From assembly GCA_025531455.1 (NCBI GenBank), contig JAMYHL010000011.1, positions 124,001 to 188,000 on the forward strand: a DNA stretch of 64,000 nt. The letters run 5' to 3'. This document shows positions 1-64,000 of this stretch, one piece after another. This DNA comes from Apiotrichum sp. Y4204. Its lineage: Eukaryota > Basidiomycota > Tremellomycetes > Trichosporonales > Trichosporonaceae. Made by a program: the position numbers and the translations under genes. The stretch's first letter is position 1. Each line of letters opens with the position of its first letter. The notes beneath the pieces are model-generated. The model worked only from the letters and a program-made list of their open reading frames with translations, had not been told where the DNA came from and searched no databases.

Positions 1-1343
1 CAGTTGAGGAGCTTTCGGGAAGGCCAGACCGACCTCCTCATCGTGACTGATGTGGCCGCACGAGGACTAGACATTCCAGCAATGGGTCACGTCATCAACT
101 TCGATTTCCCCTCAGGTGTCCGTGTTTTTGTTCATCGCGTCGGTCGTACAGCTCGTGCGGGGCAGCAGGGCCACGCGTGGACGTTAGTCACCAGAGACGA
201 CGTGCCGTACCTGCACGACTTGGAAACCTTCCTTGAAAGGCCCTTGACGAATAGCGACCTTTTCGGAGCGGCCCCTCGCGACAGTTTAGAGTCTATGGTG
301 GAGTATATTCGTCAGAGCCTTGACATATCGGAAGCCCAACTGGGCCCGCTCCGTGAAGTGATGTCAAGAGGGCAATCGATGTTCGAACGATCACGTTCGA
401 AAGCAAGCCGTGAAGCTTATAGATCGGCGAAGTCAACGCAGTCGACAGCATTCGGCGCTCAAGCACCCGTTCATCCTGCTTTTGGTGACTCAGATAAAGA
501 GTCCAATGGTCATTTGAAGCAACTTTTAACAACCATTCACGCCTACAATCCAACGGAAACAGTCTTCGAGATAGGCTCCCATGGGAAAGACGCCAGCAAC
601 ATTTTGATGAAGAACCGCCGAAAGACCATTGCTCAACATCAAGCTCGTTCGAATATGAAACGCAGCTTGGACAGTGAATCCGACCATGAAGGGGATCATC
701 ATGAACATTCTGTATGTGAGGGGCGGTGGTCAGTGAACTGATATTCAGACTTCGCGTCCAATGACTGCCAAACGCTCCTATCGTGATCCGAATTTCTTCC
801 TACCCCACGAAAATGTTGAAACTAACAGAGACAAAGGGTAAGTTCGGTCGGAAAGACAGCACAGAGTGATTCTCATTACCAACAGCTACTCTCTTTGTGA
901 TGGAACGTCATTCGCCGAACAGGCGCGTTCGGCAACCCTTGATCTGAACGGCGATGAGGGGGAGGCGCAGCGAGCCCAAAAGGCCAGCCAACTCAAATGG
1001 GACCGCAAGAAGAAACGATTCGTCAAGGGCGATGGAATTGGGAGTAACAACGAGAAGATGATCCGCACCGAAAGCGGCGCGTTGCTCCCAGCATCTTTCA
1101 AGAGTGGGAGGTTTCAAGAATGGAAGCAACGCACCAAGAACTCCCCTCGCAGCGATGCAGTTTCGCATTCCGGCCGCCATGCTGGAGCATCAGGGCGCCG
1201 TTCCGCTAAAGAACTGGCAACTGCAGAGACCATACTGAGGACGCGAAAGGAGAAAATGAAGGTGCGTTTGTCTTCGAAACAATTGGAGCTACTAACAGCA
1301 GCGTAAACAGAAAAACGGACGAACGTCGAAGAAACGATCGTAG
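1..1343 (+). CDS. DBP10: ATP-dependent RNA helicase Dbp10 (DEAD box), 3' part
   Basis: Nucleolar DEAD-box helicase of 60S ribosomal subunit assembly; the 5' part lies outside the window. The visible part opens in helicase lobe 2 with the motif V-type run TDVAARGLDIP, then the motif VI run HRVGRTARAG. It ends in a Dbp10 C-terminal domain: YRDPNFFLPHE, GYSLCDGTSFAEQA, WDRKKKRFVKGDG, and a basic tail ending TSKKRS. The reading frame is open from base 1. Exons are 1-711, 749-837, 886-1261 and 1299-1343; the introns (37, 48 and 37 bases) are GT-AG, and the last two carry branch-like tgat/ctaac motifs. The final acceptor could also be three bases later without changing frame. The YRDPNFF exon is what separates Dbp10 from other DEAD-box helicases, so the identity is firm. 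Confidence 0.93.
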
Positions 1344-1706
1344 TTGCGTTTTGGTTGCGACACTTTTCACCAGGATGGGAATAAAGCTTGGTATGGATGT
1401 TCCACTTGCGAGAACTTAGTAAGAAAGCCACTTGTAAGCCTACAACCAACTGCTCCAAGCTCCAACCGTGTACCGTGTAGTAATATGCGCTCAGATTGCT
1501 GCGACGGGTTTGCGTTTATAGATGCTCTGGTAGTCCAGAGTCTAGTTTTATTCACCTTCAATACTAATTCATCATTGGGCTACGAATAAATCATCACCAG
1601 GCCACAAAATGAGTTACTGGAAGAGTCAGCATATCTATCAGCGGAAGAACTAACACTTATGCGAAAACTCTTGACTTGCGTGCGTAGCGATGGAAGTCGT
1701 CATCGC
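1344..1706. other. intergenic, convergent DBP10 / pheromone gene
   Basis: This is the shared 3' flank of DBP10 and the minus-strand pheromone gene. It holds short open frames with no recognisable product, and I see no repeat. Confidence 0.5.
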
Positions 1707-1796
1707 TTAGGCGATGGTGCAGGAGCCGTAGTCGTAGAGACGGTCGTCCTCGTAGTTGCGAGGGGCCTCGATGGTGGTGGCAGTGAAGGCGTCCAT
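1707..1796 (-). CDS. MF: lipopeptide mating pheromone precursor (CAAX type)
   Basis: A 29-residue protein is read from the ATG at 1796 to the TAA at 1709-1707. It starts MDAFT, the start seen in Tremellomycete a/alpha-type pheromone precursors. It has the run EAPRN in the middle and ends in CTIA, a CAAX box for farnesylation, AAX removal and carboxymethylation. By analogy with family processing next to an Asn, the mature peptide would begin after the Asn at residue 14 and end at Cys26, rich in Asp and Tyr; this is inference. The same frame is open upstream to 1925, but MDAFT marks the real start. A TATATA run lies about 100 bases upstream. The secreted peptide would signal to a Ste3-type receptor on a partner cell; no receptor gene is visible in this window. 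The gene is too short for routine gene callers. Confidence 0.85.
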   Translation of the reverse strand: MDAFTATTIEAPRNYEDDRLYDYGSCTIA

Positions 1797-1897
1797 GTTG
1801 GCTGGATTGGTTTGGTTGTAAGAGTAAGAGGGAAGCTGGAAGGAGGAGAGGTAAGGAGCGTTGGTTTGAGGACAAGAAGCGGCCCCAAGGACAGGGT

Positions 1898-1904
1898 TAT
1901 ATAT
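1898..1904 (-). promoter_or_regulatory. TATA-like box of the pheromone gene
   Basis: An ATATATA run on the minus strand lies 102-108 bases upstream of the pheromone ATG, a normal distance for a yeast TATA element. It is the only strong TATA run in this upstream region. Confidence 0.5.
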
Positions 1905-1930
1905 CGTTTTCGGGATTCTGAGCAATCCTT

Positions 1931-1937
1931 TCTTTGT
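1931..1937 (-). promoter_or_regulatory. possible HMG-type pheromone response element
   Basis: The minus strand reads ACAAAGA about 135 bases upstream of the pheromone ATG, and a second ACAAAG core lies on the plus strand at 1984-1989. Basidiomycete pheromone response elements (as bound by Prf1/Mat2 HMG factors) have an ACAAAGGG-like core. The match is partial and could be chance. Confidence 0.25.
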
Positions 1938-2249
1938 ACCATTTCGCCTTTGCGAGCTGGTATCACAAGCACATCTATGGCTAACAAAGCGCTTCGTTGC
2001 AACAGAACATCAATGATTACCAGATGAGGGATTGCCGATGATGATTAGCAATGATGGACTGTGTATGTCCGATGTCTCGCGTTCACGGGGGTGGGACGAG
2101 CGCGCCAGTCACGCAGCCAGTGCCTGACCGGAAAGACGCCCATTGCGATGTTGGCCCCTGAATGCATTGTGTTATGTGTACTGTACCTGTGTAGCTGTGT
2201 GTTGAGTGCGCAATGTGGTCACCGCAACTCTGCATCTTGTGCGTGTACA

Positions 2250-2281
<32 letters not shown>

Positions 2282-3735
2282 TGTGTATGTGTGTGTGTGT
2301 GTCTGAGTGTGTGTGTCCTGTGGCTGGTACGTGCCTGCCTGTGTGGCCGTGTGGCCGCGTGTGGCCTGTGTGTGCAACATGCAAGGCGTTTGTAAGTGTA
2401 CACAGTGTGCTTCTGCGGTGCATGCTGTGTGAGTCATGAGTCTGTGTAACCTCGCGTGCCTGTTTGTCTCGTGTCTCAAACAGTCACTATCCCTACCCAC
2501 TGGCATGTTTTGATTGTCTAATCGATCTGTTCATTTGTCACTTTGTCTTTCCGTGTACATAGGCTTTCAGGGATTGCTACACAAAAGCCATAGTCTCTGG
2601 GTTCCACCAGATCATGGGCCTTCGTTTGAATGTGTGTGCACTTTCATAGTGGAAAGTACAGATGAGTTTCGGCGAATCCAGGGGCAGTTGAGACCATGAT
2701 CTGATGCATGTGAGTGATATGCAACTACGTGCCCGCCATGCCCGATCTATTAATCTATTCTTCCCAGCACGTCCTCACGTGTGCGGGGCGAGAGGGCCGT
2801 CCGGAAAAGGCACAGTTTAGACGAACAGACATGCCAATTGGCCCATCCCAAGTCTTCTCAGAAGGTGCCAACGATGGTTGAGTCATGCCCCAAACCGGAC
2901 AACACAATTGTGTATCGTCGTAGGTGGTCGACACTCATGGTGCTGTCTAACACAAACGCAGCACTTTTGTTTGCCAGCTTGCTCCGATGGCATCGGCCAG
3001 TACAGGACTCCCGATTGCTGCATGAAGCTATTGTCCTTAACGACAAGTGCTGCACTCCGCATGTTCGACGATTGTCGTGTTGATCTGGGACGTACCCGGC
3101 GCGAGGCAGCTGAGGGATGATCTGCATGTATGTGCGCATCAGCAGCGCGTTCTTCTCCAGAGAACTGACCAGTCCCACAGATGGAACTATGGCAACGCGC
3201 TCCAATAGTGATCCCTGTTAAGTCGTACGCATATACGCATCGAGACACACTGACAGTGACTTGTCCTCCACATGCAATGCAACAAACCGCGTCCCCGCGT
3301 CCCCTCGTCCCCTACCCAAGAGCTGGCATCCGCTGCGGGCCTTTACCATCCAGATACTCCCAACAGTTGCATCACGAGACCCAAGATGTGTGAGGCACCG
3401 GCGTATAACAAAAACCCGGAGCACGTAGTAATGCTGTCAATACATGCAGGCGTTCAGACATAGAAAGTCCACTGTGTTGTGGGGATCTCGCAAGGCTAAA
3501 GGGAATTTAGTGTTACAGCTCCCGATGTACAGTAGAGGAATAGAGGAAAACGCCCAACCTATTCCTCATACCCGTCACATAGTGCCACACATAACTGGCA
3601 GTCGCTCAACTGTACTGATTTGTTCATGCATTTTCTCCGCCGCGTAAATGATGCGAACTCTAACACCAGACGGCTGACGCTGATCTCATTCACACATCAA
3701 TGGACCTGAACTGTTAGAGACAGTGTGAGGGTATT
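1938..3735. other. intergenic region upstream of pheromone gene, downstream of UBP6
   Basis: It contains the (GT)n tract listed separately and only short, motif-free open frames. I see no gene, tRNA or element. Confidence 0.45.
2251..2317. repeat. (GT)n microsatellite
   Basis: About 67 bases of nearly pure GT with a few interruptions (gtat, gtctga). The His/Thr-rich and Cys/Val-rich reading frames over it are artefacts of the repeat. Confidence 0.95.
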
Positions 3736-5753
3736 TCACACATACCGGTAAAGCAGGATGTACGCGACTGAGTCTTCACCACCACCATCCATGGATTGAA
3801 TCTTGTCGGCCGTCACAATCGAAACTTTGTCGTCTATAGCGCGATAGTCAGAACGGGGGCCCTTTTATTCCTTTTTCTTCTTCTTTCATTGTTTTCTGCT
3901 CACCATCAAACTTGTACCATTCTTCCTCCCCAGACGGGGCAATGCCCTCATCCTTGCGTGCCCACCCGATGTAATGACCGGCATCGGCACTGGATCCCTT
4001 GTGAGTGATCATTGCTGGGCGTAAGCTTCACGACAGGGATTCTCTTCCTCACCACACAGTTCGTAAATTCCTGAAGGGTTAGTCCCCAATTGAGGCGCCG
4101 CAGATGCTGCCATGAGAGAGGAGATCTCTTGCCTCTCTTCAGCACGGTAAGCATCCTCGGACTTGTCATCAGACGCAGCCCCTTTGCCTTTGGTGCGGTT
4201 TGCAATGCTAGCACGATCATCTCGCTTTTTGAGGATTTGTTTGACAGCCGAATTAACTGGTTGAAGTTGCTCGTGAAGCTCGTCTGTGGTAATGTCCAGG
4301 ACATCGAGCTGCAGAGGGAACTTGACTTTGCGCATAATTTTGGCCTTCTTCTGAGTATCGCGACGCCAATAAAAGCGAACCTTGGGTCAGCACATGTAGA
4401 TGGCACAACATACCATATGCACCGTAAGATACGCGGGGAGACGTGAGAGTCGAGACGTGACATTATACGTGGCTGACCTGCCAAGCGTTGTGCTGTTTTT
4501 CTCGATCGGTTGATCCAGACTCTATCAAAAGTCAGCATGTGCACCGAGTCGGAAATCGTTTACGGACATCCATGATTCCAGACATCAGAAAGTTGGTTTC
4601 AATAGAGATGTTGCATTCAAGCTTGAGCACCTTCTCCTTGGTGATTGTGGGCTGCTCGTTGGGAGCTTCTGGGCAAGAAAGACTGTCATCAGCTACACTT
4701 CATACGGAAGCTCACGTTTTCGTCAATTCAAGGGACATCCAGTCGTCAACAACTGAACGTTGCCCGCTTGCGCCGTTGACACAGGCGCGTAGCGCTGACA
4801 TCAGTAGCGTCCAAGCCTCGTCAGCATCTTGACAGTCAGTATAGCATCCAAATATTTGTAACTCACCTTGCTGAGCAAAATGCCCATGTTGATCCTGCTC
4901 TGCAAACTGGGGTGCGAGCGTTCGGAGGTTCTGAATCAATGCAATGGGCTGCACGGCGTCGCTTGTTTGACTCATCCCTGAGAACAGGTTCTTCATCGAC
5001 GTCGAAAGCCGGCCTTCTGGGCCATGACCAAGGGTCGGCTGACTGACAGGTTAGCCACAATCATCAAATGAAACTCGCCTGTCCATTGCTGTTTGAAGTT
5101 GGGGAACTTTGCGTATAGCTTGCAGAGTCGAGTTAAGGTAACAAGTATTCCCAAGGTTCACAAGGCCAGGGGGAATGCGAGTCTGTAATGTTAGAAGATT
5201 TATAGCCTGCAGATACTCACAGTCTTAGCAAGTTCAGAGTCGTCGAGATCGTCCACTAGTTCCGTCAGCGCGTTGCTAATCTCACAATGTCCCACGGAAA
5301 ATAACAGGTTTGGCAGGTGCTTGAGGAAGTGATTCGGAGCTACCGATCACAGTGATCGTCTGGTTCTGCCATGGTTAGCCCGGTTGTTGGCCATGCAGGC
5401 CGCCTTTCGCAGTCCAGCAGTTATAAAAACGCACCGGCTTGAGACCCAGTTTCGATAGGTCGGTATCATCCTTGAGAATGCCCTTGATCATGACTTTCAT
5501 ACGATCTGCGCGCGGTGAGTCTCTGCCGGAGACCAAATATGCATGTGCATTAGAAGAACACTCACCAATGGGAACACCGGTTGCGCGACTGATGGTCTCC
5601 TTGAAGGCGAGGGCTGGTGCGCCGATATCGACTTGGAGTGGGTACACCCTACCCCCGTGCTTGACTGTGACTGGAGCATGTTAACTACAATGCGACCACG
5701 CTGGAGCTCTGTGAGGCTCTGCACTGTACGATCTCGGTATACGCACCATTCAT
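3736..5753 (-). CDS. UBP6: ubiquitin C-terminal hydrolase Ubp6/USP14
   Basis: Proteasome-associated deubiquitinase that trims ubiquitin from substrates at the 19S particle. An N-terminal ubiquitin-like domain (MNVKHGGRVYPLQVDIG, then DRMKVMIKGILKDDTDLSKL) is followed by the USP Cys box GLVNLGNTCYLNSTLQ. The catalytic Cys codon is at 5141-5143. Next come QQDADEAW, SRLPAYLTVHMVRFYWRR and KVKFPLQLDV, and the His box GSSADAGHYIGW. The C-terminus is SVAYILLYRYV. The protein is roughly 480-490 residues, as expected for the family. It is spliced from about 12 exons. The first coding exon is only 7 bases (5753-5747). One intron is 33 bases (4381-4413) and one is best read as GC-AG (5043-5078). Every junction restores a family motif. 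A MITE-like element lies about 110 bases upstream of the start. Confidence 0.92.
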
Positions 5754-6755
5754 GGTAGTGCGTGTCTGTGTGGTGTCGTTAGGTTGACGCTGTCGCAGGT
5801 TGTGCAGATAGAGAAAAAGATTGAGAAAACAACGATCGAGTGTTCAAGTAGTGATCAGGTTTGAAGTACTGTAAATCCGCTGTAGCTCGCAACACGCGTC
5901 ACGTGTCACACGGCGCGATGTTGCACGATGTCACACGTCACAGAGCCCTTTCTGGCTGATGTTGCAAGCTTCCCAGCCAAACCAGGTAGACCCACCCAGT
6001 GTGGGCCTATTACAAGAATACCTATTAGCACGCTTAATTAGCAAAATTCCGTACCATTGTTAGTTTATTAGTTTACTGTATTAGTTTTCTTATGTCACAC
6101 CCTGGTGGCAAAATCAGATGTTGCAAGATGTCACAAGTCACAAGGCGCCGCCGGCACCGTGTTGCACCAAAAATAAAAGGGGGGGCCTAATTAAAGAAGC
6201 CCTCCATGTTGCGAGCTACAGCGGATTTACAGTACAACGCTTGGAGAATGGTCACCAACACCTGCGCGTCTCCTCCTGTGATTCTGTGATGATGCTCTTC
6301 CAGCTTCCAGTACATACACACAAATACTAAGTAGCCACCTCCACTTCAAATTTACGTAATTTTCATGATGGGCCTGAGTTTGCGGCGCTCCCGTGCAGTC
6401 GATAGATAGGGAACACAGGCGCGTCAACTTTGGACCTTTCGGAAAATTGGAGTCGTTGCATTGAGCGTGGCATTCCCGTGTATAAAGCACTCAATATGAT
6501 GTGCATGATGCTTCAGGTGTGTGGGCGATTGAAAGCTTTACGGTAGGTACAGAATGTGATTGTCGGGGTGGGATCGGTGGCAGCGCCGGATGCATTGTCT
6601 GCAATCAGTAATGCACTAATGCACATATGCACAGTTTGTAAGTCGTTCGCGCTTCAGTACGGCGCATAGGGTGGCGGCACCTGCGCACCTCACGGTACCA
6701 TGTACTTTGAATATCATTTCCCTTCATCTCGCTGTATGTCAACACGTCTACAAGA
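5754..6755. other. intergenic between UBP6 and the next minus-strand gene
   Basis: The main content is a MITE-like inverted-repeat element at 5866-6235. The rest (6236-6755) shows nothing recognisable. Confidence 0.5.
5866..6235. mobile_element. MITE-like element with 28-base inverted ends
   Basis: Bases 5866-5893 and 6208-6235 are perfect inverted copies of one another (28 of 28). If the element begins inside this at CTGTAAATCCGCTGTAGC, it is bounded by TA on both sides, the target duplication expected for Tc1/mariner-type elements. Inside, a sequence of about 27 bases beginning gatgttgcacgatgtcac (5917-5943) is repeated with a few changes at 6117-6143, in the same orientation and offset by 200 bases. 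The centre is A/T-rich. There is no transposase frame, so it would be non-autonomous. The family is not recognised. Confidence 0.7.
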
Positions 6756-8711
6756 TTACAGAGGGCTTGGCTGAAGCTTTGCCCTCTTTGCCTCAAACTG
6801 CCTTCCACGAGAGGCGAGGAACCTGAGATCGTCGATATCGTGGTAGAGGACCCGGACTGCTGCGGACACAATGAAGATACCCTTATTGTGAAGTTGGCGG
6901 TACACGCGAGCGGTTGTGGCGAAGTCGGGCGTGGGCAAGATGGGACGACCATCACGCTGAGTGCTACTGCAAACGACGCCTCGAGACTTTTCGATCTGGA
7001 GAATGGTGTCGGCCATTATCGTCACCCAATCGAGGGCGTCATCAATCGAGAGTCGGAAACGTCCGGCCCATCTATGATTGTTTTCCGCGCTGAACGCCAG
7101 GGCAATGCGGAACCATTCGGGGGAAATACTCAGCGGGCGGTAGAGTTGAGCACGGAGCTCAGGGGGACAGGTTCTGTATGACGAGAGCCATTCGGTCTGC
7201 GAAGCTTTTGCGTTGTATAATGCTGTTTCGAGGAAGTGGAGGAATAATCGTGAGTTTCGCTGCTGTCGGAGATAATCCAGAATGACTGTGATGCCTTCAC
7301 TGTTGTACGTTGGCTTTGATGGAAGGGAACAGGTGGCCGGGGGTAGGGCAACAGTGGTGTTGATTGATGGGATGGGAGGAAGGAAATCGAGGCGATATCG
7401 ACGAGTCTGCGGTATCTGTCCCAATGAATCCTCTGGTGCTTCAGAAAGGGCCAACGAGGGATGGGGACCGCTAAAATCTTTGGCAAATGTTAATGGGCTG
7501 CGGAACAAGAGGTTTTCCCGGAACTCACAGGCAGGTTTATGGCCACCCTCGACGAATTGGCTACCAGACTCTGAGTCGACGGAAAGCGAAGAGAGCGGAG
7601 GTCCAAAGTCGTCATCGTCTTCATCATCCATTAATGAGCGACGAGCGGCGATGGCCGAGGAAGGCTGCCTGACACTTAATAGGTCGAAGGCAGACACAAG
7701 ACGATAAGGTTCAACGCCACGAAGAATGAGGTGGCGGAGGATGGCACTCAACGCCTTTGGTGAAGGCTGAAGGATACCAGTATCATTTTGAGGAGCCTCG
7801 ACGGACAGAGCGATGTTGTCGAGGTCAATGCCGTAGCCCTCTTGAGTGATAAAGTTAACGAGGGTACGCATGCGACCCATCGCTTCACCGTGCTCCACGG
7901 TTGATTGTAGGAGCGTAGACACCTCCGCAGTTGCCGAAAGAAGAAGCCGAAGAGTGAAAGAGTTGATTTCTGTGCTTTGCATATGCCGGAAGATTTCCCA
8001 GAATGTTTCATGCGCCAACTCCACCTGCGCAGCTCGTGGCGCACGTCCAGCGTCGAGGAGATTCCGGGACCACCTCACAATTGCCCCAAGGCGAAACTCA
8101 GAGGTCTCTGGTCGACAACGAAACTCGGGTGGCATCTCACGTGAGATTGCTTCGCATGCCGAGATGAGACCCATGTTGGACAAAGTGCGGAGCACAAACC
8201 ACCAGTCATCAAGTGGAACAGGGTTGAGGGTCGCCAGATCTTGCATGACAGTTCGAAGCCGAAACTCCCATTCAGATGCAACCTGGACCGAAAGGACACG
8301 GAAATGGTCGCGTTTTTTAGTGTTGTACAACACCTTCCAGTAATTGTGATGACGAGGAACCACGGAGCGAAGGATTCGTGAAAGCTCGCGAGCTGAAAGA
8401 GAGGAGCGATCGAGTCGGGTGAGAAGGCGATACATGCGCCAGATAGCTTCAGATTGGTCCTTGTCATCGGTCTTGTGCACTGGTTTGTTCACACAGGCAA
8501 TCAGCTCTTGGACGTGCGAAGAACGGGCCGGAAAAGATTGGATGGGAGGAACATTTGGGCGAGTCGACGTCGAGTTGGTATGTGATGTTGCCAACAAGTG
8601 TGAAGCTGATGAGAGTGTGTGGTCGGACACTCCCTTGGCTGCCGCCGCTGTCGCCATGTGCCGCAAGGGGAGGCCCCTCGAAGTCGCCGATACTAGGCGC
8701 CGTGTCAACAT
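6756..8711 (-). CDS. unrecognised protein with mitochondrial-type presequence
   Basis: A single uninterrupted frame of 651 residues, unusual in this intron-rich window. The start MLTRRLVSATSRGLPLRHMA is Arg/Ser/Leu-rich without acids, like a mitochondrial targeting peptide. The body is helical and Leu/Arg-rich, with pieces such as LDDWWFVLRTLSNMGLISACEAI that recall pentatricopeptide-type helical repeats. There is an acidic, Ser-rich linker near residue 360 (MDDEDDDDFGPP). The C-terminal part again looks helical (FATTARVYRQLHNKGIF). I do not recognise the family. A mitochondrial RNA-binding or translation factor is a reasonable guess only. Confidence 0.75.
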   Translation of the reverse strand: MLTRRLVSATSRGLPLRHMATAAAAKGVSDHTLSSASHLLATSHTNSTSTRPNVPPIQSFPARSSHVQELIACVNKPVHKTDDKDQSEAIWRMYRLLTRLDRSSLSARELSRILRSVVPRHHNYWKVLYNTKKRDHFRVLSVQVASEWEFRLRTVMQDLATLNPVPLDDWWFVLRTLSNMGLISACEAISREMPPEFRCRPETSEFRLGAIVRWSRNLLDAGRAPRAAQVELAHETFWEIFRHMQSTEINSFTLRLLLSATAEVSTLLQSTVEHGEAMGRMRTLVNFITQEGYGIDLDNIALSVEAPQNDTGILQPSPKALSAILRHLILRGVEPYRLVSAFDLLSVRQPSSAIAARRSLMDDEDDDDFGPPLSSLSVDSESGSQFVEGGHKPACEFRENLLFRSPLTFAKDFSGPHPSLALSEAPEDSLGQIPQTRRYRLDFLPPIPSINTTVALPPATCSLPSKPTYNSEGITVILDYLRQQRNSRLFLHFLETALYNAKASQTEWLSSYRTCPPELRAQLYRPLSISPEWFRIALAFSAENNHRWAGRFRLSIDDALDWVTIMADTILQIEKSRGVVCSSTQRDGRPILPTPDFATTARVYRQLHNKGIFIVSAAVRVLYHDIDDLRFLASRGRQFEAKRAKLQPSPL

Positions 8712-9281
8712 GGAGAATGGGGAAAGACGAGTCGTGGGTAAAGCTTGGTGCTATGATTGCCGCCGAATTGACCAGAGCAAGGTGTAGCCGGGAGCCAGTG
8801 AGAGACGGGGAAAGGCGGAGATGAAGACAGGCCAAGCAGAGAGTAGTCGTGGAATGGAGATGATGTGCTACAGGTTTATAAGTATGTCAGTCACTGATGT
8901 TCCAGTTGCAGCTTTGCAGCATTCCGTCCTCGTATCCTTTTTTTTTTTTTTCTTTTTTTTTTTTGGGTGCTTTTGTTTGCTCTTTACTGGTTACTGTACT
9001 ACTTATTACTACTGAAGCTGGCTGGGACATCGGTACGGTAGGTACATATATCGGGGCACAGAGGAAAGCCGATAAGCCGACCGTCAGGCGTTCAGACAGA
9101 CAATCACGTGATTTGATCTCCCACGGTCCACTCTTGAGATCTGTTTGCTCAATGATCATCACACTATGCAACATGCAACAAGGTCCAAGCCAAGGTCTGC
9201 CAATCCGCCACCACCAGGTCATGCAGGTCATGTCGATTCGGTCATTTGTTTCCTTACTCCCATTGTTCATTTATTGCCATC
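8712..9281. promoter_or_regulatory. divergent intergenic region with poly-T tract
   Basis: This 570-base region separates the minus-strand mitochondrial-type gene from PRP4 and must hold both promoters. It includes a 27-base T tract interrupted once by C (8938-8964), of the kind that can exclude nucleosomes. No other element is clear. Confidence 0.45.
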
Positions 9282-11076
9282 ATGGATATCGACGAACTCG
9301 GTAGGTTGCCTGCATGGTCATTGATCCAGAATTCACCTAACCTCTGCAGTTGTCGACAACAAATATGAGCTCGGCGGCTCGGATGACGAGCGAGAACGTG
9401 AACAGCATGCTGTCATTACCGAGCAGCTCGAACGCAAGAGGCGTATGCGTACCATGGCGGTGCCAACCGATGACAAGAAGGTTCGGGAACGACTACGAGC
9501 TTTTGGAGAACCTATTACTCTGTTCGGGGAAGGGGTAAGTGATCAGTTGTCGACAAACAGGGCTGTGCTAGGGCAAGCTGACCGCAAGCCGGGTGATCGT
9601 CGCGATCGCTTGAAGTTTGTCCAAGAGCGATACGAAATTCAAAAAGGACGACCGTTAGAAGCCTTCGATTCGGACAGTAGTGACTCCGAGGATGAGGGCG
9701 AGTTCTACACCGAAGGCGGCGATGATCTATTGGCGGCGCGTCGTGATATTGCTCGCTACTCGCTCGTCCGCGCAAGAAATCGAATAGCCCGTCAGCGCGT
9801 CGAAGTAAATCTGCCACTCGGAAAGATTCTCAATGTTCGCAAGGAGGTGTTTGGAGAATTACAGGTGAGGTTGGATGTATTCAGCTGAAACACAGGAGGG
9901 CAACACTGACTCCCCCGCAGACCTTCAACAACCTCGGAGCCCAGTTCGGTGATGACCGGCCACTGTCTACCATCCGCTTCTCACCAAACTCGAAATTGCT
10001 ACTTACCACAAGCTGGACCGGCGCTGCCAAGGTATGGGATCTTCCTAATCTTAATGAGGTCGCGGTTCGGCGTGGGCATGTGGAGAAAATTGGAGGCGCC
10101 GCATGGCACCCACAAGCAACCGTTGGACTGAGTGAAAGCGCCGCCAACTTCATTACTGGCGGCGGAGAAGGGGATGTGAAGCTTTGGAGCCTCAACCAGT
10201 ACGTCAATCAACACGATGGATGCATAGGTGCTGACTGTAAGGGACAAACCGTTGGCTACACTTTCTGGACACACCAACCGTGTTGGGCGGGTCGGATTTC
10301 ATCCATCTGGCGCCTTTATCGGAAGCGCCAGCTTTGATGGCACGTGGCGCTTATGGGATGTTCAAAAGCAAACCGAACTGCTTGTCCAGGAAGGCCACAG
10401 CAAGGAGGTGATCGCTCTTGCATTTCAAGATGATGGCGCGCTCGTCGCCAGTGGAGGGTTCGATGCCATCGGCCGAGTTTGGGACATCCGGACAGGACGC
10501 ACGGCCATGGTGCTTGATGGGCATGCCAAAGAGATTCTTTCGATGGACTTTGCACCGAATGGGTGAGCACAAAGAGTGTCCAAGAAAGTGCTAACAGGCA
10601 GATTCCAAGTCGCGACCGGATCGGGAGATAACACTGTCCGTATCTGGGATCTTCGTGCTCTGAAATCGCAACACACGATCCCCGCACACTCTAGCTCCGT
10701 GTCCGATCTGCGATTCTTCCGCGCGGCCAATGAAAATCCATTCGTGCCTTTGGATGTTCAAGTTGGTTCTGGGCAAGGGTCCGAGAGCAGGAACGGACAT
10801 GACATGGAGATGGACTCAGCTCCCGACGTACGCCCCGACGACCCGGACCTGTCTGCACCTGCAGTTGATCTTCCTCGGTCGGGCCTTTTCCTCGTAACAT
10901 CTGGCTTCGACTGCAACGTCCGTATTTGGAGCGCAGATGAGTGGGCCCGCATCCGCAATCTGGCCACAGATGCCGGCAAGGTAATGAGTGCCGATATTAG
11001 CGCCGATGGCAAGTTCATAGCCAGTGCAAGCTACTCGCGTAGCTTTCATCTCTTTGGTGGCGAGCACTCGTTGTAA
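9282..11076 (+). CDS. PRP4: U4/U6 snRNP protein Prp4 (WD40)
   Basis: WD-repeat component of the U4/U6.U5 tri-snRNP. The N-terminal PRP4 domain contains TDDKKVRERLRAFGEPITLFGEG and PGDRRDRLKFVQERY, followed by an acidic stretch. After this comes TFNNLGAQFGDDRPLSTIRFSPNS and about seven WD repeats (AKVWDLPN, VKLWSLN, WRLWDVQ, GRVWDIRTG, VRIWDLRA, VRIWSADE). Exons are 9282-9300, 9350-9534, 9589-9864, 9921-10198, 10242-10562 and 10602-11076. The intron at 9535-9588 is 54 bases without a stop, so its retention would add 18 residues silently. An acidic insert (around MEMDSAPDVRPDDPD) sits between the last repeats. The ATG at 9282 gives MDIDELVVDNKYELGGSDDE. Confidence 0.92.
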
Positions 11077-11375
11077 GCATCCTAATGCGATATGGGATAA
11101 GTTTATCCCTCACAGTACTTTCACTACCCTGCTTGCTTGGTGACTCCTGCACGGGACGTTCATCGTTTCCTGCCCGGCTGTGAAATGGAGCACACCCGTC
11201 GTTGAATGAAATACATATTTACAGTAAAGGTGCTCTTGCACTTGGGGTATCGCGGGGGAGTGGTTGTTTGGTTACTCTGGTGTCTATACCCAATGTGAGC
11301 GTTTCTCGTGTTCACCTCAACATGCCAGCCGATCACATATTGCTCCTCGGCGTGATGTAGTGCTTCCAGCGACAC
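11077..11375. other. short convergent intergenic region
   Basis: The 3' ends of PRP4 and the MFS gene meet here. Nothing else is visible. Confidence 0.5.
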
Positions 11376-13495
11376 CTAAAGTTTGGCCCAGACGACGGCA
11401 AAGAACAGAATCCACACAGAGGCGATGAAGGCCAGACACAGTTTGAATGAGATTCGAGCGCGCCGCCGTTCGGCGTCTGTGCGTGCCAGGCCACTGCTCG
11501 GCCCATCATCATCGTCGAGTAGTTCAATGCCTGGGAAGTCGATCGATTCGGTGTCGCTGTCCACACTGCTACCGTGCGGATGGATACGGCGTTCATCGTC
11601 GTCGAGGGGCAGACGCTCGTACTCGTTCGCATAAGCGGCGGTGAGGCCCCGTGCGGGCGCATGCCGGCGCATATGCTCAAACTTCCACAGTAAGGCGGCA
11701 CCGAGGAGTTGGGCAACATTGAGCGCTGCAAAAATGAGGAGCAGCGAGTGCGCAGCAGCCTCGTCACTGTCGTTGTCACTGCCGCCATGTGTGTCCTTTG
11801 CGTAATCGAGATAGAGACCTGCGATGGTTTGTGTCCCAGTTGATGCAGCTGTCTCGAGGGCCTTGTGCATCCCGAGACCAAGAGGAACGAGGTCAACAGG
11901 AAGTATGCGTGCAGCAAGTACGACGAGTAGGAGTGGAGACGCGCCGTGTCCCAGAGACCATGGAATGAGGCCGGGCCACGCAGACTTGACGATCGATACT
12001 GGAAGAGAAAGGGCAACGTATCCAATCAGAGTGAGAATGGAGGTGATGTGGAAGAGTTCGAACGTCGTGCGCGGGCTTGTGGATCCATGGGCATCTGTAA
12101 TGTATCCCACGATAGGGTACAGAACCATAGAGCCAGAAAGGAGCACTGACGCCTGCAAGGCGGCCTTTTCCTCAGGAAGATCAAACCGTAGCTGAATGAT
12201 CTGAACGCGTCAGCTGGATGTCAAACAACTGTGAGGGCCTTACATTGGCACTGAGGTGCATGAAGGGACTCCAGATAGCGCCGCAGAGCATGTTTCTGAT
12301 GTGTAAGCCACGAAAAGGTCAATCACAATGTCAATGAACTTACACGAGGATGAAAACATAGAAGACGTCACCAAGGCGTGACAATCCGTTCCATTTGACA
12401 ATCCTCTTGGTGGAAACCTGCTCATGGCGATCCCGTGCCTCACCCCACCCAAATGCCAGTCGGGCGAGGTTTGCTGAGAAGCTTCCCAGACATAGAACGA
12501 GAGCGACGAAGAACGGCAGACCGCTCCCTCCACGTTCTGCAAGAGGTTTGGACACGAGCGCTGAGATGAAGCTTGCGGTTTTTCCTGAAACGAGACCAAG
12601 GGCGAGAGAGAGTCCCAGATGGCCACCTGGGCTCAAACGAGCAAGGAGCGTCTCCTGCACAACTGCTAATGGTGACACACCCATGCCGAACAGGAACAGA
12701 CCACATGCCATGACAGGCAAGAGGCCATGAGTGGTGCCGTAGTAGAGGATGATCTCTCCCAAGAGGACAGCTCCTGTGCAAACAACTGATGACCAGGCGG
12801 TGCCGAAACGCGACACAAGGATACCTCCCACAAGGGGAGTCCAGGTCGAGTTCAGGCTGGTTGTTAGCACAATCAAAGTTGTGGAAGCGTGTACTACCTA
12901 CCTGAGCGCTGATATCAAGAGCGAGAACTGTGAGTTGGTGCTGCCTAGCTCACGGTGCAGTTGCGACTTTATGGGCCCGAGAATATTGGACGTGCTGGGC
13001 GTAAGCGGTTGTCATGCGTGCAGAAAAGGAGGGGGCAGAGGGCAGGTGATCATTAATAACTTACAAATGGCTTCCAACACTAAGTACACAGACACACATT
13101 AGAGCCAGGATGCGATCTCTGGTCAACTTGCCCTCGCCATCACCAATGTCGGCGATACTTCGACTCCTCACGAGTGAGGCGTTGCTCAACCGGCGCTGAC
13201 GACCGCGCGCCTCTGGAGAAAGGGACATGGATGCTCGGCGAGCGAGCGAAGGGTCCAACGCCCTACGATTCTGCTCTGGTGAAAGGAGATACGAGGGTGT
13301 AGCATGAGAAGGTGGCTCTTTCGGTGGCAAATGACTCGGAGTCAAAGTGCTAACGAGGTGTGAGTTACGAGTCGGCGATGGTCGTCGGAGGGGTGTACTG
13401 CATTCGTTGGGTAGCAGCTCAGTCGTCTCGTTAGTGCCATGTGAAGCACCCGAGCGAGTTGAGCCAAAGGAACGGGACACAGGTGGTGTGCTCAT
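11376..13495 (-). CDS. major facilitator superfamily transporter (MFSD1-like)
   Basis: A membrane transporter of 637 residues from five exons (13495-13065, 12994-12902, 12856-12344, 12295-12244, 12200-11376), all in phase. A long Ser/Pro/Arg-rich cytosolic N-terminus (residues 1-120) precedes about 12 membrane segments, for example ILYYGTTHGLLPVMACGLFLFG and ALLLIFAALNVAQLLGAALL. The first cytosolic loop region contains LNSTWTPLVGGILVSRFGTAWS, typical of MFS. The stretch ARLSPGGHLGLSLALGLVSGK recalls the MFSD1 group of lysosomal/vacuolar carriers, but the substrate is unknown. There is an acidic loop (DSDTESIDFPGIELLDDDD) before the last segment. The start MSTPPVSRSFGSTRSG was chosen because the longer frame upstream has no membrane or family features. 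Confidence 0.8.
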
Positions 13496-15082
13496 GTCGT
13501 GTGGTCTTTCGCGATGGCCAGCGTCGGAAACAGGCTCAGCGATGTTGTCGAAGAGGAAGCAAGGTCTAGACGATGATGGCGGTACTGCACCGATAGAGTA
13601 AGGAACAAAGAACGATGAGAGTGAGGTGGGAGAGGGGTGGGAGGAGTTAAGGAAAGAGACAGTAAAGAGCAAAAGGAGATGTGGGGGTGTCGTGGTGGAG
13701 TTGGAGTAAGGAGAGAGGCGGGGGCGGGGAGGAGCACCTTATACTCGAACGCAGTTTACCCAGGCAGGAGGCAGGGTATCACCCAGTATCTCGGTATCAC
13801 AAGTTTCAAGTTCAATGTAGATGTGTCTGTCTCTCTGCTCCCATGCCTGCAAGCCGCGCCACTTGGCTACTGGCCCACTGGCTTGTGTTTGGTTGACGTA
13901 TACCATCATCTCGACAGATGCCACTGCGTAAACATGTAACGCTACCCACACCTGTCCTAAACAACACGTTTTCGCGACATGCTGCACAATGTCTTCTGCG
14001 ATCCATTCTGTACAATAGTGGGATGGAGAAAGAGAGAGAGAGAGAGATCCAAAGATGGAAATGCAACAGCCTCGCAGCTCCGATCCGGCCTTTCTCCATG
14101 ACATGCGTTTGCTCTTTTCCTCTGCTCCACTGCCCTCCTTGATTTTATTTTCGATGATTCGAGTTCCCTTTTTTTTTTCCTTCCTTTCCTGTTTTGATCC
14201 CGTTTATCAGATAATGAAAATGAACACATTCCCTCGTGCCATCGTTGCGCCACAATTCCCGACCGAGCATATCTGCATGACCTGCATGCCGCCTGCACTC
14301 GATCCATGGGAACCCACGCACGTACACACATAGTGCACAGGCGCACTGTAGTGTGTATCATCTCTCCTTGCGGTGGTCGGCCATGTCGGGCCTGTCGGAG
14401 ATGTCGGATCTTAGCACCTCGGCGCACTTCGGATCAACCAAAGACCTTACCCACGCACTCTTTTGCCCGCTCGCCCTTTCAGCGTCTTCTGCGCCTGGCC
14501 GTTCTGGTGTCTGGATCGCACGACCCAAAAGTCGCTCATGCGATTATGGGCCATGGGAGTGACGCGACGTACGCGACCGTAACGCTATCGTGGATATCGT
14601 GGCCTCATGGCACCACGGATACTGGAGGTCCCACGATTCCACCTTCCGAGCTTCCGAAGGTCCATGGCATGTGCATCAGGGATCTCCTGATCTCTCATCC
14701 ATCTAGCACCGCCGAGAATTGGCCATCTCCCATCTTCTGGTTTGGCCGTCAACACTCCAAGGTCGCCGTTCAGATTACTGTACATACATGGCCCTCAACG
14801 CACAAAGGGTGAGTTGCTGTGTCTATGAAACATGGACAAGGAAGGTAATGTCTTTACGACCTTACAGCATGATGATCACAACATGGCAAGCAATTATCTA
14901 CCGGCCGATTCTAGCCGAGGAACGCAACAAACGTGGTGACTTCGCGAAGACTTCAACGACAACACAGGAGGGCAGCACCCCATCACATACTCAAACACAA
15001 TGCGCCGGGCATTCCCGACACTAGAGAGCTGCGAGATTATTTAACTCTGCTCACGCATGCTACATGTAGCGTGTACGCGTAT

Positions 15083-15114
15083 GCTACACATCTCTCAAGC
15101 TACACATCTCTCAA
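15083..15114. repeat. 16-base tandem duplication
   Basis: gctacacatctctcaa is present twice, head to tail. Confidence 0.85.
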
Positions 15115-15376
15115 GCTCTCTCAGGTCCTTCTCACCTGTTCTCCTGTGTATGCGCGCGTTGCGGACAGCGCCGACAGCGGAAGTGAGCACGCACATACGA
15201 ACAGATTGCATCTTCTCTTCCTCACTGCCGAATGATCTGCGTCCTGTCCTCATTGTAGCACGCGCCGTTTCGACATCTGGGGGCGCATGAGCTGCACGGC
15301 GCACAGCAAGTCCAAAATGGGAATCTGAATCTGGCCGAGCTATCGCGTTGGTCGATCTGGTCGGCCACGCCGTGAA

Positions 15377-15409
15377 GCACGCAGCACCGCAGCACGCAGC
15401 ACCGCAGCG
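15377..15409. repeat. GC-rich tandem repeat (acgcagcaccgcagc)
   Basis: About two copies of a 15-base unit run into a GCG-rich tail. Confidence 0.75.
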
Positions 15410-17199
15410 CGCGGCGCCGCGGCTAGTTGACTGCACGTGTTCGAGGCCTGATGGTCGACGCCTGCTGTTTGAGGTTTAAGGCTCAAGGCTCAAAGGCGAG
15501 GGGCTCCGCCCTCTGGGTGGCGGGCGTGTCCGGCGTGAGGGCACAGGCACCCTTTAAAAACATTAATGATGCTGTATGAGCGTTGATCTTTGATCTTTGA
15601 GCGTGTACTGTACGTGTGTGAGTTTTGACGCGCAGCATTGATCTCTGCTCACGTGGTGACTGTTGGCTAGTGGCCGGCATGGCTGGCTAGTGGCCTGTGG
15701 TTAAGTGGTTAGCAGAAAGTCGGCAGCTTGTCGGATCGTCGCAATATGGCACAAGAGCGCCTAGAGGAATTAGAGGCGCATAGAGGCAAGAAGCTCAAAC
15801 CCAGAAGCTCGGACCTCGGCCGATTCCAGCAACCCCCCGATCGCGGCTCGTGACGTGAGGGTAATACCGGCTGATCGTTGCGCTAGTTTGCCACCAGTAA
15901 CCAGTGACACTTGATTTGCCAGGATTGCAGTACTTGATAACTGCTCGTCCGGGCTAATCGAGGCTCTTCACTCCCAGCAAGACATGAACGGCCGAGTGTC
16001 CAAGTAGATCGAGATCATCTTTTGATTCGACCAACTGAACTTGCCAGAGACATCACGTCACTCACACAGCTAGTCATCAGGCATGTTAGCTTTTGTCCCA
16101 CTCGGTTGTAAAGCCCCTCGCCCGCAGGTTTATTGGGTAAACGCGTCCAGACCGGGACATGCTGTTTGGATCGGGATGGGAAAGACTTCATGGTGGTGAC
16201 GACAGTCCAAACTCCCCTCACCTCGCTGCCTGGCAACCATTTCCGCGAAAATTGTCCCTTTTGGATGGTACTTGGCCAATGGAGTGTACTTGGCGCAGAC
16301 ACCCCGATCAAGCCCTTTGCAATTACCCGGACTCACCCTTCGTCCTCTTCGTGTGTTGTTACTGTGGAACTCAGTCGAGGTAATTCCGGTTTCAGACTTG
16401 TGCATGTCTGATACGTTCGGCCATGTCTACCGCTCCGCAATCACGTAACGACGGTGCCCCATCAGCCAGGGGAATTCGGGGTGATGGTCCCAGAACCTTG
16501 TAATCGGGTGCTGTCAATCTCAAACCCGCCAGACTGGTCGATCTGGATTGCAATGTCAGAGTGAGTCGACACCACGGCCTCCGGCCGCCGATTTGGGACC
16601 TATGGACCTGCAGCTCAGTAACGAATGTTACAAGGATACAGTGAAGAAGTAATGACCCATTGGTCAAAGAAGGACGGGGGAGGGGGTTTTAGGGGTCGAA
16701 AGGGGGGAGGAGGTAGGGGGACGACGGGGCCGTAACGGCCGTGATTCGTGCTCCAGTATCTCTGTTAACTGTCTGCGGTTGTTGAGACCGCGATGTTTTG
16801 TGTTCCTCTGGGGAGGATATGCTTGTGTGGTGTTGAGCATTATGTGGCAATCGACAGACTATTTCTTTGGCCCACCAGGCCCAATGCCGAGGTGCTGACG
16901 ACTCGTACGACCACCGCTGACCATCTCGGCAAATACCCCTTTCACTGAGTCACAGGCACGACCCGTTCAACACTATCTCCATATCCGCGAAATGTGTTGA
17001 GGCCCAGACTCGACGCTTCCAATACTACTACTGTCCCCGAACCCCGAGGCTTGCCGCTATATGAAGAGTCAACTCTCGCTGTACCGTACCGTCATCGACC
17101 CCAAAGGCCGCAAGGCTGATGTCGTGTTTTCATTTCTATTCGTGTTCGTATTTTCTATTTTGGTTTCTTTTATCTGATTTTCCTGCGTTTTTCGTTTCC

Positions 17200-17312
17200 T
17201 TTGTGTTTTAATTCCAAAGCTGATCTGTATATATATCTGTACTGTACGTACTGTATACTGTACGATCTGTCGCGCGTCGCGATGTACGATCTGTCGATCT
17301 GTCGCGATGTCG
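17200..17312. repeat. degenerate short repeats (gtactgta / gatctgtcg)
   Basis: Several imperfect copies of ctgtactgtac and gatctgtcgcgatgt are packed together. The tract is simple-sequence in nature with no coding potential. Confidence 0.6.
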
Positions 17313-18559
17313 ATTGGCGCGCCCTTCCGAATAGAGCAAGGGGGACGATTTGCGGGGATCGTCATGCAACGATGGCCGCGCGATGGGAAGCCGGGCACGA
17401 GATCAGCGATCAAAAAAGAACAGATTCCACAAGGGCACGGGCGCGCACGGACCTAGGGAATCCAAATGTGCCCTGGCCTAGCTGGCCCGTTGGCCCGCCG
17501 GGCTGTCGCGGCTGTTGGTGGTCGCGGAGCACGACCAGCACGAGCTGTACATGCTGTACATCTCACAAAACGGAGGACAAACAATCACAAGACAAACGTG
17601 TGGTAAAAATAACACTTCTGTACTTCTACAAATCATACCCAGCTGTAGTTTACTGACTTTCAGAGGCGTCTACAGAGCTGTACAATACTGTGCATCTCCA
17701 TCGTCATCGCACCTCCGGCAGCGTCATGCGCAGGCTCAGGTCAACAGGTCAGCAGGTCAGCAGCAACCTGTAACAGGAGCTCAACAAACATGCCATCATC
17801 ATCACATCGACCAGGTATAGCAGGGGCAGAGTGTGGCATCATCGCACCGAACTTCATCATTCCTTGTTGTTGCGCATGTTGTATGACACATCTGTTGTTT
17901 TGCATTTTGTGCTTTCGTGGGCTCCCACAGTCTCATACCTTGTGGCCGGCGGTCGGCGGCCGGTGGCCGGTGGCCGATGGCCAGCTGAGTGTTTGGTCAG
18001 CTGGCAGGTCAACCCAGTTTGTTGCTTGTTGATCAGTTGAGGTCGGGAATAGAGAGGCATGCACCGTAGTCGGGACCGTCATTCAACGCACCAAGAATTT
18101 TGGATCGGATGGCTGCCAAGGCATTGCAGTGATGCAGTCGGCACTGTCGGCTGCTGAGAAGTGGGTTCGTGTTCCTTACGTCGCTTCTTATCCTTGCCGT
18201 GTTTGTGTCTGGTTACCTACACACTTCTGCCTCTCCCGCTGTTCCTTTCAGAGCTTGCTTTTGTGAATATCACCATCTTAGCCGCGCTTTGGGTTCCAAC
18301 AGCTCTCTGTCTCTTTGGTTACTTGTCACTCGATAGCTGGGATGTTATGGGCATCATCAGTCGCTCCACACTCGTACGACCGACCACACGATCTGCCCCA
18401 ACTACCGGTTTCATCTCTGATCGCCGACTGGCCCATTCGCGTAATTCGTATTAGGCCTGATTACAAGCAGTCCTGAGGAACGGCAATAGCTCAATAGCCC
18501 ACAGCGCACACAAACACAAACAAACAAAACACAAACAATTAATCAATCAACGTTCAAAG

Positions 18560-20052
18560 AAAACAAACTATCGTGCCATTCCTTCCACCTTCAGCCCTTC
18601 AGCCCTTCTGCCCTTCTGCCACATTGCAATTGCCCCTCGGCCATCTCGGCCCCCGGCCCCGCAACCTCGGATCGTCGGAAAGTGCGAACCCTCCCCGCTC
18701 CCCGCTCGTATCACTACTCTTCTTCTTGCTGACATCTCGCCCTGCCTGCATCTCCTCACCACCTGTGCACCCAGCGATACGGCCATCCCGCGCCACCCCG
18801 TCCCCATCCGACCATCTGACGACCCGACACTCCGCCCACGCGCCCACTCCTTCCCACCCTGATCCCCTGATCCCCCTGAGTCGCCCTCGGATCCCGAGCC
18901 AGTCGGCGTTTCCGCATTTCCGCAGTGCCACCGTGCCGCCGTGCCGCCGCGCCGCCGCGCCGCAGTGACACAAGTCTGGCCAGAATCCTTTCCCCAAGCC
19001 CCGGCCGCAGCAAGTTGATCCAGCTCCAGAACACGGTTCAGCCTTCCAACTTTGGTACTCTCGAGTCATCGCCCCCCTTGTACGCTGCGCTCTCCTCTTG
19101 CGCTCCCCGCCCTGCGCGTCCTGCCGGGATCTGTAGTCAGGACAACCGACGTCACAGAGCTTGCGAGCAATCATAGGGCATAGGATCATAGGAACCAGAC
19201 CCGCTAGTTAGACCAGCCCCGTATCAGACCTGACGCAGCGCTTGACTAGAGCTAGAAATCAAACGCCACCAGTTATTACACACCACGGGCCACGGCCCCC
19301 CCTCGGTCATCTCCACCACCACAGTTCTCCGGCACCTGTGGGCACATTTGTGGATCTGTGGGCGCAACCTCTGTGGGCAGCTGTGCGCCTGTGCACCCGA
19401 CCTGGCCAAGCCTCTCCGCCTCTCGCCCGCCGGCCACAGGGACATTTGGCACTCTGGGCTTTGTAGAACCACCCCCCACATCGACACACTTTGAAGAGAA
19501 AAGAGAGAGACGCACAAGGAGGGCCGTCTCCGCCGATCTGCATCCTGCAAAGACCCCGTGCGCCCGAGTTTGTGTGACCTGCAACTTGCATATCCCCCAC
19601 ACTGTCGTCCACACCACCAATATCGTCGTGCATCAGCAATCTCAACCAGCGATATCATTGACGCCGTCACCTACAACGACGACGGCACGACGGCTACCGC
19701 GAAGACGACGACAACGACCGCTACAACGACAACACTAGCCCCCACTTACATTTGCGCCCTCTATTCAACTGATCACCTCCGCGCACAGCGAGTTGCGAGT
19801 CCCCCCGTGCTTCTGTCTGGGTTAAATACACGCTGGACACGCCGGGATCAGTTGTGCAGAGTTGTCGTCTCATCGCGTCTGTCCCGCTCGAGGCGCTGCC
19901 AGGACCGAATTGCATCGTGTTGTGACTACCCTGCCTATCGTCGCACGGCCTCCTTCTCACACGTTGCGCGGCGTTTCTTGGCCGACGTTACAGCACACGC
20001 GGTTTAACTCGTCGCATGGGCACTCGTTCCAATGCCAGTCCCTCGTCCCACC
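18560..20052 (+). promoter_or_regulatory. C/T-rich presumed promoter and leader of the gene at 20053
   Basis: The plus strand becomes strongly pyrimidine-rich with short repeats (ttcagcccttcagcccttc near 18590; gtgccgccgtgccgccgcg near 18930). Several upstream ATGs and short frames precede the main ATG at 20053. Its resemblance to the leaders of STE12 and the chitin synthase suggests a long 5' UTR. This is inferred from composition only. Confidence 0.4.
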
Positions 20053-22631
20053 ATGCCCAACTTCTTCTCAAATATCCCAGGCCTCAGTGCCATCCCCAAC
20101 CCACTCAATCTCTTCAACGGCGACGACCCCAATCATTCATCCAACTCTTCTCGCAACGTCAATTCCTCATCATCTCCAGATGCCATGCAGCCTGGGTCAT
20201 CACAACTGGGAGCATCGAACCCTGCGCCGATCCTTGAAGACGGCAGGACAGAACGTGTCTCTCAAGCCCGCAAAGCGTCGGGGGCGTCCGTCGTCATCGC
20301 CGAGTCCGATGCGGCTGATTCGGACAGTCCACGATCACAACGTTCCCTTGACGGTCGTCCTCGAGGGCTAAGTGTCGCGAGTGCTTACGCCACTGCTGAA
20401 GGCGGCCGTCCCCGTGGATTGAGCAATGTTTCCGGCGCAACGGGCGATTCTGGTGGCCGACGTCGCCGTCCCCGTTTTGATGTGAGTTGCATTCTTCTGT
20501 CTTTACTTACTTTGCTCACTCCTCTACAGAAGTTTGTGCTTTGCAAACCACCTCCTACAACCGCAAAGAATCCCCTCAACCTCCAGGTGCAGCTCGTAGT
20601 TGAGAAGCGCACACGTCCTCGACGTGGATCGGACTCTGTTCAACAGACGGTGGTATCGAATGGCGAGCTGAGCTCCACACCCAGCACTCCTCAACGACAG
20701 TCGTACGAGAAACCGGTCGACGAAGCAGAGAAGCTGGCGCCAGCTTCGCAGGCACCACCGGCCGATTCAATCCCCGCTGAGCCGGTATCTACGGAAGCGA
20801 CAACGAAACCCAGGCGCTCAAATTCCGTTGGATCCGCACAAAGCAGTGTTACGGGTTCGATATCTAGCACCTCATCCGGTGCTGTTGGGAAGCGTATCGT
20901 CCCGTTGTATAACCTCGCCGTGCACAATGTCGTCCAGCCGACCATCGTTACTGATGCAGGCACAGACAGCCGAGTGGCCAAGGTATGTGTCACATCGAGA
21001 TGGCTAGTGTTACTCCGGCACAGGCCGGTCGTCCCATCGTTCGTACGTACGACCCTGCTGACTCGGTACAGTTTTCAAAGCGTCAGCTTGACATTGCGGG
21101 TGTCGGTATCCTAGAGCCGGCTGAGGTGTGGCTCCCCCATCCTGGACAGCTCGCGTCGCCCAGGCCCTCGTCGGACGCGCCCCGTGGCCGTCCCGCATCA
21201 ATGATTTCCACCATGTCCAATCTGACACCAGCGACTTCGCGAGTGGACGATCTAAAGCGACCATCCATCGATGTCAATGCTCAGGAGGATGGCGCAAAGA
21301 AGTTCTTTGGGAAGATCTTCCGCAAACGGGGCACCGTCGAATCACCGGCTGGGAATCCAAAGGTATTGGCGTCCAGAAGTACCACCAGCGGATTCCAGGA
21401 ACTTGAGCCACAGTTGTCATTGCAAGTGCCCCCTTCCCCGCAACTAGCCGGTGTACACTTCCCCGGTGACCCACTTGGATCAGGCCAAATTGGCCATCCC
21501 ACATTCGGCCTTGCGCCCAACGTCTTGACTCGTCGAACCAGCGAGCTAATCATTGACGACTCGGGTGCAATCGTCGGCCTTGCGAACGAGATGGCGCCGG
21601 AAACCAACATCGATCAGACTGTGTCGCTCTGGCGCAGCGCTCGTCCCATAGGATACACTTGGACCGTCCGCAGATGGGCAAAGAAGAACACCGACGGATG
21701 GGCGGCTCATCTTGTGGCTGCTGCAGCAGCTGGCCTTGATCTCGTTGGCGGGTCACTGCCCGGCGATAACTCGGACGACGTTGTCTTCGAATGGGTTAAG
21801 CTTCGAGTGTCGCCGAACGGGCCGGAGGCCGAAGCGGTGTTGAAGAATCATCTGGCTGCCGATCAACTGGACGTCCGCAGGAAGCCGGGGCCGCCGAGCA
21901 TTTCTTCCGCCCGTCCATCGCCGGCCGCCTCCCGAACCAATCTCAGCATTGGTCGTCGTAAGACTACAGACACGCTTGCTATCGACACCAACAGTGGCAC
22001 CAACGACGCGCCAACAACACTCAAGTCGAAGATCTTCAGACGAGCATCTGTCTCCCCTGCTGTTCGTCGGGGCAGCAAAGACACAGCAGACGCGATTGTT
22101 GAGACCCCAACTCCAACTGTGGTCACTCCAGCTACGCCAACTCTGGAGACTCCAGCGACGAGTGATGGCCCCAACGCGTCATCAGCGACCGTCAATACCA
22201 GTGGCGCAACCTCGGATGACGAGGACAGACATGATCTGCCGTCGTCTGTTGTTGAGGATGAGGAGTATGACTCTGATCCGGAGGATAGCGAGACTCCTTG
22301 GCAATGTTCCGTCTGGGTGAAGGCGACCGGACAGCGGCAACTCATAGCCACCCTTACTCCTGCGCCCCATCATCCCATGGTCATTGGCATGCTGCGAATT
22401 CCAACGGGGTTACGCAGTGTGTGTCTGACAGACCTGGGCAAGAACAAGTCCGGTGGCAAAGACTGCGCGACTGTACCGGCTCGTGTTTCCACAATGGACC
22501 TCGCCCAACGGGTGCGTGAGGAAGTGGCTCTCACCGAGGAGAACCTCAAGGATGTCATCGCCGTCACCGCCATGTGGCTCGTCGCCCGTGAGGAGTTTGG
22601 CGGTCTTGGGGCCAAGAGGAGCAGGAGATGA
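20053..22631 (+). CDS. unrecognised Ser/Thr/Pro-rich protein
   Basis: An 829-residue protein from three exons (20053-20481, 20530-20982, 21024-22631). The first intron is 48 bases without a stop. The ATG at 20053 sits in ccaccATGcc, a good context; an in-frame ATG at 20032 would add seven residues. The N-terminal 140 residues are disordered, with a repeated GRPRGLS motif. A more ordered block follows (KFVLCKPPPTTAKNPLNLQV ... RIVPLYNLAVHNVVQPTIV ... QLDIAGVGILEPAEVWLP). Two similar basic motifs appear, FFGKIFRKR and LKSKIFRRASVSP, and a long Thr/Pro and acidic stretch. The C-terminus has an ordered segment (PWQCSVWVKATGQRQLIATL ... MVIGMLRIPTGLRSVCL) ending REEFGGLGAKRSRR. I do not recognise the family; no membrane segment or signal peptide is seen. 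Confidence 0.8.
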
Positions 22632-23167
22632 TTGTCCAAAGGGGCAGTATCGTCGTGGAAGTCACCAGAGAAAGCCTTGCAATATCCGTGTTCTCCATGA
22701 TGTTTCTCGTCCTGTTTTCTACTCACTTCAATAGTGCATATTCTAGTTTCACCTATTGTCATAAACGCAAATATTCAATCACGCATTCAATTTGTGTAGA
22801 CTCACGTGACATTGTAACATACGGCACCTGCCCTTCTGGTCTTGAAGGTCCTATGCATGCAGACTGGGGTCTTTCTTACGCTTCGGTGCACGACTGGCAA
22901 GCAATCTGGCGTTGTTGGACATATTGTAGCCATTTATCAACATTACATTAGGACAGTTATGTAGCCGTTTTGTATTCAGAGTGGCAAATTGGGGGCAAAC
23001 TACAAAATGAGCGGACATAGGTGAAACTCCGCGACTATGCGCGAGCTGCTGAGACTGGTCGCGTCCAGGCATGTAAACAACGCTTTTAGAGTGCGGCAAC
23101 AATCTCGCGTTGCACTCTTCAACCATCGCACAGCGACAGTCCCACTCATAGACAGACCTCCTCCACA
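22632..23167. other. intergenic, promoter side of DUO1
   Basis: It contains short frames only. No repeat or element is recognised. Confidence 0.45.
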
Positions 23168-24492
23168 ATGTCTATACTATCACACATTGACGACGACTTT
23201 CTTGCCGACCTTTCACTTGCTCCGGACGACGACGAGTCTCTGTTTCTGGGCAACAGCCATGCTCCCCACCCTCTCGGTCTACCTCCGCCAGGCCGGAGAG
23301 AAGTACCCTCGACCTCGCACTCACGTTCCGGCTCTCAATCCGCTCAGCAACCCGATGTATCGCTCGGAATCTCCTCCTCTGGATCTCATTCCGGCTCGCA
23401 TTTCCGCTCCGGATCAGGTTCAGGATCAGGCTCTACGGGGTACACGGCGTTGTCGGACCGAGATCCTCTCTCGGCTGCGCGATCACGGCCGCGCTTCTCA
23501 CTCTTTGCCCCGGGGGCTGGTGCCGCATCAGGAAGCGTGGGAGGAGGGATGAAGCCCGACACACGACAGTTGGGGCAGAGTGTCCAGGAAGAAGTAGAGG
23601 ATGAGGGTACCGACGACGCGGTCGGCGCCGATACAGGTGAGGACGCTCAGCGCGTTGAGCACGACCACAACCACGACCACGACCAAGACCACGAAAACGA
23701 GCAAACAACCGATGGTGGGATGGAGGCCCCGACAGAGACGCAAGAGACGCCGAGGGCACGCGACGAGCGCCTCCGCGCGAGCCTGGCCGAGCTGCGCAAG
23801 TTCAACAAGGTGTTTGATGGGTTTCACAACGCGCTCAAGGATGCAAGGACGCACAATGAGGTAGGTTGTTGCCACGGCGGTCGCAGTATTACATGTACTG
23901 ATGCCGTCGCCCATTCCGACTTCTTGGTCGCTTTAATCTCGACATCTTATTTTTCATGCAGCGCCTCGCAGCCCGCGTGGCCGAGACAAGCAAGCTGTTC
24001 GACCACTACGTTGCGATGCACGGACAGGCGTTGCATACTCGCGAACTGATCCTCAATCCGAGGTGGAAGGGCTCGCACGACGTGAGTGCACTGAGCCGGT
24101 AGATGATGTCACTGGCGGTCATGGGTGCGAACACCAAGTGCAATGTCTGACTTCAGGACAAAGACGTACTTCTGAGAGCGGAAGCGGCACGCCTGGAAGC
24201 AGAGGAGCGCGCAAGGGCTGAGGCCGAGGCGACTGCGGCTGCAGAAGCGGCGCGTCTTGAGGCCGAGCAACGCGCAGCAGAGGAACGTGCTCGTGCCGCT
24301 CAGCGAGGGCGTGGGCGCGGCACGCGTGGTTCGGGGACCACTCGCGGTCGGGGGGTATCAGGCATTGTGCGCCCAGCTGGCACCGGAATTCCAACTCGCA
24401 ACGCACGGCCGAAAAGTGCTACCGGGACACGACCGACGAGCTCCGCCGGGGGGCGATGGAGTCATGTTCAGAGTAGCGGCTACGGGCCTTGA
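23168..24492 (+). CDS. DUO1: DASH/Dam1 complex subunit Duo1
   Basis: Outer-kinetochore ring subunit that couples chromosomes to microtubules. It has 382 residues from exons 23168-23860, 23962-24081 and 24157-24492, all phase 0. The family core spans the first junction: LRASLAELRKFNKVFDGFHN, ALKDARTHNE, then RLAARVAETSKLFDHYVAMH and HTRELILNPRWKG. Upstream is a 200-residue low-complexity region with Ser/Gly runs and an Asp/His-rich run (HDHNHDHDQDHE). Downstream is an Ala/Glu/Arg coiled-coil stretch and an RGRGRG tail ending SSGYGP. The conserved core is short but characteristic. The N-terminal extension is longer than in budding yeast. Confidence 0.85.
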
Positions 24493-24712
24493 TTGTATTT
24501 GACATAACAAGCCGACATGGATATTGTCATTGACAGTCTATTGCCCTGATGTTGCACACCGTCTTACTTTACATCAATACGGAAACGAAATACATCATAG
24601 CTGTCAAGTACCGATGGATCCATATCCTGTCATTACTGACAGGACAGGGCGTTTCGTGTATAATTGCGTCACCTCATAGATTGGCCACAGGCCATATTTA
24701 CTGGGACCCACC

Positions 24713-24760
24713 CACGTCGTGATTACTCTGCGGTGTCACGTCGTGATTACTCCGCGGTGC
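24713..24760. repeat. 24-base tandem duplication
   Basis: Two head-to-tail copies of a unit beginning cacgtcgtgattact, differing at two positions, lie just before the stop codon of the next minus-strand gene. Confidence 0.85.
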
Positions 24761-24777
24761 TTGGTAAACCCTCACCC

Positions 24778-27106
24778 TTACAACTGGGTCAAGAAGAGAC
24801 CGACGACTACATAAACGAGGGTGAGAGGGGGAGTGAGAACGGCATATGAGATGCTGATTGTCTTGGAGATAAGACGCTCAAATGCATCACCCGAGGCAGC
24901 TTGGGTGAGCTGCGCCAACGTGAGGGCGGGAGGACTGCTGACCAGAAGCACTGCGCAGAGGATGAATATGGGGTCCGCAGCCGCTGGGAACCAGTCGTAG
25001 CGCGCGAGTATGGCGATGAAAGGAAGGAAAATGAGGGGCACGATGATCATTCGGCTGATGCACGCGACGAATACAGTTCGGCCCTCGCCAGGATACTTGG
25101 ACGCCTCGCCAGAGCCCTCTTTCAACGACTTGATCTTCCGCTTGAAGTAACCCGCAAAGGAGGATGGTTCTTCATCTTGCAGGGTAATAGCCGGAGGTGG
25201 GCTGTAAAAGAATGCACCAAGGACGACAAGAGTCACCGGGATGGAGCACTGCCCGGCAGACTTGACAGCAGCGACAAATGGTCGAATGGAAGAAATCTTC
25301 GCTTGAAGCGGAGGGATTAGGGCGATGAAGATGGATATGAGCGCAGCCCAAGTGGGGACGGTCATGAAATTGTTGAAAACGTGCCACACATCCGCCGCTT
25401 TGGTCTTGAAGTTGTGCCAGGCCGCCCGCCACCCTTCACGGGGAGGCGACCGGCGCCGACGAAGAAGGGGAAGCTCGGCACCCCACTCGTCCTCGGTTTC
25501 TGCTTCCGATTCAGAGCTATCCTCGGCCAGTTGCATTAGATGCGTGTGGGTATGGGGCGCATCGGGAAGACCGAGGAAGTCACGGCCGGAGTCAGCTCGG
25601 GATGGAGGGCGGGAGAGACGACGGTGAGAGGACGTAGAGTAATGGCGAACGAAGGGGCGTCCGCCTCGTGTTGCCATGCCTCCAGACACGGGCAGCGAAG
25701 GTGACGGAGACCTCACATTCGGCATCGTATAGTTCGGCGGCCGAACAGGGTCGGTTGCGACGGACGGAGAGCGCGATGGAGCTTCAAAGGGGTTGGTGTC
25801 ATTAATATGAGGCTCGGGAGAGAGCACCAGAGCTCCCTGTTGAATCGGCTGGTCATTGCCATTGCCATTGAAGTGACCATGAGGTTCGTCGGTTAGCTTA
25901 GTCGGTTCCTCGTCGGCAGATGCGAGAAGCTGCACACCATACGACCAGCGGAGCTAAACATTAGTATACCATTCATTGACGTCCAATAACAGCTACACTC
26001 ACAATCATGCCCAGGGTGGAGTACACAACGAGGTATGCCAGGGCTCGACCAAGCATCTGATCTTTGCTATCCGAACGGTCCTTCTTCAAGCCTGGCACTT
26101 CGACTGCGAGGGATTGCACAAGGGCGATAGGCAACGAGTTTGAGTTCTGGAACATGGCGGCGCAGATAGCGAATGCACTACATCTGTTAGTGGAAACGAT
26201 CTTGTGTCAGTCAATGGATCCACTTACCGTTGTGAACGGCTGAGCTTGAACACCTTCGCGAGGGCCCATGCTACCGCGGCTGATACACCCGTGATAAGGA
26301 CGAAGCTGAGTGGGATGATCCACATGTCCATCAGCTTCGCCGGAGTGAGGGAGAAGGCCACCTGGAGTGAGTGAGGTGAGCTGATTTCGCTTCCTATAGA
26401 GGTTGGGAAGTGTTCCTCTGACAGGAACAGGGCCTGCACATAGCGGCCGTGGCAAGCAAAAGCCTAGAACGCCCACGTCGCCACGACGAACACCATGACA
26501 GAGAGCTCCAGACCACCGCGATGCTAGTGTTCTTCCGGGGTGCCATCACCGTCGCCGTGACCACCATTGCCGTTTGAACCGCATCTTGACATGCCGACCC
26601 TCCAACTATGTTTACACGTACCTTGCTGAAAAGCAGCGCCGGCGTAAAGAGGGAGACATTAATGACGTTCAGCTTGCGCTGTGTGGCTTTATCCGTCACG
26701 CCGGCGTAGGCGAGTGTGTACCCTGCGACACATAGCAGGAATACTTCAGCGATAGACTGAGGGGTTAGCCTGATGCGGCAAGTACGGAGTAAGGATGTTG
26801 ATCGATGTCCTTGGATACCGAGGAGATAGTGGCAACCGGGACAGCTAGAGAAATGAGTTGAAACCCGGGTCAATCATCGCCTCGGGCGTTCGCTCTTTCT
26901 TGGCTTTCTGTCTCTCGCTCAATCTCCACTTGTATGTCCGAAGGACTGCGAAGACTGCAATTGCCGTGGGATCATCGCCACATTTCAGGAGGAACCCTTA
27001 CTTGGAAAACAGTGAGGAGGAGTGTTTTGACTGTACGTGTCAGCGGACCAGCCGTATGAACGACGATAAACTTACTGGGTACAGCGTCTGTGGCCGCCGA
27101 TAGCAT
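24778..27106 (-). CDS. auxin-efflux-carrier-type membrane transporter
   Basis: Member of the AEC/PIN-like transporter family (yeast Ecm3-type), probably in the ER or another internal membrane. The start is MLSAATDAVP at 27106, continued through a tiny exon giving IKTLLLTVFQ. The next exons give SIAEVFLLCVAGYTLAYAG with NVINVSLFTPALLFSKV, then FSLTPAKLMDMWIIPLSFVL, then FAICAAMFQNSNSLPIALVQ. FTPALLFSKV and the FQNSNSLPIALVQ motif are typical of the family. A long hydrophilic loop (about 200 residues, Ser/Arg-rich) precedes the second membrane half, ending PPLTLVYVVVGLFLTQL. At least five introns are present. The transported substrate is unknown. Although polytopic, it has none of the features of a Ste3 pheromone receptor. 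Confidence 0.85.
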
Positions 27107-28228
27107 TGCGGGGGTCGCGCGACTAGTGGTGATGTGCAAGAACTAGGAAGAAGAAATGTAGAAAGACAGTCGCTAGTAGTGAAGAAGGAAATTAAAAAGA
27201 GGAAGGACCGACGACGAGGGCTTTCTATAGATAAGGTCCCTGATAGTCTGTAGTCTGGCCATTGCCGCACACGCGCGATTGTTGTCTCAGTCGGCTCTAA
27301 TCTCCCTCTCCTCTGCTGCCCTGGACATTTTTCAACTCGACGTGTCATCCCAGAAGCATAGCATTTTCCTCTTTCAGTCCAGGCTCCATTGTATTACGGA
27401 GTAACATGAAAGCATTCTCTGCAGTTGCGACAAGCCTGCTTAGCTGCTTGGCTCTCTTGGCGTTGGGAAATGATGATAGCGACGTTGGGGCGACCCACAA
27501 GGTCCTTCCTTCAAAATAGATTTCGCTCCACCCTGTCACACAACCCGCTCAACTCTTCGCCTCTTTGCATGTACAGTATGTTCTTTTGCGCACATTTACA
27601 TGCCTCCTACATCATAGATGAGCTAGATGAGGAGATCGGGGCGAGAATGTGTGGTTTTCTCGGCGGGGTGGTCCACTCGATGTCGCTCATGTGGAGCTGT
27701 TCTGGAGCTCTGGAGATCTGGAGAGCTGGAGAGCTGGGAGCTGCGGCAGGTGCAAAGGACAAAGGTTCATGGAACAGAGGTTTGCCACCCACGTTCGTCC
27801 ATCCTGACCACTAACAACCGCCGCTGATCCGCTGGATGCGGCAGTTGCGCAGCACAGCGGTACACTGCGGGCGGGACACTGTGGCCCTGTGGCCCTGTGG
27901 CCCTGTGGCCCTGTAGGCCCGGACGGCCGGACGGTGGGCAAACACATGTGCGTCAGCTCATAGCATGCCGTAACCATTTGCACATACGTCATTACTCTCT
28001 CACGGCTGCATGCCAGCCTGAGGTCTGACGTGACCGTCTGGCATGCTGACATTTGCAGCGCACAGCGGTACAGCGGTCCATACCGTCCCCCCGTGCAACT
28101 GTCACGTACCACGCACCGCTTCAGTCCATCATTTCGGTATACTCTCCTCACTGTGAGAAGGGCAAGTAAACTTGCAATGCAATGCATAACCGTCGCATCT
28201 AGAACATAAACTCAGACGCGCAGTCTCG
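27107..28228. other. intergenic region
   Basis: I see no gene. A short tandem repeat at 27881-27919 is listed separately. Confidence 0.45.
27881..27919. repeat. 8-base tandem repeat (gtggccct)n
   Basis: Four exact copies and one altered copy. Confidence 0.9.
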
Positions 28229-30618
28229 TCAAGGCTTGTGATGGGCAACGCGACGATCCTCTTTCACAGCTGACCGAACAAGCGATTCTGCAAGGCCTTC
28301 GATTTCGTCCACGTGCTCGAACAAGGCGAATTCGACGTGGTTGGGCAAGACCATCTTTGCTGCTTGGACGCGCGCCTCCCAAGCGTTTGCGTTGTCGATG
28401 ACCTTTTGTTCGGCTGAGGATCGGACTTGCATGTCCTGCATCGTTACGCCGCGTTCGTCAGAGTCGTCCAAATCCATTGCCGCACGCATAGACAACGTCG
28501 ATGATCTGCTCGACAATGGCTCACCATCAAGCTTTGGTGAAGCACGGCGACGCAGCTCGTCCAAGCGACTTGAAGTAACGTCGCGGATAAAAATGGCAGC
28601 CACCTGCTGAGGGCGGTCAACTGCAATCTCAACGTAAAGCTCGAGATCCTCCTCTCCCGAGTCACCGATAAGCATGAACTGAGCATCTTCGAATTCGTCC
28701 ATGATCTCGATCACACTTGGGCGCTTGCGTTTAGCGGCTCCTTCGACAAACCCACTCCCGGCGACCAGCCGAGTTCCAGTATACTTCTCGAACTTTCCGA
28801 AGCCCTCTAACAACATCGACCTGAACGATCGACGGTCATACAGTTTCAAGCGGAGAGAGTAGTACGAGGGAAAGCTGTGGGCATTCAAGAACTCGGTGAT
28901 GACTGGGAAAAGTTGGTGGGGCGAATTAGACTGGTGTGAATAATGGCTCAATGTGGATTAGGTACCGACCATACTTACCACAAAATGCAGTCCAGCTAAG
29001 CCGAGTTTGTGCAGCTTAGCGTAAAGATGGTCGATACCAGGAACGCAAACTTCGAGAACATCACGACATAACACGTTGCGTAAAACCTCACGCTTCCCCG
29101 AGAGAATGTCTGTGTGCTTGACAGTATCATCCTGAGTTATTAGCGAACACCCAATGACATCGGCTCGTAAGCTGAGGTTGACGCACAAGATCAGAAATAA
29201 TGCGGATGCCACCTGCCCGTGACACATGTGCCACAGTCCAGCCTTCCGCAAGGGTCTGTCCGATGCCCATGAGCCCCATCTCCGTATCACCGTCGCCGTC
29301 ATTCATGTTGGGCCTCTCAGCCGAGGAGAAAAACGCCGTGGCGCCTGGCGAACGCTTGGGTGAATATTGAAGTGGCTCCTCGGAAAAGGGCAGACCGTCA
29401 GATGCAAACATGTTGTTGGGAGCACTGGTTAGGCTGCCGCGTGCTGCTGCCTCAGATGCGGAGGACAAGCCCGTGGCCTGTCGGAGAGAGCTGGATCCCT
29501 CTTCGGATAGCAGCTGCGCGTGAATGGCGATGCCCCATTCTCTACGGTCACCGGCTGGGTCACCCGCAAAGGCCATCTGAAGGGAATCCGGATGTGTGCA
29601 GATGCGATCCCATGGAATAGTCATGGTGCGACCAAAACGGCCGTACACATCGGTCCTGACCGTGGTGCGCACGAGAGGTTCCTGTGCAAACAGTTCTTCG
29701 TCGGGTCGTTGACGAGGGGCATCATCTTTCAAGGGGATCGGGTACATGGTGATGGCGATGTTGCGGCCGCTGAGTGGCCTGGACCAAAAGTGTTGGGTGC
29801 GGTCATCCAGCAATTCGCGCACAGTACCCAGCTTCTGCGCATTGTGGATAGCACCGAGCACGCTAACGGCCGAGCGAACAGATTTCATTGTTTTGCTGCG
29901 CCACAGACTGGAGCCCCCGGTTGAGCCTGTGAGGTTTTCTGGTGTCGTTTCCACTGTAGGTCCAGGTCCTGCAGTGTAGTCTGGGGCTGTTAGGGCAAGT
30001 TGCAAAGACCACAACTTACTCTTTGCAAACTGAAGAATTCCGCGTTGCATGAAGGTCATACTGCTGGGGTCGAGTACAAAGCTGCCGAATCCGGAGAACA
30101 TGACATCGAGATCGTATGCTGTAGTTAGGACATGATAGAACTTGTGAACCGCTCCTGCTTAATCGGTAACACCCACCTAGTTCCCCACTGTCGGGTTTGG
30201 GTCGCTTGACGGCCCACCCTGGGACGACATGCAACGTCTCCGCGCCCTTCTGTTCCCGTCGTCGTCCACGGATCCACGACTTGGTATGTAGCTCGGCAGT
30301 ACCCATTCCGCCATATTCCGCAGCAGTTTTTGAAAGTACCGTTAAACTCCTCGAGGTAAAAGCTGTCGCGGAACTCCGATACGACTGGAAAGAGCCTGTC
30401 GCCGATGTTGTTGCGGCGGTTGATGTCGTTGATGGTCCGGCTCGTGGCAACGGCGATGTCGATGTCCGGACGTCCTCACTGTGCCAGCTCTCCATGTAGC
30501 TGGCTCTGGTAGCAGACAATTCGTGCGCATCGCGGGACGCGATGACGCGCCGCGGAGCGCTTGTCGATAGCGCGGGTCGGGGTGGTCGAGGTGGTCGGGG
30601 CGGCATATTAGAACTCAT
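28229..30618 (-). CDS. APP1: App1-type phosphatidate phosphatase
   Basis: Mg2+-dependent phosphatidate phosphatase of the App1 (DUF2183) family, which acts at endocytic actin patches in yeast. The catalytic DxDxT motif is created across a splice junction: IIRIISDL then DDTVKHTDILSGKREVL, giving DLDDT. Further family motifs are GIDHLYAKLHKLGLAGLHFV, SNSPHQLFPVITEFLNAHSF, FMLIGDSGEEDLELYVEIAV and RPQQVAAIFIRDVT. The N-terminus is Pro-rich (MPPRPPRPPRPAL), a plausible SH3-binding segment. The middle contains a long Ser-rich insert. The start is the ATG at 30618 and the stop TGA lies at 28229-28231. Several short introns are needed; the reading frame is restored at each. Confidence 0.88.
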
Positions 30619-33600
30619 GACGATTCAGAAGTTTGAAGGCGGGAGGGGATTATTCATATAGTAGTAGCTCTGAAGGGTCATGGCAGTCTTTGCCGAATCG
30701 CGGTCAGCATTTGCCAGACGCGGACTGTGGAAGCGATACCGTTCCGTGCCGGATATAAGGATATAAAAATACAAACAGCGTCTTGATGTGTACCGGCCGT
30801 ACCGAGTGAGTCGTACGTGGGATGAAAACAAACGTTCGCTCTCTGGGTCTGCGGGTCTCTTGGGGCACAGAAGATGGGGCATATATACATTTCGATCTGC
30901 GTGCAAGCTAGCGCAGGCTGCCCTTCATCGATCATTCATGATCCATCATCTCATAGGCCCCATCGCGCCATCGCTCATATCTCACTGCGCCACAGCTCAC
31001 AGGATCGCATGATCGCAGGATCACAGAATTGTTGAATCGCATGCCGCACATGGGCTTCATATGGCCTCGCATGGCGCATGGCCTCCCTCCTACTACTGTA
31101 CACGAGCGTCATGCGTCATGCGGTAACAGGATATCGTCTGCTTGCGAAGGCCACAGGGATCCAAGAAGCAGGAAGAGGCATCCGCCTGTTCACACTGTGT
31201 TCACTTCAACGGATCGGTCGGAATCAGAGGAGCACCGTCCTTATGCTTGCAGAATGTCGAATCCGGAATAACTAGATACTGGGGCAAATAAATTCATTGA
31301 TCCATTGACCGAGCTGTCTCCGTCGCGCGCTCACTTGATTGACCAGTATTCCGCTTCCGATCTCCCTCACGTTCTCAGGGAAAACCAGCATGTTCAGAAC
31401 GATCCTCGCAAATTGGCGGTCTATGTGCTTCCGAGCCTTCTACAGATAGTTATGACTCCTCCCCTACCCTCTTCGGTCGCGCTTTCGACTGTCATTCAGA
31501 CACCGCGTCGTTTTGCATTTGTGGGATCAGGAGAAGCTCGGTGGCCGGTGTTCTTGCGTCTAGGAGCATGACTAACGGACCTTGATGCCCATGTTAAACA
31601 AATACGTACATGTACACGGAAGAGTGGTGCCTGTAGGTATGAGTGTGTCTGTGCTGGTCTAAGAAGCCCATGGGGCTGTGAAGAGGCTCATTCACAATTG
31701 CCCACAAGCTCAAACGCTCACAAGCTTCGAGTGGATTACAGCATCGTCGGATCACGGGGGTGCCGTCCCGCCCCTTTGAAAGGACGCGAGTGATTCATTG
31801 ATCCGATGATCCGATGATCAGCGTCGCCGATGATCAAACACTGTGCACCGGGTGGGGAGAAACGGTATGCATAGGTACAGGCGCTGGAAGCATGGAGTTG
31901 TACCGTTGCACGTTTCCTTCTGCCTACACGACTAAAGTGACTGTCTCTGCACTTGTGTGTGCGCTCATGCGCTCACTATCAGGGCGCCCGCGCCACCCGA
32001 CAGCCTCAGGCCGTTGTCAGGCTCTGGGCCTTCTGGGACAGTTTTCAGTCATTCTCGCTCTGCCAGAGATCGGAGCAGGGATTCCGATCTAGCGCCAAGG
32101 CAATTTGGCCGCCTAGGCGTTCTGCCACGCCCGTAAGCTGCAAGCTGGCACATTATCACAACCCAACCGGCCACGTTGCACGTTGTGTTTCAGCTGATCA
32201 GCATATCAGCATTTGATAAGATGGGCCCACTCTTACAGTCAGATGTTAAAGCAGAATGGATTCCAAGAATCAACATATCATCGTCTCTGATCCATCCCCC
32301 ATCATTAGGGTTTCCCAGAGCACCAGAGTTGACTTGTGGCTTCCACTTGTGGCGTTCACACGAACTCTTGGGTGCGAAGGCATCAGGAGGATACAGATTG
32401 TGTAGCCGCCCATGACTGAGATCCTGGAAGGAGCGAAGGTTACAGTGGGGGTTTGGTCACTCACATGAAGATCCCTTTATAAGCGGTTATAAGTGGTCAA
32501 AAGGACTGGTCTCCGTCCGGAAAAGACTCAACCCAAGCAGCTAGAATCACTGGGCCGCGCCTTGAAGGCCGCGTGATCAGTAGAGCCTCAGATTTATATG
32601 TTTTATCACGCAGACACCCCCTGTTCTTCCAGTCTTGCCACGACGCCATCGGTGTTCTATTAGAGGCCGGGTCCTCACGATATGCTCCCTACTGACAAAG
32701 CTCCCAGCCGAAGCTATGTTGGTATCGATCGGGGGGAGAGTAACAGTGCCTGCTGGCTACAGCCAAATGAGTGGAAGCATCGTGGTCGAAGACAAGACTG
32801 CCACATGATAGTAGTACGGTGCAAACGATTCTCAATACAGCCTCCTGTCACCTCACTGGTATAGCTGCCCCTTCAAGGCCCATATCTAAAGCCAATCGAT
32901 GTAGTTAGGTTTCTGGATCCCAGAGGCAGTGCAGCATTACGTTAGTCATCGTTGAGATATGCGCAGTTAGGTTGGTTTCATGTCGCAGAATCTGATCAGA
33001 TGATATGCTCCACCGGACTAGCGGAAAGTAGTACTTACTGATTGCAGCTTTGCAGTGACACCACAAAGAAGGTATCGCAGAATCTCTGTTGCTGTCGCGC
33101 TGTCGAGAGTCAACTAGGCTTGCTATCCACAACGTACAAGCCCACAGCCCCCCAGCGGCAGGTCATGCGGCCTCCCGGATCCGGTCTGCCTCAGTACCTC
33201 AGTCAACGGGTTTCGGCGCGTTTCGGCGTTTTTCTCATCTGGACAGCCACTGTCAGGAAGAGATCCAAGGATCCAAGGCTTTGGGATGGACAGGGGCAAT
33301 ACGTACACCCAGATCTCTCACCAACCCATTACGATTTTCTGGCACTTCTATGATCTATGTACTGTAGTTCTGGTAGGCAGGCACAGGTCACATTTCCAAC
33401 AAAGAACAGGCTAGGAAGGCCTCGGCCGCCTAGAAATATGGGCAGCAGAGTGGTCACGGCACAGCTGGAAGTAACGCTGTCTGGCAGTCGGAGATATCGT
33501 TTCCCAGTAAACTCTGGACATGCAGGGTCTGTGCAGCTCGGTGCGTTTCCGGAATTGAGGGAAACAAAAGACAAGACAGGAATGGGCCGATGAAGATGAA

Positions 33601-34780
33601 GACGACGCAAGGGGGGGCAACGTCCATCTCAAAGTCTACAGGGCCGATCCAACGGTCATTTACAAGTCTCAGCAGCACTTACGTTGGCGCAACCCGCTGC
33701 CTACTTGCCTTTCCTGCAACGTCGTCTTAAGACCACAGCTATGGTACCAGTTAACGTCCAAAGAAGATCAGTGCCATTTGAAAGCTGTCATGCAATGCGA
33801 ATCGTATGTCGTCAGGGGGCATTCATGGAAGGCTATCCAGCTATCGACAGTGACAGCAAGAGCTGTGGATGGCATGGATGCAGACATGGTACTTGTTGGC
33901 TCCCTATGAATAGCGGTGCTGGTAAGCTCAGTACTAGTGGCTTCACTGCCTCGTTCGTAACAATGTCAACGCAATGCGGTGAAGCAGTGTTGGCATGTCG
34001 TCAAGATGCAAGGCAAGGGGATCTGGCAAAGCATGGGTCAGGTTGACCGCCGTTGGGTACCCTCTGGTACGATCGGCGCGACCTCTACCACCCGCTTACA
34101 TGCGTGGTACTTATTGTACGTGTCGGATCGTGCAGCTGGTTCAGACCAGGGCTTGCACGCTTGCAATTGTCTGTGGTCGTCCCGTAATCGGTCGGCGCGC
34201 ACCGTTATTCCCAGTCGCGCAGTTCCAGGTTGGTTGCCGCCGTCTGGGCTCCTCGCCGTGTCTGGGTGTGTGGTTCGATGATATCGATGATCGGTCACTC
34301 TAAACACGCTACACAGGCCCTGTGAATCCGTCCCGAAGATTGCAAGGGTCCCGCCGTTTTCCCTGTGCGGAGTCCCTGATAGTTTGAAACCCTTTTCCGT
34401 TACGGGGCAGGGCTTTCGTCGTGACTTCTGGACTGGAGCCCAGTGGAGGAGTGCCCAATGGCCAGTGGCCGGCCAGTGGTTGTATGCACGCACCACGGTG
34501 TGCGGGTTCTCTGCATTCTCTGCATGCACGTACTACCTGTTCGGCCTGTTCGCTGTGCTGCTGTAGCGTTTGACATGATCGGAATCTGTGAGGAAGCGAT
34601 GAACAACAAGCGATGAACAACACTTTCTGTGTGCTTGGACGTGCCTGGTACGGAAGGCAACGGGCCAGCGGGCGCCATCCATCTGTGCGTGTTGTGCACG
34701 GACGGATCCAGTTGGCCAGGTGATCAGTTGACCAATTGTTGTTACTCTGTACCCCTGTATTCGTCCTGTATTCTTGCGAC

Positions 34781-34812
34781 CTTGGAAGCTTGGAAGCTTG
34801 GACGCTTGGAAG
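34781..34812. repeat. 8-base tandem repeat (cttggaag)n
   Basis: Four copies, one with a single change. Confidence 0.85.
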
Positions 34813-35559
34813 ACTTGCTGATCTGATCATAATATTATAACCTGTTCATCCTGCCCAGCTGCCGCTCTCATGATTTCCCAAGAGAGAAGAAAGCCGTCTG
34901 CTGCTTCCGGGCTTCCAAGTTCCCTAGCGGTCCTGCTATTTGGCTGGCTGGCCCTGGGTTCCCCGGGCTCAAGTTGCGCCCTGATTCCCTGACCTTTTTT
35001 TTTTTTTTTTTTTTTTTCACATGTTTGATATTTTGACAAAGTGACTGTGGTGTAGTAGTACCGCGTAGTGACCCTTCAACGCAGAAGAGCCCAGTGCTCA
35101 ACTCTGAAGCACCAGACAGATTCTCTTACTTTGGCCCCTTTCGGCGGCCTTCCCCTGTACTAAAACCGCCGCTGCCCTTCTCTCCCTCGCATGCTTGCGG
35201 CTTGGAGCCTAGCCGGGATGATCAAGTCGGGCCCCTCAGATCCTCAGACCGACTCCGGTGCCCTTCCTCGGAATGCCTGCCGCGCCTGTCGTAAACGATG
35301 AGGACATCTCTTGCCCCATGTCTGTGCCCGGTCAGAATATAAAATCAATCTCGGCCTACCTTTCCGCGCCGCCCTTTTACGTTTCCTATGCTGCTGTGTG
35401 CATGTAGGCGCGATGGTGATACTTCTTGACGGATTTCAGTTCGTGCGCTTCGTTGCAGAGAGTGGGGGTCCAAAGAGCTGCAGAGATCGCCGAGAGGAAA
35501 CCCCCCTCTTCGCTCTTGGAACAGTCAGTCACTGATCACTGATCAATGATCCAGTATCC

Positions 35560-36747
35560 AGTCAGTCGTCCGTCTCCGCGCGTCGCTCCCTGTTCTCCGG
35601 CTCGTCCGGTCCCTGGCTCCCTCTTGTGCTCTGCCTCTCTGTTCGGATGAAATTTCACCATCTTCCGCCCTTGTCCCTTAATCCCTGTGGTGCCTCTGCC
35701 CTTTTGCCTCTGGCGATTTTTGGCCTCGGGCTCCCCTCCGCCCAGGCCTCCTTGTCACTCCCAACGCCTCATCAGTCTCGCTGTCTCACACCAAAAAAAT
35801 GTTGCTCTCCTCTCTTCTCCCCCCCTCTCTTCCAGAGTCCGTGATCCTGGTCTCTGCTTCTCTGCCGTGCTGGTTCTGGCCCCCGGCCGCCCTCCTCCCC
35901 CGGAACCCCCCCCCCCCCCCTCCTTCCCCCCCCCCTTCCACCTCATATCGTAACCCTTTGCTACCCGCGAGACACGACACACCACACACGCACCCCATAC
36001 ATGCCATATGCCATACAAAAATACAATACACGACACTCGACACTCCTGGAGCAGTCTCGCCCATCGCCACCATTCCCCTTTTGCTCCACATCACTTGCTC
36101 GTCCTGTCCCTCTCTCTTTCATACACTCCACTTCATTCCCCCCCTCCCTCCCCTTTCCACCACTTCAGACACCAAACGTCTCAGGCGTGAGCACAGACAC
36201 GCAGAGACAGACACCCACATCCACACACACAGACTCCCTCTGTCCTGCGTCTCTCCGTGCTTGACCGTCATCTCCCCCCTCCCCTTGCTTCTCATCCAAT
36301 CCATCTATCGCACCCCATCGACCTATTCATCTCATCCACCCACCCACAACCAATCCACTCATCTCCACCCATCCATCCCGTCAACATCAGGCGTTGCGTT
36401 GTTTCTTCCGCTTTACCGAGCGCCAACCACGACGCCACTCGTACGCTCCTCCGTCCGCGTCTGGGCACCACTAGATCTCACTCAACCTCCGTCCATTGTC
36501 TACGCACACTCCGCACACAGTCTAGCCTTGGTTCCTCTGACACGAAACATTTCCATCCACCGAAGGAGACAGTCGTTATTTACTACCCAACCACACACAT
36601 CACAAGGTTGACATCCCCCCTCCCTTCCCCTCTCCTCTCGGCACCTCCTAATCATTGTGCTTCCACCAGTGCTCTTGTGGTCTGAAACATATTTGTTTGT
36701 GACCGCAACTCGACGGTCCGTCACAGATCATCGCCCCCAACCCTACA
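35560..36747 (+). promoter_or_regulatory. C/T-rich presumed promoter and long leader of STE12
   Basis: More than 1 kb on the plus strand is strongly pyrimidine-rich, including C runs of 15 (35906-35920) and 10 (35926-35935), with repeats such as catccacccacccac. Several short upstream ATG frames are present. Long pyrimidine-rich leaders with uORFs are common for regulatory genes in basidiomycete yeasts. The transcription start is not determined. Confidence 0.45.
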
Positions 36748-39198
36748 ATGATTGGAGGTCCAACTGAGGTTGAAGTTTATCACGCTCCATACAAAGAGTG
36801 GGTATCTCAGCATGAGATGACGAGCAGGAACCGTTCACTGCTCACGGAGCTGTCGTGACAATGTGACCCTTTGGCTGCGCGAGCAACCTGCAAAGCGTCT
36901 TGGTCATGTCTTCTAGCTGACACTGACAGGGGACCCGGTATGGAAGAAGCTATTCTCTACCCTCTCCCGCCTCCTGCGGATGTTGCGCCCCGTCGCCTCA
37001 CGGACGCCGAGAGCGCCCGGGTAGATCTACTGTGCCGTCTTCTCTTCGTAAGTCGCGCTTCCAGGCTCCCATTGTCTTTATTCTGTGAATCTGACCAAGT
37101 GCACAGTTTCTTGCAACTGCCCCTACCAAGTGGTCGTCATTGCCGCCAAGCGTGAGTGATGTATGTATCGCGGTGCTTACCACATTCAGCATCTTCCGGA
37201 TCTATCCAAGTTCCGCCTCCCTAATGGTGAAGATGTAGCTTGTGTGCTGTGGAACGGCCTGTACCACATCACGGGCACAGACATTGGTGCGTTCTCTTCT
37301 CCCTGTGAGGCTTTGCGCTTGCTGACACCCTTACAGTCCGTGCACTGCTGTTCCGTTTCGAGGCGTTTGGCCGTCCCGTCAAGCACACGAAAAAATGGGA
37401 GGAGGGTGTCTTCTCTGATCTCCGAAACCTTAAGCCCGGTGTAGATGCCTGTCTCGAGGAGCCAAAGTAAGACCGGATGGGCACGTCCACCACTCGTGCT
37501 TACAAATAGATCGGCATTCCTCGACTTTCTCTTCCGCAATGGTTGCATTCGTACCCAAAAGAAGGTGAGCTTTTCAACATGGCCTTGTATTCTGCTCACA
37601 TAGCTGACATCTTTCTAGCAAAAGGTACATACATACACAGCACCAGACATTCTGTGTCTAACTGACGTCAGGTTTTCTACTGGTTTTCCGTCCCGCACGA
37701 CCGACTCTTCCTTGACGCTCTGGAACGTGACTTGAAACGTGAAAAGGCTGGCCAAGAACCTACTTCAGTTGTTGTCGGCGAGCCCGCTCGTTCATTCAAA
37801 TATGATCCACGTCGCGGACTGTACGAACAGTTCATGGGCAGCAACCGCGGCATGGAGGCAGCGATTTTGGTGAGTCGCTGCTACATCAAAATATGTGGGA
37901 AGACCTAACACCTCACCAGGACCAAGTCTATCCACTACAGGCACGACTGGGACCCGGCGGGGGAATGATCCCAATGAACTCGTCTCGCCAATCCAGTATC
38001 GACCCTAGCTTGGGGTACGACAATGGATCGGTGGATCCTCAGCACGCCTGGGGAGGACAACAGGGTCCCATGGGTCACCCTGGTCGGTCAGTTCCTCCAG
38101 AGTTTCTTCCCAATTCAGGAGAGCACCCCTACCAGGCTGGTCCCGGAGGACTACCACAGTTTACGGTAACCATGTTCGAAGGCAGCGCGGCCTACAAGCG
38201 TAAGCGCGTTCGTTCTAAGCGCTCGTCCCCAGCCAAATCCGTGGAGCCCAAGGGCGATGATGACGACCGCGCTGAACGAGATGGCAGTGTCATGTCAGAG
38301 GACAAGAAGCGCAAGATTGCCTCTCGATCAAGCACGGCGGCTCCAGAAGGAAGCACGGGAACCCCATCGAACGGCGCCACCGATGAAAAGTCGTTTGTCT
38401 GCGTTTTCGAGTTCTGCCGTCGACCATTCAAGCGTCTCGAACACTTGAAGCGTCATATTCGCACCCACACCCAAGAGCGCCCCTTCGCCTGCAAACTCTG
38501 CTCGCGCGCCTTCAGTCGTCAGGACAATCTTCTTCAGCACCTGCGCCTGCATCGAAAGGATGATCCCCCTCGTGCTAATGATGTTGCGGAAGATCGTCTT
38601 AGCGCCCCACCGTGAGTACCACATCTGCGATCATGGCAGCTCGTCGTGGCTAACATCCAGGCACAACACCCAGTACTCTACGGTTCCCAGCTATGGAGGG
38701 GTTGGTGGCTATCGTTCAACAACTGTGCCACCCGACTGGTTGTCCATGCCTCCGAACGCCCCATGGACCACTCCACCCCAAGCCGTGTCCTCCCACCCTT
38801 CTTTTTCACCTGTTCCACAACAGCCCATGCGCTTCCGATCGGCCACTCCTCAGATGGCTGCCCCCAACTATAACTACGGCTCTATGCCGCCACCACCACC
38901 ACCTTCACAAGGCATGATGCCTAACCTTAATGTCACGACCGGGCCACCTTCAGTCCCGTATCCTATCTACACTGATGGTCATTCATCGGGGCCTGGTGGC
39001 TACGGAGGTTTCGTCCAACAGTCGTCTGCTGGATCCAGCACTGGTTGGGGTGTCGATTCTGGCCTCATTGGATCTACCCCCACATCCCTCGACGGTGCCC
39101 TTGACCCTTCCTTGCAAGGGTCCAGTCACGATGTTTATGAGCCCCGCGACTCTTCAGGAGCTGAAACTAGTGATCCCTCTGGCTGGTCTCATGCCTAG
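36748..39198 (+). CDS. STE12: Ste12 transcription factor, homeodomain-like plus C2H2 zinc fingers
   Basis: Transcription factor at the end of the pheromone-response MAP kinase pathway. The model has 10 exons and 642 residues, in phase throughout: 36748-36797, 36930-37047, 37107-37151, 37190-37286, 37337-37466, 37510-37564, 37619-37624, 37672-37869, 37920-38611, 38661-39198. The STE DNA-binding domain (about residues 40-185) reads LLFFLATAPTKW, VLWNGLYHITGTDIVRALLF, WEEGVFSDLRNLKPG, FLDFLFRNGCIRTQKKQKVF and YWFSVPHDRLFLDALERDLK. Two C2H2 fingers follow near residues 395-450 (CVFEFCRRPFKRLEHLKRHI and CKLCSRAFSRQDNLLQHLRLH), the arrangement of non-Saccharomyces Ste12. The tail is Pro/Ser/Gly-rich. 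Exon 7 is a 6-base microexon (QK). The first exon is the least certain part; a start at 36940 is the alternative. Confidence 0.92.
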
Positions 39199-40051
39199 TA
39201 TCTTCTGTACTTTAAGAATAGACCGCTGGACCCGCCTGGGGAGAAGCTCTTAATCGATCATGATACGCCCAAATTAGACGACTGAACTTGTACCGTATCG
39301 CTACAACATTCATCTTGGAGTCTCGCGCTGGCGCCGAAACCATAACAGCCATACAGGAGGGCAGAACCTCCACGAGTGTTGCCATACCCGTTACCACCAC
39401 GGTGCTGTCATACCCGGAACCCATCCCGTTGCGTGAAAACCCTTTGCCGGTCACGTACACGAGCTCACTTTCTTCGTGTTAGTATGTGTTACATGTATAC
39501 CCTGTGTGGAGTTCAACCGAGGCGCAGAGGAGCCTAGGACGCTAAGGCGAGCAGATGCTCATTCTTGGCATCCTCATGAGGTGATTGACGCCCATGCATG
39601 TGACCCTACGTCGTAGACAACCAACAGGGTATATAAAACTGGCGTGTTTTGGCACGCACGGGTTTGCACGCACGGATTACAATTTGTAACGGATGAGATA
39701 AAAACGAAACAAGGGCGCGGTGATGGAGGCAAGGGGAACGGAGTTTCAAACTGATTTGTTCCATCAACGCAAAGTCAAAACAAAAGTTGCTCTCGAGATG
39801 GTTGTCGCTGCCGTAACGGAAACCGAAACCACAAGTAAATATACAGAAACAGCCTGGTAGGAAGGCTGACGGCATTTCACATTCTGTGATAAATTGTAGA
39901 AGCACACTGCACGAAATTGCATCATTGACATGACCGGGCAAATCATTTTTGAAAAGTGGAATGATTTTGCGTCTTGTCCAGTTCGCTCTTATTGATATCA
40001 CCCACACATGAGACAAGACCTTTGAAAGCTCAGAGCTGGACGTACTCTTAC
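39199..40051. other. convergent intergenic region
   Basis: The 3' ends of STE12 and the SR-protein gene face each other here. Only short frames without motifs are present. Confidence 0.45.
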
Positions 40052-41481
40052 TTAGTCGTCACGCCTGTCGCGCTCATCATCCTGCTCATCGCCAGCAGGA
40101 GGGGCAGGGGCCTCCTCACCGGCGTCACCGTTGCGGGCGGGTGAAAGAGAGCGACGGCGGTCGTCGTCGCGGTCCTCGCGGCGGTCATCCACACGGTCGA
40201 CATCACGGTCTGCGTCACGGTCGGCATCGCGGTCGCCACTGCGCTCATAGTCGCGGTCGCGGCGGGGTTCATCGCGGTCACGGTCGCGGCGAGGCGAAGG
40301 CGAGCGGCGGCGGGGAGGCGAGCGGCGTCCAGAGTAGCGATCGTCACGGCCGCCGGAGTCACGGCCACTGTCACGACCGCCATCGCGACGGAAGCTGTCG
40401 TTAGCAAATTGCTTTGGCATGCAAATGTCCATGTATGTTACTCACTCCTCGTGGCGCCAGGCGGCACTGGGAGGGCGCTTCGCCCACTGAACAGTGATAC
40501 GGCGGCCGTCAATTTGGCGGCCGTGCATATCATAGTATGCATCCTCCGCGTCGTCCTCACGGCGGAACTCGACAAACGCGAAAGCTGGGAAGCAATGTGA
40601 GTATGCAGATTTACCATTTACTAGAGTCCAAGGTGAATTCTTGGCGCCGAATTGAAGGTGGGATGGTTCGGCTCGCCTCGCGCGGTGTTCTCACCGCTCG
40701 CATCGAACTCGCGCAAAATACGCCTCACGGCCGTCGACGTTCATCACCTCAGCGCTCGGAGTTGGCGCTGGATGCTCGACGATTCGCTCGCGCGTGCACT
40801 CGGTGGCATTCGTCTTGATCGACTCGCCGTGGCTCGACGTCTCACTCGAAGCTCTGTAGCTCTCCGGGTTCCGCTGGATAGGTCCGCGTTCCGCAGCTTC
40901 CAACTCGCTTGGCACGTGGTGTTGACGTTCACGGCTCGACACGCGCCAGGATCGCCCGACGTCCGGTGAGCTCGAACTTGGTCAAAGCCAGAGTTCGGAG
41001 TCGGTTGCGTGCGTTCACGTTCGGTTCACCGCACTACAAGCGAGACATGAGGGGAGGAACTTTGGGAGAGACGGAAAACAGAGCAGGAAGCAGAGGACAA
41101 TGGGTAAACGAAAATACGTGTTGATTTGCAGCGAGAACAGCCAAAGCCATCCGCTTCACCAACACCCAACCTCAACAACGACGAATCAAGACTGATACTT
41201 ACGGCTCGATGAGGCAGACTTGAGGGCGGGAATGTCGCAACGAACGAGACGGCCAAAACGCTCAAACTCGTAGGCAAGATCGCGAGCGCGAAGGCTAGGC
41301 GAGAAGCCGGTAACGTAGAGAACGCTGTCATGTTAGTATGAGAACCAGTACCTGACGCCACGATAGACTGTGGTCGCGTGAAGGGGTGGGCAAAGAGTGA
41401 CAACGTACGTCCTGTTCTGCAAAAACAACGTCAGTAAAGCACACAATGATTCGTAAGAACTGTCTAACAGTCACCCACCAT
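40052..41481 (-). CDS. RRM/SR-type splicing protein
   Basis: A 204-residue nuclear RNA-binding protein. A single RRM occupies residues 2-80: RNP2-like VLYVTGF, then [20 protein letters not shown]1-like FAFVEF, and [15 protein letters not shown]. It is followed by an Arg/Ser then Arg/Asp-rich tail ([20 protein letters not shown]). Such proteins guide splice-site choice. The gene structure is odd. The first coding exon is just ATG (41479-41481), the second is 8 bases (41409-41416), and the rest are 41203-41324, 40446-40584 and 40052-40394. The intron inside the RRM (40585-41202) is 618 bases, several times longer than any other in the window. Splice sites follow GT-AG and phase is kept throughout, giving MNRTVLYVTGF. 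Confidence 0.85.
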
Positions 41482-42967
41482 TTTGTTTTCAACTTGATGG
41501 GGCGCGGGTTGATGGATGTTGAAGAATGGAGATATTGGTGGTAGTGAGAGTGGAGACTTTGGCAGCGAGGTGATGTGGTTGATATGGTGCATATGGGTAT
41601 GGCATGGCGTGGGGTGGTGCAACGGCGCAGTGGTGGTGCGCTCTGGCTTGCGTCGCATGGGAACACCGGAAGCGGAAACAAATTCATAGCTGCACTTAAA
41701 CCACACGTCATTTTTTTCCACGAGGCTCTGGCATGGTGGTATTACCAAATAGGGATATAGGGATATAGGGCGCTATAGGGCGTTGCAGCGCGACGGGGCC
41801 ATCAGAAAGCGTTTGGGGGATGGATTCCGGATCTAGGGCGTTTGTCATCGATTAATATCGGATGATCGCGGATGATCTACAATGATCGATGATAGAGACA
41901 GGCGGCCAGCTGCCAGGCATGCCAGGCCAGCAGCACAAACAACTTGCATGGCACGACCAGCAGCGGCGCAGCGGGCCAGCGGGGACCATGGGCATAAACG
42001 CGCCCCGCGGCCCGCGCACTGCACAACGCGTGCAACGCCACCCACCTTCTAACCTTGAGTGTCACAGTGGCCGTCAAAGTTCGTCGCTGGGTTTATGAAC
42101 AGATAGCAGAATGGACTCGATGCAACACCGCTTAATTGAGCTGTGAATAGCCCACGAGCTACTTGTATCAGTGATCTGAGAACACCGCCTCACGGACAAA
42201 AGGACAGATTCGGATCATGGATAGTGTAGGTAGGAAGAAATCTTTTGGCGTGGCTCCTTGGGGGACCCACAGGTATCCAGCACCGCAACCAAGGGTTGCG
42301 CAGTTCGAACCTATCGCTGCAGCTCTGCGGCCTGCGGCTTAGGGACCGACATGCTATGAACATGGACACAAAGCGATTTCTGATGCTATGTGTTGCACAC
42401 GGTTCCGCTCCAGAGCTCTCTGAGAGTCATACAGATGCGACAAAGCTCGAGAACACATTCAATCGTCTCGAGCCGTCGTTGAACACAATCAATACAGGTC
42501 TGTCGTGTCCTGATGCCCCGTTGAGGTCACCTCCACTTGGCCACTTGCCACTTTGCCAGCTTGGCCTGTTGGCGTCGTTGTCCACGACCCCGTCAGCCAT
42601 AGTCAGCCATCAGCCATGGGGCAGCCACCACTACCACCGGTGCACCGTTCTCAACGAGTTGATCAGCTGAACTTTGAACACCACCGATCCACCGACATGC
42701 TATTGCGTGTGCGTGAGCGCTAGCGCACAGCTCTCGATGGTATGGCATGTATTACCAGGAGCTTCTAATAGTTCCCTGCGAATCGAAATGGTATGAGCGT
42801 GCCGTTGGCGCTGCTGCACCCCAGTAATTCAGTAATTCAGTAACCTTGTCGCCACTTCTGCGCTCTCTGTCCGGATCCACACCTGGCTACAACGCCTGGC
42901 CACACCCTGGTATCCTAACTGCAACACCCTGTGCGTATTCGCCCCTTTTTTGCTGTGTGTGTGTGTT

Positions 42968-43002
<35 letters not shown>

Positions 43003-44110
43003 GAACAGCTACTGATCTACGGTATACGGTAAGCTGGTAAGAACACACACGCATGCATGCTGCATGCTGCCTGCTCATGAACATCGTCATATCGTTATAT
43101 GTTAGCGCATGTCAGCATATCAGCATGCAGCACAACATGCACTGCATGCACACTACTTGGTTTGTGGCGATAACAGTTGGACAATTCTCCCAATGATCCC
43201 CCAAAAACGCCCCTTGCCACATCAGCACGTTCAGCGTTGTCTCCCTGTTCAGTCACCAGCGTCACACAGGCACAGAGGTCAAAACAGTGCCATACCCAAC
43301 TACCTACCTACTACTGGTAGTAGTGAGAAGCATGTAGAGCGAAGCTTCGAAGCACTGTAGGTGTAGTGGCGCGCAGAGTTGTACTGCATAGAGTACGTAC
43401 ATAGTAGAGTTAGTTGCCAGGGGGGCAACCGCCCCCCCCCCCTTATCCCTGGGGGCCACATCTGTGTGGCCTGTGGCGGCCAAGTGTTGTTTTCCTTTTT
43501 TTTTTTTTAATTCGCCTGTTGCTGCTGCGCACGCTTCGCGTTCCGTTCTGCGCCCGGCAATTCTCCCAACTCTCCGTCCTACCCGTGGGATCTAAAGTGA
43601 TCCATTCAACCTGCATACGTGCATATCCCTTACACACACTGCTGTACTACTGTCTCGCTGTCTCGCTGTCTCCAGATCACCACCACCACGCACGCTACCC
43701 ATTCCCATCCTCCAACTTCATTTCTCATTCTCCCCCTCTTACTTGCGGTGGTTTGCGATTCTGTGAGAGCGCGGTTGATTCTTCTTCCATTATCGCTTCT
43801 CCTCCTTCACAACTTTATCCTCAACATCTCTCTGGACCAAGTTCACAACTTGACTCCATTGCCGACCTCCTCCTTGCAACAGCAACCCGGACAAGTTCAC
43901 CCCACCTTCTTTAGAGTCTCCTTCCCCCCGCGCGCGACCCACAGGTGGCAGAAAGACAGGCCCAACCGCGGCCCTCGAGAACGGCCAGCCACCTCGACAA
44001 ACCACGTTGCCTTTCTCAATTTTACCGTGACACCTCGACTCAACTACGACGAACAACTGCGGTGCTGATATCCTTGTCTCGCCCAATTGCCGCGCTTCAA
44101 GCTGCCCGCC
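41482..44110. other. gene-poor divergent region (SR gene / chitin synthase)
   Basis: It contains a degenerate agggatat repeat at about 41748-41780, a (GT)n tract, an 11-base C run (43432-43442) and a C/T-rich stretch from about 43640 leading into the chitin synthase. No gene is seen. Confidence 0.45.
42954..43003. repeat. (GT)n microsatellite
   Basis: About 50 bases of GT with two TTT interruptions. Confidence 0.93.
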
Positions 44111-47100
44111 ATGTCTCTGCTACCGCCAGTGCAGCCAGCGACAAAACGCTTCAGCTCACGGTTTGAGGGAATAACGGATCTCTGGTGAGCACAGAAGTCA
44201 ACAGCGCATGTCGGATTCGCGAGCGACTCCCAATTCTTCACCTTGTGGTGCACAGAGCTCCGTGCTCCATGAACTTCATGCTTCTTGTGCTCCTAGGGGC
44301 TGCAAGCCAACGTTAATGATCTGAATGGGAGCTGACGGTCGCAGTGCATTACCCTCAATCGCAGAAGACACCATTCTGGCAACGCTTCGCGAGCGTTATG
44401 CCAGCTCTCAGCCTTACACGGCTGTAGGCCCATCAGCGTTGGTGTCGATCAACCCGCTTACTTTCCTTCCCACCAACGGCGATTCGGCTCTACAGGACTA
44501 TGTAACAGAGTACTACCGTTCCACTGGCGACGACGAGGTTGGCGCAGCCTCTCCCCTCGAACTTGGGCCGCACATCTTCCGCCAGGCGCTGGGTGCATAC
44601 TATAACATGCGTCGGACCGGTCAGGATCAAATCATGATTATGCTGTGAGTTTGCTGATGTTTGTCTGTTATTGACGGATTCAGCGGCGCAACCGGCTCAG
44701 GAAAAAGTGAGATGCGTCGCCTGGCCATCAAAGGCATCTCAGAGGTGGCGGTTGCTCCTCACGGCAAGAAAGGTTATAAAGTCGGAGCCCAAATCGCCAA
44801 CGCAGAGGTGAGTGAAAGTTCATCCGGGGACCCATTGGAGCGCCATTCCTTGAGGTAACAGCTCAATGCTCACCCTGTCAGTTCATCCTCGAGTCGTTCG
44901 GCAACGCACATACGATAACCAACGACAACGCCTCTCGGTACGGCAGCTATACAGAACTCCAATTTACCGATCGCGGCCGTCTGGAGGGTGTCAAGACAAT
45001 TGATTATTACTTCGAGCGCTCTCGCGTCTCTCAGCCACCCGCCAACGGTGAGCGTAATTTCCATGTCTTCTACTATCTCGTGTCCGGCGTCGATGGCGAG
45101 GAGAGGCAGCACCTTCATCTTAACAACATCTCGGATTATCGTTATTTGCAGTGCCGTGCGCGCCGTGCCGGACCGAGTGACCGAGAACGTTTCCACCAAC
45201 TGAAAAACGCCTTCCGCACTGTTGGCCTCAGCACCCGCCTGGTCGCTCAGCTTTGCCAACTGTTGGCCGCCATTCTCCACATCGGCAACTTGCAGTTCAC
45301 AGAGGACCCAGGCATGCACGAAGGCGCGATCTGCATGAACGTCGAAGTTCTCGACATTGTTGCCGAGTTCCTTGGTGTCTCGCACGACGCACTGGCCGAG
45401 CTCTTCTCGTTCAAGACCATTCTTGTCCGTCGGGAAGTTTGTACCACTTTCCTCGACCCTGAGCAAGCAGAATCCGTCCGTGATGAGCTTGCTCGCACAC
45501 TTTATTCGCTTCTGTTCTCCTGGCTCAACGAGCATCTCAATCAAAGGCTCTGCAAGGACTCGTTCGGCTCATTCATCGCTCTCGTAGACTTCCCAGGCCT
45601 TCAAAACAACTCCGGGCCCACTCTTGGCATCAACTCGGTGGATCAGTTTTGCTTCAACTTCGCCAACGAGAAGGTGCACAACTGGGTCCTTCATCGCATT
45701 CACGAGGTACCTCTTGCGGAGGCCATGTCCGATCAGATGCCTCTTGAGCGCATTCCCTACTTTGACAACACCGAGTGCCTCAAGATCCTATCCGATCCCA
45801 AAGGTGGTCTCATTGCCATTGCCGATGACCAGGCAAAGCGCAAGAGGACTGATCAACAGATGCTTGACCAGATGTCCAAGCGGTACATGGGTCATGCGTC
45901 GTTCCAGGCCGGAAACATGGACCGGAACGGCACTGCGTCATTTACGGTCAACCACTATGGCGGTCCTGTGTCGTACTCCATCGAATCGTTCGTGGAGCGT
46001 AACGCGAATGAAACCAGTGCCGACATTCTCCGTCTCCTGCGTGGTACATCGACGGGAATCACGAATGTGCCCGACCACCAAGGGTCAAACAACCCTTTCA
46101 TCCGCAGCCTTTTTTCTGCCCGTTCCATCGCTACGCAGGCTCACCCCCGAAATGACGACACGATTGTTGCTGCCCAGCAGCCCGTGAAGCCGATGCGTAC
46201 TCCGTCCGTGCGGCGGAAGCAGCGCACTCGGCTGTCCTCTGTGGCGGAGGAGGACGATGCCGAGGTCGGCGGAGGTAACGACGAGGGCAACGCAGGAACT
46301 CATCTGCAGTGTGTCGCCGGCCAGCACTGGCAGGCACTCCAGAATTTGTTCACTACCTTTGATCAGGCACAACCGTGGTACACATTCTGTCTTCGACCAA
46401 ACGACTCTCAGCTTCCAGCGCAGATTGAGACCCGCTCAGTTAAAGCGCAGATTCGCAGTCTGGGCTTGACGGAAATTGCTCTCCGTTTGAGGACCGATTA
46501 CGAGGTGCGCATGACGCACGACGAGTTCGCAGACCGTTACGCCGAGGAGTTCGCGGAGCGCGCAATCGGTTCCCAAGGAACGCCCGCCGACCAACTGCGT
46601 GATCTCAAGCGTGTTCTCAAGCTCAGCGACAACCAAATGGCGATTGGCTTGAAACGCGTCTTTCTGTCCCACAACGCCTTCCACCGCTTCGAAGACCGCC
46701 TCCGCGAACAGGATGGTGAACAACAACGGCCGCAACTCGATGCTCGCGATCGCGTTGATCCGTTCGCACCAGGGCAGCGTGCAACCTCGCCAGAGCCGGA
46801 AGCAATGTTTGACTACCATGGTGGAAATGACTCTGCTGCGGCGCTACCTCTGGTGGCCAATGCTCAACCGATACCTCGGGACTCCCCCTCGGACTTGGAT
46901 GAGGATGCTCGTGGTGGATTTGCTCCGAGTCAGGCCACCAGCCCTTGGGGTGACACTCACTCCAATTTTGGTTCAGAGTCGTATGCTCCCTCTCGCAACA
47001 TGTTCCGTGACATGGAAAAGAAACCCGGCGAGAAGGAGGTCCTCGACAATCTTCCCGATGAGAACGAGGTAGTCGAAGAGTATAAAGAGTCCCCAGCACG

Positions 47101-50100
47101 CCGCCGCTGGGTGTGGCTCTGTCGTGCTCTTACTTGGTGGTGTCCTGATTTCCTCATTTCCAGCGTTGGTCGTATGAAGCGCCAGGACATCCGGCAGGCG
47201 TGGCGTGAGAAGCTCGCGATCAACCTCATCATCTGGTTCATTTGTGGCTGTACCATTTTCGTTATCGCTGTTCTCGGTCTTATCATCTGTCCTCGCCAAC
47301 ATGTTTACACCGAAGCCGAACTGAACTCGCACAACTTCAAAGATAAACCCTCGAGCACGTTCGTTGCCATTCGTGGGGAAGTGTTCGACTTCACCAAGTT
47401 TTGGAATGTGCATCACAATATTGTGCCCGTCGTCAGCCAAGACGCGGCGATGAAACCCTACGGTGGTGAGGATGTCACGGCCCTCTTCCCCGTTCAGGTC
47501 TCTGCCCTCTGTAATGGATGGAGGCAGCCGCCTGGGCTCAACCCATACGTCACGTTGGACACTACCAACTCGACAGATCGCAACACCAAATATCACGACT
47601 TCCGCTACTTCACCAACGACTCTCGTCCCGATTGGTACTTGGAGCAGATGATTACCCTCCGCTCGCAGTGGCGTACCGGATTCATGGGCTACACCAAGAA
47701 GGACGTCTCGTTCAAAGCTAGGTCTGGCAAGATTATCGGGATCATCGACGATTATGTCTACGATCTCACTGCATACGCCCAACAGGATGGCGGATCAATC
47801 GCACCACAAACTCCGGACAGCGATCTTGCACAGGCTCAGCAAGACAAGAACTTCATGCACCAAGCCATCGTAGACGCTTTCCGCTATCACAATGGCGCCG
47901 ATATTTCCCAAACGATTACCCAACTCGAGAATGTAATCGGCCCCGAAGTTCTGCAATGGCAGCGGCAATGTCTTCGCAATCTGTTTATGATTGGCAAGGT
48001 CGACACACGTGACTCGGTACAATGCCAGTTCTCAACGTATATCCTTCTCGCTCTCTCATGTGTGATGGTCGCCGTGATCGGGTTCAAATTCATCGCAGCG
48101 ATTCACTTTGGCCATTCGCGTGCCCCCGAAAATCACGACAAGTTTGTCATCTGCCAAGTGCCGTGTTATACCGAGGGTGAAGAATCGCTTCGCCGGACAA
48201 TTGATTCACTGGTCAAGCTCCGGTACGACGACAAACGCAAACTTCTGTTTGTGATTTGTGATGGCAACATCAAGGGTTACGGTAACGAGAAGCCTACACC
48301 AGCAATCGTTCTCGACATTCTCGGCGTGGACCCCAATCTCGACCCCGAACCACTCTCATTCCAGTCTCTGGGTGAAGGTGCCAAGCAACATAACATGGGC
48401 AAGGTATACGCCGGTCTCTACGAATGCTCTGGACATGTCGTGCCATACGTTGTGGTTGTAAAGGTAGGCAAACCGACGGAGCGCCCTAAGCCGGGAAACC
48501 GCGGAAAGCGTGACTCTCAAATGCTTCTCATGCACTTCCTCAACAAGGTATGTTTATTTAATCTCAAGTTTGATCAGATTCTAACTCCCAGGTTCACTTC
48601 AGTTCACCTATGAACCCACTGGAGCTGGAGATGTACCACCAGATCAAGAACGTCATCGGCGTCAACCCCAGTTTCTACGAGTATCTGTTCATGATTGATG
48701 CCGATACAACCGTTCACGAATTGTCACTCAACCGCCTTGTGTCGGCCTGCATGCACGACAAGAAGATTATCGGCATCTGCGGTGAGACCTCCATCGCCAA
48801 CGCCAAACAGTCGATCGTCACCATGTCACAGGTGTATGAGTACTTTATCTCGCACCACCTTGCAAAGGCGTTTGAGAACCTCTTTGGTTCAATCACGTGT
48901 TTGCCTGGTTGTTTCACCATGTACCGTCTTCGTACCCCCGACACACACAAGCCTCTGTTCATTGCGAATTCTATCATCCACGACTACTCCGAGAACCGTG
49001 TGGACACACTTCATCTCAAAAATCTGCTCCACCTCGGTGAAGACCGTTATCTCACGACGCTGGTTCTCAAACATTTCCCTAATTACAAAACCAAGTTCGT
49101 TCGTGATGCGCAGGCGCAGACGGTCGCACCAGACTCGGGCAAGGTGTTGTTTTCTCAGCGTCGTCGATGGATCAACTCGACAGTGCACAACATGGCGGAG
49201 CTCATCTTCCAGGAGAACCTTTGTGGTTTCTGTTGCTTCTCCATGCGTTTTATTGTGCTCATCGACCTGGTGTCAACTATCATTGCTCCTGTCACTGTGG
49301 CCTACGTGAGTATTTGGTCTGGGGCTTGCCGCTGATCCGCAGATTGGTTACCTCATCTACATTATTGTTGCTTCCGGTGATACGATCCCAATTCTCTCAA
49401 TTGCTATGCTTGCCGCCATTTACGGTCTGCAAGCGCTCGTCTTTATCTTCCGCCTACGGTGGGACATGATTGCGTGGATGCTTTTCTACATTTGCGCTAT
49501 CCCCGTCTTCTCGTTCTGGCTGCCCCTTTACTCGTTCTGGCGCATGGACGACTTCTCTTGGGGTTCAACTCGTCTTGTTGTTGGAGACAACGGCCAGAAG
49601 AAGGTTATCCATGACGAGGGCAAATTCGATCCCAAGTCCATTCCGTTGAAGAGCTGGAACGACTACGAGAACGAACTGTGGGACCAGGAATCGAACCACT
49701 CGTACAACAGCGGATGGGCTCCACCTCAAAAGTCCGAGTACCTGGGCACCTCTCGGGCTGGATCCATGTACCAGTCAATCCTCCGTCCAGATGAGTCCAT
49801 GTACGGTGGACGGGAGTCTGCGTACCACGAGTCACAGTATGGTGGCCTGCGTACACATTCTCCTGTAGGGTCGTACGAGGGACGCGCCGCGTCCCGTGGT
49901 GGCTCACACAACGGATCGTTCTACGCACCCCCACCTCGTGGAACGTTCTACGATGTCGCCCCTCGCGGTGACACCGCCGGACCGGCAGACGCAAACAGCC
50001 TGTACGCGCCCAGCTTCTACGGTCAACCTGCTCTCCAACCCGTTACGAGCAACTATGATGGCGGCCTGCAGGCCTCGCGCAGTGCCGACAGCCACGGTGA

Positions 50101-50314
50101 GGACATCAGCGAGGCCCAACTCGAAATGTCAATCCGCCGCATCTGCCAGGGCGCCGACCTCGACACGCTCACGAAGAAGGGTGTCCGCAAGCAGCTCGAA
50201 ACAGAGTATGGCACGAACCTCGTGCACAAGAAGGACATTATTAACCGTCTCATCGAGACCGTTCTATCCGGTAGGGAACAGTGGACTATTCACTTGCTGA
50301 CAGTCTCAGAATAA
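44111..50314 (+). CDS. chitin synthase with myosin motor-like domain (class V/VII type)
   Basis: Plasma-membrane chitin synthase fused to a myosin head, 1938 residues. Exons: 44111-44184, 44345-44644, 44684-44807, 44882-48547, 48592-49305, 49343-50270, 50304-50314, all in phase. Order: short N-terminus ([27 protein letters not shown]); myosin domain with P-loop GATGSGKS, switch-I-like [13 protein letters not shown] and switch-II-like LVDFPGLQ; membrane segment [20 protein letters not shown]; cytochrome-b5-like domain ([14 protein letters not shown]); second membrane segment; glycosyltransferase with [33 protein letters not shown] and the signature [11 protein letters not shown]-terminal membrane helices; and a DEK-C-type end ([21 protein letters not shown]). 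The ATG at 44111 restores [18 protein letters not shown]; starting at 44325 would lose it. The last intron (33 bases) is stopless and could be retained. Confidence 0.92.
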
Positions 50315-50565
50315 ACCTAAACACCAAACACGCTGTATCCACGACCCAACCCTTGGACCAATGGACCTTGACACGAATTTCGCAACGCATGCACCTCAAA
50401 AAGGAACGTTATAGATTGCATGATCGCATGTATTGCATCGGCGATGAAATGTATTGCCAGAACTACCGCCTGATAACTTCATATACACAGAAATGATCCA
50501 CAATCCTTTGTGTGGCACGCAAAATATACACCATCCATCCCATCTATATAACTCTAACGATCATC

Positions 50566-52392
50566 TTAATGACGCCAACTGGTACAGTCAGCAATCGATG
50601 GTAATGGCTGTGATGGCTGTAGGCTGTACGGGGATACTCACATTTTTACAGTCTTGTCCCGTCCTCCGCTAACCACCTTGTCGGCAACGAAGTCCACACA
50701 GTAGACCTCGTCAGTGTGGCCCGGTAGGTCATTTTTGATTTTGAATGTTTTCAGATTCCAGAGCTATGTGTTAACGTGCTACACGAAGCAGAAGCTGTTC
50801 TGCCCAGTGAACACTTACTTTGAGTGTGGAGTCCTTGCTGGCACTGACCAACATGCGCGAGTCGGCACTCCAAGCGACGCGATACACGGCCGCGACGTGT
50901 CCGCGGAGACTGGCAACAAACTTGCCCGTCTTGCCGTCCCAGAGCTTGACGGCATTGTCGAATCCTGCGCTGGCGACAAAACGGCCATCGGGAGAGAAAG
51001 CAACATGGTTGACCTGCTTTTGGTGGCCCGTCAGGCGCGCAAGCGGCTTTTTAGGGGTAGCGGTGCTCGAAAAGCTGCTGCCAGCTTGGTCAGGCCACAG
51101 AAAGAGAGTGTGGTCGTCGGAGCCGGTGATAAGAGTCTCCGGGTGAGTAGCAATGCGATCACGGTACCGGGCGAGTGCCATGGCTTTTGCTGAGAGGTTA
51201 GCAGGAGGAAGTTGATCATCCATTGACACTCACCTTCAGTGTCGTCGGCCGGCGCCTTGCCAGTATGATCGAACGGTCCAGTGCGCAGCACAAAGTCTGT
51301 AGAGAGAGCCATGGTGTTGACCCAGTGGGCATGTTCATTAAGCGTGCGGATAAGTTTGCCCTGCGGCATTAGTAGCTGCCCTGTCCTTGCCCTCTTCCGA
51401 ATCCACTTACGTCGACGCCGCTCCAAATCTTTACGGTACGGTCAGAGCTGCCAGTGTAGATGACATTCTCTCCGCCCCAACGGACAACATTTACGCTCGC
51501 GGCGTGGCCCGTAAGGACGATTTCAAGTTTCCGGGTTGAGGTATTCCAGATGCGCACGGTCCCATCCTTCGATGCAGACGCGAGCCGCTGAGTCCCTCCC
51601 TTCGCAAGGTGAAGAGGCTCAAACGAAAGGCTGGTTATCCACTTAGAGTGACCGAGCAGAGGCGCACCAGCTGCCTGTCCTGTCTTGGGGTCCCACAGAC
51701 GAATCTGTCCATCGTGGCCGCCGGTTGCGAGCATTTTCTCACGTGCGTCCCACTCCACACAGAGCACCCAGCCCCTGTGTCCCGTTAATGTATGCTTTGG
51801 GGTCTCGGTGTCCATATCCCATATCCGTGCGGTCGCGTCACCAGAGCCAGTTGCCGCATATCTTCCCGTTGGAGACTGAGCGCAGCACAAGATGGGGGAA
51901 CCGTGTCCCGAAAGTGTCGCGGAACAGCGGCCTACACCACGCACACGAAAGACGGCCTGCGGCTCACACCACAGCTCGAAGACATCCTCAGGGGAGAATG
52001 ACGGCGCAGTGGATGAAGAAGCCGGGCGGAGGGCATCTGCCTGGATAGACTCGTGAATTGCTACCCGTGCGGTTGCGGCATCGCCTTTGGGAACCAGGTG
52101 GAACGCGTATGGCATCGGGTCCTCATCCTGCAAGTCAGTACGGTTTGGTGCCCTGATCTCCACGGCTCATGCTCACCTCTCCCTTAAGCTTGTTCACCAG
52201 CATCTGGAGTGCATCGCGCCCAGTGTCGGCAGGGAGGTTGATCGCCGGGCCTAGGTCTGCACCCGTCTCGGCATTCTTGAACTGCACGACAATCGCGGGC
52301 ACGGGCGTCTCTGGGGCGGGGGCGACGGGCGGCGCAATCGACTTGGCGTAGTTGGACTTCTGCCTCTTGGGCGGCGGGAGTTTTGTTGCCAT
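50566..52392 (-). CDS. RSA4: 60S ribosome assembly WD protein Rsa4 (Notchless/NLE1)
   Basis: Assembly factor removed by the Rea1/Mdn1 ATPase from pre-60S particles. The N-terminal NLE domain (VPAIVVQFKNAETGADLGPA, then LPADTGRDALQMLVNKL, and MPYAFHL after an intron) is followed by eight WD repeats, for example ATARIWDMDTETPKHTLTGH, GQIRLWDPKTG, VRIWNTSTRK, TVKIWSGVD, HTLFLWPDQ, AVKLWDGKTG. The C-terminus becomes KTVKIWRH after a final 53-base intron (50579-50641), which puts the stop at 50566. Without that intron the protein would end abruptly inside the last WD repeat. The start is the ATG at 52392, giving MATKLPPPKRQKSNYAKS. Confidence 0.92.
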
Positions 52393-52773
52393 TGTGATGG
52401 ATGAGTGCGGTGAAGAATAGATGGAAAGAAGACTTTTGAGCCTGTGCGAGTGGCCGCAAGACACACCGGACAGAGATTCCAAAAAAATAAAAATACAGTC
52501 TCTGATCTAATCGGTGACGGATCGACGGACTTGGCACGTGACATTCACATGAAGTACATGTGATCATGTGAGCTCCCCCTTCGCGCCCTTCGGCCCCTTC
52601 CATGACAGAATCTACACGTCATACAATTTGATACAGAGCATCATATCCACGTGTATATCCACATCCTCCTTGCTGCCTCTTGGCTGAACAGACAGTTGTT
52701 GTGACGTTGCGAATGGAATTATGGATCCACAACCACACCCACTTGAGATCCGGGAACTTTCAATCCCTTGACA
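52393..52773. promoter_or_regulatory. divergent promoter region, RSA4 / homeodomain gene
   Basis: 381 bases separate the two start codons and must hold both promoters. I see no clear TATA box or known motif. Confidence 0.4.
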
Positions 52774-54527
52774 ATGCTCAAAGGCAATGATTATCCATCG
52801 CCAGAGGTTGGCACGATGGATATGACATCCGAGCTTGCCAACCAGGCTGCAGCCGAAGCGGCTGTTGCTGCAGCGATCACAGAGGCAAGCGCCGCTTCAG
52901 AATCGAACGGCGACGAGGCACTCCCCCCCCCGCAGGTGTCGCACGAGAACGGTTTGGACGTACCGGCCGCGATCTCCAGTCTCCCCAGTTCCAGCACGCC
53001 ACCCAGTCTACCCGGTATCAGCATCTCCAAACCAGCACCAGATCCGTCAACCGTGCCTGCATTCCAGCGACTTCGGGCCACTCCGGCTCCGTTTCAGTTT
53101 GGCGCCCCGCATCGCCAGGCGCCGGACAGTCCGTTGACCAATTCGCAACAACTCGCCGTGCTTCGAGAGGCATATGCGCGTAACCCCAATCCTGGGAAGA
53201 AAGAACTCGAGGTCCTTGCCGAAAAGACCGGACGGCCATGGGCGAAAATACGCGAATACTTTCGCCAGAGGAGGAGTAAGCTTCGCGGTCTGGCAGATCT
53301 CGAGACGATGGAAGAGCCAGGTCGGGCGTCTGGATGGTGAGCAAGCTGGGGCTACGGAAGTACTCCTGAACCTCATGCAAGAGTTCTTATCAATACTCAC
53401 TCATTCTAGGCTTCAGGTCACATATCGTCCAGGTCCCTCCACCGCGGTTGTATCGCAGTTGGCCTTGTACAACGCATACAAAGTTCGCTTTGATCCATAC
53501 GCAACGACATCCCCGCTTCTTGCAGGACAGGAGCTCATTCAGCTGGCGTGTGCTACGTATCCCGGGTGTGAGATGGCCCGAGATGACGGCGATTACGTCC
53601 TTCGTGGGTTGAAAGAGAAGGACGCGCCGGCGCCGGAGAATGAGTGGGACCGCAGCGTGGATGCACTTGTGGAACCGTTACGAGGTGCCACTTGGTGAGT
53701 CCGCGTGGTGCAAGCATCTGCAAGCGCTCTACTGGACACTGTCATCTAACTCCAGGCTACTGTCCAACTATCAACATCAGCCTGACTCGAGTATATCGCC
53801 GAGTGTTCCTCAGACGGAGATTTATTCAGCATATGCTGCCCGTTTCTCGACATTGCTCTCCGATGTGGATCACTCCGGCCCCGAAGTGGATGCCGATGCA
53901 GAGGCGGAGCTGAAAGAGTTTGAAGCCAACATGGCCGCCGACGATCCTGAGGTGGACGACATCAATCCATTCCTCCCGCCGGCGCCAGACGACGAATGTC
54001 ATCATGCGGATACCCACAGCCACACGCCGCACGAGACAGAGACGGAGGAGGCCGCCGGGGACATTCTTCCACCGCGTGAAAACCGCCTTCTAAACCCTGT
54101 CGAGCTGATCACGCTTGTGAAAATGACCTTCCCCAAGTCTGAGGCTATCGTGGACGAAGGAGGACGCTTTGTGATTCGCGGGTTGGAGAGACGAGATGCG
54201 GTGGAGAAAGGGCGAAATGGTGTACGAGCAGTGGACATGTTTCCATTTGCATTGGCTTCGCACCCGTCGCCCTCAGACCCGTCACATCCGTTCACGTCCT
54301 TGTTGAAGCGCAAACTGCAGCTTTTGACCCCCGAACCGGGGCCTGAACTCGAGCCGAAGCGACGAGCGACGAGTATCGGAGTCAACATTCCTCCTATGAG
54401 TATGAGTGCACTGCCGGTCGTGGAGGAGGAGTTGTGCCCTGAAGATCGTGAGCTGATTCAAGGCCTCACGAGGTTTAGAAACAGCCGGCTAGGACGTGAG
54501 GTTAGAGACGTCTGTGTACAACAGTAG
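52774..54527 (+). CDS. divergent homeodomain protein with two winged-helix (RFX-like) repeats
   Basis: A 539-residue presumed nuclear protein from exons 52774-53336, 53410-53694 and 53756-54527. Residues 119-173 form a homeodomain of normal length (no TALE insertion): NSQQLAVLREAYARNPNPGK, ELEVLAEKTGRPWAKIREYF, RQRRSKLRG. Recognition helix positions 48-53 read YFRQRR instead of WFQNRR, so the near-invariant Asn51 is Gln. Two related segments follow. Repeat 1 begins WLQVTYRPGPSTAVVSQLAL and ends DDGDYVLRGLKEKDA; repeat 2 begins WLLSNYQHQPDSSISPSVPQ and ends DEGGRFVIRGLERRDA, with an acidic insert inside. Their pattern (WLL..Y, Y..Y, ..P..E, RGL) recalls RFX/ARID2-type winged helices. The role is unknown; a mating-type homeodomain factor is possible but unproven. 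Confidence 0.8.
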
Positions 54528-54843
54528 TTGCATGTAGCAGGGATAATTTCAGCAGGTCAGTATTATACGTTTGTAGCCATTTGCATGAACACGCTAGAGT
54601 GTAGGACCTGCATGGAACTGCATAAGACTTGTGCATGTCCGGAAGAGGTATCAAAGATGAGCACGGTGAATCAACATTTCCACTGACCCCATGAAGTGAC
54701 ATTCGTCCAACCTGGGGGCGCCGTCGAAAGAATGGTCAGGAACCCCTTTCTCGCTAATCTATTGTCCACTAATCCGTGTTTACAATACCTTCCTTTCCAT
54801 CCACTCCACTCTCTCTCTCTCTTTAGCCATACCTGTGCGCACC
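54528..54843. promoter_or_regulatory. intergenic, promoter of SUS1
   Basis: 316 bases. A short C/T run (actctctctctct near 54805-54822) lies just before the SUS1 start. Nothing else is recognised. Confidence 0.35.
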
Positions 54844-55482
54844 ATGTCCGACGAGGCAACCCTGGAAGCGATCCGGCAGCGCATGCTCGAGACGGGCGAC
54901 TGGGAGCGGTAAGTTGTCGGCGCGACGATGGGATAGAAGAGGAACGAGCTTCAGCTGCTAGAGTCATGGTATCCGTCACGATGGTCTCTGCCTCTGAATC
55001 CATTGTTCTCATTTGGTGCCAATTCTATCCGGAGGGATGATAGGCTTACAACAGGATATTTCGCCTGCTCCGCGCTCAGCTCGAGGAGAGCGGCTTCGAT
55101 GACGAGCTCAAGGACCTCGCAAAAGGTGAGTGAACAAGGCCAAGGATAGAGATGACGCGGTGTGTTTGGCATTTGGTCACTATATTCTGTGGCCTGGTGC
55201 AGCAATCGTCGAGTTTGTTCTCCACGCCGTATACTGAGCATTGTCCCGCACTTTCCCCAGGTTGCTAGCATTGCTTACCATCAGAAAAGGCACGCAAGCA
55301 GGGTGCCCCGAGCCTTTCGAAGCTCGTTGCGGACGTGACGCCCGCTGCGAATGGTGAGCTCTTGAAACATGCTGAGCTTGGAGTGTGTGGGCTGACGCGC
55401 AGACCTTGTGAGCGAGCAGGTGCGCGAGGCGGTTGTGCGCGAGATTGAGGCTGTCCTTGAGCGCGAAGTTGAGCGCGCGTGA
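54844..55482 (+). CDS. SUS1: SAGA/TREX-2 subunit Sus1 (ENY2)
   Basis: Small helical protein of about 95 residues shared by the SAGA deubiquitinase module and the TREX-2 mRNA export complex. The start MSDEATLEAIRQRMLETGDW is followed by IFRLLRAQLEESGFDDELKD, then APSLSKLVADVTPAAND and LVSEQVREAVVREIEAVLER. This matches the ENY2 pattern (a Gly-x-x-x-Arg start, a hydrophobic helix with E.G, a 'Lv.eitP' segment, then a final helix). Four exons are joined by three introns, as is common for SUS1. The stop is at 55480-55482. Confidence 0.9.
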
Positions 55483-55852
55483 GAGGTGTTTGTGGCGTGT
55501 CCTTCCATTCGACAGGAGTGCGTCGCTTCTTCATCCCAGCCCTTCGTCTCCACCTCCCGTCTGAGGCGTACCCTTTGCTGCCATCCATTCGCCCAATGTT
55601 GTACATGATTATATGTGACGTCCCTAAACGGCATGCTGCAAAGTAGCTCATCAAGGGCGCAGGTGCAACAGACCCTCCATAAATGATGCTCCGTTTCTCT
55701 GCCCACCCTGTACATGAATTGACTGCATCGATCGTCGTACAAATCCTGCACCATGCCTGCTAAGTCCTCCGGATGAAAGCTAATGTGTGTTTCGTGTTTT
55801 TAATGACTGGGGCGTGTCAGTAAACGATTATCTCGACGTCCGTTTGAGGTAC
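55483..55852. other. convergent intergenic region
   Basis: The 3' flanks of SUS1 and NFS1. Only short motif-free frames are present. Confidence 0.45.
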
Positions 55853-57518
55853 TCACGCGGCCCACTCAACGCTGTTGAGGTCGATTCCATCAAGATGCAT
55901 CTCCCAGAGGGGGCTCATGTCCCTCAACTTGCCGACGACCTGCACAATGCGGTTGACAACAAAGTCGACCTCGGCCTCCGTTGTGAAGCGGCCAATGCCG
56001 AAGCGGAGCGACGAGTGTGCCATGTCATCACTGGCGCCGAGCGCACGCAGGACGTACGAGGGCTCGAGCGAGGCCGAAGTGCATGCCGATCCAGAGGAGA
56101 GAGCAATGTCTTTCAGAGCCATGAGAAGCGACTCTCCCTCGACGAACGCAAACGAGAGGTTGACGCAACCAGGGTAGCCGTGCTCCGGGTCACCGTTGCG
56201 GACAACCTGCTCGACCTGCGAAGAAATGCCATCAATGAGGCGCTTGGAAAGGGCAGAAACGTGAGCGTGGTCGGCGGCCATCTCAAGCTTGGCAATACGA
56301 GCGGCCTCGCCGAGACCAACGACAATCGGAGCGGGGACGGTACCCGAGCGCAGACCACGCTCCTGGCCACCACCGTGGATAAGCGGCTCAAGACGGACAC
56401 GCGGACGGCGGCGGACGTAGGCAGCACCGACACCCTTGGGGCCGTAAATTTTGTGACCAGAAATGGACATGGCGTCGATGCCCATCGCCTCGACGTCCAT
56501 GGGGATCTTGCCCACAGCCTGGGCGGCATCGGTGTGGAACATGGCTTTGGTGACACCCTGCTCCTTGGCGTACTCCTTGATCACGCGCGAGATCTCAGCC
56601 AGAGGCTGGATGACGCCAATCTCGTTGTTCACCGCCATAATGGAGACCAGCGAGGTGTCGGGACGAAGGGCAGCCTTGAGTTCATCCAGGGAGACGAGAC
56701 CAGTGGGGCCCACAGGAAGGTATGTCACCTCGAATCCCTGGGTGGACAGGAAACGGCACGAGTCCAAAACACACTTGTGCTCCTGAAATGTTAGCAATGC
56801 GATGCAATGACCACTCCGTCGCAACGCTCATTAGACAACGCGCATAAAGCACCTTGTCGTTGGCAACCTCTGACGCCATGCCACACTCACAGTCTGGGTG
56901 GTGATGATGTGCTTCTTCTTGTTCTTGTGGAAGTTTGCGATACCCTTGACAATCATGTTGTTGCTCTCCGTCGCTCCCGAGGTGAAGACGACATCCTTGG
57001 GTCCGGCATTGATGAGCGAGGCAACGTTGGCGCGAGCTTCCTCGACAAGCTCCTCAGCCTCCCAGCCGTACGCGTGTGTGCGGCTGTGGGGGTTTCCGTA
57101 CTGCTCAGTGAACAGCGGCATCATGCGGTCGAGCACACGGGGGTCCATGGGGGTCGTTGCCTGGGCGTCAAGGTAAATTGGGCGCGAGCCAGACGATTCG
57201 CGTGTCGTGACCTTGAAGCCAGGAAGGTCTGTGGTCAGTATACATGATTCAGACGTGATGGGAGGAGCGCAGACTGCGCCCCGGTGACAGAGAAACAGAC
57301 TCTCGTGAGACACGAAGCCGTATAAACGTCACCACATCACCGTATATGACTTGACACTCACCGGCCTCCTCAACCTCGACATGCTTGTCGCTCACACTGG
57401 CTGACGACGGGGTTGTGGCCGTCACCAAAGATCGCCGGGTGACAGTGGCGAACTGAGCAGGCGCACGTCGGGCCGCGCGAAGGGTGCCGGCCAGGGTGCG
57501 CAGGCGAAGGGCGTTCAT
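55853..57518 (-). CDS. NFS1: mitochondrial cysteine desulfurase Nfs1
   Basis: PLP enzyme that takes sulfur from cysteine for Fe-S cluster assembly and tRNA thiolation. An Arg-rich mitochondrial presequence ([20 protein letters not shown]) precedes the enzyme, which starts at [19 protein letters not shown]. Further family features are [37 protein letters not shown], the PLP-lysine run [24 protein letters not shown], and the catalytic-Cys loop [20 protein letters not shown]. The C-terminus is [13 protein letters not shown]. Three exons are clear: the presequence exon, a middle exon ending at HIITTQT, and a last exon beginning [11 protein letters not shown]. Confidence 0.96.
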
Positions 57519-58468
57519 GACTGTGATCTGGAGGGGGACGAGAGTCGATCCGAGATACGATACAAGACGAATGGAAAGGGAGATTGGATCCTTGTCGTGT
57601 CTTCACTTGTCCTTCAATTTCGTCTGTCGAACGTTTTATCTGCTTTGCTTTTTCTTTTTTTCTATTTTTACTTTTCTGTTGCGTTTCTTCTCCTTGCCGT
57701 GCGGAAGTCCGAGCCGTGCTGGAAGAGCGAGGTGTGTTGAGAGTGAAAAGAACCTGAGAAAGGAAAGTGGAAAGATAGACCAGAAGACCGACTCAGGTGA
57801 AGTGGGTAGTTGCAACTTGTCGAAGGAGGGCTTTGGCCTTTGACTTCGGCTTGCAAAGTGGCTGATGGGCCATGGGCCATCCGGGCTCTGCCCGAGTCGC
57901 AGGCCTTTGTCATTGCCCGACCCCCGACCCCCCACCCCCCGCTGCTTCTGAATTCTGAAATTAAATCAATCCAATCCATGGAATCCATTCAAATCGAATT
58001 GTTCGGCCGACTATTGGCCGAACGAAATGGATCCAAATGCAACTCTCTCCTATTGCCAAAATAAGCAGCGCCAAATAAGCAGCCGTTTTAATCCCGTCCG
58101 CTCCCCTCCTCTCCACTCTACTCGGCCCTTCCGTTGTCTTCTGTGTGTGCCGTTTGCACTCTTTTTGGGTTCGCCACCCTCGCCACTCTGATATATAATA
58201 TGATGGCATATGATGGATAGCCACAAGCATGCAGCATGCCAGCAGCTACTAACCGCTCGGCACGATCGGCACATGCAATCCGTCAGAAACGTCATACACA
58301 TATGGCCCCGAGCACGATCCGACCCCCACACCTTGTCAGATGATTGATAATACCACGAACCGTTCTCCCAATTCGCAGCCGATTTCCACACTATGATCGT
58401 GTCGCCTATGCATAAACCACCGCACTGTACCATCTACTGTGCCAAACTTCTATATGGAGATAGCCGGC
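57519..58468. other. intergenic between NFS1 promoter and SES1 3' end
   Basis: The NFS1 side is T-rich (57610-57680). A C-rich run with ccccgaccccccaccc lies near 57918-57940. No gene is seen. Confidence 0.45.
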
Positions 58469-60874
<2,406 letters not shown>

Positions 60875-61378
60875 TTTGAAGTGTTCGTAGAGCGAGGGTT
60901 AATGAGAAGTGACCGAAAGAGTGGACGGTCGTGTTCGCGTGTTCGTTTAACGCGTCGACTCGGACGGATTCTCCAGCTCGTCTGGGCCTATGGCCTATGG
61001 GCTTGATGTTTTCGGCTGGCCGCGGCGCCGGCTGGCATAGCTGGCATGCGACTGGTACAGATGGTATATGGCCATATGGCCATATGGCGCATATTGGGAT
61101 CATGGGATGGGCTTGCTGGGGGCTTGCCACAAAAAAATAAAAAAAGAGATCAAGCTGAAGATCACATCCTATGCGAGCCCACCTTTAGCGATTCATTGGC
61201 ACGTGATATTTGTATTGTAATACGTAATGTAATCGCTACCCAGCTTCTTCAGCTTCTTCGCTGTCCTCGATGCCTCCACTTTGCAATTCTGCTTGAAATT
61301 TCAAGACCTGTTGACCGTCTGTCTGTTGACCGTCTGTCACCACACACTCTCACACCTATTCCTATCAAACGACCGACC
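60875..61378. promoter_or_regulatory. divergent promoter region, SES1 / KRR1
   Basis: About 500 bases between two growth-related genes. It contains a palindromic catatggccatatggccatatg-like cluster near 61070-61090. No known factor site is assigned. Confidence 0.4.
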
Positions 61379-62733
61379 ATGAGCGAGACCTCGGCGTCGA
61401 AAAAGTCGAAACAGAAGAAGGATGCGGCCGTTGAAGAGGAGGGCGCTGGAGATGCTCAGCCTGTGAACAAGAACAAGCGCCACAGGAAGGACAAGCGTGA
61501 GTACGGATGAGATTGCACAGTGATATTGAGACCCAACTCACACCGTCAGCATGGGACACGGACGACATTGATCAGTAAGTTTGTTGGGGCCATGTCGCAC
61601 ATATATGCTCTCCGAAAGTGCTTGTGGTTTTATTTTTTGGAGGCTGACCTCGAAGCTGGAAAATTGAGTCATTCAACGCGCCCGCTGCTGGCGAACACAA
61701 GCCTTTCCTCGAGGAGTCGTCGTTCGCTCTCCTATTCCCCAAGTATCGCGAACCGTACCTGCGGTCGGTTTGGGGCACGGTTACATCCGCACTGGACGCA
61801 CATGGCCTGGCCTGCGAGCTTGACCTTGTGCAAGGCCGCATGACGGTTCGCACGACGCGCAAGACTTGGGACCCGTATATCATTCTCAAGGGCCGCGACC
61901 TGCTGAAGCTTCTGGCGCGTGGTGTTTCAGCACCCCAGTCGCTCAAGATTCTTCAGGATGGGATTGCGTGCGATGTGATCAAGATTGGCGGTATTGTGCG
62001 CAACAAGGAGCGTTTCGTCAAGCGCCGCCAGCGCATCGTCGGTCCCAATGGCTCCACACTCAAGGCCATCGAACTCCTCACAGATTGCTACGTTCTCGTC
62101 CAAGGAAACACGGTCTCCGCCATGGGATCATACAAGGGTCTCAAGGAAGTTCGTCGTATCATCATCGACTGCATGAACAACATTCACCCCATCTATCGCA
62201 TCAAGGAGCTCATGATTCGTCGTGAACTCGCGAAGGACCCCAAGCTGGCTGGCGAGTCGTGGGACCGTTTCCTTCCCAGTACGTCACGTCTTGAACTTAC
62301 GATGACTGTGCTCACACATCCAACAGAGTTCCAGAAGAAACACCTCACCACAGCTGAGAAGACGGCGCGCAAGAATGCGGCCACCGCTCAGGATGCTGTT
62401 AACGCCAACGCTATTCCTCTCGGAGAGGGCTCGGGGTCGACCCCTGCTAGTGCACCCTCTGACATGCCGCCCAAAAAGAAAAAGAAGGTCTACACGCCCT
62501 TCCCTCCCGCTCCTCAGATGTCCAAGCTCGACCTCCAGCTTCAGTCCGGAGAGTACTTTCTCAAGACGTCCGAACGCGAGGCCGCCAAGAAGAAGGAACG
62601 CGAGGAGCGCCACGCCGCGGCCACCGACGCCCGCCGTGCCAAGCGCGAGGAGCAGTTTATTGCACCGCCCGAGACCGCTGCCGCTCCTGTCGAGGAGCGT
62701 CGGAAGAAGCGCAAGCACAAGGAAGATTCGTAG
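61379..62733 (+). CDS. KRR1: small-subunit processome KH protein Krr1
   Basis: Nucleolar factor for 18S rRNA processing and 40S assembly. The start [20 protein letters not shown] (ATG at 61379) leads, via two introns, to [20 protein letters not shown]. The KRR1 core then follows: [58 protein letters not shown], and the KH-like [20 protein letters not shown]. It continues [20 protein letters not shown] and [20 protein letters not shown]. The tail is Lys/Glu/Ala-rich ([27 protein letters not shown]) and ends [12 protein letters not shown] short intron near 62280-62326 joins RFLP to [13 protein letters not shown]. Confidence 0.95.
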
Positions 62734-62905
62734 AGAGCCGGGGCTTGTGTTGCGTGGCGATCATACTGCAAATAGCGTTGCGGAGCTGGCAGTCACCTGT
62801 CGCCTCATTCATGCTCTGGAGTTTGTGGAGATGCATGTTGTACAACCTTCCCCGCCCCCTCGCGCAAGCGCAAGAGACAGGGCAGTAGATGGCTAAGTAG
62901 GACAT

Positions 62906-64000
62906 TTACACAAAGTAGCTAGGTGCAGCCGCGCGCCGCATTGCTGGATTTCGCTGGTCGGTCTGATTTTCTACTGCTGCCTCATATACTTTGAAGCTTG
63001 TCTTGCCCTTCTCGTCGACTTGCATGATGCTCGCCGAGTTACCGCAACGATAGCAATAATTCGGCGCAGACCAGACGGTGACCAGTTTGTCGTCAAACAT
63101 GTGCTTGTAACCTTCTTGTACAAGTTGATGTGCTCGCGCGACCAGTGTGATGTCGTTGACATGGTTAAACTGTCAAGTCAGTGGGTCTTCCAATACTCAG
63201 CATACCTCTGCTGTGACTTTTGCTCCAAACAGCCAGCCTGCCCCACGCGGCGATACTGCCCATGTCTCGACATCGTCGGGGTCGGACCACATGAGATCTA
63301 TCAGTCAGCTGTGTTTATGCGCCGCAAGTCCAACCTGGATGACTCACCACAAAACGGGCCCTCATGAGGCACCTCCTGTGCTCGCGATATTGTTCGCACC
63401 TGGTCCAGTGTGCGAATGTCCGGTGACAGGCCTCCATGGACACAGAGAATGGACGAGTCAATGATCTGTAGTTAGTCACAGCCGCTGCCGTCCACAAAAG
63501 ACGGAGCTGTCAAGGCCTCGTGCAGACCGCAAACGAGCTGTTCCCTGGGCATGCTTCTCCTCCGTCGAAAACTTACTGCTGCGAGATTCAAATGGTCAAA
63601 GACATTACAACACGCCCGCCATACACTGGGGTTGCCGTACTTCTGCATGCACTCGTCGTAAAAGCCATACACCTGAGTGATCTGTCGCGACTCGTGGTTT
63701 CCGCGAATAAGAGTAATGCGGTCAGGATAGCTGGACATAAGCATACTATCCACCGGATTCGGTCCTGTGACACAACTTACCGTGCTTTGTACGCCAGTAA
63801 CAGAGACAACGTCTCTAGAGAGTAATATCCTCGATCCACAAAGTCCCCCTGTCATGTTAGCAGCAGCCCCCCAATCATCATAGTGGAACACCTTCTCTGT
63901 CTAGAGCACATCCACGCTCCCCGGTGCTCCCCAAGTTTAAACTGACCATAAACACATAGCTCGTCTCCGGTGCCTCGCCGCCCTGTCGAAAGATCTCAAG
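62906..64000 (-). CDS. SIT4: PP2A-like phosphatase catalytic subunit (Sit4/PP6 type), 3' part
   Basis: Ser/Thr phosphatase of the PPP family; the 5' exons lie beyond the right edge. Visible exons encode [118 protein letters not shown] and [20 protein letters not shown], then [12 protein letters not shown]. The metal-binding GDFVDRG, GNHE and HGG motifs are all intact. The wording [20 protein letters not shown] is closer to Sit4/PP6 than to PP2A, PP4 or Ppg1. The C-terminus is AAAPSYFV, instead of the PP2A DYFL. Several short introns interrupt it. Confidence 0.88.

Follow-up and report, generated by a model that had tools for sequence, protein, structure and literature searches.

The window analysed here is a 64-kb stretch of DNA, positions 124001-188000 of contig C13 in an assembly of 48,889,515 bases and 182 contigs. 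Near its left end the minus-strand frame at 1707-1796 translates to MDAFTATTIEAPRNYEDDRLYDYGSCTIA followed by a stop. The original prediction had placed a 29-codon frame ending in a CAAX box at these positions and on this strand, which was confirmed by translation. The TATA run that it had claimed about 100 bases upstream was found at window positions 1897-1904. In window coordinates the locus contains:

1..1345 (end approximate), plus strand: 3' part of DBP10, a DEAD-box helicase (Helicase_C 4e-16, DBP10CT 9e-24)
1547..1552, minus strand: AATAAA, candidate poly(A) signal some 155 bases beyond the stop; in both homeologs
1707..1796, minus strand: predicted pheromone precursor CDS (MF, alpha-class); ATG, 28 codons, TAA; intronless
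1710..1721, minus strand: CAAX box CTIA, read from the translation of the frame
1719..1754, minus strand: predicted mature peptide YEDDRLYDYGSC or EDDRLYDYGSC, S-farnesyl Cys methyl ester
1755..1769, minus strand: EAPRN, the putative site of N-terminal processing; cleavage would follow Asn or fall one residue further on, in front of Glu
1897..1904, minus strand: TATA box (-108 to -101), within a block identical in both homeologs
1932..1937, minus strand: ACAAAG, resembling a pheromone response element; in both homeologs, motif picked after the fact
1984..1989, plus strand: second ACAAAG in opposite orientation; in both homeologs, motif picked after the fact

The start codon is the first in-frame ATG after an in-frame stop at -216. 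Three out-of-frame ATGs at -214, -178 and -146 each lie upstream of the TATA box and are therefore probably outside the inferred leader. On its other side the gene adjoins DBP10, which begins left of the window, where its DEAD domain was found (5.1e-21). A GT-rich simple repeat tract occupies window positions 2148-2450 upstream of the pheromone gene. When 144 kb of C13 were scanned, at least two ACAAAG motifs were present in 30 of 2875 segments of 250 bases. Smut pheromone response elements have been given as ACAAAGGGA (PMC3248468, excerpt), and Mat2 binds pheromone response elements before the pheromone genes of Cryptococcus (PMC3744442, excerpt).

To judge how often a frame of this kind arises by chance we used the definition M-X(15-60)-C-[ILMVST]-[ILMVST]-X-stop (PMC6730849, excerpt), which describes the pheromone frame, and compared the window with 40 dinucleotide shuffles of itself. 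The window holds five such frames, which is not significant against a shuffle mean of 3.8 and a maximum of 8. A CAAX frame alone says little about whether a gene is real. When a start of the form M[DE]xF was demanded in addition, one frame was observed in the window and none in any of the 40 shuffles. An Asn followed within two residues by Glu or Gln near the Cys was likewise seen once (shuffle mean 0.2, maximum 2); this feature is weak evidence beyond chance. In the genome four MDAFT-type starts were found (two for the reversed control pattern), two of which are the copies of the pheromone gene. The starts on C98 and C112 were rejected as extra pheromones: each opens a different frame, and neither a stop nor a CAAX end occurs in the 60 codons read.

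The codon usage of the frame is strongly biased. Of its 28 codons after the ATG, 23 end in C (P = 5.4e-9 against the local base composition) and 25 in G or C (P = 1.7e-5). Elsewhere in the window, the open frames of KRR1, a chitin synthase and NFS1 have C in the third position of 37-43% of their codons, and against these fractions the bias of the pheromone frame gives P values of 1.1e-6 to 2.1e-5. The chitin synthase is a large one (44816-50314, plus strand; Chitin_synth_2, 1.5e-119), preceded by a long open stretch.

Searching the whole assembly with the peptide returned two matches at 100%, on C13 and C51, i.e. one per homeolog. C51 (40.6 kb) aligns to C13 at 93-94% in two long pieces, while a last piece of 411 bases is 79% alike. 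Over a homeologous block of 20.5 kb the identity is 93.2%. Within it the pheromone CDS is identical at 90 of 90 bases; identity is 95.3% in the adjoining 300 upstream bases and 79.5% in the intergenic stretch from 300 to 1000 bases upstream. Identity falls to only about 70% in the columns some 450-750 bases upstream. Since 1361 of the 20410 90-column windows of the block (6.7%) are also free of differences, the identity of the CDS alone is modest evidence. Only one identical run, 125685-125801, is 90 bases or longer in the stretch from 125071 to 127705 of the contig, and it contains the CDS. If A is also allowed in the CAAX definition, each 20 kb homeologous block holds two such frames, the pheromone frame and one ending in CVSA; the latter differs in four residues between the homeologous copies.

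Left of the window, at C13:119249-120207, a STE3 receptor gene was detected (PF02076, E 6.1e-43). In both homeologs it shares the strand of the pheromone gene, at a distance of 5.5 kb. After removal of two introns, spliced by eye, it reads through in both copies to give a product of 323 residues. The two homeologs are 97.6% alike, and their proteins share 319 of 323 residues. The best of 82 receptor matches was VHUM_00825 of Vanrija humicola (46%), followed by receptors of Kwoniella, Cryptococcus amylolentus, Saitozyma, C. gattii WM276, Papiliotrema and Filobasidium. The best ten include the Filobasidium receptor FFLO_06159 and a receptor of C. amylolentus CBS6273, and to our knowledge no a-class receptor is among them; C. 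gattii WM276 we take to be MAT-alpha. In a tree of the query and 12 matches, none of them known to be a-class, the query pairs with V. humicola at 97/96, and FFLO_06159 groups with two Hydnum receptors across the midpoint root. FFLO_06159 has been placed in the MAT-alpha group, in a study that gives the Ste3-alpha of V. humicola under another accession (PMC9210288); we took that protein to be the product of the VHUM_00825 gene. The STE3 of CBS6273 groups with the A1/alpha alleles (PMC6561019). The nearest relatives of the STE3 on C13 and C51 thus suggest that it belongs to the alpha class. Comparing the receptor with solved structures gave no match at E 0.01.

The surroundings of the two genes are those of a mating-type locus. 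From left to right C13 carries ATG7, an NDC80-like gene, MYO2, TSR1, STE11, a kinase in the place of IKS1, a C2 protein and STE20, and then STE3, a zf-C2H2_2 protein in the place of REI1, DBP10 and the pheromone gene. MYO2 was recognised by its Pfam myosin head, STE11 by SAM and Byr2-type Ras-binding domains and STE20 by PBD and kinase domains; IKS1, REI1 and NDC80 are candidate names taken from partial domains and position. Further left, at about 68.4-69.0 kb of C13, lies a homeobox gene interrupted by two short introns. Its distance from the pheromone gene is 57 kb, and 50 kb separate its homeobox exon from STE3. Its spliced piece at about 68.5 kb matches PF00046 at 5.1e-11, and a homeolog, 91% alike, is present on C84. 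From its pattern we take the helix WFQNRRSRRAK to be of HD2 (SXI2) type. With these inferred labels, STE3-alpha and SXI2 (HD2) lie on one contig with STE11 and STE20 between them, which is the A1 arrangement of a fused MAT locus. The locus resembles the published fused MAT of Trichosporonales with STE3-alpha plus SXI2 (PMC6730849, excerpt).

Pattern and Pfam scans of C13:44001-94000 revealed no second homeobox, but they also missed the known one, whose homeobox is split by introns. The window itself contains a homeodomain protein at 52747-53340 on the plus strand (PF00046, 1.6e-06) with a homeolog on C125; it is not obviously a mating gene. We did not favour it as the HD gene of the locus, since STE11 and STE20 are on the opposite side and the gene at about 68.5 kb is a better candidate. 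Further homeobox matches on C122/C123 and C24/C79 are not obviously MAT genes either.

Further homeologous stretches compared were C122/C123 (89%), C24/C79 (86 and 90%), C84/C13 (90 and 93%) and C98/C112 (96% over 996 bases). The stretches compared occur in two copies, mostly 86-96% alike, and both MAT copies are of one allele; a hybrid or a strongly heterozygous diploid would fit these data. For KRR1, the best named match is Vanrija pseudolonga (75%), with Cryptotrichosporon and Kwoniella at about 70-72% and another protein at 78%. Together with V. humicola as nearest STE3, these matches may point to a placement with the Trichosporonales.

The pheromone profile PF08015 did not match the frame, and in one run no control matched either. 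Short divergent pheromones can escape this Pfam model, so a match to it was not taken as a defining feature. A homologue search with the peptide extended by 11 leader residues to reach the minimum length retrieved no candidate pheromone. In literature text EAPRN gave unrelated matches only, and the peptide string had no match among 5.39 million papers searched, outside which lay S1 Text of PMC6730849 ('Pheromone genes of Tremellomycetes'). The peptide is unusually acidic and tyrosine-rich and, judged from its sequence, may be new as a peptide.

Taken together, the gene is very probably an alpha-class farnesylated mating pheromone precursor (MF) of a fused MAT locus, from a Tremellomycete probably related to the Trichosporonales. 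The direct observations behind this reading are the frame and its conservation, its codon bias, the linkage to STE3 and other MAT genes and the second identical copy; the original prediction of a pheromone gene is borne out by the STE3 linkage in a MAT-type neighbourhood, the fully conserved homeologous copy and the strong codon bias. That automatic annotation would miss such a gene, as also predicted, fits the detection of pheromone genes by script or by hand in other studies (PMC6730849, PMC12510652, PMC5103461 and PMC9296135, excerpts). The gene is an ordinary, apparently complete member of a well-known class.

Processing, export, regulation and the receptor partner we infer as follows. In the 29-residue precursor Cys26 of CTIA would be farnesylated, the three residues behind it removed and the Cys then carboxymethylated, and the N-terminal part would be cut off at EAPRN. 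Since E16 follows Y15 just as E follows Q in QEAHPGGMTLC, the mature peptide is predicted to be YEDDRLYDYGSC or EDDRLYDYGSC. Once exported, this lipopeptide would act on a partner of opposite mating type by activating its a-class Ste3 receptor; the nearby STE3-alpha would sense the pheromone of the partner and not its own product. Expression is probably raised by starvation and by pheromone signalling via HMG-factor sites of the ACAAAG type. A search of the assembly for ICMT has little bearing on processing, since bacterial and archaeal controls matched too. One ICMT-family match, C172:610194-610397, holds a TAG that its counterpart on C93 lacks, which may be an intron effect.

Three other readings of the frame were weighed. 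That it is a chance open frame which happens to end in a CAAX box draws on how common CAAX frames of this length are (five in the window against 3.8 on average in the shuffles). It is contradicted by the linkage to STE3, by the strong bias towards C-ending codons and by a CDS identical in the homeolog while the intergenic DNA upstream is only 79.5% alike. Despite the shuffle-like frequency of CAAX frames we thus rejected this reading, which is extremely improbable. A silenced or relic gene is somewhat easier to imagine, although still unlikely: a hybrid-like genome whose two MAT copies carry one and the same allele might never mate, and its pheromone gene would be nonfunctional. Both STE3 copies and both homeobox copies that were found are indeed of one type, so that no complementary receptor was found in the assembly. 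However, the frame, the TATA box, the ACAAAG boxes and the AATAAA are intact in both copies, and STE3 reads through in both.

The remaining reading, a prenylated peptide of the MAT locus that signals to its own cell type via the nearby STE3, in unisexual development or density sensing and not in partner recognition, has a very small probability. Unisexual reproduction through shared parts of the pathway has been described for Cryptococcus (PMC3744442, excerpt), and QEAHPGGMTLC is much less acidic than the predicted peptide; by established knowledge, however, standard pheromone wiring is cross-type. With a mating pheromone precursor as the preferred reading, a more specific proposal may tentatively be made, which we consider possible though below even odds: the core of the alpha class would have been replaced by the acidic, tyrosine-rich YEDDRLYDYGSC (four acidic residues, one basic), unchanged in two subgenomes about 7% apart and present in double dose in a hybrid that has two like MAT loci. 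Such a core would imply that the specificity between ligand and receptor has shifted in this lineage.

The gene supplies the missing pheromone gene for the MAT locus of a hybrid-like Tremellomycete genome. At 29 residues it is of a kind that sets mating specificity and tends to escape gene callers, and its case was decided by the linkage to STE3 and the homeologous copy. It also defines a peptide that mating assays can use. What is known about fungal pheromones is not altered by it.

Compared with known systems, the MDAFT start and the EAPRN site are presumably features in common with the Cryptococcus precursor, and the tremerogen core sequence of Tremella mesenterica presumably differs from the peptide found here. 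As in Cryptococcus MF-alpha and C. heveanensis, the small CAAX precursor has a Glu near the predicted mature start and shares its locus with STE3 and STE20. At 29 residues it is shorter than the precursors of C. depauperatus (37; PMC9296135, excerpt) and C. heveanensis, whose MFA1 and MFA2 products are 39 residues long and terminate with CVIA or CIIA instead of CTIA (PMC2873909, excerpt). The Cryptococcus alpha peptide used in assays is the farnesylated, methylated QEAHPGGMTLC (PMC6772093, excerpt), in contrast to which the core here is acidic and Tyr-rich, with no Pro and one Gly. Tremerogens of T. mesenterica are pheromone peptides of the same class, and mature tremerogen a-13 begins with a Glu that is conserved in Cryptococcus (PMC2873909, excerpt). 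Each MAT copy here has one pheromone gene, while heterothallic Cryptococcus has several (PMC12510652, excerpt). In 24 Trichosporonales species a single contig carries both the HD and the P/R locus at a distance of about 55 kb, STE11 and STE20 lie in the interval, and one pheromone gene is found near STE3; allele A1 consists of STE3-alpha plus SXI2, and hybrid species with two MAT alleles are tabulated (PMC6730849, excerpt). The locus described here agrees in having one precursor near STE3, and STE11, STE20, the IKS1 candidate and MYO2 in its core; it also holds DBP10 and the REI1 candidate, while the main text of that paper names neither DBP10 nor REI1. The P/R locus of Kwoniella likewise has MF, STE3, STE20, DBP10, REI1, ATG7 and the C2 protein (PMC12510652, excerpt), and in Naematelia sinensis DBP10 and ZNF622 accompany STE3 (PMC13085929, excerpt), as do DBP10 and the gene in the REI1 place here. 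Naematelia and, with some exceptions, Kwoniella species are described as tetrapolar (PMC12510652 and PMC13085929, excerpts), whereas here a homeobox gene shares the contig of MF at a distance of 57 kb.
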